In this document: piece by piece, positions 1-40,149 of the stretch | Numbering within the stretch: the first letter of the stretch is position 1 | How the letters are laid out: each line of letters opens with the position of its first letter | NCBI GenBank assembly: GCA_012735585.1 | Contig: JAAYGX010000040.1 | Coordinates: 1-40,149 of the forward strand | From: Tissierella sp. | Lineage (GTDB): Bacteria > Bacillota > Clostridia > Tissierellales > Tissierellaceae | Length of the DNA: 40,149 nucleotides | Reading direction: 5' to 3' | Position numbers and translations under genes: made by a program | The notes under the pieces: model-generated | Told to the model about the DNA's origin: nothing | Database searches by the model: none | Seen by the model: only the letters and a program-made list of their open reading frames with translations

Positions 1-1808
1 GATTCATTTTCTATACCTCCTTCATTATAGTATTTTCCTTGTACTGTGAACATTTCGTAATAAGGACCTTTATTATTAAGTAGCTCTACATGATTACAGT
101 ATTCTCTGAGTCCATCATTATCAAATAGTGCAATTTTGTCACAAAACTTTGTACTAGCCAATCTATGGGATATATACACAGCAGTTTTCCCTTTTACAAG
201 CTCACTAAAGTTTTCATAAATTTCTGCCTCAGCCAAAGCATCTAATGCAGCAGTAGGTTCATCCATTATTACCATATTTCCGTCCTTATATAAAGCCCTT
301 GCTATGGCAAGTTTTTGACTTTCACCACCAGAAAGCTCCAACCCATCCTCTTCAATAACCTTCAGCATCATCTGGTCTAATCCCTTAGATAATCCTTTAA
401 TCTTATTATTTAGACCCACTTTATCTAAAGCAGTCATTATACGATTTTCATCTAGATTGTCAGAGGAACAGGCAACATTTTCTCCAATTGTAAACGCCAT
501 GATATTTATATCTTGAAATACTACGGAAAACATTGAGAATAGTGACTTTTTACTGAATTCCTTTATAGGGATATTGTTTATCAATATCTCCCCGCTGGTG
601 GCATCAAATAGTCCCGTCATTAATTTTACAAGAGTGCTTTTTCCAGCTCCATTGATACCTACAATTGCAAGACGTTCACCTTTATTTATTTTAAAGTCCA
701 GGTTTTTAAATATATATTTATCTGTATTTGGATATTTAAAACTAACATCTTTGAATTCAATTTCTAGAGTATCATCTTGGATAGGACCTCTAGTACCACC
801 TTGCTCACCTAAATCCCTGTCCATAAATTCATAGAAATCTTGTACATATTGCCCTTCATTTAGTATAAAAGATATATTTTCAGCTAATGTTTTCATTAAA
901 ATAGATAGATTAGTTATAGCAGCTATATACATTGAAAAGTCAGCAATACTCATGCCATTTAACCCTTTGTAGATCAAGATACCATAGGTAAGTAGATTAC
1001 TTACAAGTAATGTGGCAAGCCCTATAAAACCTAAAATATATTCTTTGTTCTTAATCATCTTGTGAAGAGAGATAAAGCCACTAATTTCTTTGTTGTAATT
1101 ATTAAGTATCCTATCTTTAAAATTATAGATTCTAATATCTTTCCCATAACCAAAATCATGGGTTGTTTTGTAATAGTATCCTTTTCTTCTTTCTGCATGG
1201 GCAAGCTTTTCCTTCATATTGTATTGATAATTGTGGACTTTTTTATTGATCCATACTGTTACAAATATATTGAGCAACAGCCCTAATAGTATCCAGATAT
1301 TTAAAAGTCCAATAAAAAATGCTAGAGCTAGTATAGTAATAAATACAGGCGCTGTCTCAAATAATTTATGGTAAATTCCCTCTATACCATTTCTATTACT
1401 ACTGGATGCTTCCATAGCTCTACTATTTTGCTCCATAAAAGTAGCATCTTCCACATTCTTATAATCCATGCTTACTATTTTATCGAAAATATCACGTATA
1501 TAATCGATTCTTAATTTAGTAATCTGTGGATAAGCCAAATCATGTACATAGGTACGAAGGAAACCAAATACACCTGTTAAAGCAAAATAACCTAAAACTA
1601 TTAATAATACTTTTTCAACACTAGCCATATCTCCTAAAGACAATTCATCAATCAGAAACTTTGGTAATATTATTGAGAAGAAAGGATAGATTGAAGCAGC
1701 AATTGTGTAAATAATAAAATAGAAGTAAATCATTTTGTTGTGAATGCTAATGTTTTTTAGTAGTCTCTTTAGCATCTCACTGAAGGAAATCTTTTGGTTA
1801 TCATTCAT
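1..1808 (-). CDS. ABC transporter, fused permease/ATPase (3' end outside window)
   Basis: Half-transporter of the exporter type. The N-terminal half is hydrophobic, with several membrane segments. The C-terminal half is a nucleotide-binding domain with Walker A GINGAGKST (complement of about 633-659), signature LSGGE (complement of 321-335), Walker B MVIMDEPT (around 250-270) and the switch histidine in YISHRLAS. The start ATG at 1808 follows AGGGGTGATG, which overlaps the stop codon of the upstream regulator, so the two are translationally coupled. About 602 codons are visible and the C-terminus runs off the window at base 1. The substrate cannot be read from the sequence; peptide, lipid or drug export are all possible. 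The neighbouring winged-helix gene is its likely regulator. Confidence 0.88.
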   Translation of the reverse strand, partial: MNDNQKISFSEMLKRLLKNISIHNKMIYFYFIIYTIAASIYPFFSIILPKFLIDELSLGDMASVEKVLLIVLGYFALTGVFGFLRTYVHDLAYPQITKLRIDYIRDIFDKIVSMDYKNVEDATFMEQNSRAMEASSSNRNGIEGIYHKLFETAPVFITILALAFFIGLLNIWILLGLLLNIFVTVWINKKVHNYQYNMKEKLAHAERRKGYYYKTTHDFGYGKDIRIYNFKDRILNNYNKEISGFISLHKMIKNKEYILGFIGLATLLVSNLLTYGILIYKGLNGMSIADFSMYIAAITNLSILMKTLAENISFILNEGQYVQDFYEFMDRDLGEQGGTRGPIQDDTLEIEFKDVSFKYPNTDKYIFKNLDFKINKGERLAIVGINGAGKSTLVKLMTGLFDATSGEILINNIPIKEFSKKSLFSMFSVVFQDINIMAFTIGENVACSSDNLDENRIMTALDKVGLNNKIKGLSKGLDQMMLKVIEEDGLELSGGESQKLAIARALYKDGNMVIMDEPTAALDALAEAEIYENFSELVKGKTAVYISHRLASTKFCDKIALFDNDGLREYCNHVELLNNKGPYYEMFTVQGKYYNEGGIENE

Positions 1809-1819
1809 TTACATCACCC

Positions 1820-2914
1820 CTAAAATATTTTATTTGAAACTAGGTTTTTAATTGAATCTCCTAAATCTTGAACCTTTTTTTTATTTGTTTTATAATATAC
1901 TTTTCTAGAATTAACTGTATCTAAAGTAATTGATATCAGCATTGAATTAAGCAATATTTGTACATGGTGAGATATTGTCGAAGGTGTCAAATCAAGGGTT
2001 TCTGCTATTTCCTGTAGATACATTTTTTTGTTAGCTAATAAACCTATTATTCTTAATCTAGTAGGGTCGCCTATTGCTTTTAAGTCTGATAAAATCTGAG
2101 CATCATTAAACTTATTTTCTTCTGAAAGTTTAACTAAATCCTCTAAATATATGCCTATATAAGAAACAACCCTATGGTCATAAAAATCCATCATACTCAT
2201 TTGATTGAAGTTAAAAATACTAAAATAAAATTCTGCATTATCTGGTATATCAACATTGATGCCTAAAGTTTTATTAATGAAAGTGTTTAAGCTATCATCT
2301 GTACTTACGGAATCAATAGCTTTATTGAAATCATCCTCTATGATATAAAAATTCTTCTTTAGAATAGGCACACATTGTTCCAATAATTTTGATAGTTCTT
2401 CTAAAACCTCATAGCGGTTGTTATATAAATTGATTAATAATAGCTTTGTCTTGTCATTAAAGTTTACTTGTTCCAGATAATTTAACAATGTGGTTAAATC
2501 CTGAATGTCAATCTCCGAATCCTTGGATTGGCTTACATGATTATGTAATAATGACGAAATTGATTTATTTATTAATTTATCTAAGCTTACCTGATCGCCC
2601 TTTAAAGATGCAATATCATCAACAAAGTAAGTCAAGAAACAAGCAATTGTACCCATAAGATTATCTATTTCAATTACCTGAAAGTACCTTTCCATATGAA
2701 TATAATCATTATATACTGGCATAATCTCTGTCATAACCGATTCTTTGTATAAGGTATACTTTGAAAAAAGACTTTCCATTTCTTTTTTAGTCATTCCAAG
2801 TTTATTTTGTCTATCAATAGTGTCCTGTTCTGTAGTAGTGATATAACTATCTGAAATACAAGCTGCTGCCTCATATACCAATTTGGTTCTTTTTGAATAA
2901 TCGGTTTCATCCAA
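1820..2914 (-). CDS. Winged-helix transcriptional regulator, ArsR-like C-terminal domain
   Basis: 364 residues. The last quarter (about residues 280-345) is an ArsR/SmtB-type winged helix with LKAIGDPTRLRIIGLL followed by the recognition helix LTPSTISHHVQILL and a wing ending in RKVYYKTN. The first 270 residues are a helical, acidic sensor-like region that I do not recognise. It is the first gene of a two-gene unit; its TAG stop lies 11 bases before the ABC transporter start, so it probably controls that transporter and itself. Inverted repeats with the half-site ATTAGAT lie just upstream. No ArsR-type cysteine metal site is evident, so the signal is unknown. Confidence 0.8.
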   Translation of the reverse strand: MDETDYSKRTKLVYEAAACISDSYITTTEQDTIDRQNKLGMTKKEMESLFSKYTLYKESVMTEIMPVYNDYIHMERYFQVIEIDNLMGTIACFLTYFVDDIASLKGDQVSLDKLINKSISSLLHNHVSQSKDSEIDIQDLTTLLNYLEQVNFNDKTKLLLINLYNNRYEVLEELSKLLEQCVPILKKNFYIIEDDFNKAIDSVSTDDSLNTFINKTLGINVDIPDNAEFYFSIFNFNQMSMMDFYDHRVVSYIGIYLEDLVKLSEENKFNDAQILSDLKAIGDPTRLRIIGLLANKKMYLQEIAETLDLTPSTISHHVQILLNSMLISITLDTVNSRKVYYKTNKKKVQDLGDSIKNLVSNKIF

Positions 2915-2971
2915 TCAACTCCCTATATATTTGCTATCATATTACTATATAATTAGATTTGTGTCAATAAT

Positions 2972-2989
2972 ATTAGATGAATATCTAAT
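2972..2989. promoter_or_regulatory. Candidate operator ATTAGAT-N4-ATCTAAT
   Basis: Perfect 7-bp inverted repeat with a 4-base spacer, 58 bases upstream of the regulator start on the minus strand. Another half-site (ATTAGAT) lies nearby at about 2952-2958. A related palindrome occurs upstream of the FMN reductase at 3690. Binding by the adjacent winged-helix protein is inferred. Confidence 0.35.
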
Positions 2990-3052
2990 AAGTCTAATGG
3001 TAATGGATATATCTTCATTCATATGAGAAAGAGTATCCATTCATCACTTAAA

Positions 3053-3082
3053 AATAACCAGTATCCGTAGATACTGGTTATT
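3053..3082 (-). terminator. Intrinsic terminator of the FMN reductase gene
   Basis: Perfect 13-bp stem AATAACCAGTATC / GATACTGGTTATT with a 4-base loop. On the minus strand it is followed by TTTTAAG. It lies 12 bases after the reductase stop codon and separates that gene from the downstream regulator unit. Confidence 0.8.
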
Positions 3083-3094
3083 ACAAATATTATA

Positions 3095-3652
3095 TTATCC
3101 TCTAAGTGGTTTTAGTGCATTACTCCAAGCTATTACTTGATCCAATAGGGTATCAACTGATTCTTTGTGATAATCAGCTGGTGTAAATTCACTCATATCT
3201 TTAAAGTCAGTAAATAGTGAGAACATTACCTGTTGACGAACGTCTGCCATTTGAAGTTCTCCAGCTACAAGTCTAAGATGCTCTACAGCTCTAACGCCCA
3301 TTGCACTACCATAACTTACAAATCCAACTGCTTTATTAGCCCATTCTTGAGCTAAAAAGTCTATCGCATTTTTTAATGCTCCAGGGATTGAATGATTGTA
3401 CTCTGGAGTAACCATTATATAACCATCGAACTCCTCAATTTTTTCTGACCATTTAAAAGTATGATCCTTTGTATATTGTTTGTATCCTGCTGGCATTGGC
3501 TCATCCAAAAGTGGTAAATTATAATCAGCTATATCAACTAATTCAAACTCTGCATCAGTTCTCTTTTTAGCCTGCTCTAAAATCCAATTTGCTACAGCTT
3601 CTCCATTTCTTCCCGGTCTAGTGGAACCAAGTATTATGGCTATCTTTGTCAT
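3095..3652 (-). CDS. NADPH-dependent FMN reductase family protein
   Basis: 185 residues, normal length for the flavodoxin-like NAD(P)H:FMN reductase family. The N-terminus IAIILGSTRPGRNGEAVA is the FMN phosphate-binding loop, and TPEYNHSIPGALKNAID (about residues 82-98) is the second hallmark of the family. It is a soluble cytoplasmic enzyme expected to reduce flavins, quinones or azo compounds with NAD(P)H. GGAGGT precedes the ATG at 3652. It forms its own transcript, ending at the hairpin at 3053-3082. A palindrome at 3690-3705 in its promoter region resembles the one in front of the downstream regulator, so that regulator may control both. Confidence 0.88.
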   Translation of the reverse strand: MTKIAIILGSTRPGRNGEAVANWILEQAKKRTDAEFELVDIADYNLPLLDEPMPAGYKQYTKDHTFKWSEKIEEFDGYIMVTPEYNHSIPGALKNAIDFLAQEWANKAVGFVSYGSAMGVRAVEHLRLVAGELQMADVRQQVMFSLFTDFKDMSEFTPADYHKESVDTLLDQVIAWSNALKPLRG

Positions 3653-3689
3653 ATTACAACCTCCATTTTATTGTTTTTATTATATCTAT

Positions 3690-3705
3690 ATCTAATCTGT
3701 TAGAT
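3690..3705. promoter_or_regulatory. Candidate operator ATCTAA-N4-TTAGAT
   Basis: 6-bp inverted repeat with a 4-base spacer, 38 bases upstream of the FMN reductase start. It uses the same half-site as the palindrome at 2972-2989. Regulatory role is inferred from position and similarity only. Confidence 0.3.
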
Positions 3706-3859
3706 TTATAAACTATTATGAGTATACCCATGAAAAAATCATTCTAACAAACATATTTTAAAAACTTTAATAATTAAAAGAATAAATGAGTTTGTGCAAT
3801 ATTTTATAGGAAATTGAATAGAATGAATAAGAAGATTATTATTTAATGGGGGAATTATC

Positions 3860-4879
3860 ATGAATTTAAAAAGAGTATTTAATATTTTAATCATAATCTT
3901 AGTTTTAATAAGTTCGGTCAATAATAATATCAGTTATTCAACTGAAAAAAACAAAGAGGATATCAATCAAAATCAGTTAATTAACAATCCTGATGGAATA
4001 AAGAAAGAAATAAATAATAGTGTAATAAATCTGGAAGAAACTCAAATAGATGATATAATTAAAGATTCAGGAGTTCGTAGCGAAAAAGATTTAGATGAAA
4101 CAATAGTAGAGACCCTTGAAATAACAGAATTTAATATAGATGGCTTACAATTAAGAGAAGGAATATCAAGTGATGAGGTATTAAGAATTAAGAGATTTCT
4201 TATAGCAAAAGGATATACTGATTTGGTAGAAAACTATTACTTTGATTCAAACACCAGGAATATTGTCATGGAATATCAAAGGAAGAATAGCTTAAATCCT
4301 GATGGAATTATCGGTCCAAATACCTTTAGTGTAATGAATGAAGATATGAAAACCAATTCAATTAGTATACCAGATATAGATTTAAATCTCCCAGAAAATG
4401 TTCCTGATAAAATTTGGATTCTAATAAATAAAGAAAGCAACACCCTATATCATTATAATAGTAGGAATTTAATTAATAAGTACCCAATAGCATCAGGAAA
4501 GACTCCTAGTCACACACCTGAAGGGAAATTTTCCATAATTGTAAAGTTTGTAAACCCATATTGGGGAGGTGCAGGTAGATATACTCCAATTAAAGGCGGT
4601 GCTCCCAACAATCCCTTAGGTAAAAGGTGGCTTGGATTAAATATTAAAGGTGGTGGCACCTATGGCATACATGGTAATGCAGATGTTTATAGTATAGGTA
4701 AGCATGTATCTCTTGGATGTATAAGAATGTTTAATGAAGATGTAGAGTTTTTATTTGATATAATCGATTATAATACACCTGTATGGATATTTGCCAGTGT
4801 AGCTGAATCTGTAGATACGGTGGAGGAAATTCTTGACTCATCATCAGAACCTGTTAAAGTTCAAGAGTTTTGGGAATAA
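3860..4879 (+). CDS. Secreted L,D-transpeptidase with peptidoglycan-binding domain
   Basis: 339 residues. A signal peptide or N-terminal anchor (1-27) is followed by a low-complexity acidic/Asn-rich linker. A peptidoglycan-binding domain spans about 98-160 and contains EYQRKNSLNPDGIIGPNT. The YkuD L,D-transpeptidase domain spans about 184-312, with the catalytic signature HGN at 271-273 and SLGCIRM with the nucleophile Cys287. It should form 3-3 cross-links or attach proteins to peptidoglycan outside the membrane. GGGGGA lies before the ATG. The next gene (cation efflux) starts 19 bases after its stop, so they are probably co-transcribed, although the functions are not obviously linked. Confidence 0.93.
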   Translation: MNLKRVFNILIIILVLISSVNNNISYSTEKNKEDINQNQLINNPDGIKKEINNSVINLEETQIDDIIKDSGVRSEKDLDETIVETLEITEFNIDGLQLREGISSDEVLRIKRFLIAKGYTDLVENYYFDSNTRNIVMEYQRKNSLNPDGIIGPNTFSVMNEDMKTNSISIPDIDLNLPENVPDKIWILINKESNTLYHYNSRNLINKYPIASGKTPSHTPEGKFSIIVKFVNPYWGGAGRYTPIKGGAPNNPLGKRWLGLNIKGGGTYGIHGNADVYSIGKHVSLGCIRMFNEDVEFLFDIIDYNTPVWIFASVAESVDTVEEILDSSSEPVKVQEFWE

Positions 4880-4898
4880 ATGAATAAGGAGGGATTAG

Positions 4899-5816
4899 AT
4901 GATAAAGCCAATCATAAAAAGGTTTATAAAAAACTATGAAATCATAGATGATAAAAATGTAAGAGAAGACTATGCAGTTTTATCTGGAGTATTGGGAATT
5001 ATATGTAATTTATTACTTTTTTTAATAAAGCTAGTAATAGGTCTTCTTATAAATAGTATAGCAGTTATATCAGATGCATTTAACAACCTTACGGATTTAG
5101 GTACATCTGTTGTTACCATATATGGAGCAAAACTTAGTAATATGCCACCGGATGATAATCATCCATATGGTCATGGGAGATTTGAATATGTGGCATCATT
5201 AGCTGTTTCTTTTATAATATTTGCAGTTGGACTTACGCTTTTAAGAAGTTCCTTTGAAAAAATCATAAGTCCAGAATCGGTTGAGTTCAATTGGCCTTTG
5301 ATGATCATCTTGCTTATATCAGTATCAATTAAAGTATGGATGTTTTCCTATAATAGATATATAGGAAATCTGATTAATTCAAGTATCAATAGGGCGATTG
5401 CACATGATAGTATCAATGATGCCTTAGCGACTTCGGGTGTTGTTATAGGAACAATAGTAGGAAAATATATTTCATTACCCATAGATGGTATTTTAGGACT
5501 TATCATATCAATATTAATCATCTATTCGGCATTTACTATAGCCAAGGATTCTGTAGATTTAATATTAGGTCCAGCCCCAGATCCTAAAATAATTGAGTCT
5601 ATAAACTCAATTGTTTTATCAGGAAAGGGTATTAGAGGTACCCATGATTTAATAGTACATGATTATGGTCCAGGTCGTATAAATGCTTCGATACATGCTG
5701 AAGTATCGGACGAGGCTAATATAGTAGAAATTCATAATGAAATAGATAAAATTGAGAAGAGGATCAAGAAAGAGCTAGGTATAAGTATTGTAATTCACAT
5801 GGATCCTATTGAATAA
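4899..5816 (+). CDS. Cation diffusion facilitator (CDF) metal efflux transporter
   Basis: 305 residues, normal for the CDF family. About six membrane segments lie between residues 30 and 215, followed by a cytoplasmic metal-binding domain. The family motif SDAFNNLTD is at 58-66 in the second helix, and the matching site HDSINDALAT at 169-178 in the fifth supplies the transport-site aspartates. The loop DDNHPYGHGRFEY (85-97) is typical of bacterial Zn/Mn/Fe exporters. It is expected to exchange divalent metal (Zn, Mn, Fe, Co or Cd) for protons. The start follows AAGGAGGG. The metal cannot be assigned from motifs alone. Confidence 0.92.
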   Translation: MIKPIIKRFIKNYEIIDDKNVREDYAVLSGVLGIICNLLLFLIKLVIGLLINSIAVISDAFNNLTDLGTSVVTIYGAKLSNMPPDDNHPYGHGRFEYVASLAVSFIIFAVGLTLLRSSFEKIISPESVEFNWPLMIILLISVSIKVWMFSYNRYIGNLINSSINRAIAHDSINDALATSGVVIGTIVGKYISLPIDGILGLIISILIIYSAFTIAKDSVDLILGPAPDPKIIESINSIVLSGKGIRGTHDLIVHDYGPGRINASIHAEVSDEANIVEIHNEIDKIEKRIKKELGISIVIHMDPIE

Positions 5817-5916
5817 AAAGCAATTCTTACCATTAAAACTATTGAAAAACTCATTAGAATATGGTTAGATATAATAAGGTGATAAGCCAAGTTAATAGGA
5901 AGAGGTTTAATTTGAG

Positions 5917-6693
5917 ATGAGTGTACTTAATAGTTTTTTAGGAAGTGTAATCAGCACAATTGCTAAGTTTATTTCTTTAGTATTTGATATATTTATTTTT
6001 ATAACAGAATCAGTAGTGTTACTTACAAGATCAATTGGTAGAGGTTTATACGGCTTAATAAGTATGGGCGGATGTTTGATGTTTTTTATTTTGGGACCAT
6101 ATGCGCTGGCCTTGTTATTTAATCCCCTAATAATGACTTTTGTATTACTTCTAATAATCATTCCCATATTGGGGACAAAATTTGTTTCATATTTAAAATA
6201 TATCAAATATACAATTACTGAGTATTTATTTGATAGAGCTGATACTCTAATACATGGAAGAAAGGCTAGACATGATTCCTTTAGCGGTTATAGTGACAGA
6301 TACAAAAGAATGGAGCAAGAAAGACTAAGAAAAGAACAACAACAACGTCAACAAGAGCAACAAAGACAGTGGGAAGAAAGATTTAGACAATGGAATGAAT
6401 ATCAAAACTACCAAGGGGGCAGTGGATATGGTTTTGGTGGCTACAATACTGGTAGCCAATCCTACGTAAATCCCAATATTGAGTTTAAAAGTAAATATGA
6501 GAAAAGCTGTGATTTATTAGGTGTTCCATATGACGCTGATAAATACCAGATTAAGTTGGCTTATAGAAAAAAGGCAAAGGAATATCATCCAGATTTAAAT
6601 AAAGCGCCAAATGCCACACAAATTTTTCAAGAAATCAATGATGCCTATGAATTCTTAAGCGATGCTAATATTGAGAGATACAAAAGTCTATAG
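5917..6693 (+). CDS. Membrane-anchored J-domain (DnaJ-like) protein
   Basis: 258 residues in three parts. Residues 1-105 contain hydrophobic segments (about 10-35 and 50-90). Residues 125-165 are a Gln/Arg-rich charged linker, followed by a short Gly/Tyr-rich stretch. The C-terminal J-domain (about 197-256) carries the essential HPD tripeptide at 224-226. The order is inverted relative to classical DnaJ, with the J-domain at the C-terminus facing the cytoplasm. It probably recruits DnaK to the membrane; the client is unknown. The next ORF begins about 36 bases downstream. The 100-base gap before this gene contains TATAAT at 5870-5875. Confidence 0.85.
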   Translation: MSVLNSFLGSVISTIAKFISLVFDIFIFITESVVLLTRSIGRGLYGLISMGGCLMFFILGPYALALLFNPLIMTFVLLLIIIPILGTKFVSYLKYIKYTITEYLFDRADTLIHGRKARHDSFSGYSDRYKRMEQERLRKEQQQRQQEQQRQWEERFRQWNEYQNYQGGSGYGFGGYNTGSQSYVNPNIEFKSKYEKSCDLLGVPYDADKYQIKLAYRKKAKEYHPDLNKAPNATQIFQEINDAYEFLSDANIERYKSL

Positions 6694-6729
6694 TATTTGG
6701 TGATTATAAAAGATCTTTTAAGAGAGGAA

Positions 6730-7872
6730 ATGATGATGGATTCAGATTCTAAATTTATGAAAAGAGCCTTATTTTTGATTAGCTTTGCTATTATTTTGAT
6801 ATTTGTTTTATATAATATTGTTATGGTGGTAGATATTATAGGAAGATTTATTTCGATTATTTCACCATTTATATTGGGACTAGTTATAGCTTTTATCTTT
6901 AATGGACCTATGAGATTTTTAGAAAAGAAGATTTTTGGAAAAAAAGGTGTATTTAAGAAACTTTCACCTGGACTAAAAAGGGTTATCAGCTATATAATTA
7001 CGCTTACGATAATTGTTTTCATTTTTCTTTTGATTTCTTTTATTATTATTCCAGAGCTAATAAATACATTACAAGATTTAATAAATAAAAGCTCATCTTA
7101 TATTGAAAAAGTACAGGAATTCGTGACAATAATTATAGAGAACAATCCTCAGTTAATGGAATGGGCCAGCTTTGTTGATTTTGATTGGGATCAACTAAAA
7201 AACAACTCCATTGAATTTACCAAGAATAGCATTATCGGAGTATTAGAATCAACACTTAATATTTCAATGACTATTGTAAGTGGTACTATAACATTCGCAT
7301 TGGCATTTGTATTTTCAATATATGTCCTATTCCAAAAAGAAAAATTAACTAGACAAATGAAAAAATTAATTTTAGCTTTTTGTAATAAAAAAGTGTCTCA
7401 AAAAATATTTTATATTTCTAATTTATCAAACAGGGTATTTTCGAGTTTTCTATATGGCCAAGTATTAGAATCTATTATATTGGGAACATTATTCTTTGTA
7501 GCTATGTCCATATTTAAATTCCCTTATCCATTGATGATCAGTGTGACTATTGGAGTAACTTCAATAATACCTATTTTTGGAGCATTTGTAGGTGCATTAA
7601 TTGGAGTATTTTTATTAGTTGTTATAGATGCTAAAATGGCATTATGGTTTGTAATAATGTTTATCATAATCCAACAAATCGAAGGAAATCTGATATATCC
7701 TTTTGTAGCAGGAAAAGCATCTGGATTACCTTCAATATGGATACTAGTGGCTGTAACTGTAGGTGGAAGTTTAATGGGGGTATTGGGAATTCTTTTATTT
7801 ATACCGATATTTTCAATTCTTTACACCTTATTAAGCGAGTCTGTAAATAGGAGATTAAAAAAAGATAGTTAA
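6730..7872 (+). CDS. AI-2E family (PerM-like) membrane transporter
   Basis: About 380 residues with eight or so predicted membrane segments and the architecture of the AI-2E/PerM family: N-terminal helices, a long extracytoplasmic loop (about residues 85-160), and a C-terminal block with VTIGVTSIIPIFGAFVGALI and IIIQQIEGNLIYPFVAGKA. These match the family's GxxPxxG and Q-x2-E-x5-P motifs. Three ATGs stand in a row (6730, 6733, 6736) after AGAGAGGAA; spacing favours the last. An upstream TTG at 6697 lacks a binding site. Family members move quorum signals, Na+/Li+ or other solutes; the substrate here is unknown. A decayed relative (YtvI-type) is found at 10191-10694. Confidence 0.87.
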   Translation: MMMDSDSKFMKRALFLISFAIILIFVLYNIVMVVDIIGRFISIISPFILGLVIAFIFNGPMRFLEKKIFGKKGVFKKLSPGLKRVISYIITLTIIVFIFLLISFIIIPELINTLQDLINKSSSYIEKVQEFVTIIIENNPQLMEWASFVDFDWDQLKNNSIEFTKNSIIGVLESTLNISMTIVSGTITFALAFVFSIYVLFQKEKLTRQMKKLILAFCNKKVSQKIFYISNLSNRVFSSFLYGQVLESIILGTLFFVAMSIFKFPYPLMISVTIGVTSIIPIFGAFVGALIGVFLLVVIDAKMALWFVIMFIIIQQIEGNLIYPFVAGKASGLPSIWILVAVTVGGSLMGVLGILLFIPIFSILYTLLSESVNRRLKKDS

Positions 7873-7924
7873 AATAAAGACTAAATTTACAAATGTAAGT
7901 TTTAATGCTAAAATGGGTAATATA

Positions 7925-7945
7925 TGACTGTATAATATTCAGTCA
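7925..7945. promoter_or_regulatory. Promoter -10 inside an inverted repeat (candidate operator)
   Basis: TGACTG and CAGTCA (perfect 6-bp inverted repeat) flank TATAATATT, whose first six bases are a consensus -10 box, 43 bases before the lipoprotein start. A repressor binding here would block transcription. No good -35 box was seen. The regulator is unknown. Confidence 0.4.
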
Positions 7946-7978
7946 AAATATTGTAAAGAAAAGAGGTGTAAAGAAAAT

Positions 7979-8383
7979 ATGAAAAGGTTTTTAACGCTAG
8001 GATTAATACTTACTTTAGTATTAACTATTACGGTAGGATGTAGTACTACTGAGGAAGCAAAATACACTGATGGTACTTATACTGCCGAAAGTGAAGTTGA
8101 TGATAGAGGCTATAAAAGCGTTATAGAAATCGTAGTTGAAAATGGTGAAATTACATCAGTAGATTATGATGAATTCAATGAAGAAGGCGCTAGAAAATCA
8201 GAAGACGAAGCATATGCTGAAAATATGAAGGGCGTATCAGGAGTTGCTCCTGCAGAAGCATATGAGCAAATGGAAGAAGCACTTATTAAAAGACAAAATG
8301 TTGATGAAGTAGAATTAGTTTCAGGTGCAACTTCAAGTGCAGAAATGTTTAAAACTTTAGCTAAAGAAGCACTTAACGAATAA
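7979..8383 (+). CDS. FMN-binding (flavinylated) lipoprotein
   Basis: 134 residues. The lipoprotein signal ends ITVGC with the lipidated cysteine at 21. The remainder is an FMN_bind domain: KYTDGTYTAES, then a beta-rich section, then SGATSS (115-120). The last element is the recognition motif in which ApbE-type transferases attach FMN to the Ser/Thr. It should therefore be a small extracytoplasmic electron carrier. No apbE lies in the window. The nqrC product at 27.1 kb carries the same kind of motif, so both may use one flavin transferase. It is followed directly by a bidirectional terminator. The binding site AAGAGGTG precedes the ATG by 13 bases, somewhat far. Confidence 0.87.
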   Translation: MKRFLTLGLILTLVLTITVGCSTTEEAKYTDGTYTAESEVDDRGYKSVIEIVVENGEITSVDYDEFNEEGARKSEDEAYAENMKGVSGVAPAEAYEQMEEALIKRQNVDEVELVSGATSSAEMFKTLAKEALNE

Positions 8384-8389
8384 TAATAT

Positions 8390-8421
8390 AAAATCCTATT
8401 GAGAAGACTCAATAGGATTTT
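8390..8421. terminator. Bidirectional terminator between convergent genes
   Basis: Perfect 14-bp stem AAAATCCTATTGAG / CTCAATAGGATTTT with a 4-base loop, flanked by A and T runs on both sides. It serves the lipoprotein (plus) and the aminopeptidase (minus), which converge here. Confidence 0.9.
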
Positions 8422-8426
8422 ATGGT

Positions 8427-9266
8427 TTATATTACCCAATTTCCATCTTTAAATAGCTCTACTTTATTACCATTCTTTTCATAGGCAAGGATATCAAGTT
8501 TAGGTCCCCCAACCATGAAGTCAACATGGATTAAGCTAAAATTAGAACCTTTGGCAGCCAGTTCTTCTTCAGTCATTTCGGATCCATTTCTCATAGCGTA
8601 TGCATAGGCTCTTCCTAGGGCAAAGTGAACAGATGCATTTTCATCAAATAAGGTATTGTTAAATAATATACCCGTATTGGATATAGGAGAATCATCTTGT
8701 ACTAAAGCTACTTCTCCCAGATATCTAGCACCTTCATCATTATTTAATAGATTTTCCAATACTTCATATCCCTTTTCGGCATAGAAATCTATAACTTTAC
8801 CATCTTTAAAAGTAAATCCAAAGTCTTCTACAAGTTTTCCATTTAGACTTAATGGTTTAGTAGCTTTAAGAGTTCCATTTACTTTTAATTTATGTGGTGT
8901 AGTAAATACTTCTTCAGTAGGCATATTGGCCACATAGGAAGCACCAGCTAAACTTTCCTTGGAACCGCCCATCCAAAAATGATCTTCTGCCAAATATACT
9001 TCAATATCAGTACCTGGGCCTTTAAGTTCAAGTTTTTCAAATTGCTTGTCATTTAAGAAATTCTTATATTTTTTTAAGTTTTCATCATGGATTTCCCAAG
9101 CTTTAATAGGATCCTCTTGGTCTACTCGAGTAGCTTCAAAGATCTTCTCCCATAATTTTTCCACCGCTTCATCATTGCTTAAATCTGGGAATACAGATTT
9201 AGCCCATGGAATAGATGGTACAGCTAATATAGCCCATTTTGTACGGCCAGTCATTCTATATTTCAT
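8427..9266 (-). pseudogene. M29 aminopeptidase, C-terminal two thirds (after in-frame TAG)
   Basis: Second part of a thermophilic-type metalloaminopeptidase (AmpS/PepS family, M29). It carries the catalytic region: GEVALV with the metal-ligand Glu, LFDENASVHFALG with Glu and His, and LIHVDFMVG with His and Asp near the end. It is in the same frame as the upstream segment and separated from it by one TAG codon at 9269-9267. The ATG directly after the TAG has no ribosome binding site of its own, so independent translation is doubtful. Joined, the two parts give about 410 residues, exactly the family length. Without suppression the gene yields no complete enzyme. Confidence 0.8.
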
Positions 9267-9659
9267 CTAAGGGGTAGAAGCTAAGGAAGCGGTTTTCTGA
9301 TTTTTAGCAATTAAATCTCCATTTATATCCTTTAATAATTCCGGATCTGGTGCGGATATAAACATATGGTGATAGTTGTCTTTATACATTGCCTCTAGTG
9401 AATCAACTTTCCACTGTGGATATTCTTCAAATACATAATCCTTACCATATTTGTATCTAATCAGGCTCATTTCGTCATCTGTAAACATGAACTCTACATG
9501 TTTTGCACCTAACTCATAAGCCTTAGCCATTACTAACCTAGCTAAAGGGATACTATCTATATTACCACCAATGATTAACCCTTCTTTTTCTTTTAAGTTG
9601 ATTCCTACTTTAACTGCTAACTCGGCATATTTTTCTAATTGAACTTGAAAGTCATTCAT
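9267..9659 (-). pseudogene. M29 aminopeptidase, N-terminal third (before in-frame TAG)
   Basis: First 130 residues of the same M29 enzyme: an N-terminal MNDFQVQLEKYAELAVKVG, then EGLIIGG and LVMAKAYELGAKHVEF, typical of the substrate-binding domain of AmpS-like peptidases. The start at 9659 is chosen because GGAGGG lies upstream at the right distance. A longer reading from 9704 lacks a site. Translation stops at TAG (complement of 9267-9269) after KTASLASTP; the next codons resume the conserved sequence without any frame shift. A single base change from a sense codon (for example TTG or CAG) would explain it. Confidence 0.8.
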
Positions 9660-9876
9660 ATCTCTAATCCCTCCATTAGTTGTATAATATCCATATTGTA
9701 ACATATTTGCTTAAAATTTAGTATAAAAAAACGATAGACTATTTAAGAGTAAGCTAATAAGCTATAGTTTTTGTTGATCTTACTATTCAATTTATTGTGA
9801 AAATCAATATATAATGATATAATTTTATTTTAGAGATAGATGGTTTTTTGGTTCAAATCAGATAAGAGAAAACTAA

Positions 9877-10083
9877 ATGAGTAATTATATTGAATTTAAA
9901 GATGTTAAAAAGATTTATAAAATGGGAGAGGTAGAGATTGATGCATTAAGTGGTGCAAATTTTTCCATAGATAAAGGAGAGTTTGTAATAATTGCGGGAC
10001 CTAGTGGGGCCGGGAAATCTACTATACTAAATACACTAGGTGTGATGGATACGGCATCGTCTGGCGATCTCCATTGTAGTACC
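9877..10083 (+). pseudogene. ABC transporter ATPase, 5' fragment (LolD/MacB type)
   Basis: Only about the first 65 residues of a MacB/LolD-type ATPase remain: YIEFKDVKKIYKMGEVEIDAL, then Walker A GPSGAGKST, then LNTLGVMDTASSGD. Homology stops at this point, where the normal protein would continue toward the Q-loop and signature, and a few foreign codons lead to a stop at about 10086. Signature, Walker B and switch histidine are missing, so it cannot be a working ATPase. The break occurs at about 10065, where an unrelated reading frame takes over. No strong ribosome binding site stands before the ATG. Confidence 0.75.
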
Positions 10084-10189
10084 TAAGGATGTCGATGAAA
10101 TTTCAAAGTTTATTCATTTAAGAGATTCAAAGACTAAAGAAGAGATGACAATTCCTGAAGTGAGAGAGTTAGGTATCCATATATATTAG
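10067..10189 (+). pseudogene. Orphan C-terminal gene fragment, unidentified
   Basis: An open stretch in a different frame from the ATPase piece encodes about 40 residues beginning ISIVVPKDVDEISKF and ending PEVRELGIHIY before TAG at 10187-10189. It reads like the C-terminal tail of a normal soluble protein but has no start codon and I cannot assign a family. It sits exactly between the ATPase fragment and the YtvI fragment, which suggests deletions on both sides. Confidence 0.4.
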
Positions 10190-10190
10190 A

Positions 10191-10694
10191 GTGACAGATT
10201 TGAGAAAGGTAAGGTGTATTATATTGAGAAACAAAGATAAATTTAGAAGGGTAATAAATGACACAAAAAAAGGTATAGAAGGATATTTTAAGGCACAGCT
10301 AATCTTAATGGCAATGACTTTTATAATATTTAGTATTGGTCTTGTTATAATAGACGCACCCTATCCTTTGTTAATTGGATTTATAATAGCAATCGTAGAT
10401 GTCCTACCAGTACTAGGTAGTGGAATTATAATGATTCCTTGGAGTATTATCAGTTTAGTTGGAGGTAATTCTGATTTTGCTATAGCTTTGGCCATTGTAT
10501 ATGTAATGGCAACTTTAATTAGACAAATATTAGAGCCCAAGATAACAGGAGATAAAATAGGAATTAGGCCATTATATACTTTTATTGCTACAATTATTGG
10601 AACTTTGATATTTGGACCAATAGGAATAATTTTAGGACCAATTATAGCTGTAATTATTAAGTCTATAACTAATATAAATAAAAATAATTATTAA
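10191..10694 (+). pseudogene. YtvI-like sporulation membrane protein, C-terminal half
   Basis: The coding stretch gives about 167 residues. From KFRRVINDTKKGIEGYFKAQ onward it matches the C-terminal half of YtvI/AI-2E-family sporulation membrane proteins: hydrophobic helices, IAIVDVLPVLGSGIIMIPW, then RQILEPKITGDKIGIRPLY. Proteins of this family have about 350 residues, so roughly the N-terminal half is missing. The GTG at 10191 comes two bases after the stop of the preceding fragment and has no clear ribosome binding site. I read it as a truncated remnant created by deletion rather than a short functional gene. Some product is possible. Confidence 0.7.
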
Positions 10695-10756
10695 GGTGAA
10701 TTTATTGGGTATAAAATAATCATATTAAAATATCTATACTTTGAGGAGGTATCATT

Positions 10757-11956
10757 ATGGGATTAATAAAGGCAATAAGTAGTGCCATAGGAGGGAGTCT
10801 TGCTGATCAGTGGTTGGAAATTATAGAGCCAAATGATATGGGAGACAATACAGTGTTTACAAATGGTGTGATGGTAAGAAAAGATGATAGAAGAGGATCA
10901 AATAGAAAAGGAACGGTTGACACAGTATCAAATGGATCTATAATTCATGTTTATCCAAATCAATTTATGATGCTAGTCGATGGTGGAAAGATCGTAGACT
11001 ATACCGCTGAAGAAGGATACTATAAGGTTGATAATTCAACATTACCTTCCTTATTCAATGGTACTTTTAAAGATGCACTAAAAGAATCCTTTGGACGTTT
11101 TAAATATGGTGGAGTTACTCCAACCGCACAAAAGGTATACTATATAAATCTTCAGGAGATCAAAGGTATAAAATTTGGCACGCCAAATCCTTTAAACTAC
11201 TTTGACAACTTCTATAATTCAGAACTATTTTTAAGAACATTTGGGACTTATTCTATAAAAATAACAGATCCATTACTATTCTTCATGGAAGCAATACCAA
11301 GAAATAAAGATAAAGTTGAAATACAAGATATCAATGAGCAGTACTTATCAGAGTTTTTAGAAGCTTTACAATCAACGATGAACCAGATGTCAGCAGATGG
11401 AATACGCATCTCCCATGTAGCTTCAAGGGGAAGAGAACTGAGTAAATATATGGCTGATATTCTTGATGAAGATTGGAAGAGAATGAGAGGTATGGAGATA
11501 CAGGCGGTAGGTATCTCAAATATATCCTATGATGATGAATCAAAAGAATTGATAAATATGAGAAACAAAGGAGCAATGCTAGGGGATCCATCAGTAAGAG
11601 AAGGTTATGTGCAAGGATCTATAGCGAGAGGATTAGAAGCAGCAGGTTCCAATGAAGGAGGAGCTACTGGGGCATTTTTAGGTATGGGACTTGGGATGCA
11701 AGGTGGAGGAAACTTTATGGGTGCAGCTTCAGCCTCCAACCAAAAACAAATGGAAGACCGAAGAAATGTTGAAGAAAAACCAAGCTCAACTAAAGGAAAT
11801 AATTGGTTCTGTCCAGATTGTGGAAACAAAAACCATGGTAACTTCTGTGTAGAATGTGGTACAAAAAAACCAACATCGAAAAATTGTTCAAATTGTGGAT
11901 ATGAACCTAAAGGTAGTACACCAAATTTCTGCCCTGAATGTGGAAATAAGTTTTAG
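10757..11956 (+). CDS. ydjI: SPFH-domain protein with C-terminal zinc ribbons (YdjI-like)
   Basis: 399 residues. The N-terminal 290 form an SPFH/stomatin-like domain of the 'virion core protein' type found in B. subtilis YdjI. A short Gly/Met-rich stretch follows (about 295-325), then two zinc ribbons made of four CxxC pairs (CPDCG, CVECG, CSNCG, CPECG). No membrane segment is present, so it is a soluble protein that associates with membrane partners. GAGGAGGT lies six bases before the ATG. It is followed in the same direction by a zinc-ribbon membrane protein and a TPM protein. In B. subtilis the homologous module recruits PspA to stressed membranes (established for ydjFGHI); no pspA is present here. 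Confidence 0.88.
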   Translation: MGLIKAISSAIGGSLADQWLEIIEPNDMGDNTVFTNGVMVRKDDRRGSNRKGTVDTVSNGSIIHVYPNQFMMLVDGGKIVDYTAEEGYYKVDNSTLPSLFNGTFKDALKESFGRFKYGGVTPTAQKVYYINLQEIKGIKFGTPNPLNYFDNFYNSELFLRTFGTYSIKITDPLLFFMEAIPRNKDKVEIQDINEQYLSEFLEALQSTMNQMSADGIRISHVASRGRELSKYMADILDEDWKRMRGMEIQAVGISNISYDDESKELINMRNKGAMLGDPSVREGYVQGSIARGLEAAGSNEGGATGAFLGMGLGMQGGGNFMGAASASNQKQMEDRRNVEEKPSSTKGNNWFCPDCGNKNHGNFCVECGTKKPTSKNCSNCGYEPKGSTPNFCPECGNKF

Positions 11957-11987
11957 TTGTATATCTTTCTATTAAGAGGTGATGAAG

Positions 11988-13061
11988 ATGGCTACAACCA
12001 GCTATAAATGCCCCAGCTGTGGTGCTGGGATACATTATAAGCCTGCATATAAGAAGTTCAAATGTGATTTTTGTTTAAGTGAATATGATGAGGTAGAATT
12101 ATCCAATCAAAGAGAGAATATAGATGAGACTCATGCCCATGAACATACCCATGAACATACCCATGAACACAGGGTAGATGAAGATATGGGAGTTTTAAAC
12201 TCTTATCATTGCAAAAGCTGTGGCGCAGAAGTAGTTACAGATGAAACCACTACGGCTACCTTTTGCTACTATTGTCATAATCCTGTGATTATCTCCAATA
12301 GATTAAAAGGAGAATTCCTTCCAAATAAAATTATACCTTTTAAAATAGATAATAAGAGAGCGAAAGAAACCTTTTTAAATTGGGTAGGCAGGAAGAAGTT
12401 TGTGCCTGATGATTTTACTAGCCAATCTCAGTTGGAGAAAATTACAGGAATCTATCTACCCTATTGGTGGGTAGATTATAAAGCTGATGTTGATTATGTA
12501 GGAGAAGGGCGAAGTATTAGGGTCTGGCGTGCTGGTGGTAGAGAATATACTGAAACAAAGCAATATGAAATAGTTAGGAAAGGCGAAATTGATATCAATA
12601 ATGTGACTGAACTAGCATTTACTAAAATTAATAAGGATCTATTAAATGGAATAGGACCCTATGATGAAAGTGAAGCAATACCCTTTTCAAAGCCATATCT
12701 ATCAGGTTTCTTTGCAGAACAGTATGATATTGGAAGAGAAAAAATTGAACCTACAATAGAGGAACAAGTAAATCGTTATTATAAATATTTAATAAATGAA
12801 AGTATACAAGGCTATAATAATGTAAAAAATATCCGTAATCTTATTGATTTAGATGTGAAGTCATGGAATTATACTTTGTTACCTGCTTGGATATTAACCT
12901 ATTCTTACAATGGTAAAACCTATGTATTTGCCGTTAATGGACAAAACGGAAGATCCTATGGAGAGCTACCATTAAGTAGAAAAAGGATGACAAGTGCATT
13001 TGGTATGATATTCTCTGTGGTGTTTATCGTCCTTTTATTAGGAGGGATGTTTATATGGTAG
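11988..13061 (+). CDS. Zinc-ribbon membrane protein (YdjG-like) with His-rich insert
   Basis: About 357 residues. Two zinc ribbons are visible: YKCPSCG with CDFC near the start, and YHCKSCG with CYYC about 60 residues later. Between them is a His/Glu/Thr tandem repeat, HAHEHTHEHTHEHR. A middle domain contains the aromatic motif LPYWWVDYKADVDY, and one membrane helix ends the protein (last 20 residues). The chosen ATG at 11988 is six bases after AGAGGTG; an earlier GTG/ATG at 11979/11982 is too close to it. It overlaps the next gene by 7 bases, showing tight coupling. The second gene of the YdjGHI-like module, it probably forms the membrane platform. Confidence 0.82.
   Translation: MATTSYKCPSCGAGIHYKPAYKKFKCDFCLSEYDEVELSNQRENIDETHAHEHTHEHTHEHRVDEDMGVLNSYHCKSCGAEVVTDETTTATFCYYCHNPVIISNRLKGEFLPNKIIPFKIDNKRAKETFLNWVGRKKFVPDDFTSQSQLEKITGIYLPYWWVDYKADVDYVGEGRSIRVWRAGGREYTETKQYEIVRKGEIDINNVTELAFTKINKDLLNGIGPYDESEAIPFSKPYLSGFFAEQYDIGREKIEPTIEEQVNRYYKYLINESIQGYNNVKNIRNLIDLDVKSWNYTLLPAWILTYSYNGKTYVFAVNGQNGRSYGELPLSRKRMTSAFGMIFSVVFIVLLLGGMFIW
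12138..12170 (+). repeat. 12-bp tandem repeat encoding His-rich stretch
   Basis: CATGAACATACC is repeated 2.75 times (12138-12149, 12150-12161, 12162-12170). In frame it encodes HEHT units. Copy number could change by slippage without breaking the frame. Confidence 0.85.
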
Positions 13062-13894
13062 GCATATGTAATAGATATAGAAAAATTGTACTATGTTTGG
13101 CTTTATGCTTACTAGTAATATTACCTATTGCCAATGTATATGCAGAGAAGACTTTGGTAATAGATAATGCAGGTCTTATGACAGAAGATGAAGTTACAGA
13201 TTTAAATCAGAAGGCCAATGCCCTATCTGAAGAATACAATATGGATATAGTTATAGTGACTGCAGATCATCTTGAAGGTAAAACAACAAGAGAATTTGCT
13301 GATGACTACTTTGATTATAATGATTTTGGTCGTGGGGCCTCTTATGATGGGATTTTATTTTTAATTGATATGGAAAATAGGATACCTTATATATCTACTA
13401 CAGGTGTAGCCATAAGATATTTTACAGACCAACGTCTGGATGCTATATTAGACTTGGCCTATGACAGTGGTTTACCAGAGGGGGACTATTATGGTGCAGC
13501 CCTAGGATTTTTAGAAGGTTCTGAAAATTATCTTCAAAAAGGCATATCTTCTGATCAATACAATGAACCAGAGCATATTCCCAAAGAGAACAAATTAACA
13601 TCAACAGATATCATCATCGGCCTACTTGGTGGACTAGGAGTTGGAGGAGTTTTTGTATTAAGTACAATATCCCAATATAGATTTAAAAAAAGGCCCAATC
13701 CATATTCCTATAGGTCTAATAGCGCCGTAAATTTTCATAGAAATGAAGATAGATTAATTAATAGTTTTACAACACATAGAGTGATTCCAAAACCTCAACC
13801 AACAAATACGTCAAGATCTACCAGCGGAAGAAGCACAACCCATAGGTCCTCCAGTGGAAGGACTCATGGAGGTAGAAGTGGTAGAAAATTTTAA
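13055..13894 (+). CDS. TPM-domain membrane protein (YdjH/YgcG-like)
   Basis: 279 residues. Signal peptide about 1-29 (cleavage after VYA). A TPM domain follows at about 32-165, beginning LVIDNAGLMTEDEV and containing DIVIVTADHLEGKTTREFADDYFD and GILFLIDMENR. One membrane helix lies at about 182-202. The cytoplasmic tail is rich in Ser, Arg, Thr and Gly, ending SGRTHGGRSGRKF. TPM domains face the outside and have been linked to photosystem repair in plants and to membrane stress in bacteria. Its ATG overlaps the end of the preceding gene, and a strong terminator follows, so it is the last gene of the three-gene module. Confidence 0.87.
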   Translation: MVGICNRYRKIVLCLALCLLVILPIANVYAEKTLVIDNAGLMTEDEVTDLNQKANALSEEYNMDIVIVTADHLEGKTTREFADDYFDYNDFGRGASYDGILFLIDMENRIPYISTTGVAIRYFTDQRLDAILDLAYDSGLPEGDYYGAALGFLEGSENYLQKGISSDQYNEPEHIPKENKLTSTDIIIGLLGGLGVGGVFVLSTISQYRFKKRPNPYSYRSNSAVNFHRNEDRLINSFTTHRVIPKPQPTNTSRSTSGRSTTHRSSSGRTHGGRSGRKF

Positions 13895-13931
13895 AAGCAA
13901 GGTATGTCAAATAGATATACCTTGCTTTTTT
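13893..13931 (+). terminator. Intrinsic terminator after the SPFH/TPM module
   Basis: 13-bp stem AAAAGCAAGGTAT / ATACCTTGCTTTT with an 11-base loop, then T residues. It begins at the stop codon of the TPM gene. Confidence 0.9.
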
Positions 13932-14060
13932 ACCTTTAAAAGCAATGAATAAAAATACTTTAGAAATAAAATTTTAAATCCACCCAATAATCTATATTAA
14001 AAAGTCAAGAAATGTGATAAACTTAAACAGTAAGATTAATTTATTTGGAGGGAATAGGCT

Positions 14061-14579
14061 TTGGATTTAAAATCTAAAATAAGAGTAATAGAAGGATTTC
14101 CGGTAGAGGGAATTAGTTTTAAGGATATAACCACTTTAATAAAAGATAAAGAGGCTTATAAATATGCAATCGATAAAATAGTGGAAGATTTGAAGGGAAA
14201 AGATATTGATTACATAGTTGGTCCTGAAGCAAGAGGCTTTTTATTTGGAGCAGCAGTGGCTTATGCACTAGGTGTAGGATTTATACCTGTAAGAAAACCA
14301 GGAAAACTACCAGGTGTTACAGCAAGTAACGAATATGAATTAGAATATGGCACAAACACCCTTGAAATTCATACTGATGCAATTAATAAAGGCGATAAAA
14401 TAGCCATAGTAGATGATCTTTTAGCTACAGGTGGTACAGTAATATCCGCTGCAAAATTAATAGAATCCTTAGGTGGAGAAGTGATCGCTATGGAGTTTTT
14501 AATTGAATTAGAAGATTTAAAAGGAAGAGAAAAAATAGGTAATTATTATATAAATTCTTTAGTAAGATATGATAAATAA
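14061..14579 (+). CDS. apt: Adenine phosphoribosyltransferase
   Basis: 172 residues, the usual length for APRT. It converts adenine plus PRPP into AMP in purine salvage. The N-terminal [18 protein letters not shown] and [10 protein letters not shown] are typical, and the PRPP-binding motif [11 protein letters not shown] lies at about 113-123. The start is TTG at 14061, supported by GGAGGG (14047-14052) eight bases upstream and by the family N-terminus; no ATG fits. It is a single-gene unit between the TPM terminator and the folded element at 14704. The 160 bases between 13900 and 14060 show no further gene. Confidence 0.95.
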
Positions 14580-14703
14580 ATATATATAAAGTATTTTAAA
14601 TGATGAGTTATAAAAACCTTTCTAGTAGATAGAAATAAATTTTTAAATAAAACGCGACAATGGAAAATTTGAATAGAAGTATCCACTAAATAAAAAAATT
14701 GAA

Positions 14704-14811
14704 AGAGCTGCACTAGGGCGGCTGGCTATCGCCTAGTCCTGGAAGGAGTTTTAATTGCAACCTTAATTTGCTCCCTAGGAAGTCGATAGGGAGCGCCTTT
14801 GGTGCAGCTCT
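14704..14811. ncRNA. Candidate structured RNA, family unknown
   Basis: A 108-base GC-richer island in AT-rich intergenic DNA (14580-14878 has no gene). It is closed by a perfect 10-bp stem AGAGCTGCAC / GTGCAGCTCT (14704-14713 with 14802-14811). Inside are two hairpins: CTAGGGCG (14713-14720) with CGCCTAG (14730-14736), and GCTCCCTA / TAGGGAGC (14770-14777, 14787-14794), a perfect 8-bp stem with loop GGAAGTCGA. Strand is uncertain. On the minus strand the outer stem is followed by TTTCAATTTTTTT, which looks like a terminator; on the plus strand it is followed by a weaker AT stretch. A conserved sporulation RNA such as CsfG is one possibility I could not verify. Confidence 0.55.
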
Positions 14812-14878
14812 AATTATTTATGTGTGGCAATACTTCTTCAAATTTGTAATTGTCGAGACGTTTTTTTGAACACGCCAA

Positions 14879-16441
14879 TTAATAATCTTCTTTTATAACC
14901 TTTTCAATAGTATTTACATCTCTATCAAAACTTAAAGGCTTAACAGCTGGTCCGTGAATTACTTTACCTTCATAAGTAAATCTAGAACCATGACATGGAC
15001 AGTCCCAAGAACGTTCGGCTTTGTTCCATTTCAATTCGCATCCCATATGAGTGCATGTAGTGTTAACTAAATGAAGTTTACCACTTTCATCCCTGTAAGC
15101 ACCAGTTTTATCTCCATCAAATTCTACAAAGATTGCATCACCAGGTTTTAAATCTATATCTTTTTCTGTAGAATGTAATTTACCTTCAAGTAGTTGACCT
15201 GCCACATCTGCATTTTGAACAAGGAAATTTTTTGAAGATGCCATTATGGTTTTACGTGATGGGTTGTAGACATCTGCCCATGGACTTGTTCCTTTAACTA
15301 TCAAATCCCTAAGAACAATAGATGAAGCCATACTATTGGTCATACCCCATTTTGCAAATCCAGTAGCTACATAAAGATTAGGAGTGTCAGAAGCATATTG
15401 ACCTACATAGGGAACACCATCTAAAGTTATACAATCCTGGGTTGACCATCGATAAGGAATATCTTCAATGGTAAACATACTTTTAGCAAAATCAAACAAT
15501 GCCTCATAATGTTCATTGGTGTTTTCTCCTTGGCCGGCCTTATGTTTTTCACCAACGACTAAAATTAGTTGTCCATTTTCCGTAGGATGACATCTTAATG
15601 AACGTGGTGGATCCTCTGCATTAATATACATTCCGCCTGGATATTTTTCCTGAGCCTTAACCCCCAAGATATATGATCTTTCAACATAAAGCCTTGCATA
15701 ATACATGGATTTTTTATTAAAGAAAGGATAATGGGTGGCTATAATTACCTTTTGGGCAGTTATTTTATTTCCTTCACTTGTATTGATAATGTATTTATCA
15801 TTATCTTTATCTAATTCTATAGCTCTGGTTTTTTCGTATATTTGTACTCCTTTATCATTGATAATCTTTGCTAAACTCAGTAAAAACTTTCTTGGGTGAA
15901 ATTGTGCTTGATTCCTAAATGCCATACCCGTTTTTATTTCAAAAGGGAAAGGCACATCTTCTATTAATTCAGCATCGATACCTAAGGATCTGGCTGCTTC
16001 AACTTCCATTTCTATCTCTTTTATATATTTATCTTCTTGGGTGTATATATAGGCAAGCTGTGATGCATAATCGCAATCAATATTATACTCGTTAGCAATT
16101 TTTTCAATTTGATGTATAGCTGATTCATTTGCTCGGGCATACTGTTGTGCTAATTCTCGGCCCATTTGATTAATTATCTTTTGATATATTAGACCATGTT
16201 GAGAAGTTAATTTGGCAGTCGTATGGGCAGTAGTAGATTGAACAATATTTTCTGCCTCTATAATAGCAATTTTAAATCCTTGTTTTTCCAATTGATAAGC
16301 AGATAAAATTCCTACCATACCACCGCCTATGATAGCAATATCCACACCTATATCTTCATCAAGTTCTTTATAGTTTGTACTTTCTGTGGAAGCAAGCCAG
16401 TAAGATTCAGGCATATTTTTAAATAAATTCACATCATTCAT
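14879..16441 (-). CDS. FAD-dependent oxidoreductase with C-terminal Rieske [2Fe-2S] domain
   Basis: 520 residues. The N-terminal DAO-type FAD domain has the Rossmann motif IAIIGGGMVG (35-44). The C-terminal Rieske domain has CTHMGC (from residue 463) and CPCHG (from 481): ligands Cys463, His465, Cys481 and His484, plus the cysteine pair 468/483 that forms the stabilising disulfide in bc1-type Rieske proteins. It resembles B. subtilis YhfW. No signal peptide is seen, so it is likely cytoplasmic. It presumably oxidises an amine or amino-acid-like substrate and passes electrons through the Rieske centre; the substrate is unknown. It is transcribed alone, divergently from the liv operon. Confidence 0.9.
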   Translation of the reverse strand: MNDVNLFKNMPESYWLASTESTNYKELDEDIGVDIAIIGGGMVGILSAYQLEKQGFKIAIIEAENIVQSTTAHTTAKLTSQHGLIYQKIINQMGRELAQQYARANESAIHQIEKIANEYNIDCDYASQLAYIYTQEDKYIKEIEMEVEAARSLGIDAELIEDVPFPFEIKTGMAFRNQAQFHPRKFLLSLAKIINDKGVQIYEKTRAIELDKDNDKYIINTSEGNKITAQKVIIATHYPFFNKKSMYYARLYVERSYILGVKAQEKYPGGMYINAEDPPRSLRCHPTENGQLILVVGEKHKAGQGENTNEHYEALFDFAKSMFTIEDIPYRWSTQDCITLDGVPYVGQYASDTPNLYVATGFAKWGMTNSMASSIVLRDLIVKGTSPWADVYNPSRKTIMASSKNFLVQNADVAGQLLEGKLHSTEKDIDLKPGDAIFVEFDGDKTGAYRDESGKLHLVNTTCTHMGCELKWNKAERSWDCPCHGSRFTYEGKVIHGPAVKPLSFDRDVNTIEKVIKEDY

Positions 16442-16611
16442 CTATATCCTCCAATTATTATATATTCTATTATCTATTTTCTACCTTTACATAATAAATA
16501 TACTAATTAAAAGATCTTAGTTCATCAAAAAAATGGATTTCCCATTTTAAGCTATCAATATAGAAAATAAACCTGTTCATAAAAAAAGTAAAATTCGTAA
16601 AGAAAAACAAA

Positions 16612-16630
16612 TGAAATCGTTATCATTTCA
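16612..16630. promoter_or_regulatory. Candidate Fur/PerR-like box
   Basis: TGAAAT-N7-ATTTCA inverted repeat. Its core AATCGTTATCATT differs at two positions from the classical Fur core AATGATTATCATT. It lies 40 bases upstream of the liv promoter -35 box and about 170 bases upstream of the divergent Rieske oxidoreductase. Function is inferred only. Confidence 0.3.
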
Positions 16631-16669
16631 ACTATTTGAAAGATTTTCGTAAAACTTTCTAAAAAGGTG

Positions 16670-16698
16670 TTGACAAAATTTCTTTAGGGTGTTAAAGT
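16670..16698 (+). promoter_or_regulatory. Sigma-A promoter of the T-box/liv operon
   Basis: Perfect -35 TTGACA (16670-16675), 17-base spacer, -10 TAAAGT (16693-16698, four of six matches). Transcription would start near 16705, so the 8-bp repeats and the T-box both lie in the leader RNA. Confidence 0.6.
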
Positions 16699-16723
16699 AA
16701 TATAAATTATTAATTTCGAAAAT

Positions 16724-16787
16724 AAAGAATTAAAGAATTAAAGAATTAAAGAGTTAAAGAAATAAAGAGTTAAAGAATTAAAGAATC
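16724..16787 (+). repeat. Eight 8-bp tandem repeats (AAAGAATT) in leader
   Basis: Eight contiguous 8-base units starting at 16724: AAAGAATT three times, then AAAGAGTT, AAAGAAAT, AAAGAGTT, AAAGAATT, AAAGAATC. They lie between the promoter and the T-box stem I. Purine-rich and unstructured, they could act as a spacer or vary in copy number. Confidence 0.85.
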
Positions 16788-16809
16788 TAAAATTAAATAA
16801 CGGACTATG

Positions 16810-17056
16810 ATGAAGATAAAACTATCAAGAACTAATCACAGCGAGCTGGGTATGGTGGAAGCCAGTATAAAGTCTGATAGATATTGCTCACTTCGGAGTC
16901 TCTTAACTGAAATAGTAGTAAGTTTTGATGTTAGCCTACATTACAAGGCCAGGGTTTTTAAGACCTAGTGAGTTAATATTCGTGAGGATATTAAGATTTA
17001 GAGTGGTAACGCGTGATTTCGCCTCTATTATATAGAAATATATGATAGAGGCTTTT
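16810..17056 (+). promoter_or_regulatory. T-box leader, leucine type
   Basis: tRNA-sensing transcription attenuator. Stem I features include GCGAGCTGGG, GGTGGAAGCC and the hairpin CTCACTTCGGAGTC. The specifier codon directly before the conserved ACTGAA reads TTA (16903-16905); the overlapping registers CTT and CTC are also leucine codons, so the amino acid is robust. The T-box sequence AGAGTGGTAACGCG is at 17000-17013, where TGGT would pair with an ACCA acceptor end, consistent with the A73 of tRNA-Leu. The terminator hairpin GCCTCTAT ... ATAGAGGC spans 17021-17052 with TTTT after it. Uncharged tRNA-Leu should stabilise the antiterminator and turn on the liv genes. The exact 5' boundary is approximate. 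Confidence 0.9.
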
Positions 17057-17150
17057 ATTATACCAATTTGGAGGTGGTCGGTCAGTGAATGGACTCAGTG
17101 ATTTATATAGATTATTAATTATTAAAAAGAAAAAAGGGGAGTGTATATTA

Positions 17151-18323
17151 ATGAAAAAGACAAAAATGTTATCTTTAATGATGGTAATGATAGTAATGGC
17201 AAGTTTTCTTATAGGATGTGGAGCAGACTCAGGTTCAGGCAATGATTCAGATACTATTAAAGTAGGGTTAAACTATGAGCTATCAGGTAATGTTGCAACT
17301 TATGGTACAGACTTATCTGACGGTGTAGAAATGGCTTTAGAAGAAATAAATGCAAATGGTGGATTATTAGGTAAGCAAATTGAAGTAATTAAAATGGATA
17401 ATACATCAGACAGTGCAGAAGCAGCAAATATATCTACAAGACTAATTACAAGAGAGAAAGTAGTAACTATTTTAGGACCAGCAACTTCAGGTAATACAAA
17501 AGGTGCTATTCCAATATCTACGCAAAATAAAGTCCCTCTAGTTTCAGCATCTGCCACAGCTGATGATGTTACAGTTGATAGTAATGGTAATGTAAGAGAA
17601 TATATATTCAAAACATGCTTCAGTGACTCATACCAAGGTATAACAATGGCGAACTTTGCATACAACGACTTAGGTAATACAAAAGCAGCAATTTTAACTG
17701 AAAATACAAGTGATTACAGTATAGGTATAACAAATAACTTTAGAGAAGAGTTTACTAATCTAGGTGGTACAGTTGTAGCAGAAGAAGCATACCAATCAAA
17801 AGAAACAGATTTTAAAGCAGTTTTAACAAATATAAGAGCAGCTAATCCAGATGTGATTTTAGTACCAGGATACTATGAAGAAGTAGGACTTATAATTAAA
17901 CAAGCTAGAGAATTAGGATTAAACGTTCCAGTACTTGGTGGAGACGGTTATGACTCACCTAAGATAGTAGAACTTGCAGGCGCAGAAGCATTAAACAATG
18001 TATATTATTCAAATCACTATTCACCAATGGATACTGCAGAAGATGTAGTAGCATTTAGAGAAGCATTCCAAGGGAAATTCAATAAAGAAGCTGGTGCTTT
18101 CCACGCTTTAGGATATGATTTAGGATATTTCTTTGCAGATGCGGTTGAAAGAGCTGGAGAAGCAACTCCAGAAAAAATAAAAGATGCTATGGCAGAAACA
18201 ATTGATTTTACAGGAATAACAGGTACACTTTCAATCGATGAACTACACAATCCAGTAAAATCAGTAACAATATTAGAGTTAGTAGATGGTGAACCAACTT
18301 TCTTAAAAAAATTAGAGCCATAA
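17151..18323 (+). CDS. livK: Branched-chain amino acid ABC transporter, substrate-binding lipoprotein
   Basis: 390 residues. The lipoprotein signal peptide ends FLIGC (Cys at about 24), followed by a Ser/Gly-rich linker and a type I periplasmic-binding fold: TIKVGLNYELSGNVATYG, then EEINANGGLLGKQIEVI and VTILGPATSG. This is the LivJ/LivK/Leu-Ile-Val family. It captures branched-chain amino acids outside the membrane for the LivHMGF pump. The start at 17151 is chosen because GGGGAG lies nine bases upstream and the signal peptide begins there; an in-frame ATG at 17085 would add a non-signal extension inside the leader. The stop codon lies in a 16-bp tandem duplication (18306-18337). Confidence 0.93.
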   Translation: MKKTKMLSLMMVMIVMASFLIGCGADSGSGNDSDTIKVGLNYELSGNVATYGTDLSDGVEMALEEINANGGLLGKQIEVIKMDNTSDSAEAANISTRLITREKVVTILGPATSGNTKGAIPISTQNKVPLVSASATADDVTVDSNGNVREYIFKTCFSDSYQGITMANFAYNDLGNTKAAILTENTSDYSIGITNNFREEFTNLGGTVVAEEAYQSKETDFKAVLTNIRAANPDVILVPGYYEEVGLIIKQARELGLNVPVLGGDGYDSPKIVELAGAEALNNVYYSNHYSPMDTAEDVVAFREAFQGKFNKEAGAFHALGYDLGYFFADAVERAGEATPEKIKDAMAETIDFTGITGTLSIDELHNPVKSVTILELVDGEPTFLKKLEP

Positions 18324-18344
18324 AAAATTAGAACCACAAAAAGC

Positions 18345-18443
18345 TAGATTTGTCATTCTTAGCAATAGGGAAGAATCTAGAAGTTCTTTAAAGTAAAGAT
18401 TTCTCTCTATACTCAGAATGACATCTTGCAATAAATTGTTTTT
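18345..18443. repeat. Dispersed palindromic repeat, copy A
   Basis: Imperfect palindrome with outer arms TGTCATTCT (18351) and AGAATGACA (ending 18423) and inner arms GAAGAATCT and AGATTTCTC. The flanks TAGATT on the left and ATCTTGCAATAAATTGTTTT on the right are shared with copy B at 24108. It lies in the 166-base gap between livK and livH, so it is transcribed within the operon and could act as a processing or attenuation hairpin. Confidence 0.8.
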
Positions 18444-18489
18444 GTTGCGATAAAATTTATTTATGTGTGATTGGATGGAGTGATAATAG

Positions 18490-19374
18490 ATGGAACAAAT
18501 TATACAACAAATGGTAAACGGAGTATCCTTAGGCAGCATATATGCACTTATTGCTCTAGGTTACACTATGGTTTATGGAATTATAAAACTTATTAACTTT
18601 GCCCATGGTGATATATACATGGTTGGTGCATATATAGGATTTTTTCTAACAACTTATTTAAGCATAGGTTTTTTCCCTGCACTTATACTTTCAATGATTA
18701 TATGTAGCTTATTAGGTGTGATAATAGAAAAAGTCGCATATAAACCAATGAGAAACTCTACTAGAATAGCCGCTTTAATAACAGCGATCAGTGTTTCATT
18801 ATTTTTACAATATGGAATGATGTATTTTGTAGGACCTGAGACTAGGACCTATCCAAATATATTACCTAATAGCCAAATAAAACTATTTGGTACTGAAGCG
18901 GTTATTGATATTAAAAACATCTATATTTTAGTAGTAACCATAGTTTTGATGGTTTTGTTACAATATGTAATCTACAGAACTAAAACTGGTAAAGCCATGA
19001 GAGCAGTTGCTCTTGATAGAGACGCTTCTGAATTAATGGGAATAGATATGAATAAGACAATATCATATACTTTTGCCATAGGGTCAGCATTGGCAGGAGC
19101 GGCAGGAGTTTTAGTTGGCACATATTACAATACGATCAATCCATTAATGGGTGCAGTACCAGGTCTAAAAGCCTTTATCGCAGCAGTAATTGGAGGAATA
19201 GGATATATTCCAGGAGCTGTATTTGGTGGATTCTTCTTAGGTATTACTGAAACAACAGTTAGTGCATTTGGAGGCTCCCTATACAAAGATGCGGTAGCAT
19301 TTGCCATTTTGATAGTAGTCCTTCTGGTTAGACCAAATGGGATATTTGGATCTAATACAAAGGAAAAGGTGTAA
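18490..19374 (+). CDS. livH: Branched-chain amino acid ABC transporter permease LivH
   Basis: 294 residues, normal for LivH. It is an inner-membrane permease of the BPD_transp_2 family with about eight helices. The N-terminal QQMVNGVSLGSIYALIALGY and LINFAHGDIYMVGAY are characteristic, as is the coupling region RAVALDRDASELMGI (about residues 175-190). It pairs with LivM to form the pore. The ATG at 18490 follows GGATGGAG. Downstream, livM starts within 20 bases. The unusually long gap from livK holds repeat copy A. Confidence 0.95.
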   Translation: MEQIIQQMVNGVSLGSIYALIALGYTMVYGIIKLINFAHGDIYMVGAYIGFFLTTYLSIGFFPALILSMIICSLLGVIIEKVAYKPMRNSTRIAALITAISVSLFLQYGMMYFVGPETRTYPNILPNSQIKLFGTEAVIDIKNIYILVVTIVLMVLLQYVIYRTKTGKAMRAVALDRDASELMGIDMNKTISYTFAIGSALAGAAGVLVGTYYNTINPLMGAVPGLKAFIAAVIGGIGYIPGAVFGGFFLGITETTVSAFGGSLYKDAVAFAILIVVLLVRPNGIFGSNTKEKV

Positions 19375-19387
19375 GGAGATGGGTGGC

Positions 19388-20338
19388 ATGAAAATTTTAG
19401 GTAAAAAAAATATAATTACATTAATAATAATCTTGAGCGTATATCTTGTAGTTGGACTATTAATGAATATAGGCATTATAGATTCTTATATCCAATTAAA
19501 CATGGTTCTTATAGGTGTTAATATAATCTTGGCCATAGGTTTAAACCTAATAACAGGATTTACTGGTCAATTTTCATTGGGGCATGCAGCATTTATGTCC
19601 ATTGGAGCTTATGCATCTGGTATAGCTACGGCAAAACTAGGTCAGCCTTTTATCGTAGGAATAATTGCAGCAGCATTATGTGCAGCAGCCGCTGGAATAT
19701 TGATTGGAATTCCTACTTTAAGATTAAAAGGAGACTATCTTGCAATAGCAACCCTTGGATTTGCTGAAATAGTAAAAATCATTGGACTTAACAATAGTTA
19801 TATTGGAGGGGCCATAGGATTAAATGATATACCCCAATATACTAATTGGACTTGGCTATATATTAGCGTTGTAGGAACTATAATGCTGGCATATAACTTT
19901 GTAAATTCATATCATGGTAGAGCATGTATATCAATTAGAGAAGACGAAATAGCAGCAGAAGCTATGGGTGTAAATACAACATATTACAAGATATTGGTAT
20001 TTACAATAGGTGCATTTTTGGCAGGTATAGCTGGTGCATTATATGCAAATTATTTCTTCTTTATAAAACCAGACACATTTGGATTTATGAAATCCGTAGA
20101 TATATTAGTAATCGTAGTATTTGGTGGAATGGGAAGTATAACTGGATCAATTGTAGGGGCAGTAGTACTTTCTATAATTACAATATTTTTACAAGGTGTA
20201 CCAGAACTGAGAATGGTAATATATGCAGTTGTATTATTCTTAATAATGGTTTACAGACCACAAGGAATAATGGGAGATAAAGAATTCAAACTATTTAACA
20301 AGGAGGGTGTTTTAGATGGAAATGTTAGTAGTAAATAA
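19388..20338 (+). CDS. livM: Branched-chain amino acid ABC transporter permease LivM
   Basis: About 316 residues. Hydrophobic permease with the LivM hallmark GLNLITGFTGQFSLGHAAFMSIGAYAS shortened here to the key part TGQFSLGHAAF, and the coupling motif SIREDEIAAEAMGV. It forms the membrane channel together with LivH. The ATG at 19388 is preferred because AAGGAG ends nine bases upstream; ATG 19379 touches the binding site and 19337 lies inside livH. Its 3' end overlaps the livG start by 23 bases, a sign of translational coupling. Confidence 0.93.
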   Translation: MKILGKKNIITLIIILSVYLVVGLLMNIGIIDSYIQLNMVLIGVNIILAIGLNLITGFTGQFSLGHAAFMSIGAYASGIATAKLGQPFIVGIIAAALCAAAAGILIGIPTLRLKGDYLAIATLGFAEIVKIIGLNNSYIGGAIGLNDIPQYTNWTWLYISVVGTIMLAYNFVNSYHGRACISIREDEIAAEAMGVNTTYYKILVFTIGAFLAGIAGALYANYFFFIKPDTFGFMKSVDILVIVVFGGMGSITGSIVGAVVLSIITIFLQGVPELRMVIYAVVLFLIMVYRPQGIMGDKEFKLFNKEGVLDGNVSSK

Positions 20339-21086
20339 TCTATATAAATCATTTGGTGGTGTTAAGGCCGTATCAAATATTAATATGAAAATAGAAGAAG
20401 GGCAAATCGTTGGTCTAATCGGACCAAATGGCGCTGGAAAGACTACTTTTTTCAATTTACTAACAGGTATATATAGTCCTAGTTCAGGTGATATCGTATA
20501 TAAACTAAACCAAGAAGTTTCATCATGTAATTTTAAGCCTTCCAAAATGGTTAAGTATGGTGTAGCAAGGACATTTCAAAATATTAGGTTATTTAAAGAT
20601 ATGACAGTATTAGATAATGTTTTAATCGGATATCACAATAATTTCAAATACAACTTATTTACTTCATTGTTTAGATTCCCAAGCTTCTTTAAACATGAAG
20701 AAAGTGCTTATAATGAAGTAATAGATTTGCTTAAAGAATTTAATTTATATGATAAGAAGGATGTATTGGCTAAAAACCTTCCATATGGGGAGCAAAGAAA
20801 GGTTGAAATAGCTAGAGCTTTGGCTTCTAAGCCGAAACTATTACTATTAGATGAACCGGCAGCAGGAATGAATCCTAATGAAACTAGGGAGCTTACAGAA
20901 CTTATTAAATGGATTAGGGATGAGTTTGAGCTTACAGTTATATTGATTGAACATGATATGTCCTTAGTTATGGATTTATGTGATGATATTTTTGTATTCA
21001 ATTATGGTACTTTGTTAGCAAAAGGTACACCAGAACAGATACAGCATAATCCTAAGGTTATCAAGGCATATCTTGGAGGTGAGTAG
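20316..21086 (+). CDS. livG: Branched-chain amino acid ABC transporter ATPase LivG
   Basis: 256 residues. Cytoplasmic ATPase with Walker A GPNGAGKTT (about 36-44), the variant signature LPYGEQRKVEIARAL, Walker B LLLLDEPAAGMN and switch histidine IEHDM. The long insertion between Walker A and signature and the C-terminal VIKAYLGGE are typical of LivG. It energises the LivHM pore with LivF. AAGGAGGGTG stands nine bases before the ATG. The livF gene begins two bases after its stop. Confidence 0.95.
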   Translation: MEMLVVNNLYKSFGGVKAVSNINMKIEEGQIVGLIGPNGAGKTTFFNLLTGIYSPSSGDIVYKLNQEVSSCNFKPSKMVKYGVARTFQNIRLFKDMTVLDNVLIGYHNNFKYNLFTSLFRFPSFFKHEESAYNEVIDLLKEFNLYDKKDVLAKNLPYGEQRKVEIARALASKPKLLLLDEPAAGMNPNETRELTELIKWIRDEFELTVILIEHDMSLVMDLCDDIFVFNYGTLLAKGTPEQIQHNPKVIKAYLGGE

Positions 21087-21088
21087 TC

Positions 21089-21793
21089 TTGCTAGAATTA
21101 AAGAATTTAAATGTGTTTTATGGTGGAATACATGCATTAAAGGATGTAAGTTTTAAAGTTAACTCTGGAGAGATCGTTACTCTTATTGGCTCGAATGGTG
21201 CAGGTAAGACCACATCTTTAAGGACTATTTCAGGTCTAGAAAAAGCAAAATCAGGTGAAATTATATACGAAGGCCAAGATATATTAAAAAAATCCGCATC
21301 GGAAATTGTAAAAATGGGAATTTCCCATGTTCCTGAAGGCAGAAGAGTCTTTTCAACGATGTCAGTTTTAGAGAATATAGAGTTAGGTGCATATACAAGA
21401 AATGATAAAGATCAAATCAAAAAAGATATTAAGCATGTTTTTGAATTATTTCCTATACTATATGAAAGAAGATCTCAAAACGCTATAAACTTATCAGGTG
21501 GAGAACAACAAATGTTAGTAACTGGCCGCGCTCTTTTATCAAGACCAAAGCTACTGTTACTAGATGAACCATCTATGGGTTTGGCTCCAATAATCGTAAA
21601 TGAAATATTTGAAATAATAAAAAATATAAACAAAGAAGGAACTACTGTTTTATTAGTAGAACAAAATGCTAAAATGGCACTACAAAGTGCTGACAGGGCA
21701 TATATAATTACAAATGGTAAAATAGAATTGGAAGGAACAGCTGCAGAACTATTAGATAATGACCTTGTTAAAAAGGCATATTTAGGTGGCTAA
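21089..21793 (+). CDS. livF: Branched-chain amino acid ABC transporter ATPase LivF
   Basis: 234 residues, the usual LivF length. Walker A GSNGAGKTT, signature LSGGEQQML, Walker B LLLLDEPSMGLAP and VEQNAKMAL are all present. The start is TTG at 21089, six bases after GGAGGTGAG, and matches the family N-terminus LELKNLNVFYGG. It is the last gene of the operon; no perfect terminator was seen in the 50 bases after it, and the next gene has its own promoter. Confidence 0.95.
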   Translation: MLELKNLNVFYGGIHALKDVSFKVNSGEIVTLIGSNGAGKTTSLRTISGLEKAKSGEIIYEGQDILKKSASEIVKMGISHVPEGRRVFSTMSVLENIELGAYTRNDKDQIKKDIKHVFELFPILYERRSQNAINLSGGEQQMLVTGRALLSRPKLLLLDEPSMGLAPIIVNEIFEIIKNINKEGTTVLLVEQNAKMALQSADRAYIITNGKIELEGTAAELLDNDLVKKAYLGG

Positions 21794-21846
21794 TAGGTAA
21801 AGTTTTTGTATGATGATAATAAAAATTGGGCAGAATAAGAATGGTA

Positions 21847-21875
21847 TTGATTTTATAATTACAAAGGACTATAAT
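21847..21875 (+). promoter_or_regulatory. Promoter of the ferredoxin gene
   Basis: TTGATT (21847-21852), 17-base spacer, perfect TATAAT (21870-21875). It gives a leader of about 40 bases before the ferredoxin start. Confidence 0.7.
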
Positions 21876-21921
21876 GTTTATGCAACATAATTATTATCAT
21901 TTAATAAATGGAGGGATACAA

Positions 21922-22113
21922 ATGAAAGCAGTTGTAGATAGAGATGCTTGTATAGGTTGTGGACTATGCACTACTATTTGTCCGGATGTATTTGAAATGG
22001 ATGATGAGGATATTGCTATTGTAATAGCCGATCCAGTCCCAGCTGATAACGAAGCTGAAGCGCAAGAAGCTGCAGATTCATGTCCAACGGATGCAATTTC
22101 CATTGAAGACTAA
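21922..22113 (+). CDS. [4Fe-4S] ferredoxin
   Basis: 63 residues. The N-terminal CIGCGLCTTICP and the C-terminal SCPTDAI supply the cysteines for one [4Fe-4S] cluster; the acidic middle replaces a second cluster. It is most like the single-cluster ferredoxins of Thermotoga and clostridia, but the partner cysteine of the Thermotoga disulfide is absent. It is a soluble low-potential electron carrier. The start at 21922 has GGAGGG eight bases upstream; a longer reading from 21874 would overlap the -10 box. It has its own promoter and terminator, so it is a single-gene unit. Confidence 0.93.
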   Translation: MKAVVDRDACIGCGLCTTICPDVFEMDDEDIAIVIADPVPADNEAEAQEAADSCPTDAISIED

Positions 22114-22131
22114 TACTTAAATAGTATGTTT

Positions 22132-22165
22132 AAAAAAGAAATCCAAAACAAGGGTTTCTTTTTTT
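22132..22165 (+). terminator. Intrinsic terminator of the ferredoxin gene
   Basis: AAAAAAGAAATCC and GGGTTTCTTTTTT form a stem with a 7-base loop (AAAACAA) followed by T residues. Confidence 0.85.
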
Positions 22166-22186
22166 ATTTAGGGTATATTTGAATTA

Positions 22187-22241
22187 TGGTATTTAAAAAG
22201 ATACCATTAATCACTAATATTTCACATTAGGGTGGTATAAT
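22187..22241 (+). promoter_or_regulatory. ftsH promoter (extended -10) with upstream inverted repeat
   Basis: Extended -10 TGGTATAAT at 22233-22241, 38 bases before ftsH, with no good -35. Upstream is an inverted repeat TGGTAT-N8-ATACCA (22187-22206), a possible activator or repressor site. Confidence 0.45.
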
Positions 22242-22279
22242 AGGATAAAATTGTGCTTAATGAAGAAAGAGGGAATTGA

Positions 22280-24085
22280 ATGAAAAGAAATAAAATGCCA
22301 AAAAACCCATTGATATATTATTACATTATAGCGATGGTAGTCTTTATTTTACTAAACACTTTTGTATTTCCAAGATTTTTAGAGCAAACAATTGAAGAAG
22401 TTGACTATGGAACATTTTTAAAGATGTTAGAAAATAACCAAATTACTGAAGCAGAGGTTACAGATACCCAAATATTTTTTGTCTCCCCAGATGGTGATGA
22501 AGAAAAAGTATATGCTACTGGAATAATGCCAGATTTGGACTTAACCAATAGACTATATGAAGCAGAAGGCGTTAAATTTAGTAGAGTAGTTCCAACAGAA
22601 TTATCTCCATGGGCCAATTTACTTATAAGAATGAGCCCGATGTTTATTATGATAGGATTAGGACTTTATCTATCCCGCTCCATGCAAAAAAGAAGTGGTG
22701 GGATGTCCTTTGGTAAAAGTAACGCTAAAGTGTATGTACCAGCTCAAACTGGAAAGACCTTTGCAGATGTAGCAGGTCAAGATGAGGCCAAAGAGGCATT
22801 ACAAGAAATAGTGGATTTCCTACACAATCCTAAGAAATACCAAGAAATAGGTGCAATTATGCCTAAGGGAGCACTATTAGTTGGACCACCTGGAACTGGT
22901 AAGACCTTATTAGCTAGAGCAGTAGCTGGGGAAGCTAATGTACCATTCTTTTCAATATCTGGCTCAGAATTCGTAGAGATGTTTGTTGGTATGGGGGCTG
23001 CTAAAGTCAGAGATTTGTTTAAACAAGCTCAAGAAAAGGCACCGTGTATCGTATTTATAGATGAAATCGACACTATAGGTAAGAAAAGAGATGGAGCAGG
23101 ACTAGGTGGAAATGATGAAAGAGAACAAACCCTAAATCAGTTGTTAACAGAGATGGATGGTTTTGATGGAAAACAAGGAGTTGTTATTTTAGCAGCAACA
23201 AATAGACCTGAAACCTTAGATAAAGCATTACTTAGACCAGGTCGATTTGATAGACGTATACCAGTAGAACTACCAGATATAGGTGGTAGAGAGGCAATAC
23301 TTAAAGTTCATGCTGAGAAAGTTAAGGTAGAAGCCGAAGTGGACTTTAGACAAATAGCTCGTGCTACAGCAGGAGCATCTGGGGCAGAGATTGCTAATAT
23401 AATAAATGAAGCTGCTTTAAGAGCTGTAAGATTTAATAGAGATAGAATAACTCAAGAAGACTTAGAAGAATCAGTAGAAGTAATAATAGCGGGATACCAA
23501 AGAAAAGGTGCAGTGATATCGGCAAAGGAAAAGAGAATCGTTTCATATCATGAGATTGGCCATGCTTTAGTAGCTGCCAAACAAAAAGACTCTGACCCAG
23601 TTCACAAAATAACTATCATTCCAAGGACCTCTGGTGCATTAGGATATACAATGCAAGTCCCTGAAGATGAATCTGTGTTATTATCTAAAGAAGAATTGTT
23701 CAATAAAATTGTAACTATATGTGGCGGTAGAGCAGCAGAAGAAGTAGTATTTGGCTCAATTACCACAGGTGCAAGTAATGATATTGAACAGGCTACTAAA
23801 ATTGCCCGGGCAATGGTTACTAGGTATGGTATGAGTGAAAACTTTGATATGATGGCATTGGAGACTGTTACAAATCAATATCTAGGTGGAGACACATCCC
23901 TGGCATGTTCACCAGAAACATCAGCCAGAATTGATGAAGAGGTATTGAATTTAATTAAGTCTGCACACAATAAAGCTATAGAAATACTAGAAGCCAATAG
24001 ATCCAAGTTGACTGAGCTATCTAATTATCTCCTGGAAATGGAGACCATTACTGGCGAAAAATTTATGGAGATATTGAATAGTTAA
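22280..24085 (+). CDS. ftsH: ATP-dependent zinc metalloprotease FtsH
   Basis: 601 residues. Two membrane helices (about 13-30 and 114-133) flank a small outer domain. The AAA+ ATPase carries Walker A GPPGTGKT, Walker [10 protein letters not shown] and the arginine-finger region LLRPGRFDR. The protease domain has the zinc motif HEIGH (HExxH; most FtsH proteins read HEAGH) and the third ligand Asp in [12 protein letters not shown]. It degrades membrane and regulatory proteins at the membrane. The C-terminus is short, as in many clostridial FtsH proteins. It is a single-gene unit; repeat copy B follows it. Confidence 0.97.
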
Positions 24086-24107
24086 GCTATCAGACTATAA
24101 AAACTTA

Positions 24108-24198
24108 TAGATTTGTCATTCTAAGTGATAAGGAAGAATCTTAAAAGTAAAAGATTCTCTGCTATACTCGAGATGGCATCTTGTAATAAATTATTTTT
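24108..24198. repeat. Dispersed palindromic repeat, copy B
   Basis: Arms TGTCATTCTAAG (24114) with GAAGAATCTT (to 24142), and AAGATTCTC (24151) with GAGATGGCA (to 24178). It shares TAGATTTGTCATTCT on the left and CATCTTG-AATAAATT-TTTTT on the right with copy A. It lies between ftsH and mgsA and could act as a terminator or processing signal. Confidence 0.8.
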
Positions 24199-24264
24199 TC
24201 CACAAACTCATAGTTAAGATATGGTATAGTAGAATAGACTATATGATATGGAGGATAAGATGAT

Positions 24265-24741
24265 ATGGAATATATGGCAGCTAAAATGGACGTACAAAAA
24301 AATATAGCATTAGTAGCCCATGATAATATGAAAAAAGAGCTGATTGAGTGGGTTAAGGTAAATAAAGGTATACTTAAAAAGCATTTTCTATGTGGTACTG
24401 GTACTACTGCTAAATTAATATCTGAAACAGTAGAACTACCTGTAAGAGCATATAAGTCAGGGCCACTAGGAGGAGACCAACAAATAGGATCAAGAATAGC
24501 TGAAGGAGATATAGATTTACTTATATTCTTCTGGGATCCTTTAGAAGCACAACCCCATGACCCAGATGTAAAGGCACTCCTAAGAATAGCAGTCCTATAT
24601 GATGTTCCAGTAGCAAATAATAGGGCAACAGCAGACTTTATATTAACTTCACCACTAATGTATAATGAATATGAAAGAAGTATCATCGACTATAATAAAT
24701 TGATGAATAAAAGAACAAAGGAAACACTTTTAAAGGAATAG
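24265..24741 (+). CDS. mgsA: Methylglyoxal synthase
   Basis: 158 residues. It converts dihydroxyacetone phosphate to methylglyoxal and phosphate, a bypass that releases phosphate when sugar phosphates accumulate. Family motifs: IALVAHDNMK at the start, CGTGTTAKL (phosphate-binding loop), SGPLGGDQQIG, and IDLLIFFWDPLEAQPHDPDVKAL, here given only in part as FFWDPLEAQPHDPD, with the catalytic aspartate. It is cytoplasmic and hexameric in known members. GGAGG precedes the ATG at 24265. It is followed within about 45 bases by the cold-shock promoter. Confidence 0.95.
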   Translation: MEYMAAKMDVQKNIALVAHDNMKKELIEWVKVNKGILKKHFLCGTGTTAKLISETVELPVRAYKSGPLGGDQQIGSRIAEGDIDLLIFFWDPLEAQPHDPDVKALLRIAVLYDVPVANNRATADFILTSPLMYNEYERSIIDYNKLMNKRTKETLLKE

Positions 24742-24784
24742 TCAGAAAATTTCCCTAAGATTTTAAAAAAATCTAAAAATTCAC

Positions 24785-24813
24785 TTGCAAAACGAGCAAT
24801 CTAGTGGTACAAT
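24785..24813 (+). promoter_or_regulatory. Promoter of the cold-shock gene
   Basis: TTGCAA (24785-24790), 17-base spacer, TACAAT (24808-24813). It creates a 5' leader of about 130 bases, typical for cold-shock genes. Confidence 0.65.
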
Positions 24814-24890
24814 AAGGTTGCAGCTTTAATTCGGAAGTAAAGAATTAACACAAGAATTTCTGTAGTAATCATATGTATCAGCATATAAAA

Positions 24891-24944
24891 GAAATTTTAT
24901 TTGTGGTATTTTTACAAAGAATTAAAGAAATAAAATTTCGGAGG
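24891..24944 (+). promoter_or_regulatory. Cold-shock mRNA leader hairpin next to the ribosome binding site
   Basis: GAAATTTTATTT (24891-24902) and AAATAAAATTTC (24928-24939) form a perfect 12-bp stem. The right arm ends directly against GGAGG (24940-24944), the ribosome binding site of the cold-shock gene. Temperature-dependent folding could alter access to that site. Confidence 0.5.
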
Positions 24945-24951
24945 TATATGC

Positions 24952-25149
24952 ATGAAAGGTACAGTAAAATGGTTTAACGCAGAAAAAGGTTATGGATTTA
25001 TTACTACAGAAGAAGGAAATGACGTATTTGCTCACTTCTCAAAAATTAACAAAGATGGCTTCAAAACTTTAGAAGAAGGCCAAGACGTTGAATTTGACGT
25101 AGTAGAAGGCGACAAAGGTCTACAAGCTGAAAACATTACAATTATCTAG
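24952..25149 (+). CDS. Cold-shock protein (CspA family)
   Basis: 65 residues, a single OB-fold cold-shock domain. RNP1 KGYGFI and RNP2 DVFAHF are intact, and the first residues [13 protein letters not shown] are canonical. It binds single-stranded RNA and DNA as an RNA chaperone. The long structured leader and its own promoter and terminator mark it as a separately controlled gene. GGAGG lies seven bases before the ATG. Confidence 0.97.
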
Positions 25150-25162
25150 TAGATGAAACTTA

Positions 25163-25200
25163 CCTCTTGGAGATTATACATCCCCAAGAGGTTTTATTTT
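25163..25200 (+). terminator. Intrinsic terminator of the cold-shock gene
   Basis: CCTCTTGG (25163-25170) pairs with CCAAGAGG (25184-25191), followed by TTTTATTTT. Confidence 0.9.
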
Positions 25201-25219
25201 ATATAAAGGTGGTTAACAA

Positions 25220-25969
25220 ATGAAAGAAAACAAAGTAGTAGCTATAGTAAATGGTAAAGAAATAACACAGGACGATGTTCTAAGATTCTTAAATGATATA
25301 GGTCCCCAAGTAGCAATGCAATTCCAATCACCAGAAGGAATTCAAAAAGTAGTAGATGAGTTAATTAATCAAGAATTACTATATTTAGATGCAAAAGAGA
25401 ATAAGTTGGATGAAGAAGCAAGTTATGTTCAAATGGTAGAAGATACTAAGGTAACTATACTGAAAAGTTATGCATTAAATAAGCTAATAGCTAACGAAGA
25501 GGCATCTATAGAAGAATTAAAAGAATTCTATGATAGCCATATGGAACATTTCAAGAAACAAGAATCTGCCATTGCTAGTCATATTCTTGTAGATGAAGAA
25601 GCTAAAGCCAATGAAATAATTCAAGAAATCAATGAGGGTCTATCCTTTGAAGATGCAGCTAAAAAATATTCATCATGCCCATCAAAGGAAGCAGGAGGAA
25701 ACTTAGGTGAGTTTTCAAGAGGTCAAATGGTTCCTGAGTTTGAAGAAGCAGCATTTACTATGGAAGAAGGAGCAATTTCAAAACCAGTTAAAACTCAATT
25801 TGGCTATCATATAATCAAATTAGAGGAAATAAAACCTGAGGCGACTGAAAGCTTTGACCAAGTTAGAGAGGAAATATACAAACAAGTTGTAGGATTAAAA
25901 CAACAAGAAAAATATCTAACTAAAATAGGCCAGTTAAAAGAAAAATATACAGTTGAAAAAGTGAACTAA
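25220..25969 (+). CDS. Parvulin-type peptidyl-prolyl cis-trans isomerase, cytoplasmic
   Basis: 249 residues. N-terminal SurA/trigger-like helical part (1-110, beginning VVAIVNGKEITQDDVLRFL). The parvulin domain spans about 112-220, with SAIASHILVDEE, AGGNLGEFSRGQMVPEFE and TQFGYHIIKLEE, the conserved active-site blocks. There is no signal peptide or lipobox, unlike PrsA, so it should act inside the cell. A C-terminal helix packs back onto the N-terminal part in this family. GGTGG precedes the ATG. It ends at a strong hairpin and is not part of the following NQR operon. Confidence 0.92.
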   Translation: MKENKVVAIVNGKEITQDDVLRFLNDIGPQVAMQFQSPEGIQKVVDELINQELLYLDAKENKLDEEASYVQMVEDTKVTILKSYALNKLIANEEASIEELKEFYDSHMEHFKKQESAIASHILVDEEAKANEIIQEINEGLSFEDAAKKYSSCPSKEAGGNLGEFSRGQMVPEFEEAAFTMEEGAISKPVKTQFGYHIIKLEEIKPEATESFDQVREEIYKQVVGLKQQEKYLTKIGQLKEKYTVEKVN

Positions 25970-25973
25970 TATC

Positions 25974-26020
25974 AAAACTACTGATAATATTGAGAAATTA
26001 AATATTATCAGTAGTTTTTT
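25974..26020 (+). terminator. Intrinsic terminator after the parvulin gene
   Basis: Perfect 18-bp stem: AAAACTACTGATAATATT (25974-25991) with AATATTATCAGTAGTTTT (26001-26018), 9-base loop, then TT. It separates the parvulin gene from the NQR operon. Confidence 0.93.
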
Positions 26021-26135
26021 CTTTTATGAGTTAATGGAATATTAAGTAAATAAAAGAATCAGAGATGATTAATAATTGCTAATTGTGGTATCAATATTAC
26101 AGGCATATTTACTAATTTCATTTGGAGGTGGTTTT

Positions 26136-27122
26136 TTGTTTGAAGAAAAATTATCAGCATTATTTATGAAACAAAAAATGATGAGGACAGTTATTATTTC
26201 TTTAGTTCCCATAATGATTGCTTCGATTTACTTCTTTGGTTGGAGATCCTTTACACTACTTTTGGTTGTAACAATCTTTGGTGTACTTACCGAGTATTTA
26301 TTTGAAAAAACAAGGAAGAAAAAAGTTTCTGAAGCAGTGATTGTAACCTGTATTTTATATACATTAACACTGCCACCTACAACCCCTTATTGGATAGCAG
26401 TTGTAGGTATAATATTTGGAGTATTCTTTGGAAAGGCAGTATTCGGGGGTTTCGGTAGAAATATCTACAATCCTGCCCTAGTGGCAAGGGCGTTTGTATA
26501 TATATCTTTTCCAGAGCCATTGACTATAGCATGGTCTAAAGTAGCTTTAGGATTTCCAGGAGGTTTCGGTACATATTTAACAAAAGGAATAGATGCAATG
26601 TCCCAACCAACACCTATGCTTTTATTTAGGGATACTGGTGAGATGGTACCAAATATTAATCTCCTAATAGGGAATGTAGCTGGATCTTTAGGGGAAACTA
26701 GTGCTATTTTAATCCTATTGGCAGGTATCTACTTAGTTTATAAGAAAGTTGCATCATGGGAGATTATGGCAGGTTCATTTATAGGATTTATAAGCTTGAG
26801 TACTATTTTATACCTAACAAATAATCCTTCTATCCCAAATCCTTTATATGGAGTTTTAGCAGGTGGTTTTCTATTTGGTACAATTTTTATGGCTACGGAT
26901 CCTATATCATCACCTAAAACTAAAGAAGCAAAATGGGTCTTTGGTTTCCTGGTTGGCATAATTACAGTAATTATTAGAGGATACGCTCTTTTTGCAGGGG
27001 GAATGATGTTTGCTATATTGATTGCTAATACATTTGCACCACTAATGGATGAAGGAGTCAAGGCATATAAGAATTATAAAAAAGAACAAAAGGCAGCAAA
27101 AAGTCAGGGGGTAGAAATATGA
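26136..27122 (+). CDS. nqrB: NQR/Rnf complex membrane subunit B (NqrB/RnfD family)
   Basis: 328 residues, nine or ten membrane helices. NQR2/RnfD family hallmarks: FGGFGRNIYNPALVARAF and the C-terminal ATDPISSPKTKEAKWVFG. It anchors FMN and ion translocation in the complex. The usual flavinylation site reads SGAT or SxAT; here the equivalent position is SQPTP (in GIDAMSQPTPMLLF), which keeps the threonine but has proline in place of alanine. The start is TTG at 26136 after GGAGGTGG; an earlier TTG at 26076 lacks a binding site. It overlaps nqrC by 4 bases. It is the first gene: neither nqrA nor rnfC lies upstream. Called nqr because of the NqrF gene at the end; the length alone would also fit RnfD. 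Confidence 0.88.
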   Translation: MFEEKLSALFMKQKMMRTVIISLVPIMIASIYFFGWRSFTLLLVVTIFGVLTEYLFEKTRKKKVSEAVIVTCILYTLTLPPTTPYWIAVVGIIFGVFFGKAVFGGFGRNIYNPALVARAFVYISFPEPLTIAWSKVALGFPGGFGTYLTKGIDAMSQPTPMLLFRDTGEMVPNINLLIGNVAGSLGETSAILILLAGIYLVYKKVASWEIMAGSFIGFISLSTILYLTNNPSIPNPLYGVLAGGFLFGTIFMATDPISSPKTKEAKWVFGFLVGIITVIIRGYALFAGGMMFAILIANTFAPLMDEGVKAYKNYKKEQKAAKSQGVEI

Positions 27123-27724
27123 AAAAGAAATCATTCCTCTATCCAATAATTTTTATGTCTGCAATCACCGCTATATTTACATTTGTTCTAGCTTACCTAA
27201 ACTATAGTACGGCAGAAAGAATTGACTTCTTACAGGATATAGAATTAAAAAAGAAAATTTTATATGTATTTGATATACCTATACCATCTGATGTTCCTGA
27301 GGAAATAGATCAAGTATTCAACCAGTTTATAGAGGAAGATGACTCTGTAGAGCCACCTATATTCTATACTGTAGAAAATGGTGAAAAAACAGGATATGCA
27401 ATACCGGCATCAGGACCGGGGCTATGGGGAGGTATCGATGCTTATGTAGGAATATCCGCAGACTTTTCAACTATATTAGGTCTAGAGTTTATCTCACATG
27501 AAGAAACCCCGGGGCTAGGAGGACGAATTTCAGATATGGAATTCTTAGAACAATTTAGGGACTTAGATATATCCAATTCAAGTGACAGAAGCTATATCGT
27601 ATTTAGACCAGCCTCTGGAGGCAATGTTGATGCTATTTCCGGTGCCACACTTACATCACAATCAGTTAGGGACTTATTAAACGTTGACTTGGAAGATTTT
27701 CTAAAGGAAAGAAGGGGTGATTAG
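27119..27724 (+). CDS. nqrC: NQR/Rnf complex FMN-binding subunit C (NqrC/RnfG family)
   Basis: 201 residues. One N-terminal membrane helix (about 8-28) and an extracytoplasmic FMN_bind domain. GPGLWGGIDAYVGI and EETPGLGGRI are typical. The covalent FMN attachment motif SGATLTS lies near residue 180 in DAISGATLTSQSVRDLL. It relays electrons on the outer face of the complex. It starts with ATGA overlapping the nqrB stop and ends two bases before nqrD, so the operon is tightly coupled. An ApbE flavin transferase is required but is not in the window. Confidence 0.93.
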   Translation: MKKKSFLYPIIFMSAITAIFTFVLAYLNYSTAERIDFLQDIELKKKILYVFDIPIPSDVPEEIDQVFNQFIEEDDSVEPPIFYTVENGEKTGYAIPASGPGLWGGIDAYVGISADFSTILGLEFISHEETPGLGGRISDMEFLEQFRDLDISNSSDRSYIVFRPASGGNVDAISGATLTSQSVRDLLNVDLEDFLKERRGD

Positions 27725-27726
27725 TA

Positions 27727-28335
27727 ATGGCTAAACACAGTGCAAAGAAGATATTTAGACTAGGTATATTAGACGAGAATCCAGTTTTGATACAGATCAT
27801 AGGCATATGTTCTGCCCTTGCTGTTACCAATCTAATGATGAACTCATTGATTATGGGATTGGCATTAACATTTGTTACTGGGATATCTTCACTTACTATA
27901 TCTATTATTAGATTATATACACCAAAACACGTACGGATGATGATTCAAGTATTGATCATTGCAGCCTATGTAATTATTGTAGATATATTTTTAAAGGCTT
28001 ATATGCCTGAGATGAGTAAGGCATTGGGACCATATGTAGGATTGATAATTACCAACTGTATCATCATGGGTAGAGCAGAAGCATATGCTCAAATAAATCC
28101 ACCAATTCCTTCGCTACTTGATGGGATTGCAGCAGGTCTTGGATATACAATTGTATTATTAGCAATTGCATTTTTTAGGGAATTAATGGGCTTTGGAACT
28201 ATTTTTGGATTCCAAATATTAGGAGACTGGTGGACTCCTTGGACCATTATGGTTATGCCACCTGCAGCGTTTTTCTTTTTAGCTATATTTATATGGATAT
28301 TTAACAGCAAGAGAGAAGGGGAGGTGACCAAATAA
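27727..28335 (+). CDS. nqrD: NQR/Rnf complex membrane subunit D (NqrD/RnfE family)
   Basis: 202 residues, six membrane helices. Begins MAKHSAKKIFRLGILDENPV, with the family block ICSALAVTNLMMNS, whose cysteine is one ligand of the membrane [2Fe-2S] cluster, and IITNCIIMGRAEAYA, with the second. Together with NqrE it forms the inverted-repeat pair that holds the cluster between the two proteins and passes electrons across the membrane. The stop overlaps the nqrE start (TAATG). Confidence 0.94.
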   Translation: MAKHSAKKIFRLGILDENPVLIQIIGICSALAVTNLMMNSLIMGLALTFVTGISSLTISIIRLYTPKHVRMMIQVLIIAAYVIIVDIFLKAYMPEMSKALGPYVGLIITNCIIMGRAEAYAQINPPIPSLLDGIAAGLGYTIVLLAIAFFRELMGFGTIFGFQILGDWWTPWTIMVMPPAAFFFLAIFIWIFNSKREGEVTK

Positions 28336-28925
28336 TGTTAGAGATTAGCCCTTTTGTCATATTTATTGCATCAATATTTACAAATAACATGATACTTTCG
28401 AATTTCCTGGGAATGTGTTCATTTATAGCAGTATCAAAGGAGATTCCCACCGCATTTGGTCTAGGGCAGGCGGTCACTATTGTACTTGCCATTACATCAA
28501 TATTTAACTATTTACTTTATGAATATGTTTTGATTCCATTAGGATTAGAATATTTAAGATTCATAGTGTTTATAGTAAGTATAGCAGCATCTGTACAACT
28601 TTTAGAGATGGTAATGGAAAGATTTTTACCAAATCTATACTATGCACTAGGTATATTTTTACCTTTAATAACAGTAAATTGTGCAATACTTGGCGTATCT
28701 TTATTTATGATTATTCGTGAGTATTCTTTTATACAGTCTGTGGCATTCAGTATAGGTTCTGGAATTGGTTGGACATTGGCTATAGTAGCCATGGCAGGTA
28801 TTAGGAAAAGACTGGAAACTGCCCCCATACCTAAAGGCCTGGAAGGCCCGGGTATTACCTTGATAATAACTGGACTGATGGCAATGGCTTTTATAGGTTT
28901 CTCAGGCATCGTCCAGATTCAATAG
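28335..28925 (+). CDS. nqrE: NQR/Rnf complex membrane subunit E (NqrE/RnfA family)
   Basis: 196 residues, six membrane helices in the opposite topology to NqrD. ILSNFLGMCSFIAVSKEI and LITVNCAILGVSLF supply the two cysteines that complete the intersubunit [2Fe-2S] site. All four cysteines expected across D and E are therefore present. GGGGAGGTG precedes the ATG, inside the end of nqrD. The final gene nqrF starts 10 bases after its stop. Confidence 0.94.
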   Translation: MLEISPFVIFIASIFTNNMILSNFLGMCSFIAVSKEIPTAFGLGQAVTIVLAITSIFNYLLYEYVLIPLGLEYLRFIVFIVSIAASVQLLEMVMERFLPNLYYALGIFLPLITVNCAILGVSLFMIIREYSFIQSVAFSIGSGIGWTLAIVAMAGIRKRLETAPIPKGLEGPGITLIITGLMAMAFIGFSGIVQIQ

Positions 28926-28935
28926 GAGGGGTAAT

Positions 28936-30033
28936 ATGAATACTATCGTAATGACAACCATAGCATTAACACTAATTTCAGCAGCCTTTGCACTTCTATT
29001 AACCATAGCAGATAGAACCGTAGGGAATTATGGGGAAGTAAAACTAACTATCAATGATGATAATGAATATATAGTCGAAGGCGGTAGCAGCCTTTTGTCG
29101 ACTCTAATAGAAGAGAAAGTATTTATCCCTTCTGCTTGTGGTGGTAAAGGTACCTGTGGCTATTGTAAAGTTAAAGTACATGAAGGAGGAGGGCCAGTAC
29201 TGGCAACGGAAACACCCTTCATGACGAAGGAAGAACTTGAAGATGATGTACGACTATCCTGTCAGTGTAAAGTCAAGCAAGATATAAAAATAGAAATACC
29301 GGAAGAACTATTTAATGTTAAGGAATACGAAGCAACTGTTGAGTCTATTATAGATTTGACGACGGTAATAAAACTCCTTAGAATAAGACTTCCAGAAGGA
29401 CAAGAGATGTCTTTCAAAGCAGGGCAATATGTTCAATTGAAAGCTCCTTTATATGAAGGCAATAGCGAAGAAGTATATAGAGCATACTCCATCGCATCTT
29501 CACCACTGGAAAAGGGATATATTGATTTAGTCATAGGCTATGTACCAGAGGGTGTAGCCACAACGTATGTGCATCAACATCTTAAAGAAGGTGACGAAAT
29601 CCATATAAATGGGCCATATGGTGATTTCTATTATCAAGATAATGATAGAGAAATGGTCATGGTAGCAGTAGGTACAGGAGTAGCTCCAGTCCTATCCATA
29701 CTTAATTATATGAAGTCAATGGATATTCAAAGAAAAGCAAGATTTTACTTTGGAGCAAAGACACCAGATGATTTATTTATGCTAGATTACTTTAAAGAAC
29801 TAGAAGAGACCTTATCTGATTTTAAATTTATACCATGTTTATCTAGAGTAGATGAAAAGAGTGACTGGGATGGATTTAGAGGAAGGGTCAACAACGCACT
29901 AGATCAGTATATCGAAGATGGAGATAATAAAGAAGGATACCTATGTGGTAATGAACCTATGATAAACTCAGTTGTAGAATCCTTAACTAAAAAAGGTATC
30001 CCAGAGGAATTAATTTACTTTGATAAATTTTAA
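28936..30033 (+). CDS. nqrF: NADH-oxidising subunit NqrF (2Fe-2S and FAD domains)
   Basis: 365 residues. One N-terminal membrane helix (about 3-24). A plant-type [2Fe-2S] ferredoxin domain follows with Cys68, Cys74, Cys77 and Cys109 (motif ACGGKGTCGYC). The FAD domain has RAYSIAS at 182-188 and GPYGDFY at 226-232, and the NADH domain has VGTGVAP at 245-251 and LCGNEPMI near the end. This is NqrF architecture, not RnfB (which would have 4Fe-4S ferredoxin repeats). It takes electrons from NADH in the cytoplasm. It is slightly shorter than the ~408 residues of proteobacterial NqrF. It is the last gene of the operon; neither nqrA nor rnfC follows. Confidence 0.92.
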   Translation: MNTIVMTTIALTLISAAFALLLTIADRTVGNYGEVKLTINDDNEYIVEGGSSLLSTLIEEKVFIPSACGGKGTCGYCKVKVHEGGGPVLATETPFMTKEELEDDVRLSCQCKVKQDIKIEIPEELFNVKEYEATVESIIDLTTVIKLLRIRLPEGQEMSFKAGQYVQLKAPLYEGNSEEVYRAYSIASSPLEKGYIDLVIGYVPEGVATTYVHQHLKEGDEIHINGPYGDFYYQDNDREMVMVAVGTGVAPVLSILNYMKSMDIQRKARFYFGAKTPDDLFMLDYFKELEETLSDFKFIPCLSRVDEKSDWDGFRGRVNNALDQYIEDGDNKEGYLCGNEPMINSVVESLTKKGIPEELIYFDKF

Positions 30034-30081
30034 TGGAAATGCCAATGTGACAATGGGATGGTTGAAGTTGTTGAACTAGAA

Positions 30082-30111
30082 TGTCATTCTGAAGCGAAGC
30101 TGAAGAATCTT
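30082..30111 (+). repeat. Dispersed repeat, copy C (single arm)
   Basis: TGTCATTCTGAAGCGAAGC followed by TGAAGAATCTT: one arm of the family seen at 18345, 24108 and 31960; the mirror arm is absent. The 30034-30357 gap holds this, a terminator, a promoter and a folded leader, and no gene. Confidence 0.65.
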
Positions 30112-30131
30112 AATATTATGAGAGAGACTTG

Positions 30132-30174
30132 ATAACGCAATTAAGTATAATTATACTTAGTTGTGTTATTTTTT
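30132..30174 (+). terminator. Intrinsic terminator of the nqr operon
   Basis: Stem ATAACGCAATTAAGTATA with TATACTTAGTTGTGTTAT (two wobble or mismatched pairs), very small loop, then TTTTT. Confidence 0.85.
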
Positions 30175-30195
30175 GACTTATGGTGCTGTTATTTC

Positions 30196-30224
30196 TTGAA
30201 CTGTAAAATAATAACTGATATACT
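30196..30224 (+). promoter_or_regulatory. Promoter of the SLH-protein gene
   Basis: TTGAAC (30196-30201), 17-base spacer, TATACT (30219-30224). The resulting leader is about 127 bases long. Confidence 0.6.
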
Positions 30225-30249
30225 AAAATCTGATAAATAAGCAACCGTA

Positions 30250-30324
30250 ACTTTTGAATTTTTAACTATATATAAATTTAATAAAGCAACGATATATTAA
30301 ATAAGAAGAATTAAATTCAAAAGT
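30250..30324 (+). promoter_or_regulatory. Long-range hairpin in the SLH gene leader
   Basis: ACTTTTGAATTT (30250-30261) is perfectly complementary to AAATTCAAAAGT (30313-30324), enclosing 51 bases of AT-rich sequence. It could stabilise the mRNA 5' end or regulate translation of the gene 34 bases downstream. Confidence 0.4.
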
Positions 30325-30357
30325 CAGTATTTCTTAAAGAGGGAAGGAGAAAGAAGG

Positions 30358-31923
30358 ATGATGCACAAAAGTAAAAATACTTTATACACGATTCTTACAA
30401 TAATTATGCTGTTAGGTGTGCTGCCACACAGCGTCAATGCTTCAGATACAGATATTGTTGTGGATAATGAAAAACCATTACTTGAATATGCCTATGTTGA
30501 AGGTGGTATGCTGAGATTGACTATATCAGACAATATAGAATTAGATTCACGTCCTATATACTTCAAGGCCGATAGGGAATTAAGATATTATTATCTAGAT
30601 ATTGATGACTATTATTATGAGTACGAAGGAAGATTTAGAAGGGATAGATATTATGAGATAGAGGTAGAAGTACCTTCTAAGGTTTCTGTAACCCTTAGAG
30701 ACAAAGCAGGAAACGAAAGTACCTATAGTCTAAATATTAAAGAAGACAATGCTCCAGTTACAAAACAAATACCTATATTTATTATAGAGAGATTATCAAA
30801 ACTTAAACAATCTGTAGTAGATACCTTTGAAGGATTTGATAATATATTTGAAGTGGAATATGGAAAGTTAATCCACGCCATTAGTATCTATGATGAAATC
30901 ATTAGTGATAACTACAGACACTACAATAAGAATGAAATAAAATTCAAAGTAAGCGGCCTGTCCATGGATAGGGAAGGAAATATTAAACTGGACAAGTATG
31001 GCATATTTAAAGTAACCATGACCCATAGCAAGGATAAAACCTTTGAAGAAATCGCCTATTTACTGATTAAGCCTGACTGGAGAAATCCTGATGATAGAAG
31101 ACTTCCTGTAAATATTAGCCCTTATATCGTATATAGTGACAAGATAAAAGTAGCTGACTACTTCAGATACGATGATGAAATTGTAACAGGAAAAAAAAGC
31201 AAAAGCAAGGTAGATACATCATATATGCTAGTCTATAACGAAGACATTGAAAGTTTAGTAACCATGAGTGATGCCATTACACTTGAGCTAAATAAACCTT
31301 ATAATTTAAGTGTTTTAAACTTTGAGGACAACTCTATGCAAGAATTTTATATAATGAGACAGGAGAAGTCAAAGACAAAAAGTAAAAGCTTTTCAGACGT
31401 AGATAAAAACCATTGGGCAAGTAAGGATATCAACTCCCTTGTATCAAAAGGACTTTTATCGGGATATTCCAACGGTACATTTGAACCATCTGGAAATATT
31501 ACAGTAAAAGAATTTATGACTATCTTAAGCAGATACATAGCAACATCTCCCAATATAGCAAAACCCGTAATAGGAGATGTAACAACGCCTGTGTCTTATG
31601 GAACTTGGGGTTATATAGAGACTAAATCCATATTAGATAGGTTAACTGATACCAACTTATATAGGTTTGGTTATAGGGACTTAGATCGACTAATCACCAG
31701 AGAAGAGGTAGCATTTTTAATAGACAGCACACTGGAGTTGGGTATACCATACAATCCTAATATAAATAATCGCCCTAGAGATATAGCCCTATCAATATAT
31801 AAGTCTGAGGTTGAAAAATTAGTAGACCTAGGATTTATATCGGGATATCCAGATGGAAACTTTAAACCATATAACAATATAACAAGAGCAGAAGTAGCAG
31901 CACTGTTTGCTAAAATGAAATAA
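30358..31923 (+). CDS. Secreted protein with three S-layer homology (SLH) domains
   Basis: 521 residues. Signal peptide about 1-28 (NASDT at the cleavage region). A Tyr-rich region (about 60-110) resembles a bacterial Ig-like domain, ending VTLRDKAGNEST. A middle part has no recognised family. Three SLH domains fill residues about 345-521: FSDVDKNHWASKDINSLVSKG with GTFEPSGNITVKEF, a degenerate one around WGYIETKSILDRL, and DLGFISGYPDGNFKP with NITRAEVAALFAKM. SLH domains bind pyruvylated secondary cell-wall polymer, so it is displayed on the surface. The ATG pair follows GGGAAGGAG. It precedes a giant secreted helical protein with which it may form the cell envelope layer. Confidence 0.88.
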   Translation: MMHKSKNTLYTILTIIMLLGVLPHSVNASDTDIVVDNEKPLLEYAYVEGGMLRLTISDNIELDSRPIYFKADRELRYYYLDIDDYYYEYEGRFRRDRYYEIEVEVPSKVSVTLRDKAGNESTYSLNIKEDNAPVTKQIPIFIIERLSKLKQSVVDTFEGFDNIFEVEYGKLIHAISIYDEIISDNYRHYNKNEIKFKVSGLSMDREGNIKLDKYGIFKVTMTHSKDKTFEEIAYLLIKPDWRNPDDRRLPVNISPYIVYSDKIKVADYFRYDDEIVTGKKSKSKVDTSYMLVYNEDIESLVTMSDAITLELNKPYNLSVLNFEDNSMQEFYIMRQEKSKTKSKSFSDVDKNHWASKDINSLVSKGLLSGYSNGTFEPSGNITVKEFMTILSRYIATSPNIAKPVIGDVTTPVSYGTWGYIETKSILDRLTDTNLYRFGYRDLDRLITREEVAFLIDSTLELGIPYNPNINNRPRDIALSIYKSEVEKLVDLGFISGYPDGNFKPYNNITRAEVAALFAKMK

Positions 31924-31935
31924 GAATATAATAGT

Positions 31936-32064
31936 AAAGACCACTGGAAAGTATGATTTTGTCATCCTGAGCGTGAGCGAAGGATCTTGAAGTTATGAAA
32001 GCGCAAGATTCCTCGTCATTGCCTAAAATGATAATAAGTAGTACTTTTTTCAGTGGCTTTCTTT
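31936..32064 (+). terminator. Terminator-like stem split by palindromic repeat D
   Basis: AAAGACCACTGGAAAGTA (31936-31953) pairs imperfectly with TACTTTTTTCAGTGGCTTT (32042-32060), followed by CTTT. The loop contains repeat copy D. It would terminate the SLH gene, with the repeat lying at the tip of the hairpin. Confidence 0.55.
31960..32033. repeat. Dispersed palindromic repeat, copy D
   Basis: Left arm TGTCATCCTGAGCGTGAGCG then AAGGATCTTG; right arm CAAGATTCCTCGTCATTGCC then TAAAATGATA. The arms are imperfect complements. Same family as copies A-C, closest to the general consensus TGTCATTCTGAGCG ... GAAGAATCTT. Confidence 0.75.
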
Positions 32065-32128
32065 AAAAAATACATAAATTAACCGATATATATAGTAACT
32101 ATGGTCATAATGAAGGAGGTTCTATAAA

Positions 32129-35100
32129 GTGAAGGAATACAATTTAGATAGTTTAAAAAAGCAAAGATTTAGAATCAAGGATGCCATGAGAAGAGGAATA
32201 TGTTTACTATTGGCATTGATTATGATTTTCCCGGCAGGGGTTTTTGCGGCGGAGGATGACGCAATCTGGAATGACTATAAAAGTCAATTAAAAACACACT
32301 TATTAAATCAAAATGAAAAAGAATATGTGATTACCTATAAGGGGAGTCAAGCAGATAGTAGTTATTTTGCAGAAACAAAAGCGAAAGAGCTATTTGACCA
32401 AGTTATGAAAGAGATACCAGTCAAAAATGGTAGCTTAAATATTAAATCGAAGGCGATATTGCCAGTATGGGAAGGAGAAACCCTTAAGTCCAAAAGACAT
32501 ATCCTTACTTACTATAACTCAAAGGCAGATTTAGATAAAATAGACAAGGTGCTAGAAAGTGCCTTTATAGATATTGTCAGTAATTATGATACAGATATAG
32601 ATCGTGTGAATGAAGCCATTAAGTATGTAAAAAAAGGCGGAACATTAGGTTTAAGCGATGTTGATGGAGCTACTGATAAAATATATGATACCGATGGGAA
32701 CATGAATACCCAGGTCAGTGAGCGTGTGTATGGGATTATTTTCTCAATGTTACTGGATAAGTTGGGATATAAGAATAGTGCCAATAATGATTTAACAAAC
32801 ATGGTAACAATTTTAGGTACTGATCATAAAATAAATGTTATAAATGGCAGTGTTACACCTCTGATGAGTACAACAGCAACAAAAGCTCAAATAGACTATG
32901 AAATAGGACTTGCTATAAATGAAATCAATAATTCTCAGTCAATAGATGAGCTTAAAACCCTGGCTAATGGAATAGAGAGTGGTCTAACAATCACAAAGCT
33001 AAATCAAATCAAGAATAAGATATCGGAAATTGAGAAAGAAATTGAGAGATATGAAGATAAATATGATGTATTATTAAATACAGCAGTTAAAGCGGGGATT
33101 AATGATTTAACGGTAAGATTTAAAGCTTTAGTGGATGCAAGAACTGATTTTTTAACTAGTTTAAATACTGAAAAAGTCTTTATAGCAACGAAAACCGTAG
33201 AAAATGCAGAGGCAAGTAAAACGACGGCTAATGCAACCATTGCCTATGATGCAGTAGAGAGCTTGGTTAGTGATGGGGCTGATAAAACTGCTCTAATAGA
33301 TAGAATTAAAGCTGTAGAAGCATCTATAATAGCAGCAGATAATGCTCAAAAAGCTGTAATAGCTGCTACCAAAGCAGTCGTGGATGCAGAAACTGGTGTA
33401 AATCGATACTTCAACGGACAAATCAGCACTGAAGATATAGAAACTTTGATTGCTGAAGCATATGGTATGGTAAATAAAGATGAAGTGGATGCGACAACTA
33501 AGGCTGATTTAACTACTAAGCTTGAGGAAGTAAAAACAAGAAAAGATAAAATAGAAGAGGTTATCGAAGCTGTAGTAGCAATGGAAGAGTTATTTGATGA
33601 AGATGATATAGATGATATATTGTCTATTGTTGACAAGGGCGATAGTGGCTATACAAATACTACTACCATAGGCTATTTTAATGCTGTAAATGAAGGTAGG
33701 GATAATAATGCTATTGGAAGTACTTTAAGTACTAGAATAACAGAAATAGATAAAGTATTAGCAGCTATAGAAGCAGCAAAAGGAATGGTAAAAGAAGCGG
33801 ACATTAAAACAGCTAGAGCTGTTGTTAAGAAGATTGGTACTAAATTTATTGAAATTAAAAATTTGCTGGACACCTATATCGATAAGAAAGAAGAAGAATT
33901 AGTAGAAGGTGAACCAGATAGGCTGATAGCGGTTGCCAAAGAGGCGATACAAGAGGCTTATAAGCTGCTCATGGAAGATGAAGCACCATTTAACGATAAA
34001 TCTACTTCAATAAAAGTAGCGGATGCCATTAAAAATGCAAAAACACAAAGAGGTAAAGTTAAAGATTCATTAGAGAAGATAAAGATGGACAGTGCAATAG
34101 GTGCCATGGAAGCAACGCAAAAGGCTAAAGATGCAGTAGCTTTGGTAATGGTAACTGAATTAAGAAAAGACTACAATAACGCAGACAAGTTAGTGTCAGC
34201 AATAAGCGATACCACATCCTTCGAATATATAGAAGCTATAGGCAGTGGAGATGCTAGGGAAGGAAACTTTGTTAAGATTAAAGAAAAGCTTCGCGGACAA
34301 TTAGATCCCTTAGGAGCGATAATAGGTCAATCAGAAAATGAAAAAGCGGCTAGAGATGCAGTAACTAAAGTAGAAAATAGCTTAAAAGAAAAGGATTATG
34401 ATGCGGCTGAAATAGCAATAAACAAGCCATTGATTGATGTTAATGTGAAGGGTGATTTAGAAGAGAGATTAAAGGTTGTAAAGACTGTAATTGATGCTAC
34501 AAATGCAGTAATCGCAGCAGAAAAAGATCCAGGTGCAGCAGGCCTCGGAGAAATACAAATTAAAATTGATGCTATTGTAGCTAAAAGATATATTGAAATC
34601 CAATTGACACTTCAAGGCAGATTGGATCAAGTTACAAATTCGCAAAATGCCATAAGAGCAGTAGAAGCTGCAGAGGCTGCTTTGGAGCAATATTTATCAA
34701 ATCAAAGTGAAGCTAACAAGAATAACTTAAATACTAAAATTAGTACTACTGGACCTCTAATAGAAGCTGTGAAGGACTCTAAGGTAAAAAAAGATTTAGA
34801 GAAAAGGATCGGGGCTGTAGTAAGTGCTCGTGATGCCAATCTTTCTTTTGAAGCGGTTGACAAGATCCTATCTGAAATAGAGGCCAAACTACAATCTATA
34901 CTGATAATTAGTGGAACTCCTATAACGGATCATTCAAGCTTTGATAATAGTATTGAAACTTTAGAAAGTGATATAACTGAAGCAGAAGCTCTTGTAAAAT
35001 TAGTTAAAGATAAAACCCAGTCAGCTAGTTTAAAAACTAGAATAACAAATATTAAAAATGCCAAAGATGCTGGCAGCTTAATCGTAACTGCTGAAAAAAG

Positions 35101-37063
35101 CCACCCAACTTATGTGAAAAAGGAAATTACAGCTGCGGAAAAAGCTGTAGCAAAAGTAGCAGACAGTGGAATATACAAAGATATTAAAGTAAATTTTGCA
35201 TCAAGAGTAGATTTTTTAAATGTAGAATTTAATAAAAAAGTTGAATATGATAATGCTAAAAAATTAGTAGACAAGGCATTCGAAACTATGAAAGAAAGTG
35301 ATATCAACAAAGCAATCGACTACGTATCAAAAATGCAAGATTCTGTAGATAAAAAGAAATTCAATGAGGGGGATTCATCAGTTACTCCAAAGATTAATGG
35401 TATTCAGAACATTGTAGATAAGCTTGCAGGAACAGTAAGAGATAAGATCAACAACGCAATTCCACTAGTAGCAGTCAATGACAAAACCGCTGCAAAAGCA
35501 GTGACAGATGCCAAGAAGTCATTTGAATCATTCAAAAAAATCGTTGGTAATGCTGATAATAAACTGGTAGTTATGCAAAAATCAGAAGATCAAGTGGTGA
35601 AATATAAGGAGGCTTATGATGGAGTTGGCGGGCATATACCACATTACAATAGCAGTTTAGGAGTTTTAGATAAGTCCTTGAATATCTGGAAGCTAATGAC
35701 AGCAGCTGAAAAGTCTAAGAAAAAAGAAGATGTTGAAGCGATAAGAAAGATACATCTTGTAGGCATGACCTTTGAAGATATAAAAACTGTAATCGGAAGT
35801 GTTGATCCAGTTGATATGACAGTAAAAGTGGATTCATATAAATTGATAGCAGATGGTTTAGAAAATAAACAGAAAGAGCTGGAGGACTATCAAAGTTCTG
35901 AAGCTGATAGACAAGAGCAGGCTCAACTTGCTATTGATAAAGCAAAAGTAGTTCTAAATAATTATGCTACTAAAACTGTCGGTGAGGATGTATATGATAA
36001 AAAGGCAAGAAAAGATGGAGTAAGAACAAATTTAACCATAGAGATAAGTACTGCTAGGATAGCAATTGAAGGTATAAAGGATGCAGCTGTTAAAAAGACT
36101 AAATTAGCTGATCTTGCTAAGATAGAGGTCTATAGGGATGCTATAGTTGCTGTAGGTAATGCTTTAGCATATCCTACTCAAGCTACCTACAAAGCTGCTG
36201 AATCGGCAGTAAAAAAGTGCAGCTATGACTATGGTTTGGTTTTAGCTGAACTGCAAAGCGAACTTAGAGACATAAACGATATATTAGATAGTTATGCAAA
36301 GGCTGAGAAGGCTACAAAGCTTGTAGAAATAGCAGAGCAGACAAAACTTCAAAGTGATGTAGACAAAGCAAGAATGGATGTAAATATGTTGGATGATAGT
36401 AATCCAGCTAAAAAACTACTTGGCGAGAGACTTGATGCTGTTCAAAAATTCATCGATACAAAAGATGATGTGGATAGGGATGCAACCACTGCCGCAAGGG
36501 GATTGCTGGAAAAAGCACTGATCAACATAACTCAGGCTAGTAGATATTTTGACCTTACAACGCTTACGGATCAACAAATACTGGAAGCTTATGCACTCCT
36601 TAGAGGAAGGGAAGGGGTGGATGAGGAAGGTAAGCCTATAATAGAAGCAGGTGCTAGGCACTTTATTAGGGATGCAAAGTCTGAGATTAATAAGATATCG
36701 GATATCCTTCTTAAGGAAACACTGAATAAGCTAATAATCCAAAGAGAAGAAGAACTTGAGAGTGCATTGCATGAGATACACATCAAAGCATCTGAGAATC
36801 TATTGAGCATTGCAAATGTGGCTGCAAACGAAAGACTTGCCTTGGCAACAGATCGAAGCAAGGTGGAATGTGGAGAATGGACAGAAGAAAAATGGACTGA
36901 TGAAAGACTAAAGCTGGAACAACAGGCGAGAAGAGCCATTGAGGAAGCTAGAAATACAATAGATGAGATGTTTTTGCCAGGATTTATGACACAAAAGGAT
37001 AATTTAATGAGATGGCTAAATGAGATTATCGGTGATTTGGCTAATGAAAATGCAGAAGACTGA
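32129..37063 (+). CDS. Giant secreted helical-repeat surface protein (ended by in-frame TGA)
   Basis: 1,644 residues to the TGA. Start GTG at 32129, ten bases after AAGGAGGT. Signal peptide about 19-41 (LLLALIMIFPAGVFA, cleavage before AEDD). Residues 42-250 form a unique domain that may be a degenerate transglutaminase-like fold (weak guess). From about 250 onward the protein is made of roughly 70-80-residue Ala/Lys/Asp-rich helical repeats of the form AVxxAE...DVDxARxxVxxL.DS..K..L..RLxAV; the clearest copy is DKARMDVNMLDD ... LGERLDAVQKFID near residue 1420. The TGA at 37061-37063 interrupts the same frame that stays open to 37897. No SLH or LPxTG anchor is visible in this part. It probably forms a cell-surface or adhesin layer with the preceding SLH protein. 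Confidence 0.85.
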   Translation: MKEYNLDSLKKQRFRIKDAMRRGICLLLALIMIFPAGVFAAEDDAIWNDYKSQLKTHLLNQNEKEYVITYKGSQADSSYFAETKAKELFDQVMKEIPVKNGSLNIKSKAILPVWEGETLKSKRHILTYYNSKADLDKIDKVLESAFIDIVSNYDTDIDRVNEAIKYVKKGGTLGLSDVDGATDKIYDTDGNMNTQVSERVYGIIFSMLLDKLGYKNSANNDLTNMVTILGTDHKINVINGSVTPLMSTTATKAQIDYEIGLAINEINNSQSIDELKTLANGIESGLTITKLNQIKNKISEIEKEIERYEDKYDVLLNTAVKAGINDLTVRFKALVDARTDFLTSLNTEKVFIATKTVENAEASKTTANATIAYDAVESLVSDGADKTALIDRIKAVEASIIAADNAQKAVIAATKAVVDAETGVNRYFNGQISTEDIETLIAEAYGMVNKDEVDATTKADLTTKLEEVKTRKDKIEEVIEAVVAMEELFDEDDIDDILSIVDKGDSGYTNTTTIGYFNAVNEGRDNNAIGSTLSTRITEIDKVLAAIEAAKGMVKEADIKTARAVVKKIGTKFIEIKNLLDTYIDKKEEELVEGEPDRLIAVAKEAIQEAYKLLMEDEAPFNDKSTSIKVADAIKNAKTQRGKVKDSLEKIKMDSAIGAMEATQKAKDAVALVMVTELRKDYNNADKLVSAISDTTSFEYIEAIGSGDAREGNFVKIKEKLRGQLDPLGAIIGQSENEKAARDAVTKVENSLKEKDYDAAEIAINKPLIDVNVKGDLEERLKVVKTVIDATNAVIAAEKDPGAAGLGEIQIKIDAIVAKRYIEIQLTLQGRLDQVTNSQNAIRAVEAAEAALEQYLSNQSEANKNNLNTKISTTGPLIEAVKDSKVKKDLEKRIGAVVSARDANLSFEAVDKILSEIEAKLQSILIISGTPITDHSSFDNSIETLESDITEAEALVKLVKDKTQSASLKTRITNIKNAKDAGSLIVTAEKSHPTYVKKEITAAEKAVAKVADSGIYKDIKVNFASRVDFLNVEFNKKVEYDNAKKLVDKAFETMKESDINKAIDYVSKMQDSVDKKKFNEGDSSVTPKINGIQNIVDKLAGTVRDKINNAIPLVAVNDKTAAKAVTDAKKSFESFKKIVGNADNKLVVMQKSEDQVVKYKEAYDGVGGHIPHYNSSLGVLDKSLNIWKLMTAAEKSKKKEDVEAIRKIHLVGMTFEDIKTVIGSVDPVDMTVKVDSYKLIADGLENKQKELEDYQSSEADRQEQAQLAIDKAKVVLNNYATKTVGEDVYDKKARKDGVRTNLTIEISTARIAIEGIKDAAVKKTKLADLAKIEVYRDAIVAVGNALAYPTQATYKAAESAVKKCSYDYGLVLAELQSELRDINDILDSYAKAEKATKLVEIAEQTKLQSDVDKARMDVNMLDDSNPAKKLLGERLDAVQKFIDTKDDVDRDATTAARGLLEKALINITQASRYFDLTTLTDQQILEAYALLRGREGVDEEGKPIIEAGARHFIRDAKSEINKISDILLKETLNKLIIQREEELESALHEIHIKASENLLSIANVAANERLALATDRSKVECGEWTEEKWTDERLKLEQQARRAIEEARNTIDEMFLPGFMTQKDNLMRWLNEIIGDLANENAED

Positions 37064-37897
37064 TATCTTCGCGCAGAGAAGCTGATAAAGGAGGCCTCCG
37101 ATGCAGTAGAAAAGGCTGCTAGGAGCAGAGAAGAAGCCGATAAGGATAAATTTAATATGGACTTGAAGGCTGGAAAGGATGCAATTTTCTTTGCCCAACA
37201 GGCAATACATGCTATTCCAGCAGGATATAATGTGGAGAAGGTTCAAGGCTTGCAAAAAGTCTTAGACGGACTTCAAATGCTATGGCAAAACATCAGTGAT
37301 GGAGTTACAGATGAAAAGACCATCGCTGAGGCTAGAGAGTTGATTGAGATTGTCAAACAGAAATTGCAGGCGTGGAAAACGGGCGATGAGACAGAAAAGA
37401 ATGTTGAAATTGCTTTTACTATTGCAAGGAATAAGGTAATGGGGATAATAGATAACGCAAAGAGAATAGAACTAAATCTTGAGCTGGATGCTTTAGAAGA
37501 ACAGTTCACGGCTGACGGAGGACAAGTGATCATTCCAAACGATGGAAAGAACAAGCAATCTGACTTTGATAAAGCAAGGGCTGCTGTATTGAAGGCGGTA
37601 GAGACTAGACTTCAAAAGGATGTGGATGCGGCTAGAAAGCTGGTTGCCAAATTAGTAGATGGACCATCTAAAGATGCGATGAACAGGATATTGGATGGGA
37701 TAATCATAGAAAAGTCGGAAGAAGAAAAGCGTAAAGAAGAAGAGGCAAAACGTAAAGAGGAAGAGAAGAAACGTAAAGCCGAAGAAGCTAGGAAAAAGAA
37801 ATATCCAGGTATTGATGATGCACTGGATTCAAGGAATAGAGATACAAACACTCCTGATCCAAAATGGGGAGAAGAAAAAGGATTTAAGAAAAAATAG
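37064..37897 (+). pseudogene. C-terminal 278 codons of the giant surface protein (after in-frame TGA)
   Basis: Reading directly on from the TGA in the same frame gives YLRAEKLIKEASDAVEKAA and a further 250 residues of the same helical repeats (DVDAARKLVAKLVDGPSKDAMNRILDGI, given here only as DVDAARKLVAKL), then a Lys/Glu-rich run (KRKEEEAKRKEEEKKRKAEE) and a basic tail ending GFKKK. The first internal ATG is at 37157, without a ribosome binding site; the GGAGG at 37090 leads to an out-of-frame ATG that stops after two codons. I therefore read it as the original C-terminus lost to a nonsense change (for example TGG to TGA). Reinitiation at 37157 would give 246 residues. Confidence 0.7.
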
Positions 37898-37905
37898 AGA
37901 TTCAC

Positions 37906-37938
37906 AAAACAGGAGATAAATTTATCTCCTGTTTTTTT
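37906..37938 (+). terminator. Intrinsic terminator of the surface-protein gene
   Basis: Perfect palindrome AAAACAGGAGATAAA / TTTATCTCCTGTTTT with T residues to 37938. It lies after the original stop at 37897, supporting that the coding unit once extended that far. Confidence 0.92.
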
Positions 37939-38022
37939 AAAAACTAGTGAATTCATAATTATTGGGTATCTACATTATGTGAGTGTAAGTACAAATAATT
38001 TAGGAAATAAAAGGAGATTTCT

Positions 38023-38655
38023 ATGTGTGGAAGATTCATGCTTGATAGTGATATAGAAAATATATTAAGCCAGTACAAAATATTAAAAAATAAAGCAGGT
38101 GCTTACAATAAAGGAGATATCTATCCATCAGAAAGCATACCAATTGTCATGGAGGGTAATAATTTAAGGGTTTTACAATTAACCAAGTGGGGATTTCCTC
38201 TCAGTGAAAAAAATAAGCTTGTTATCAATGCAAGAAGTGAATCAATAGTTGAAAAACCAATGTTTAGAAATTTATACTTTAGTGGAAGATGTATTATTCC
38301 TGCTAGTTTATTTTATGAGTGGAAGGATGAAGGAAATAGAAAGAAAACAAAACATAAAATCTATTTACAAAATCAAAGTACTGCTTCATTGGGAGGAATA
38401 TTAAAATATTCCTTAAATGATAAAGGAGAAAAGGAGCTTTCTTTTGTAATAATAACAACTGAAGCAAATAAATATATGAAAGACATTCATTCAAGAATGC
38501 CCCTAATAATAGATAGTGAATCCTATGATTATTGGCTAGATAGTAAAACCTCTATAGATATCATAGACGAAATAGTTAAATCGAATGTAAATCATAGGCT
38601 AATTATAGAAAGAGATAGTGAAGTTGAACCTTTTGAGCAGATGAAACTGTTTTAA
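38023..38655 (+). CDS. SRAP-family protein (HMCES/YedK), abasic-site DNA-protein crosslink repair
   Basis: 210 residues, normal for the SRAP family. The initiator Met is followed by the catalytic Cys2 in MCGRFML, which becomes N-terminal and links to abasic sites in single-stranded DNA. Other active-site residues are visible: Asn in VINARSE, Glu in FYEWKDEG and His in HSRMPLII. It protects abasic sites during replication. AAAGGAG lies before the ATG. It is a single gene; no LexA-type box was recognised upstream. Confidence 0.93.
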   Translation: MCGRFMLDSDIENILSQYKILKNKAGAYNKGDIYPSESIPIVMEGNNLRVLQLTKWGFPLSEKNKLVINARSESIVEKPMFRNLYFSGRCIIPASLFYEWKDEGNRKKTKHKIYLQNQSTASLGGILKYSLNDKGEKELSFVIITTEANKYMKDIHSRMPLIIDSESYDYWLDSKTSIDIIDEIVKSNVNHRLIIERDSEVEPFEQMKLF

Positions 38656-38727
38656 AGGATAAATAATCAGACTGCATTGTAATATGATTGTATAATCATA
38701 TGGATATCTACCAACACTAATCCCTGG

Positions 38728-38837
38728 GTTCTAGAACTGTAAGACTAAATATAAGTAAAACCAGATAACTAATATGATGAAGATGACAGTTAAGCGTGTA
38801 AGGAGAGTTCACGCCTTATAAACCCTCCTGGTTTTAT
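38728..38837. ncRNA. Structured intergenic stretch, possible RNA
   Basis: The 320-base gap 38656-38975 contains no gene. It has the palindrome GTTCTAGAAC (38728-38737); AACTGT / ACAGTT (38735-38740 with 38786-38791); TAAAACCAG / CTGGTTTTA (38756-38764 with 38828-38836); and the hairpin AAGCGTG / CACGCCTT (38792-38817). The second and third pairings cross each other, so they would be alternative or pseudoknotted. The final stem is followed by TTATT. It could be a small RNA or a relic regulator. The SRAP gene has no other terminator, so it may simply end that transcript. Confidence 0.35.
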
Positions 38838-38905
38838 TCGAGAGATATATTTTAAGTGTGCCTAAACTATAAATAAATTTATTAATAAGTCGGCACAGAT
38901 GATGT

Positions 38906-38943
38906 AAAAATGAACATATTACACATATAATATGTTCATTTTT
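38906..38943. terminator. Bidirectional terminator downstream of sodC
   Basis: Perfect 16-bp stem AAAAATGAACATATTA / TAATATGTTCATTTTT with a 6-base loop. It serves the minus-strand superoxide dismutase gene and could stop plus-strand transcripts. Confidence 0.9.
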
Positions 38944-38975
38944 ATGGTGTTTCAAACTAAATCAAACCTATTTAT

Positions 38976-39446
38976 CTACCCTGCCTCTATAACCCCACAT
39001 CCAATCCTCTTACCAGAATCTCCAGCAGGTTGAGTCCTATAATCATCTGGGTTTTGGTGGATTAGTACGGATCTATCTATAATATCACTTACTCTGAATC
39101 TATCAGTGAAAAAACTCATTCTAGCATAGCCATTATTTGAAAACAATACTGGAAAATCTCCGGCATGGTTTCCGTGTGGCTGATTATCAGGATTATAATG
39201 TGAACCTGCAGATAAATAAGGATCCATCGGATCAATAATCTGGCATATACCATATTGATGAATATGAAAACCAAATGGGCCTATAGGATTAGAGCCATTG
39301 GCTGGTTGATATAAGGGAAGTCCCCAAACCTCGACAAATACTTCGGTACCTCCTTCAACACCATAAAAATATACATCCCCAGTCAAATTAGGTGCATAGA
39401 CACTGCCCCTTAATTTAGCATAAGCACGATTTATATTATTATACAT
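38976..39446 (-). CDS. Cu/Zn superoxide dismutase family protein, no signal peptide
   Basis: 156 residues. All metal ligands of Cu/Zn SOD can be matched: His-x-His in FGFHIHQYG, His in SHYNP, two His and Asp in PHGNHAGDFP, and His in VLIHQNPDD; the active-site Arg is in GKRIGCG and the disulfide pair is Cys in YGIC and IGCG. It should convert superoxide to peroxide and oxygen. No signal peptide or lipobox is seen, unlike most bacterial SodC, so it is cytoplasmic or spore-associated (the related Bacillus YojM differs in its copper site). The start at 39446 is supported by AAAGGAGGT eight bases upstream; a longer reading from 39482 overlaps that site. Confidence 0.92.
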   Translation of the reverse strand: MYNNINRAYAKLRGSVYAPNLTGDVYFYGVEGGTEVFVEVWGLPLYQPANGSNPIGPFGFHIHQYGICQIIDPMDPYLSAGSHYNPDNQPHGNHAGDFPVLFSNNGYARMSFFTDRFRVSDIIDRSVLIHQNPDDYRTQPAGDSGKRIGCGVIEAG

Positions 39447-39550
39447 ATAAAATACCTCCTTTCTATATACTATGAAGGACAAGGAAAAGAGGAATAGTTT
39501 TATTTGTAAAATTTAAACTTTTATAGTTTCATACTTTCATCACAAAAATA

Positions 39551-39559
39551 TGATATAAT
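39551..39559 (+). promoter_or_regulatory. Extended -10 promoter of the RelA/SpoT-domain gene
   Basis: TGATATAAT: a TG-N-TATAAT extended -10 located 33 bases before the start codon. No convincing -35 box. Confidence 0.5.
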
Positions 39560-39591
39560 ATGAGTGTAAAACGTTTTCAAGGGGGAAGGCA

Positions 39592-40149
39592 ATGAAACTA
39601 GAACTTTTTGATTTTATAGATGAAACTTTAAGCATATTGGATAAAAACTCAAACAAAATTAATGATGTAGCAGTGGAACTAGAGAAATTTTTTAATGATA
39701 GTTTTTTTATTAAGGACCATTTCCAAAATGTAAATTACAGAATTAAATCAGCTGAGAGTTTAAAAGAAAAAATACTTAGATATAATTTTTACGTTAAGTA
39801 TGAAACACCACAGAATTTATTGAGGGACTTATCAGATTTAATAGGTTTTAGAATTGAGTGTCGATTCGCAGAGGATGAAGGCAAGATTTACAAAGATATA
39901 CTCGAGTTATTTAAAATAGAAGAAGAGGATGGATATTATTCCAATCACCTTAATTCTGCAATTTCACTAAAGTTGGATGATAAGCAACCGCAAAAACAAA
40001 AAAATGGATTTGAAATATATAAAATGGATGGGAAGTACAAGAAAGATGATATAGAGATTAATTTCGAGTTACAAATCAAATCCTTAGTAAATGTATTCTG
40101 GGGTGAGATAGACCATAGAGTATTATATAAGAACTTCAACTATATGTTA
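39592..40149 (+). CDS. RelA/SpoT-domain (p)ppGpp synthetase-like protein (3' end outside window)
   Basis: 186 codons visible, running off the window. A RelA/SpoT nucleotidyltransferase domain is recognisable: YRIKSAESLKEKILR (substrate-binding lysines), then LSDLIGFRIECRF (the beta strand with conserved Gly-Phe-Arg), then FELQIKSLVNVFWGEIDH (family motif ExQ(I/V)(R/K)(T/S) ... W.E.(D/E)H). No HD hydrolase domain precedes it, so it belongs with the small or unusual synthetases rather than bifunctional Rel. It would make an alarmone such as (p)ppGpp; some relatives are toxins. GGGGGAAGG lies before the ATG. Confidence 0.82.
   Translation, partial: MKLELFDFIDETLSILDKNSNKINDVAVELEKFFNDSFFIKDHFQNVNYRIKSAESLKEKILRYNFYVKYETPQNLLRDLSDLIGFRIECRFAEDEGKIYKDILELFKIEEEDGYYSNHLNSAISLKLDDKQPQKQKNGFEIYKMDGKYKKDDIEINFELQIKSLVNVFWGEIDHRVLYKNFNYML

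Follow-up and report, generated by a model that had tools for sequence, protein, structure and literature searches.

An operon for a predicted NQR-type redox pump that lacks nqrA, found in a Tissierella sp. genome, raises the question of where such a pump would deliver its electrons. The operon lies in a 40,149-nucleotide stretch that was analysed as a whole (the window; contig JAAYGX010000040.1 of assembly GCA_012735585.1) and spans positions 26136-30033 on the + strand. It consists of five co-directional genes resembling NqrB/RnfD, NqrC/RnfG, NqrD, NqrE and NqrF, in which adjoining genes overlap by 1-4 bases or are separated by 2-10:

25974..26018, + strand: upstream terminator hairpin, 18 bp, followed by a T-run (-20 kcal/mol, z -7.07)
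26136..27122, + strand: B, NqrB/RnfD-type membrane subunit, 328 aa (PF03116)
27119..27724, + strand: C, NqrC/RnfG-type FMN_bind subunit, 201 aa, with a flavinylation-type site, DAISGAT
27727..28335, + strand: D, NqrD-type membrane subunit of the Rnf-Nqr family, with cluster-ligand positions Cys28 and Cys111
28335..28925, + strand: E, NqrE-type membrane subunit of the Rnf-Nqr family, with cluster-ligand positions Cys28 and Cys116
28936..30033, + strand: F, NqrF-type NADH dehydrogenase subunit, 365 aa
30131..30170, + strand: downstream terminator hairpin, 18 bp, with a T-run (-21.3 kcal/mol, z -7.12)

The open reading frames and the family matches agree on this five-gene operon, which had been proposed from the sequence together with the strong terminators on both sides. 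Both hairpins are genuine by shuffling, as none of 200 shuffles of either was equally stable; a terminator consensus scan did not pick up the upstream hairpin and returned 3 terminator-like sites where 5.3 were expected. Upstream lies a gene for a PpiC-type isomerase and downstream one for an SLH-domain protein, both on the + strand, and no hidden sixth gene was found at either end from the reading frames, hairpins, neighbours or NqrA queries. The B gene starts with a TTG preceded by GGAGGTGG, as in the sequence-only reading, and its longest reading frame begins at 26076.

The NCBIfam scores of the operon proteins fall between NQR and RNF. B scored 250 bits for nqrB (cut-off 414) and 239 for rnfD (above its cut-off of 207), and C reached neither cut-off, with 89.6 for rnfG and 86 for nqrC. 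D scored 248 bits for nqrD PRK09292 (above the cut-off of 235), 241 for nqrD TIGR01939 (cut-off 245) and 187 for the RsxE subfamily, barely above the cut-off of 184, while E scored 239 for nqrE (cut-off 248) and 223 for rnfA (cut-off 229). F scored 282 bits for nqrF, slightly under the cut-off of 295, and carries the full NqrF set of domains, with an N-terminal hydrophobic segment followed by plant-type 2Fe-2S, FAD and NAD domains (Fer2, FAD_binding_6 and NAD_binding_1), in keeping with the proposed NADH input through an NqrF-type protein. It lacks the insert that precedes the RxYS motif in the compared NQR rows.

No match to nqrA, rnfC or rnfB was found anywhere in the window, as the sequence-only reading had stated. 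Genome-wide, nqrA was above the cut-off in none of the 28 family genomes, the host genome (G000) included, where the weak nqrA-like places are its two rnfC genes, and none of the 147 genomes of a class sample had an nqrA at E<=1e-30. Moreover, four NqrA queries gave no match beside the five-gene operons of the window, the family loci and the loci of named relatives; the same queries found NqrA in all eight NQR loci used as positive control, four of which were the queries' own. The host also has a complete rnfCDGEAB on a separate contig (C218).

The five-gene order is common in relatives. Of the 80 best named relatives, 74 have the B-C-D-E-F order and the other six are cut by contig ends. The order was also found in 18 of the 19 loci fetched from the family, an overlapping set, where the contig of the nineteenth (G011) holds B and C and breaks off within D. 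The family comprises 20 operon-positive and eight operon-negative genomes, and in one of them (G008) the F gene has an in-frame TAA. The gene after F belongs to a single cluster in 16 of the 19 F-holding family loci, a count that includes the window, which lacks it; the one scanned example is a RelA/SpoT-domain protein. A membrane protein of ~585 aa lies nearby downstream in 11 family loci, and neither protein resembles an electron partner.

The layout itself is not new. NqrBCDEF clusters without NqrA, alongside a separate Rnf, have been described in Pseudothermotoga lettingae/thermarum and Clostridium ultunense (Goker 2014, PMC4148951; Manzoor 2018, PMC5924567), and these descriptions match the window in the five genes, their order, the lack of nqrA and the separate Rnf, with no difference in layout. 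The operon of C. ultunense DSM 10521 (L116) is homologous to that of the window, with identities of 73% (B), 52% (C), 73% (D), 77% (E) and 68% (F), whereas the Pseudothermotoga clusters are likened to it by their published layout. The present analysis adds the survey of gene order, the separate clan of B, D and E, the conservation of ligands, the loss of a B segment and the absence of UbiA. The window operon shares with Na+-NQR (nqrABCDEF; V. cholerae PDB structures, Klebsiella, Ruegeria, Prevotella etc.) the B-F order, the NqrF-type input and the internal redox-ligand positions, but it lacks NqrA, the N-terminal quinone segment of NqrB and the NqrF insert, forms a separate clan, and has a C of 196-231 aa in the five-gene type compared with 224-309 aa in Na+-NQR. 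Its B-E are homologous to the RnfD-G-E-A core of RNF (rnfCDGEAB), and its B and C are of Rnf length, as had been noted; it differs from RNF in having an NqrF-type protein instead of RnfC and RnfB and, again, in its separate clan. The two-gene NQR/RNF-like systems, described as two subunits with a membrane domain fused to an NAD domain (Meheust 2021, PMC8238504), share an NqrB/RnfD-type protein, NAD(P)H input and an FMN_bind partner with the window operon, whose B and F are encoded separately and which also contains D and E.

In phylogenetic trees, B, D and E formed a clan of their own apart from RNF and NQR. The RNF rows grouped by themselves (B 100/99, E 99/97, D less firmly at 89/77), and B, D and E lay outside them, which argues against the suggestion of a chimera built on an ordinary Rnf core. 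In the best paralogue-rooted D/E tree, the five-gene clan adjoined NQR (D 100/97, E 96/70). The two forms of F each clustered together in a tree with one distant outgroup, where long branches meet. These trees included 37 of 58 loci for D/E, 33 for B, and 25 plus the outgroup for F; the NQR row L186 was omitted from every tree and L192 from the B tree. The separate clan next to NQR and the NCBIfam scores between NQR and RNF agree with the suggestion that the operon is an evolutionary intermediate of the two, but AU tests did not reject other rootings (p 0.11-0.53), and for E the constrained tree joining the five-gene and RNF rows had a likelihood 0.83 above that of the free tree. Moreover, NqrA has been reported to derive from RnfC (Reyes-Prieto 2014), and a form without either would therefore require a loss rather than represent a missing step; we regard an intermediate as quite unlikely.

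The internal wire of NQR appears to be complete. Among 39 five-gene rows, compared with eight NQR rows, both cluster Cys of D, both cluster Cys of E, the FMN Thr of C, the four Cys of F, and the FMN Thr and riboflavin positions Asn200 and Asn203 of B were each conserved in 39/39. At two further riboflavin-site positions of B, Thr162 was T in 30 rows and S in 9, and Asp346 was D in 33 and E in 6. All tested internal redox-ligand positions are thus conserved as in Na+-NQR, and the corresponding cofactors are predicted to be bound. The residue directly preceding the FMN Thr is Ala or Ser in most rows but Pro in the B of the window. ApbE is present in G000 and in 26 of the 28 genomes. For the NQR rows, an over-long E frame (L186) was excluded from the E site counts, while L192, with a B of 258 aa, was retained and is the source of the single Ile seen at the FMN Thr and the single His at Glu144.

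The quinone end of the wire is different. B lacks both the N-terminal quinone-pocket segment of NqrB and the RnfC-binding arm of RnfD, with 13-19 residues ahead of the first-helix motif in 26 of the 39 rows compared with 56-57 in six of the eight NQR rows; longer apparent N-termini of 24-76 residues, in 10 of the 39, are probably a matter of start-codon choice. The quinone-contact Phe159 is Phe in none of the 39 B rows compared with six of eight NQR rows. NqrB Gly141, which is Gly in 1/39, was discarded as a marker of quinone use because three of the eight NQR rows, from Bacteroidota, have Leu there. UbiA-type quinone prenyltransferases were detected in none of the 28 family genomes and in all 14 controls, so that the family cells appear unable to make quinones, although they may scavenge quinones or use a novel prenyltransferase.

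From the absence of NqrA, an acceptor other than the standard NqrA-bound quinone had been proposed as one option. The absence itself stands, but it cannot by itself exclude a quinone, because recent structures locate ubiquinone in NqrB, whose N-terminal segment forms the quinone pocket, and no cofactor in NqrA (PMC12174285, PMC10643135; for the pocket also PMC9325719). The missing B segment and the lack of UbiA in 28/28 genomes are stronger arguments, and they support the proposal that the acceptor is probably not an ordinary quinone. They also speak against menaquinone at NqrB, which had been offered as one possibility. A conventional NADH:(mena)quinone oxidoreductase working without NqrA and reducing quinone at B would accord with structures in which NqrA has no redox role, and a UbiA protein is present in one of five class-sample genomes carrying the F gene; given the missing pocket segment, Phe159 in 0/39 and the absence of UbiA throughout the family, we consider it very unlikely.

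No conserved redox gene was found beside the operon in the family loci or the 80 named loci, and no neighbour gene or co-occurring flavoprotein was found that accounts for the acceptor. A ferredoxin/Fe-hydrogenase-like protein (one example scanned) is encoded ahead of B in 5 of the 80 named loci, too rarely for a general partner. An extracytoplasmic flavoprotein had also been suggested as the acceptor. In such a scheme the FMN of C would hand electrons over at the outer face, either to flavinylated lipoproteins or to secreted reductases of the flavoprotein type, and the pump would be linked to reduction outside the cytoplasm. In a hand-made list excluding RnfG and NqrC, FMN_bind frames of 380 aa or more are present in 13 of the 20 genomes with the operon and in 1 of the 8 without it (Fisher p 0.033, uncorrected for kinship), and two FMN_bind proteins of G000 look lipoprotein-like by eye (window 7979-8383; locus L203 1476-1817). 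Of four large examples scanned, two combine FMN_bind with FAD_binding_2, but the others have FMN_bind alone or with Peripla_BP_2. Such acceptors are therefore possible but not universal: the operon-positive genomes G010 (98% complete) and G022 (88%) have no FMN_bind match besides RnfG/NqrC, and no large one occurs in the window's own genus (three genomes). With several operon-positive genomes lacking them and a weak, uncorrected association, large FMN_bind proteins were rejected as a general acceptor, and since the return path through B is retained in 39/39 rows, an exit from C seems unlikely.

An RnfC-family protein encoded in trans is a further candidate output module. In G000, contig C39 encodes an RnfC that stands alone, has FMN and Fe-S domains and is 78% identical to a stand-alone RnfC of G027, and contig C59 encodes a PrdC (628 bits). 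By hand count, however, an rnfC without a nearby PF03116 gene occurs in 3 of 20 operon-positive genomes, and PrdC-like matches (rnfC ~187-220 bits) in 7 of 20 operon-positive and 5 of 8 operon-negative ones, so that neither protein tracks the operon. In addition, RnfD is described as having an arm buried in RnfC, which is missing from B, and we hold an output of this kind to be highly improbable.

Taken together, these data suggest that the operon probably encodes a five-subunit relative of NQR, driven by NADH and presumably pumping Na+, that passes its electrons to something other than a prenylquinone. Electrons from NADH would enter the FAD and 2Fe-2S cluster of F, pass to a 2Fe-2S cluster held by four Cys of D and E, and then to the covalent FMN of C at the outer face, the covalent FMN of B and finally the riboflavin of B, close to the cytoplasmic face; ion transport, probably of Na+, would be coupled to this flow in the manner of NQR and RNF. 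The retained return path through B makes its riboflavin the most likely exit, and as the acceptor we tentatively favour a carrier or peripheral reductase that is encoded separately and takes electrons from this riboflavin on the cytoplasmic side.

In summary, the operon could represent a third pump type of the RNF/NQR superfamily, a proposal for and against which the case is about balanced, in which ion export would be driven as NADH electrons travel the entire NQR wire, reach a bare B riboflavin and pass to a dedicated non-quinone acceptor in trans. Operons of this kind are frequent in Tissierellia and also occur in other Clostridia and one Fusobacteriota species. The redox pump normally credited to fermenting clostridia is RNF. 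If the proposal is correct, a second, NADH-oxidising pump would give them a further energy-conserving step beyond RNF, and a non-quinone pump would imply a novel acceptor in cells seemingly unable to make quinones. With NqrA and the NqrB N-terminus both missing from an otherwise retained wire, these operons also provide a natural test of the roles of the two.

The window, contig C224 from a draft genome (3.0 Mb, 97.3% complete), has the B-C-D-E-F genes (NqrB/RnfD-, NqrC/RnfG-, NqrD-, NqrE- and NqrF-like) on its + strand at 26136-30033. Neighboring genes overlap by 1-4 bases or are spaced by 2-10, and an 18-bp hairpin with a T-run stands at each end, confirming the terminators that the sequence-only reading had placed around the unit. 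All five proteins fall in NQR/RNF families by Pfam and NCBIfam profiles. NCBIfam favors NQR over RNF clearly for D and F and slightly for E, with B and C in between; several scores fall slightly short of the curated cut-offs for NQR, and D narrowly exceeds, in addition, the cut-off of an RsxE subfamily. Elsewhere in the window, a 1644-aa protein (32129-37063), repetitive and secreted by eye, is encoded near an SLH-domain protein (30358-31923).

The absence of nqrA, claimed for the operon from its sequence, holds genome-wide: no nqrA exceeds the cut-off in the 28 family genomes, own genome included, where the weak nqrA-profile matches are its two rnfC genes, and none was found in an even class sample (0/147 at E<=1e-30). 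With four NqrA queries, neither the window nor any family locus or named locus of a one-genome-per-species scan gave a match, while the control flank searches recovered NqrA at 8/8 NQR loci (four being the queries' own) and RnfC at 6/6 RNF loci (one being the query's own). The sole RnfC match at five-gene loci is a 79-residue piece in L148, encoded on the opposite strand roughly 3 kb away from B, and RnfB queries matched only short ferredoxin stretches, in five loci. The rnfC and rnfB genes, likewise read as missing, are absent from the operon but not from the genome, which carries a full, separate rnfCDGEAB on contig C218; rnfC exceeds its cut-off in 28/28 family genomes. Further RNF-related genes are as follows.

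L076 5859-7199 (own genome, contig C39) and L077 7320-8642 (genome G027): stand-alone RnfC, full-length, FMN and Fe-S domains
L210 1641-2939 (own genome, contig C59): PrdC, proline-reductase-associated RnfC-like protein (TIGR04481, 628 bits)
L079 6203-7282 (own genome, C218), C53 12083-13255 (genome G009) and C145 1717-2472 (genome G010): RnfG with tandem FMN_bind in one frame

The stand-alone RnfC proteins have no rnf operon around them and are 78% identical mutually and 57-58% identical to operon RnfC. PrdC suggests D-proline reduction in the window's genome. RnfG of the window's genus has two FMN_bind domains in the own genome and G010 and three in G009, and one in the other family genomes listed.

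The F gene is present in 19/28 family genomes and a B gene of the five-gene type in 20/28; in this six-frame search the F match was split in two, and 0/19 F-positive genomes reach the nqrF cut-off. The sequence-only reading had asked how many relatives share the gene order; the five genes are conserved together. B-C-D-E-F was found in 18/19 fetched family loci, the 19th (G011) ending at a contig edge; the F gene of genome G008 contains an in-frame TAA. Among 84,980 species, one genome each, at least 493 relatives were confirmed, and in the best 80 of these loci B is followed by C-D-E-F in 74 (two with B cut at the contig end), the remaining six running off the contig edge. Family and named sets are not additive, since several named loci match family loci in coordinates and identities. 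Under the stricter cut of the flank search, B was found in 73 named loci, and 58 have 1.5 kb or more flanking the operon at both ends. By F, the nearest named relatives among the matches listed belong to the Tissierellia (for example Gudongella and Tissierella), and the five genes also occur on a megaplasmid of Ilyobacter polytropus (Fusobacteriota). In the class sample, the F gene was found at E<=1e-80 in 5/147 genomes, the own genome being one of them; three of the five lie outside the order.

The layout itself is already known, as NqrBCDEF without NqrA, matching the five-gene operon, was described for T. thermarum and T. lettingae (Pseudothermotoga), with the other reaction partner unknown (Goker 2014, PMC4148951), and for C. 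ultunense (Manzoor 2018, PMC5924567), in the available text of both papers. The latter proposes an acceptor more negative than quinone and suggests Rnf and NQR in series. In the accessible parts of other sources, a Fusibacter paper lists NqrB and refers the whole complex to its supplement, and Reyes-Prieto 2014 gives Firmicutes with rnfCDGEB, for example Clostridium species and A. woodii, without nqr. Judged by titles and abstracts, a phrase search returned no statement of nqrA absence for the five-gene variant, and none was found on a missing B segment or quinone absence. As far as the literature was searched, the distribution, clan status and quinone argument are additions.

In a joint tree of D and E, for which their paralogy supplies the root, five-gene D (99/95 for 21 rows) adjoins NqrD (seven rows; joint node 100/97) and five-gene E (99/95) adjoins NqrE (joint node 96/70), with RNF outside in both. 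B forms three groups (five-gene 99/98, NQR 100/100, RNF 100/99) and F two. AU tests rejected neither grouping of five-gene with RNF (p 0.111 for D; p 0.532 for E, where the constrained tree surpassed the free one by 0.83 log units) nor of NQR with RNF (p 0.131 for D; p 0.398 for E). The trees against NQR and RNF suggested by the sequence-only reading separate B, D and E from RNF, and p values of 0.111-0.532 leave rooting alternatives. With present sampling, these trees give good support to the five-gene form as a separate clan sharing NqrF with NQR; its placement as the sister of NQR is preferred, not proven.

In an alignment of 39 five-gene, 8 NQR (seven for E) and 11 RNF rows, every five-gene row keeps the D and E Cys, the FMN Thr of C and all four cluster Cys of F, and the FMN Thr of B is present in 39/39. 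The NqrB riboflavin ligands, taken from the available text of Kishikawa 2022 and Hau 2023, are Asn200, Asn203, Thr162 and Asp346. Both Asn are kept in 39/39 five-gene rows, Thr162 is T in 30 and S in 9, and Asp346 is D in 33 and E in 6; the NQR rows vary in the same way. The flavin transferase ApbE is present in the own genome and in 26/28 family genomes. With these ligand positions of B-F and ApbE kept, the NQR wire looks intact as a whole, and so does its return path through B.

The exit end of B differs. In published structures, as far as described in the available text (Kishikawa 2022 and Hau 2023 among the sources), quinone and inhibitors sit against the NqrB N-terminal segment, residues 34-54 also hold NqrA, and the RnfD N-terminal arm is buried in RnfC. 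Five-gene B has no counterpart of either, lacking the quinone segment in contrast to NQR and the arm in contrast to RNF. The residues ahead of its first-helix motif number 13-19 in 26 rows, 7-10 in three and an apparent 24-76 in ten, probably through start-codon choice; window B has 15 from the 26136 start and 35 from the longest ORF. The same stretch spans 56-57 residues in 6/8 NQR rows (85 in locus L185; 11 in L192, whose B is shortened) and 20-37 in RNF rows. An SPHI/APHI-type segment occurs in most printed RNF rows and not in the printed five-gene rows. The quinone contact Phe159 is Phe in 0/39 five-gene versus 6/8 NQR rows; Gly141 (Gly in 1/39) is weak evidence, because it is Gly in only 5/8 NQR rows as well.

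Menaquinone genes, which the sequence-only reading had proposed to look for, were approached through PF01040, which covers UbiA-family prenyltransferases including MenA, MqnP and UbiA. The family was found in 0/28 family genomes (22 of them >=90% complete and <=5% contaminated) and in 14/14 control genomes. In the class sample 54/147 genomes have such a protein, G109 alone among the five F-positive ones. A prenylquinone acceptor is therefore unlikely in Tissierella's family unless scavenged. At window 14879-16441, an FAD-type oxidoreductase has a candidate C-terminal Rieske motif by eye, odd given a genome without UbiA.

Among the best 80 of at least 493 named loci, no neighbor but the operon itself is common to all lineages; conserved neighbors are lineage-wide at most. 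Other proteins with flavin or Fe-S links, seen beside the operon or in the own genome, are as follows.

L141 2816-4090 (cluster members L169, L174, L181, L182; one scanned): 4Fe-4S, Fe-hydrogenase C-terminal and RnfB-type FeS protein
Window 7979-8383: small FMN_bind protein, lipoprotein-like by eye, SGATSS motif
L203 1476-1817 (own genome, contig C107): another small protein with FMN_bind, by eye lipoprotein-like
L203 4508-5590 (same contig): ApbE, the genome's sole match, near the small FMN_bind protein

In an Alkaliphilus-like group, the gene for the Fe-hydrogenase-type protein of the L141 cluster immediately precedes B. The protein at 7979-8383 resembles PplA-type flavinylated lipoproteins. 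Large extracytoplasmic-type FMN_bind proteins, compiled by hand, are present in 13/20 operon-positive and 1/8 operon-negative family genomes (Fisher p 0.033, ignoring kinship); the four scanned comprise two FAD_binding_2 reductases, one FMN_bind alone and one FMN_bind/Peripla_BP_2 fusion. No large one occurs in the three genomes of the window's genus, and in G010 and G022, which have the operon, FMN_bind matches only RnfG and NqrC. Because of these absences and the apparently kept return path through B, we rank first an acceptor that would lie on the cytoplasmic side.
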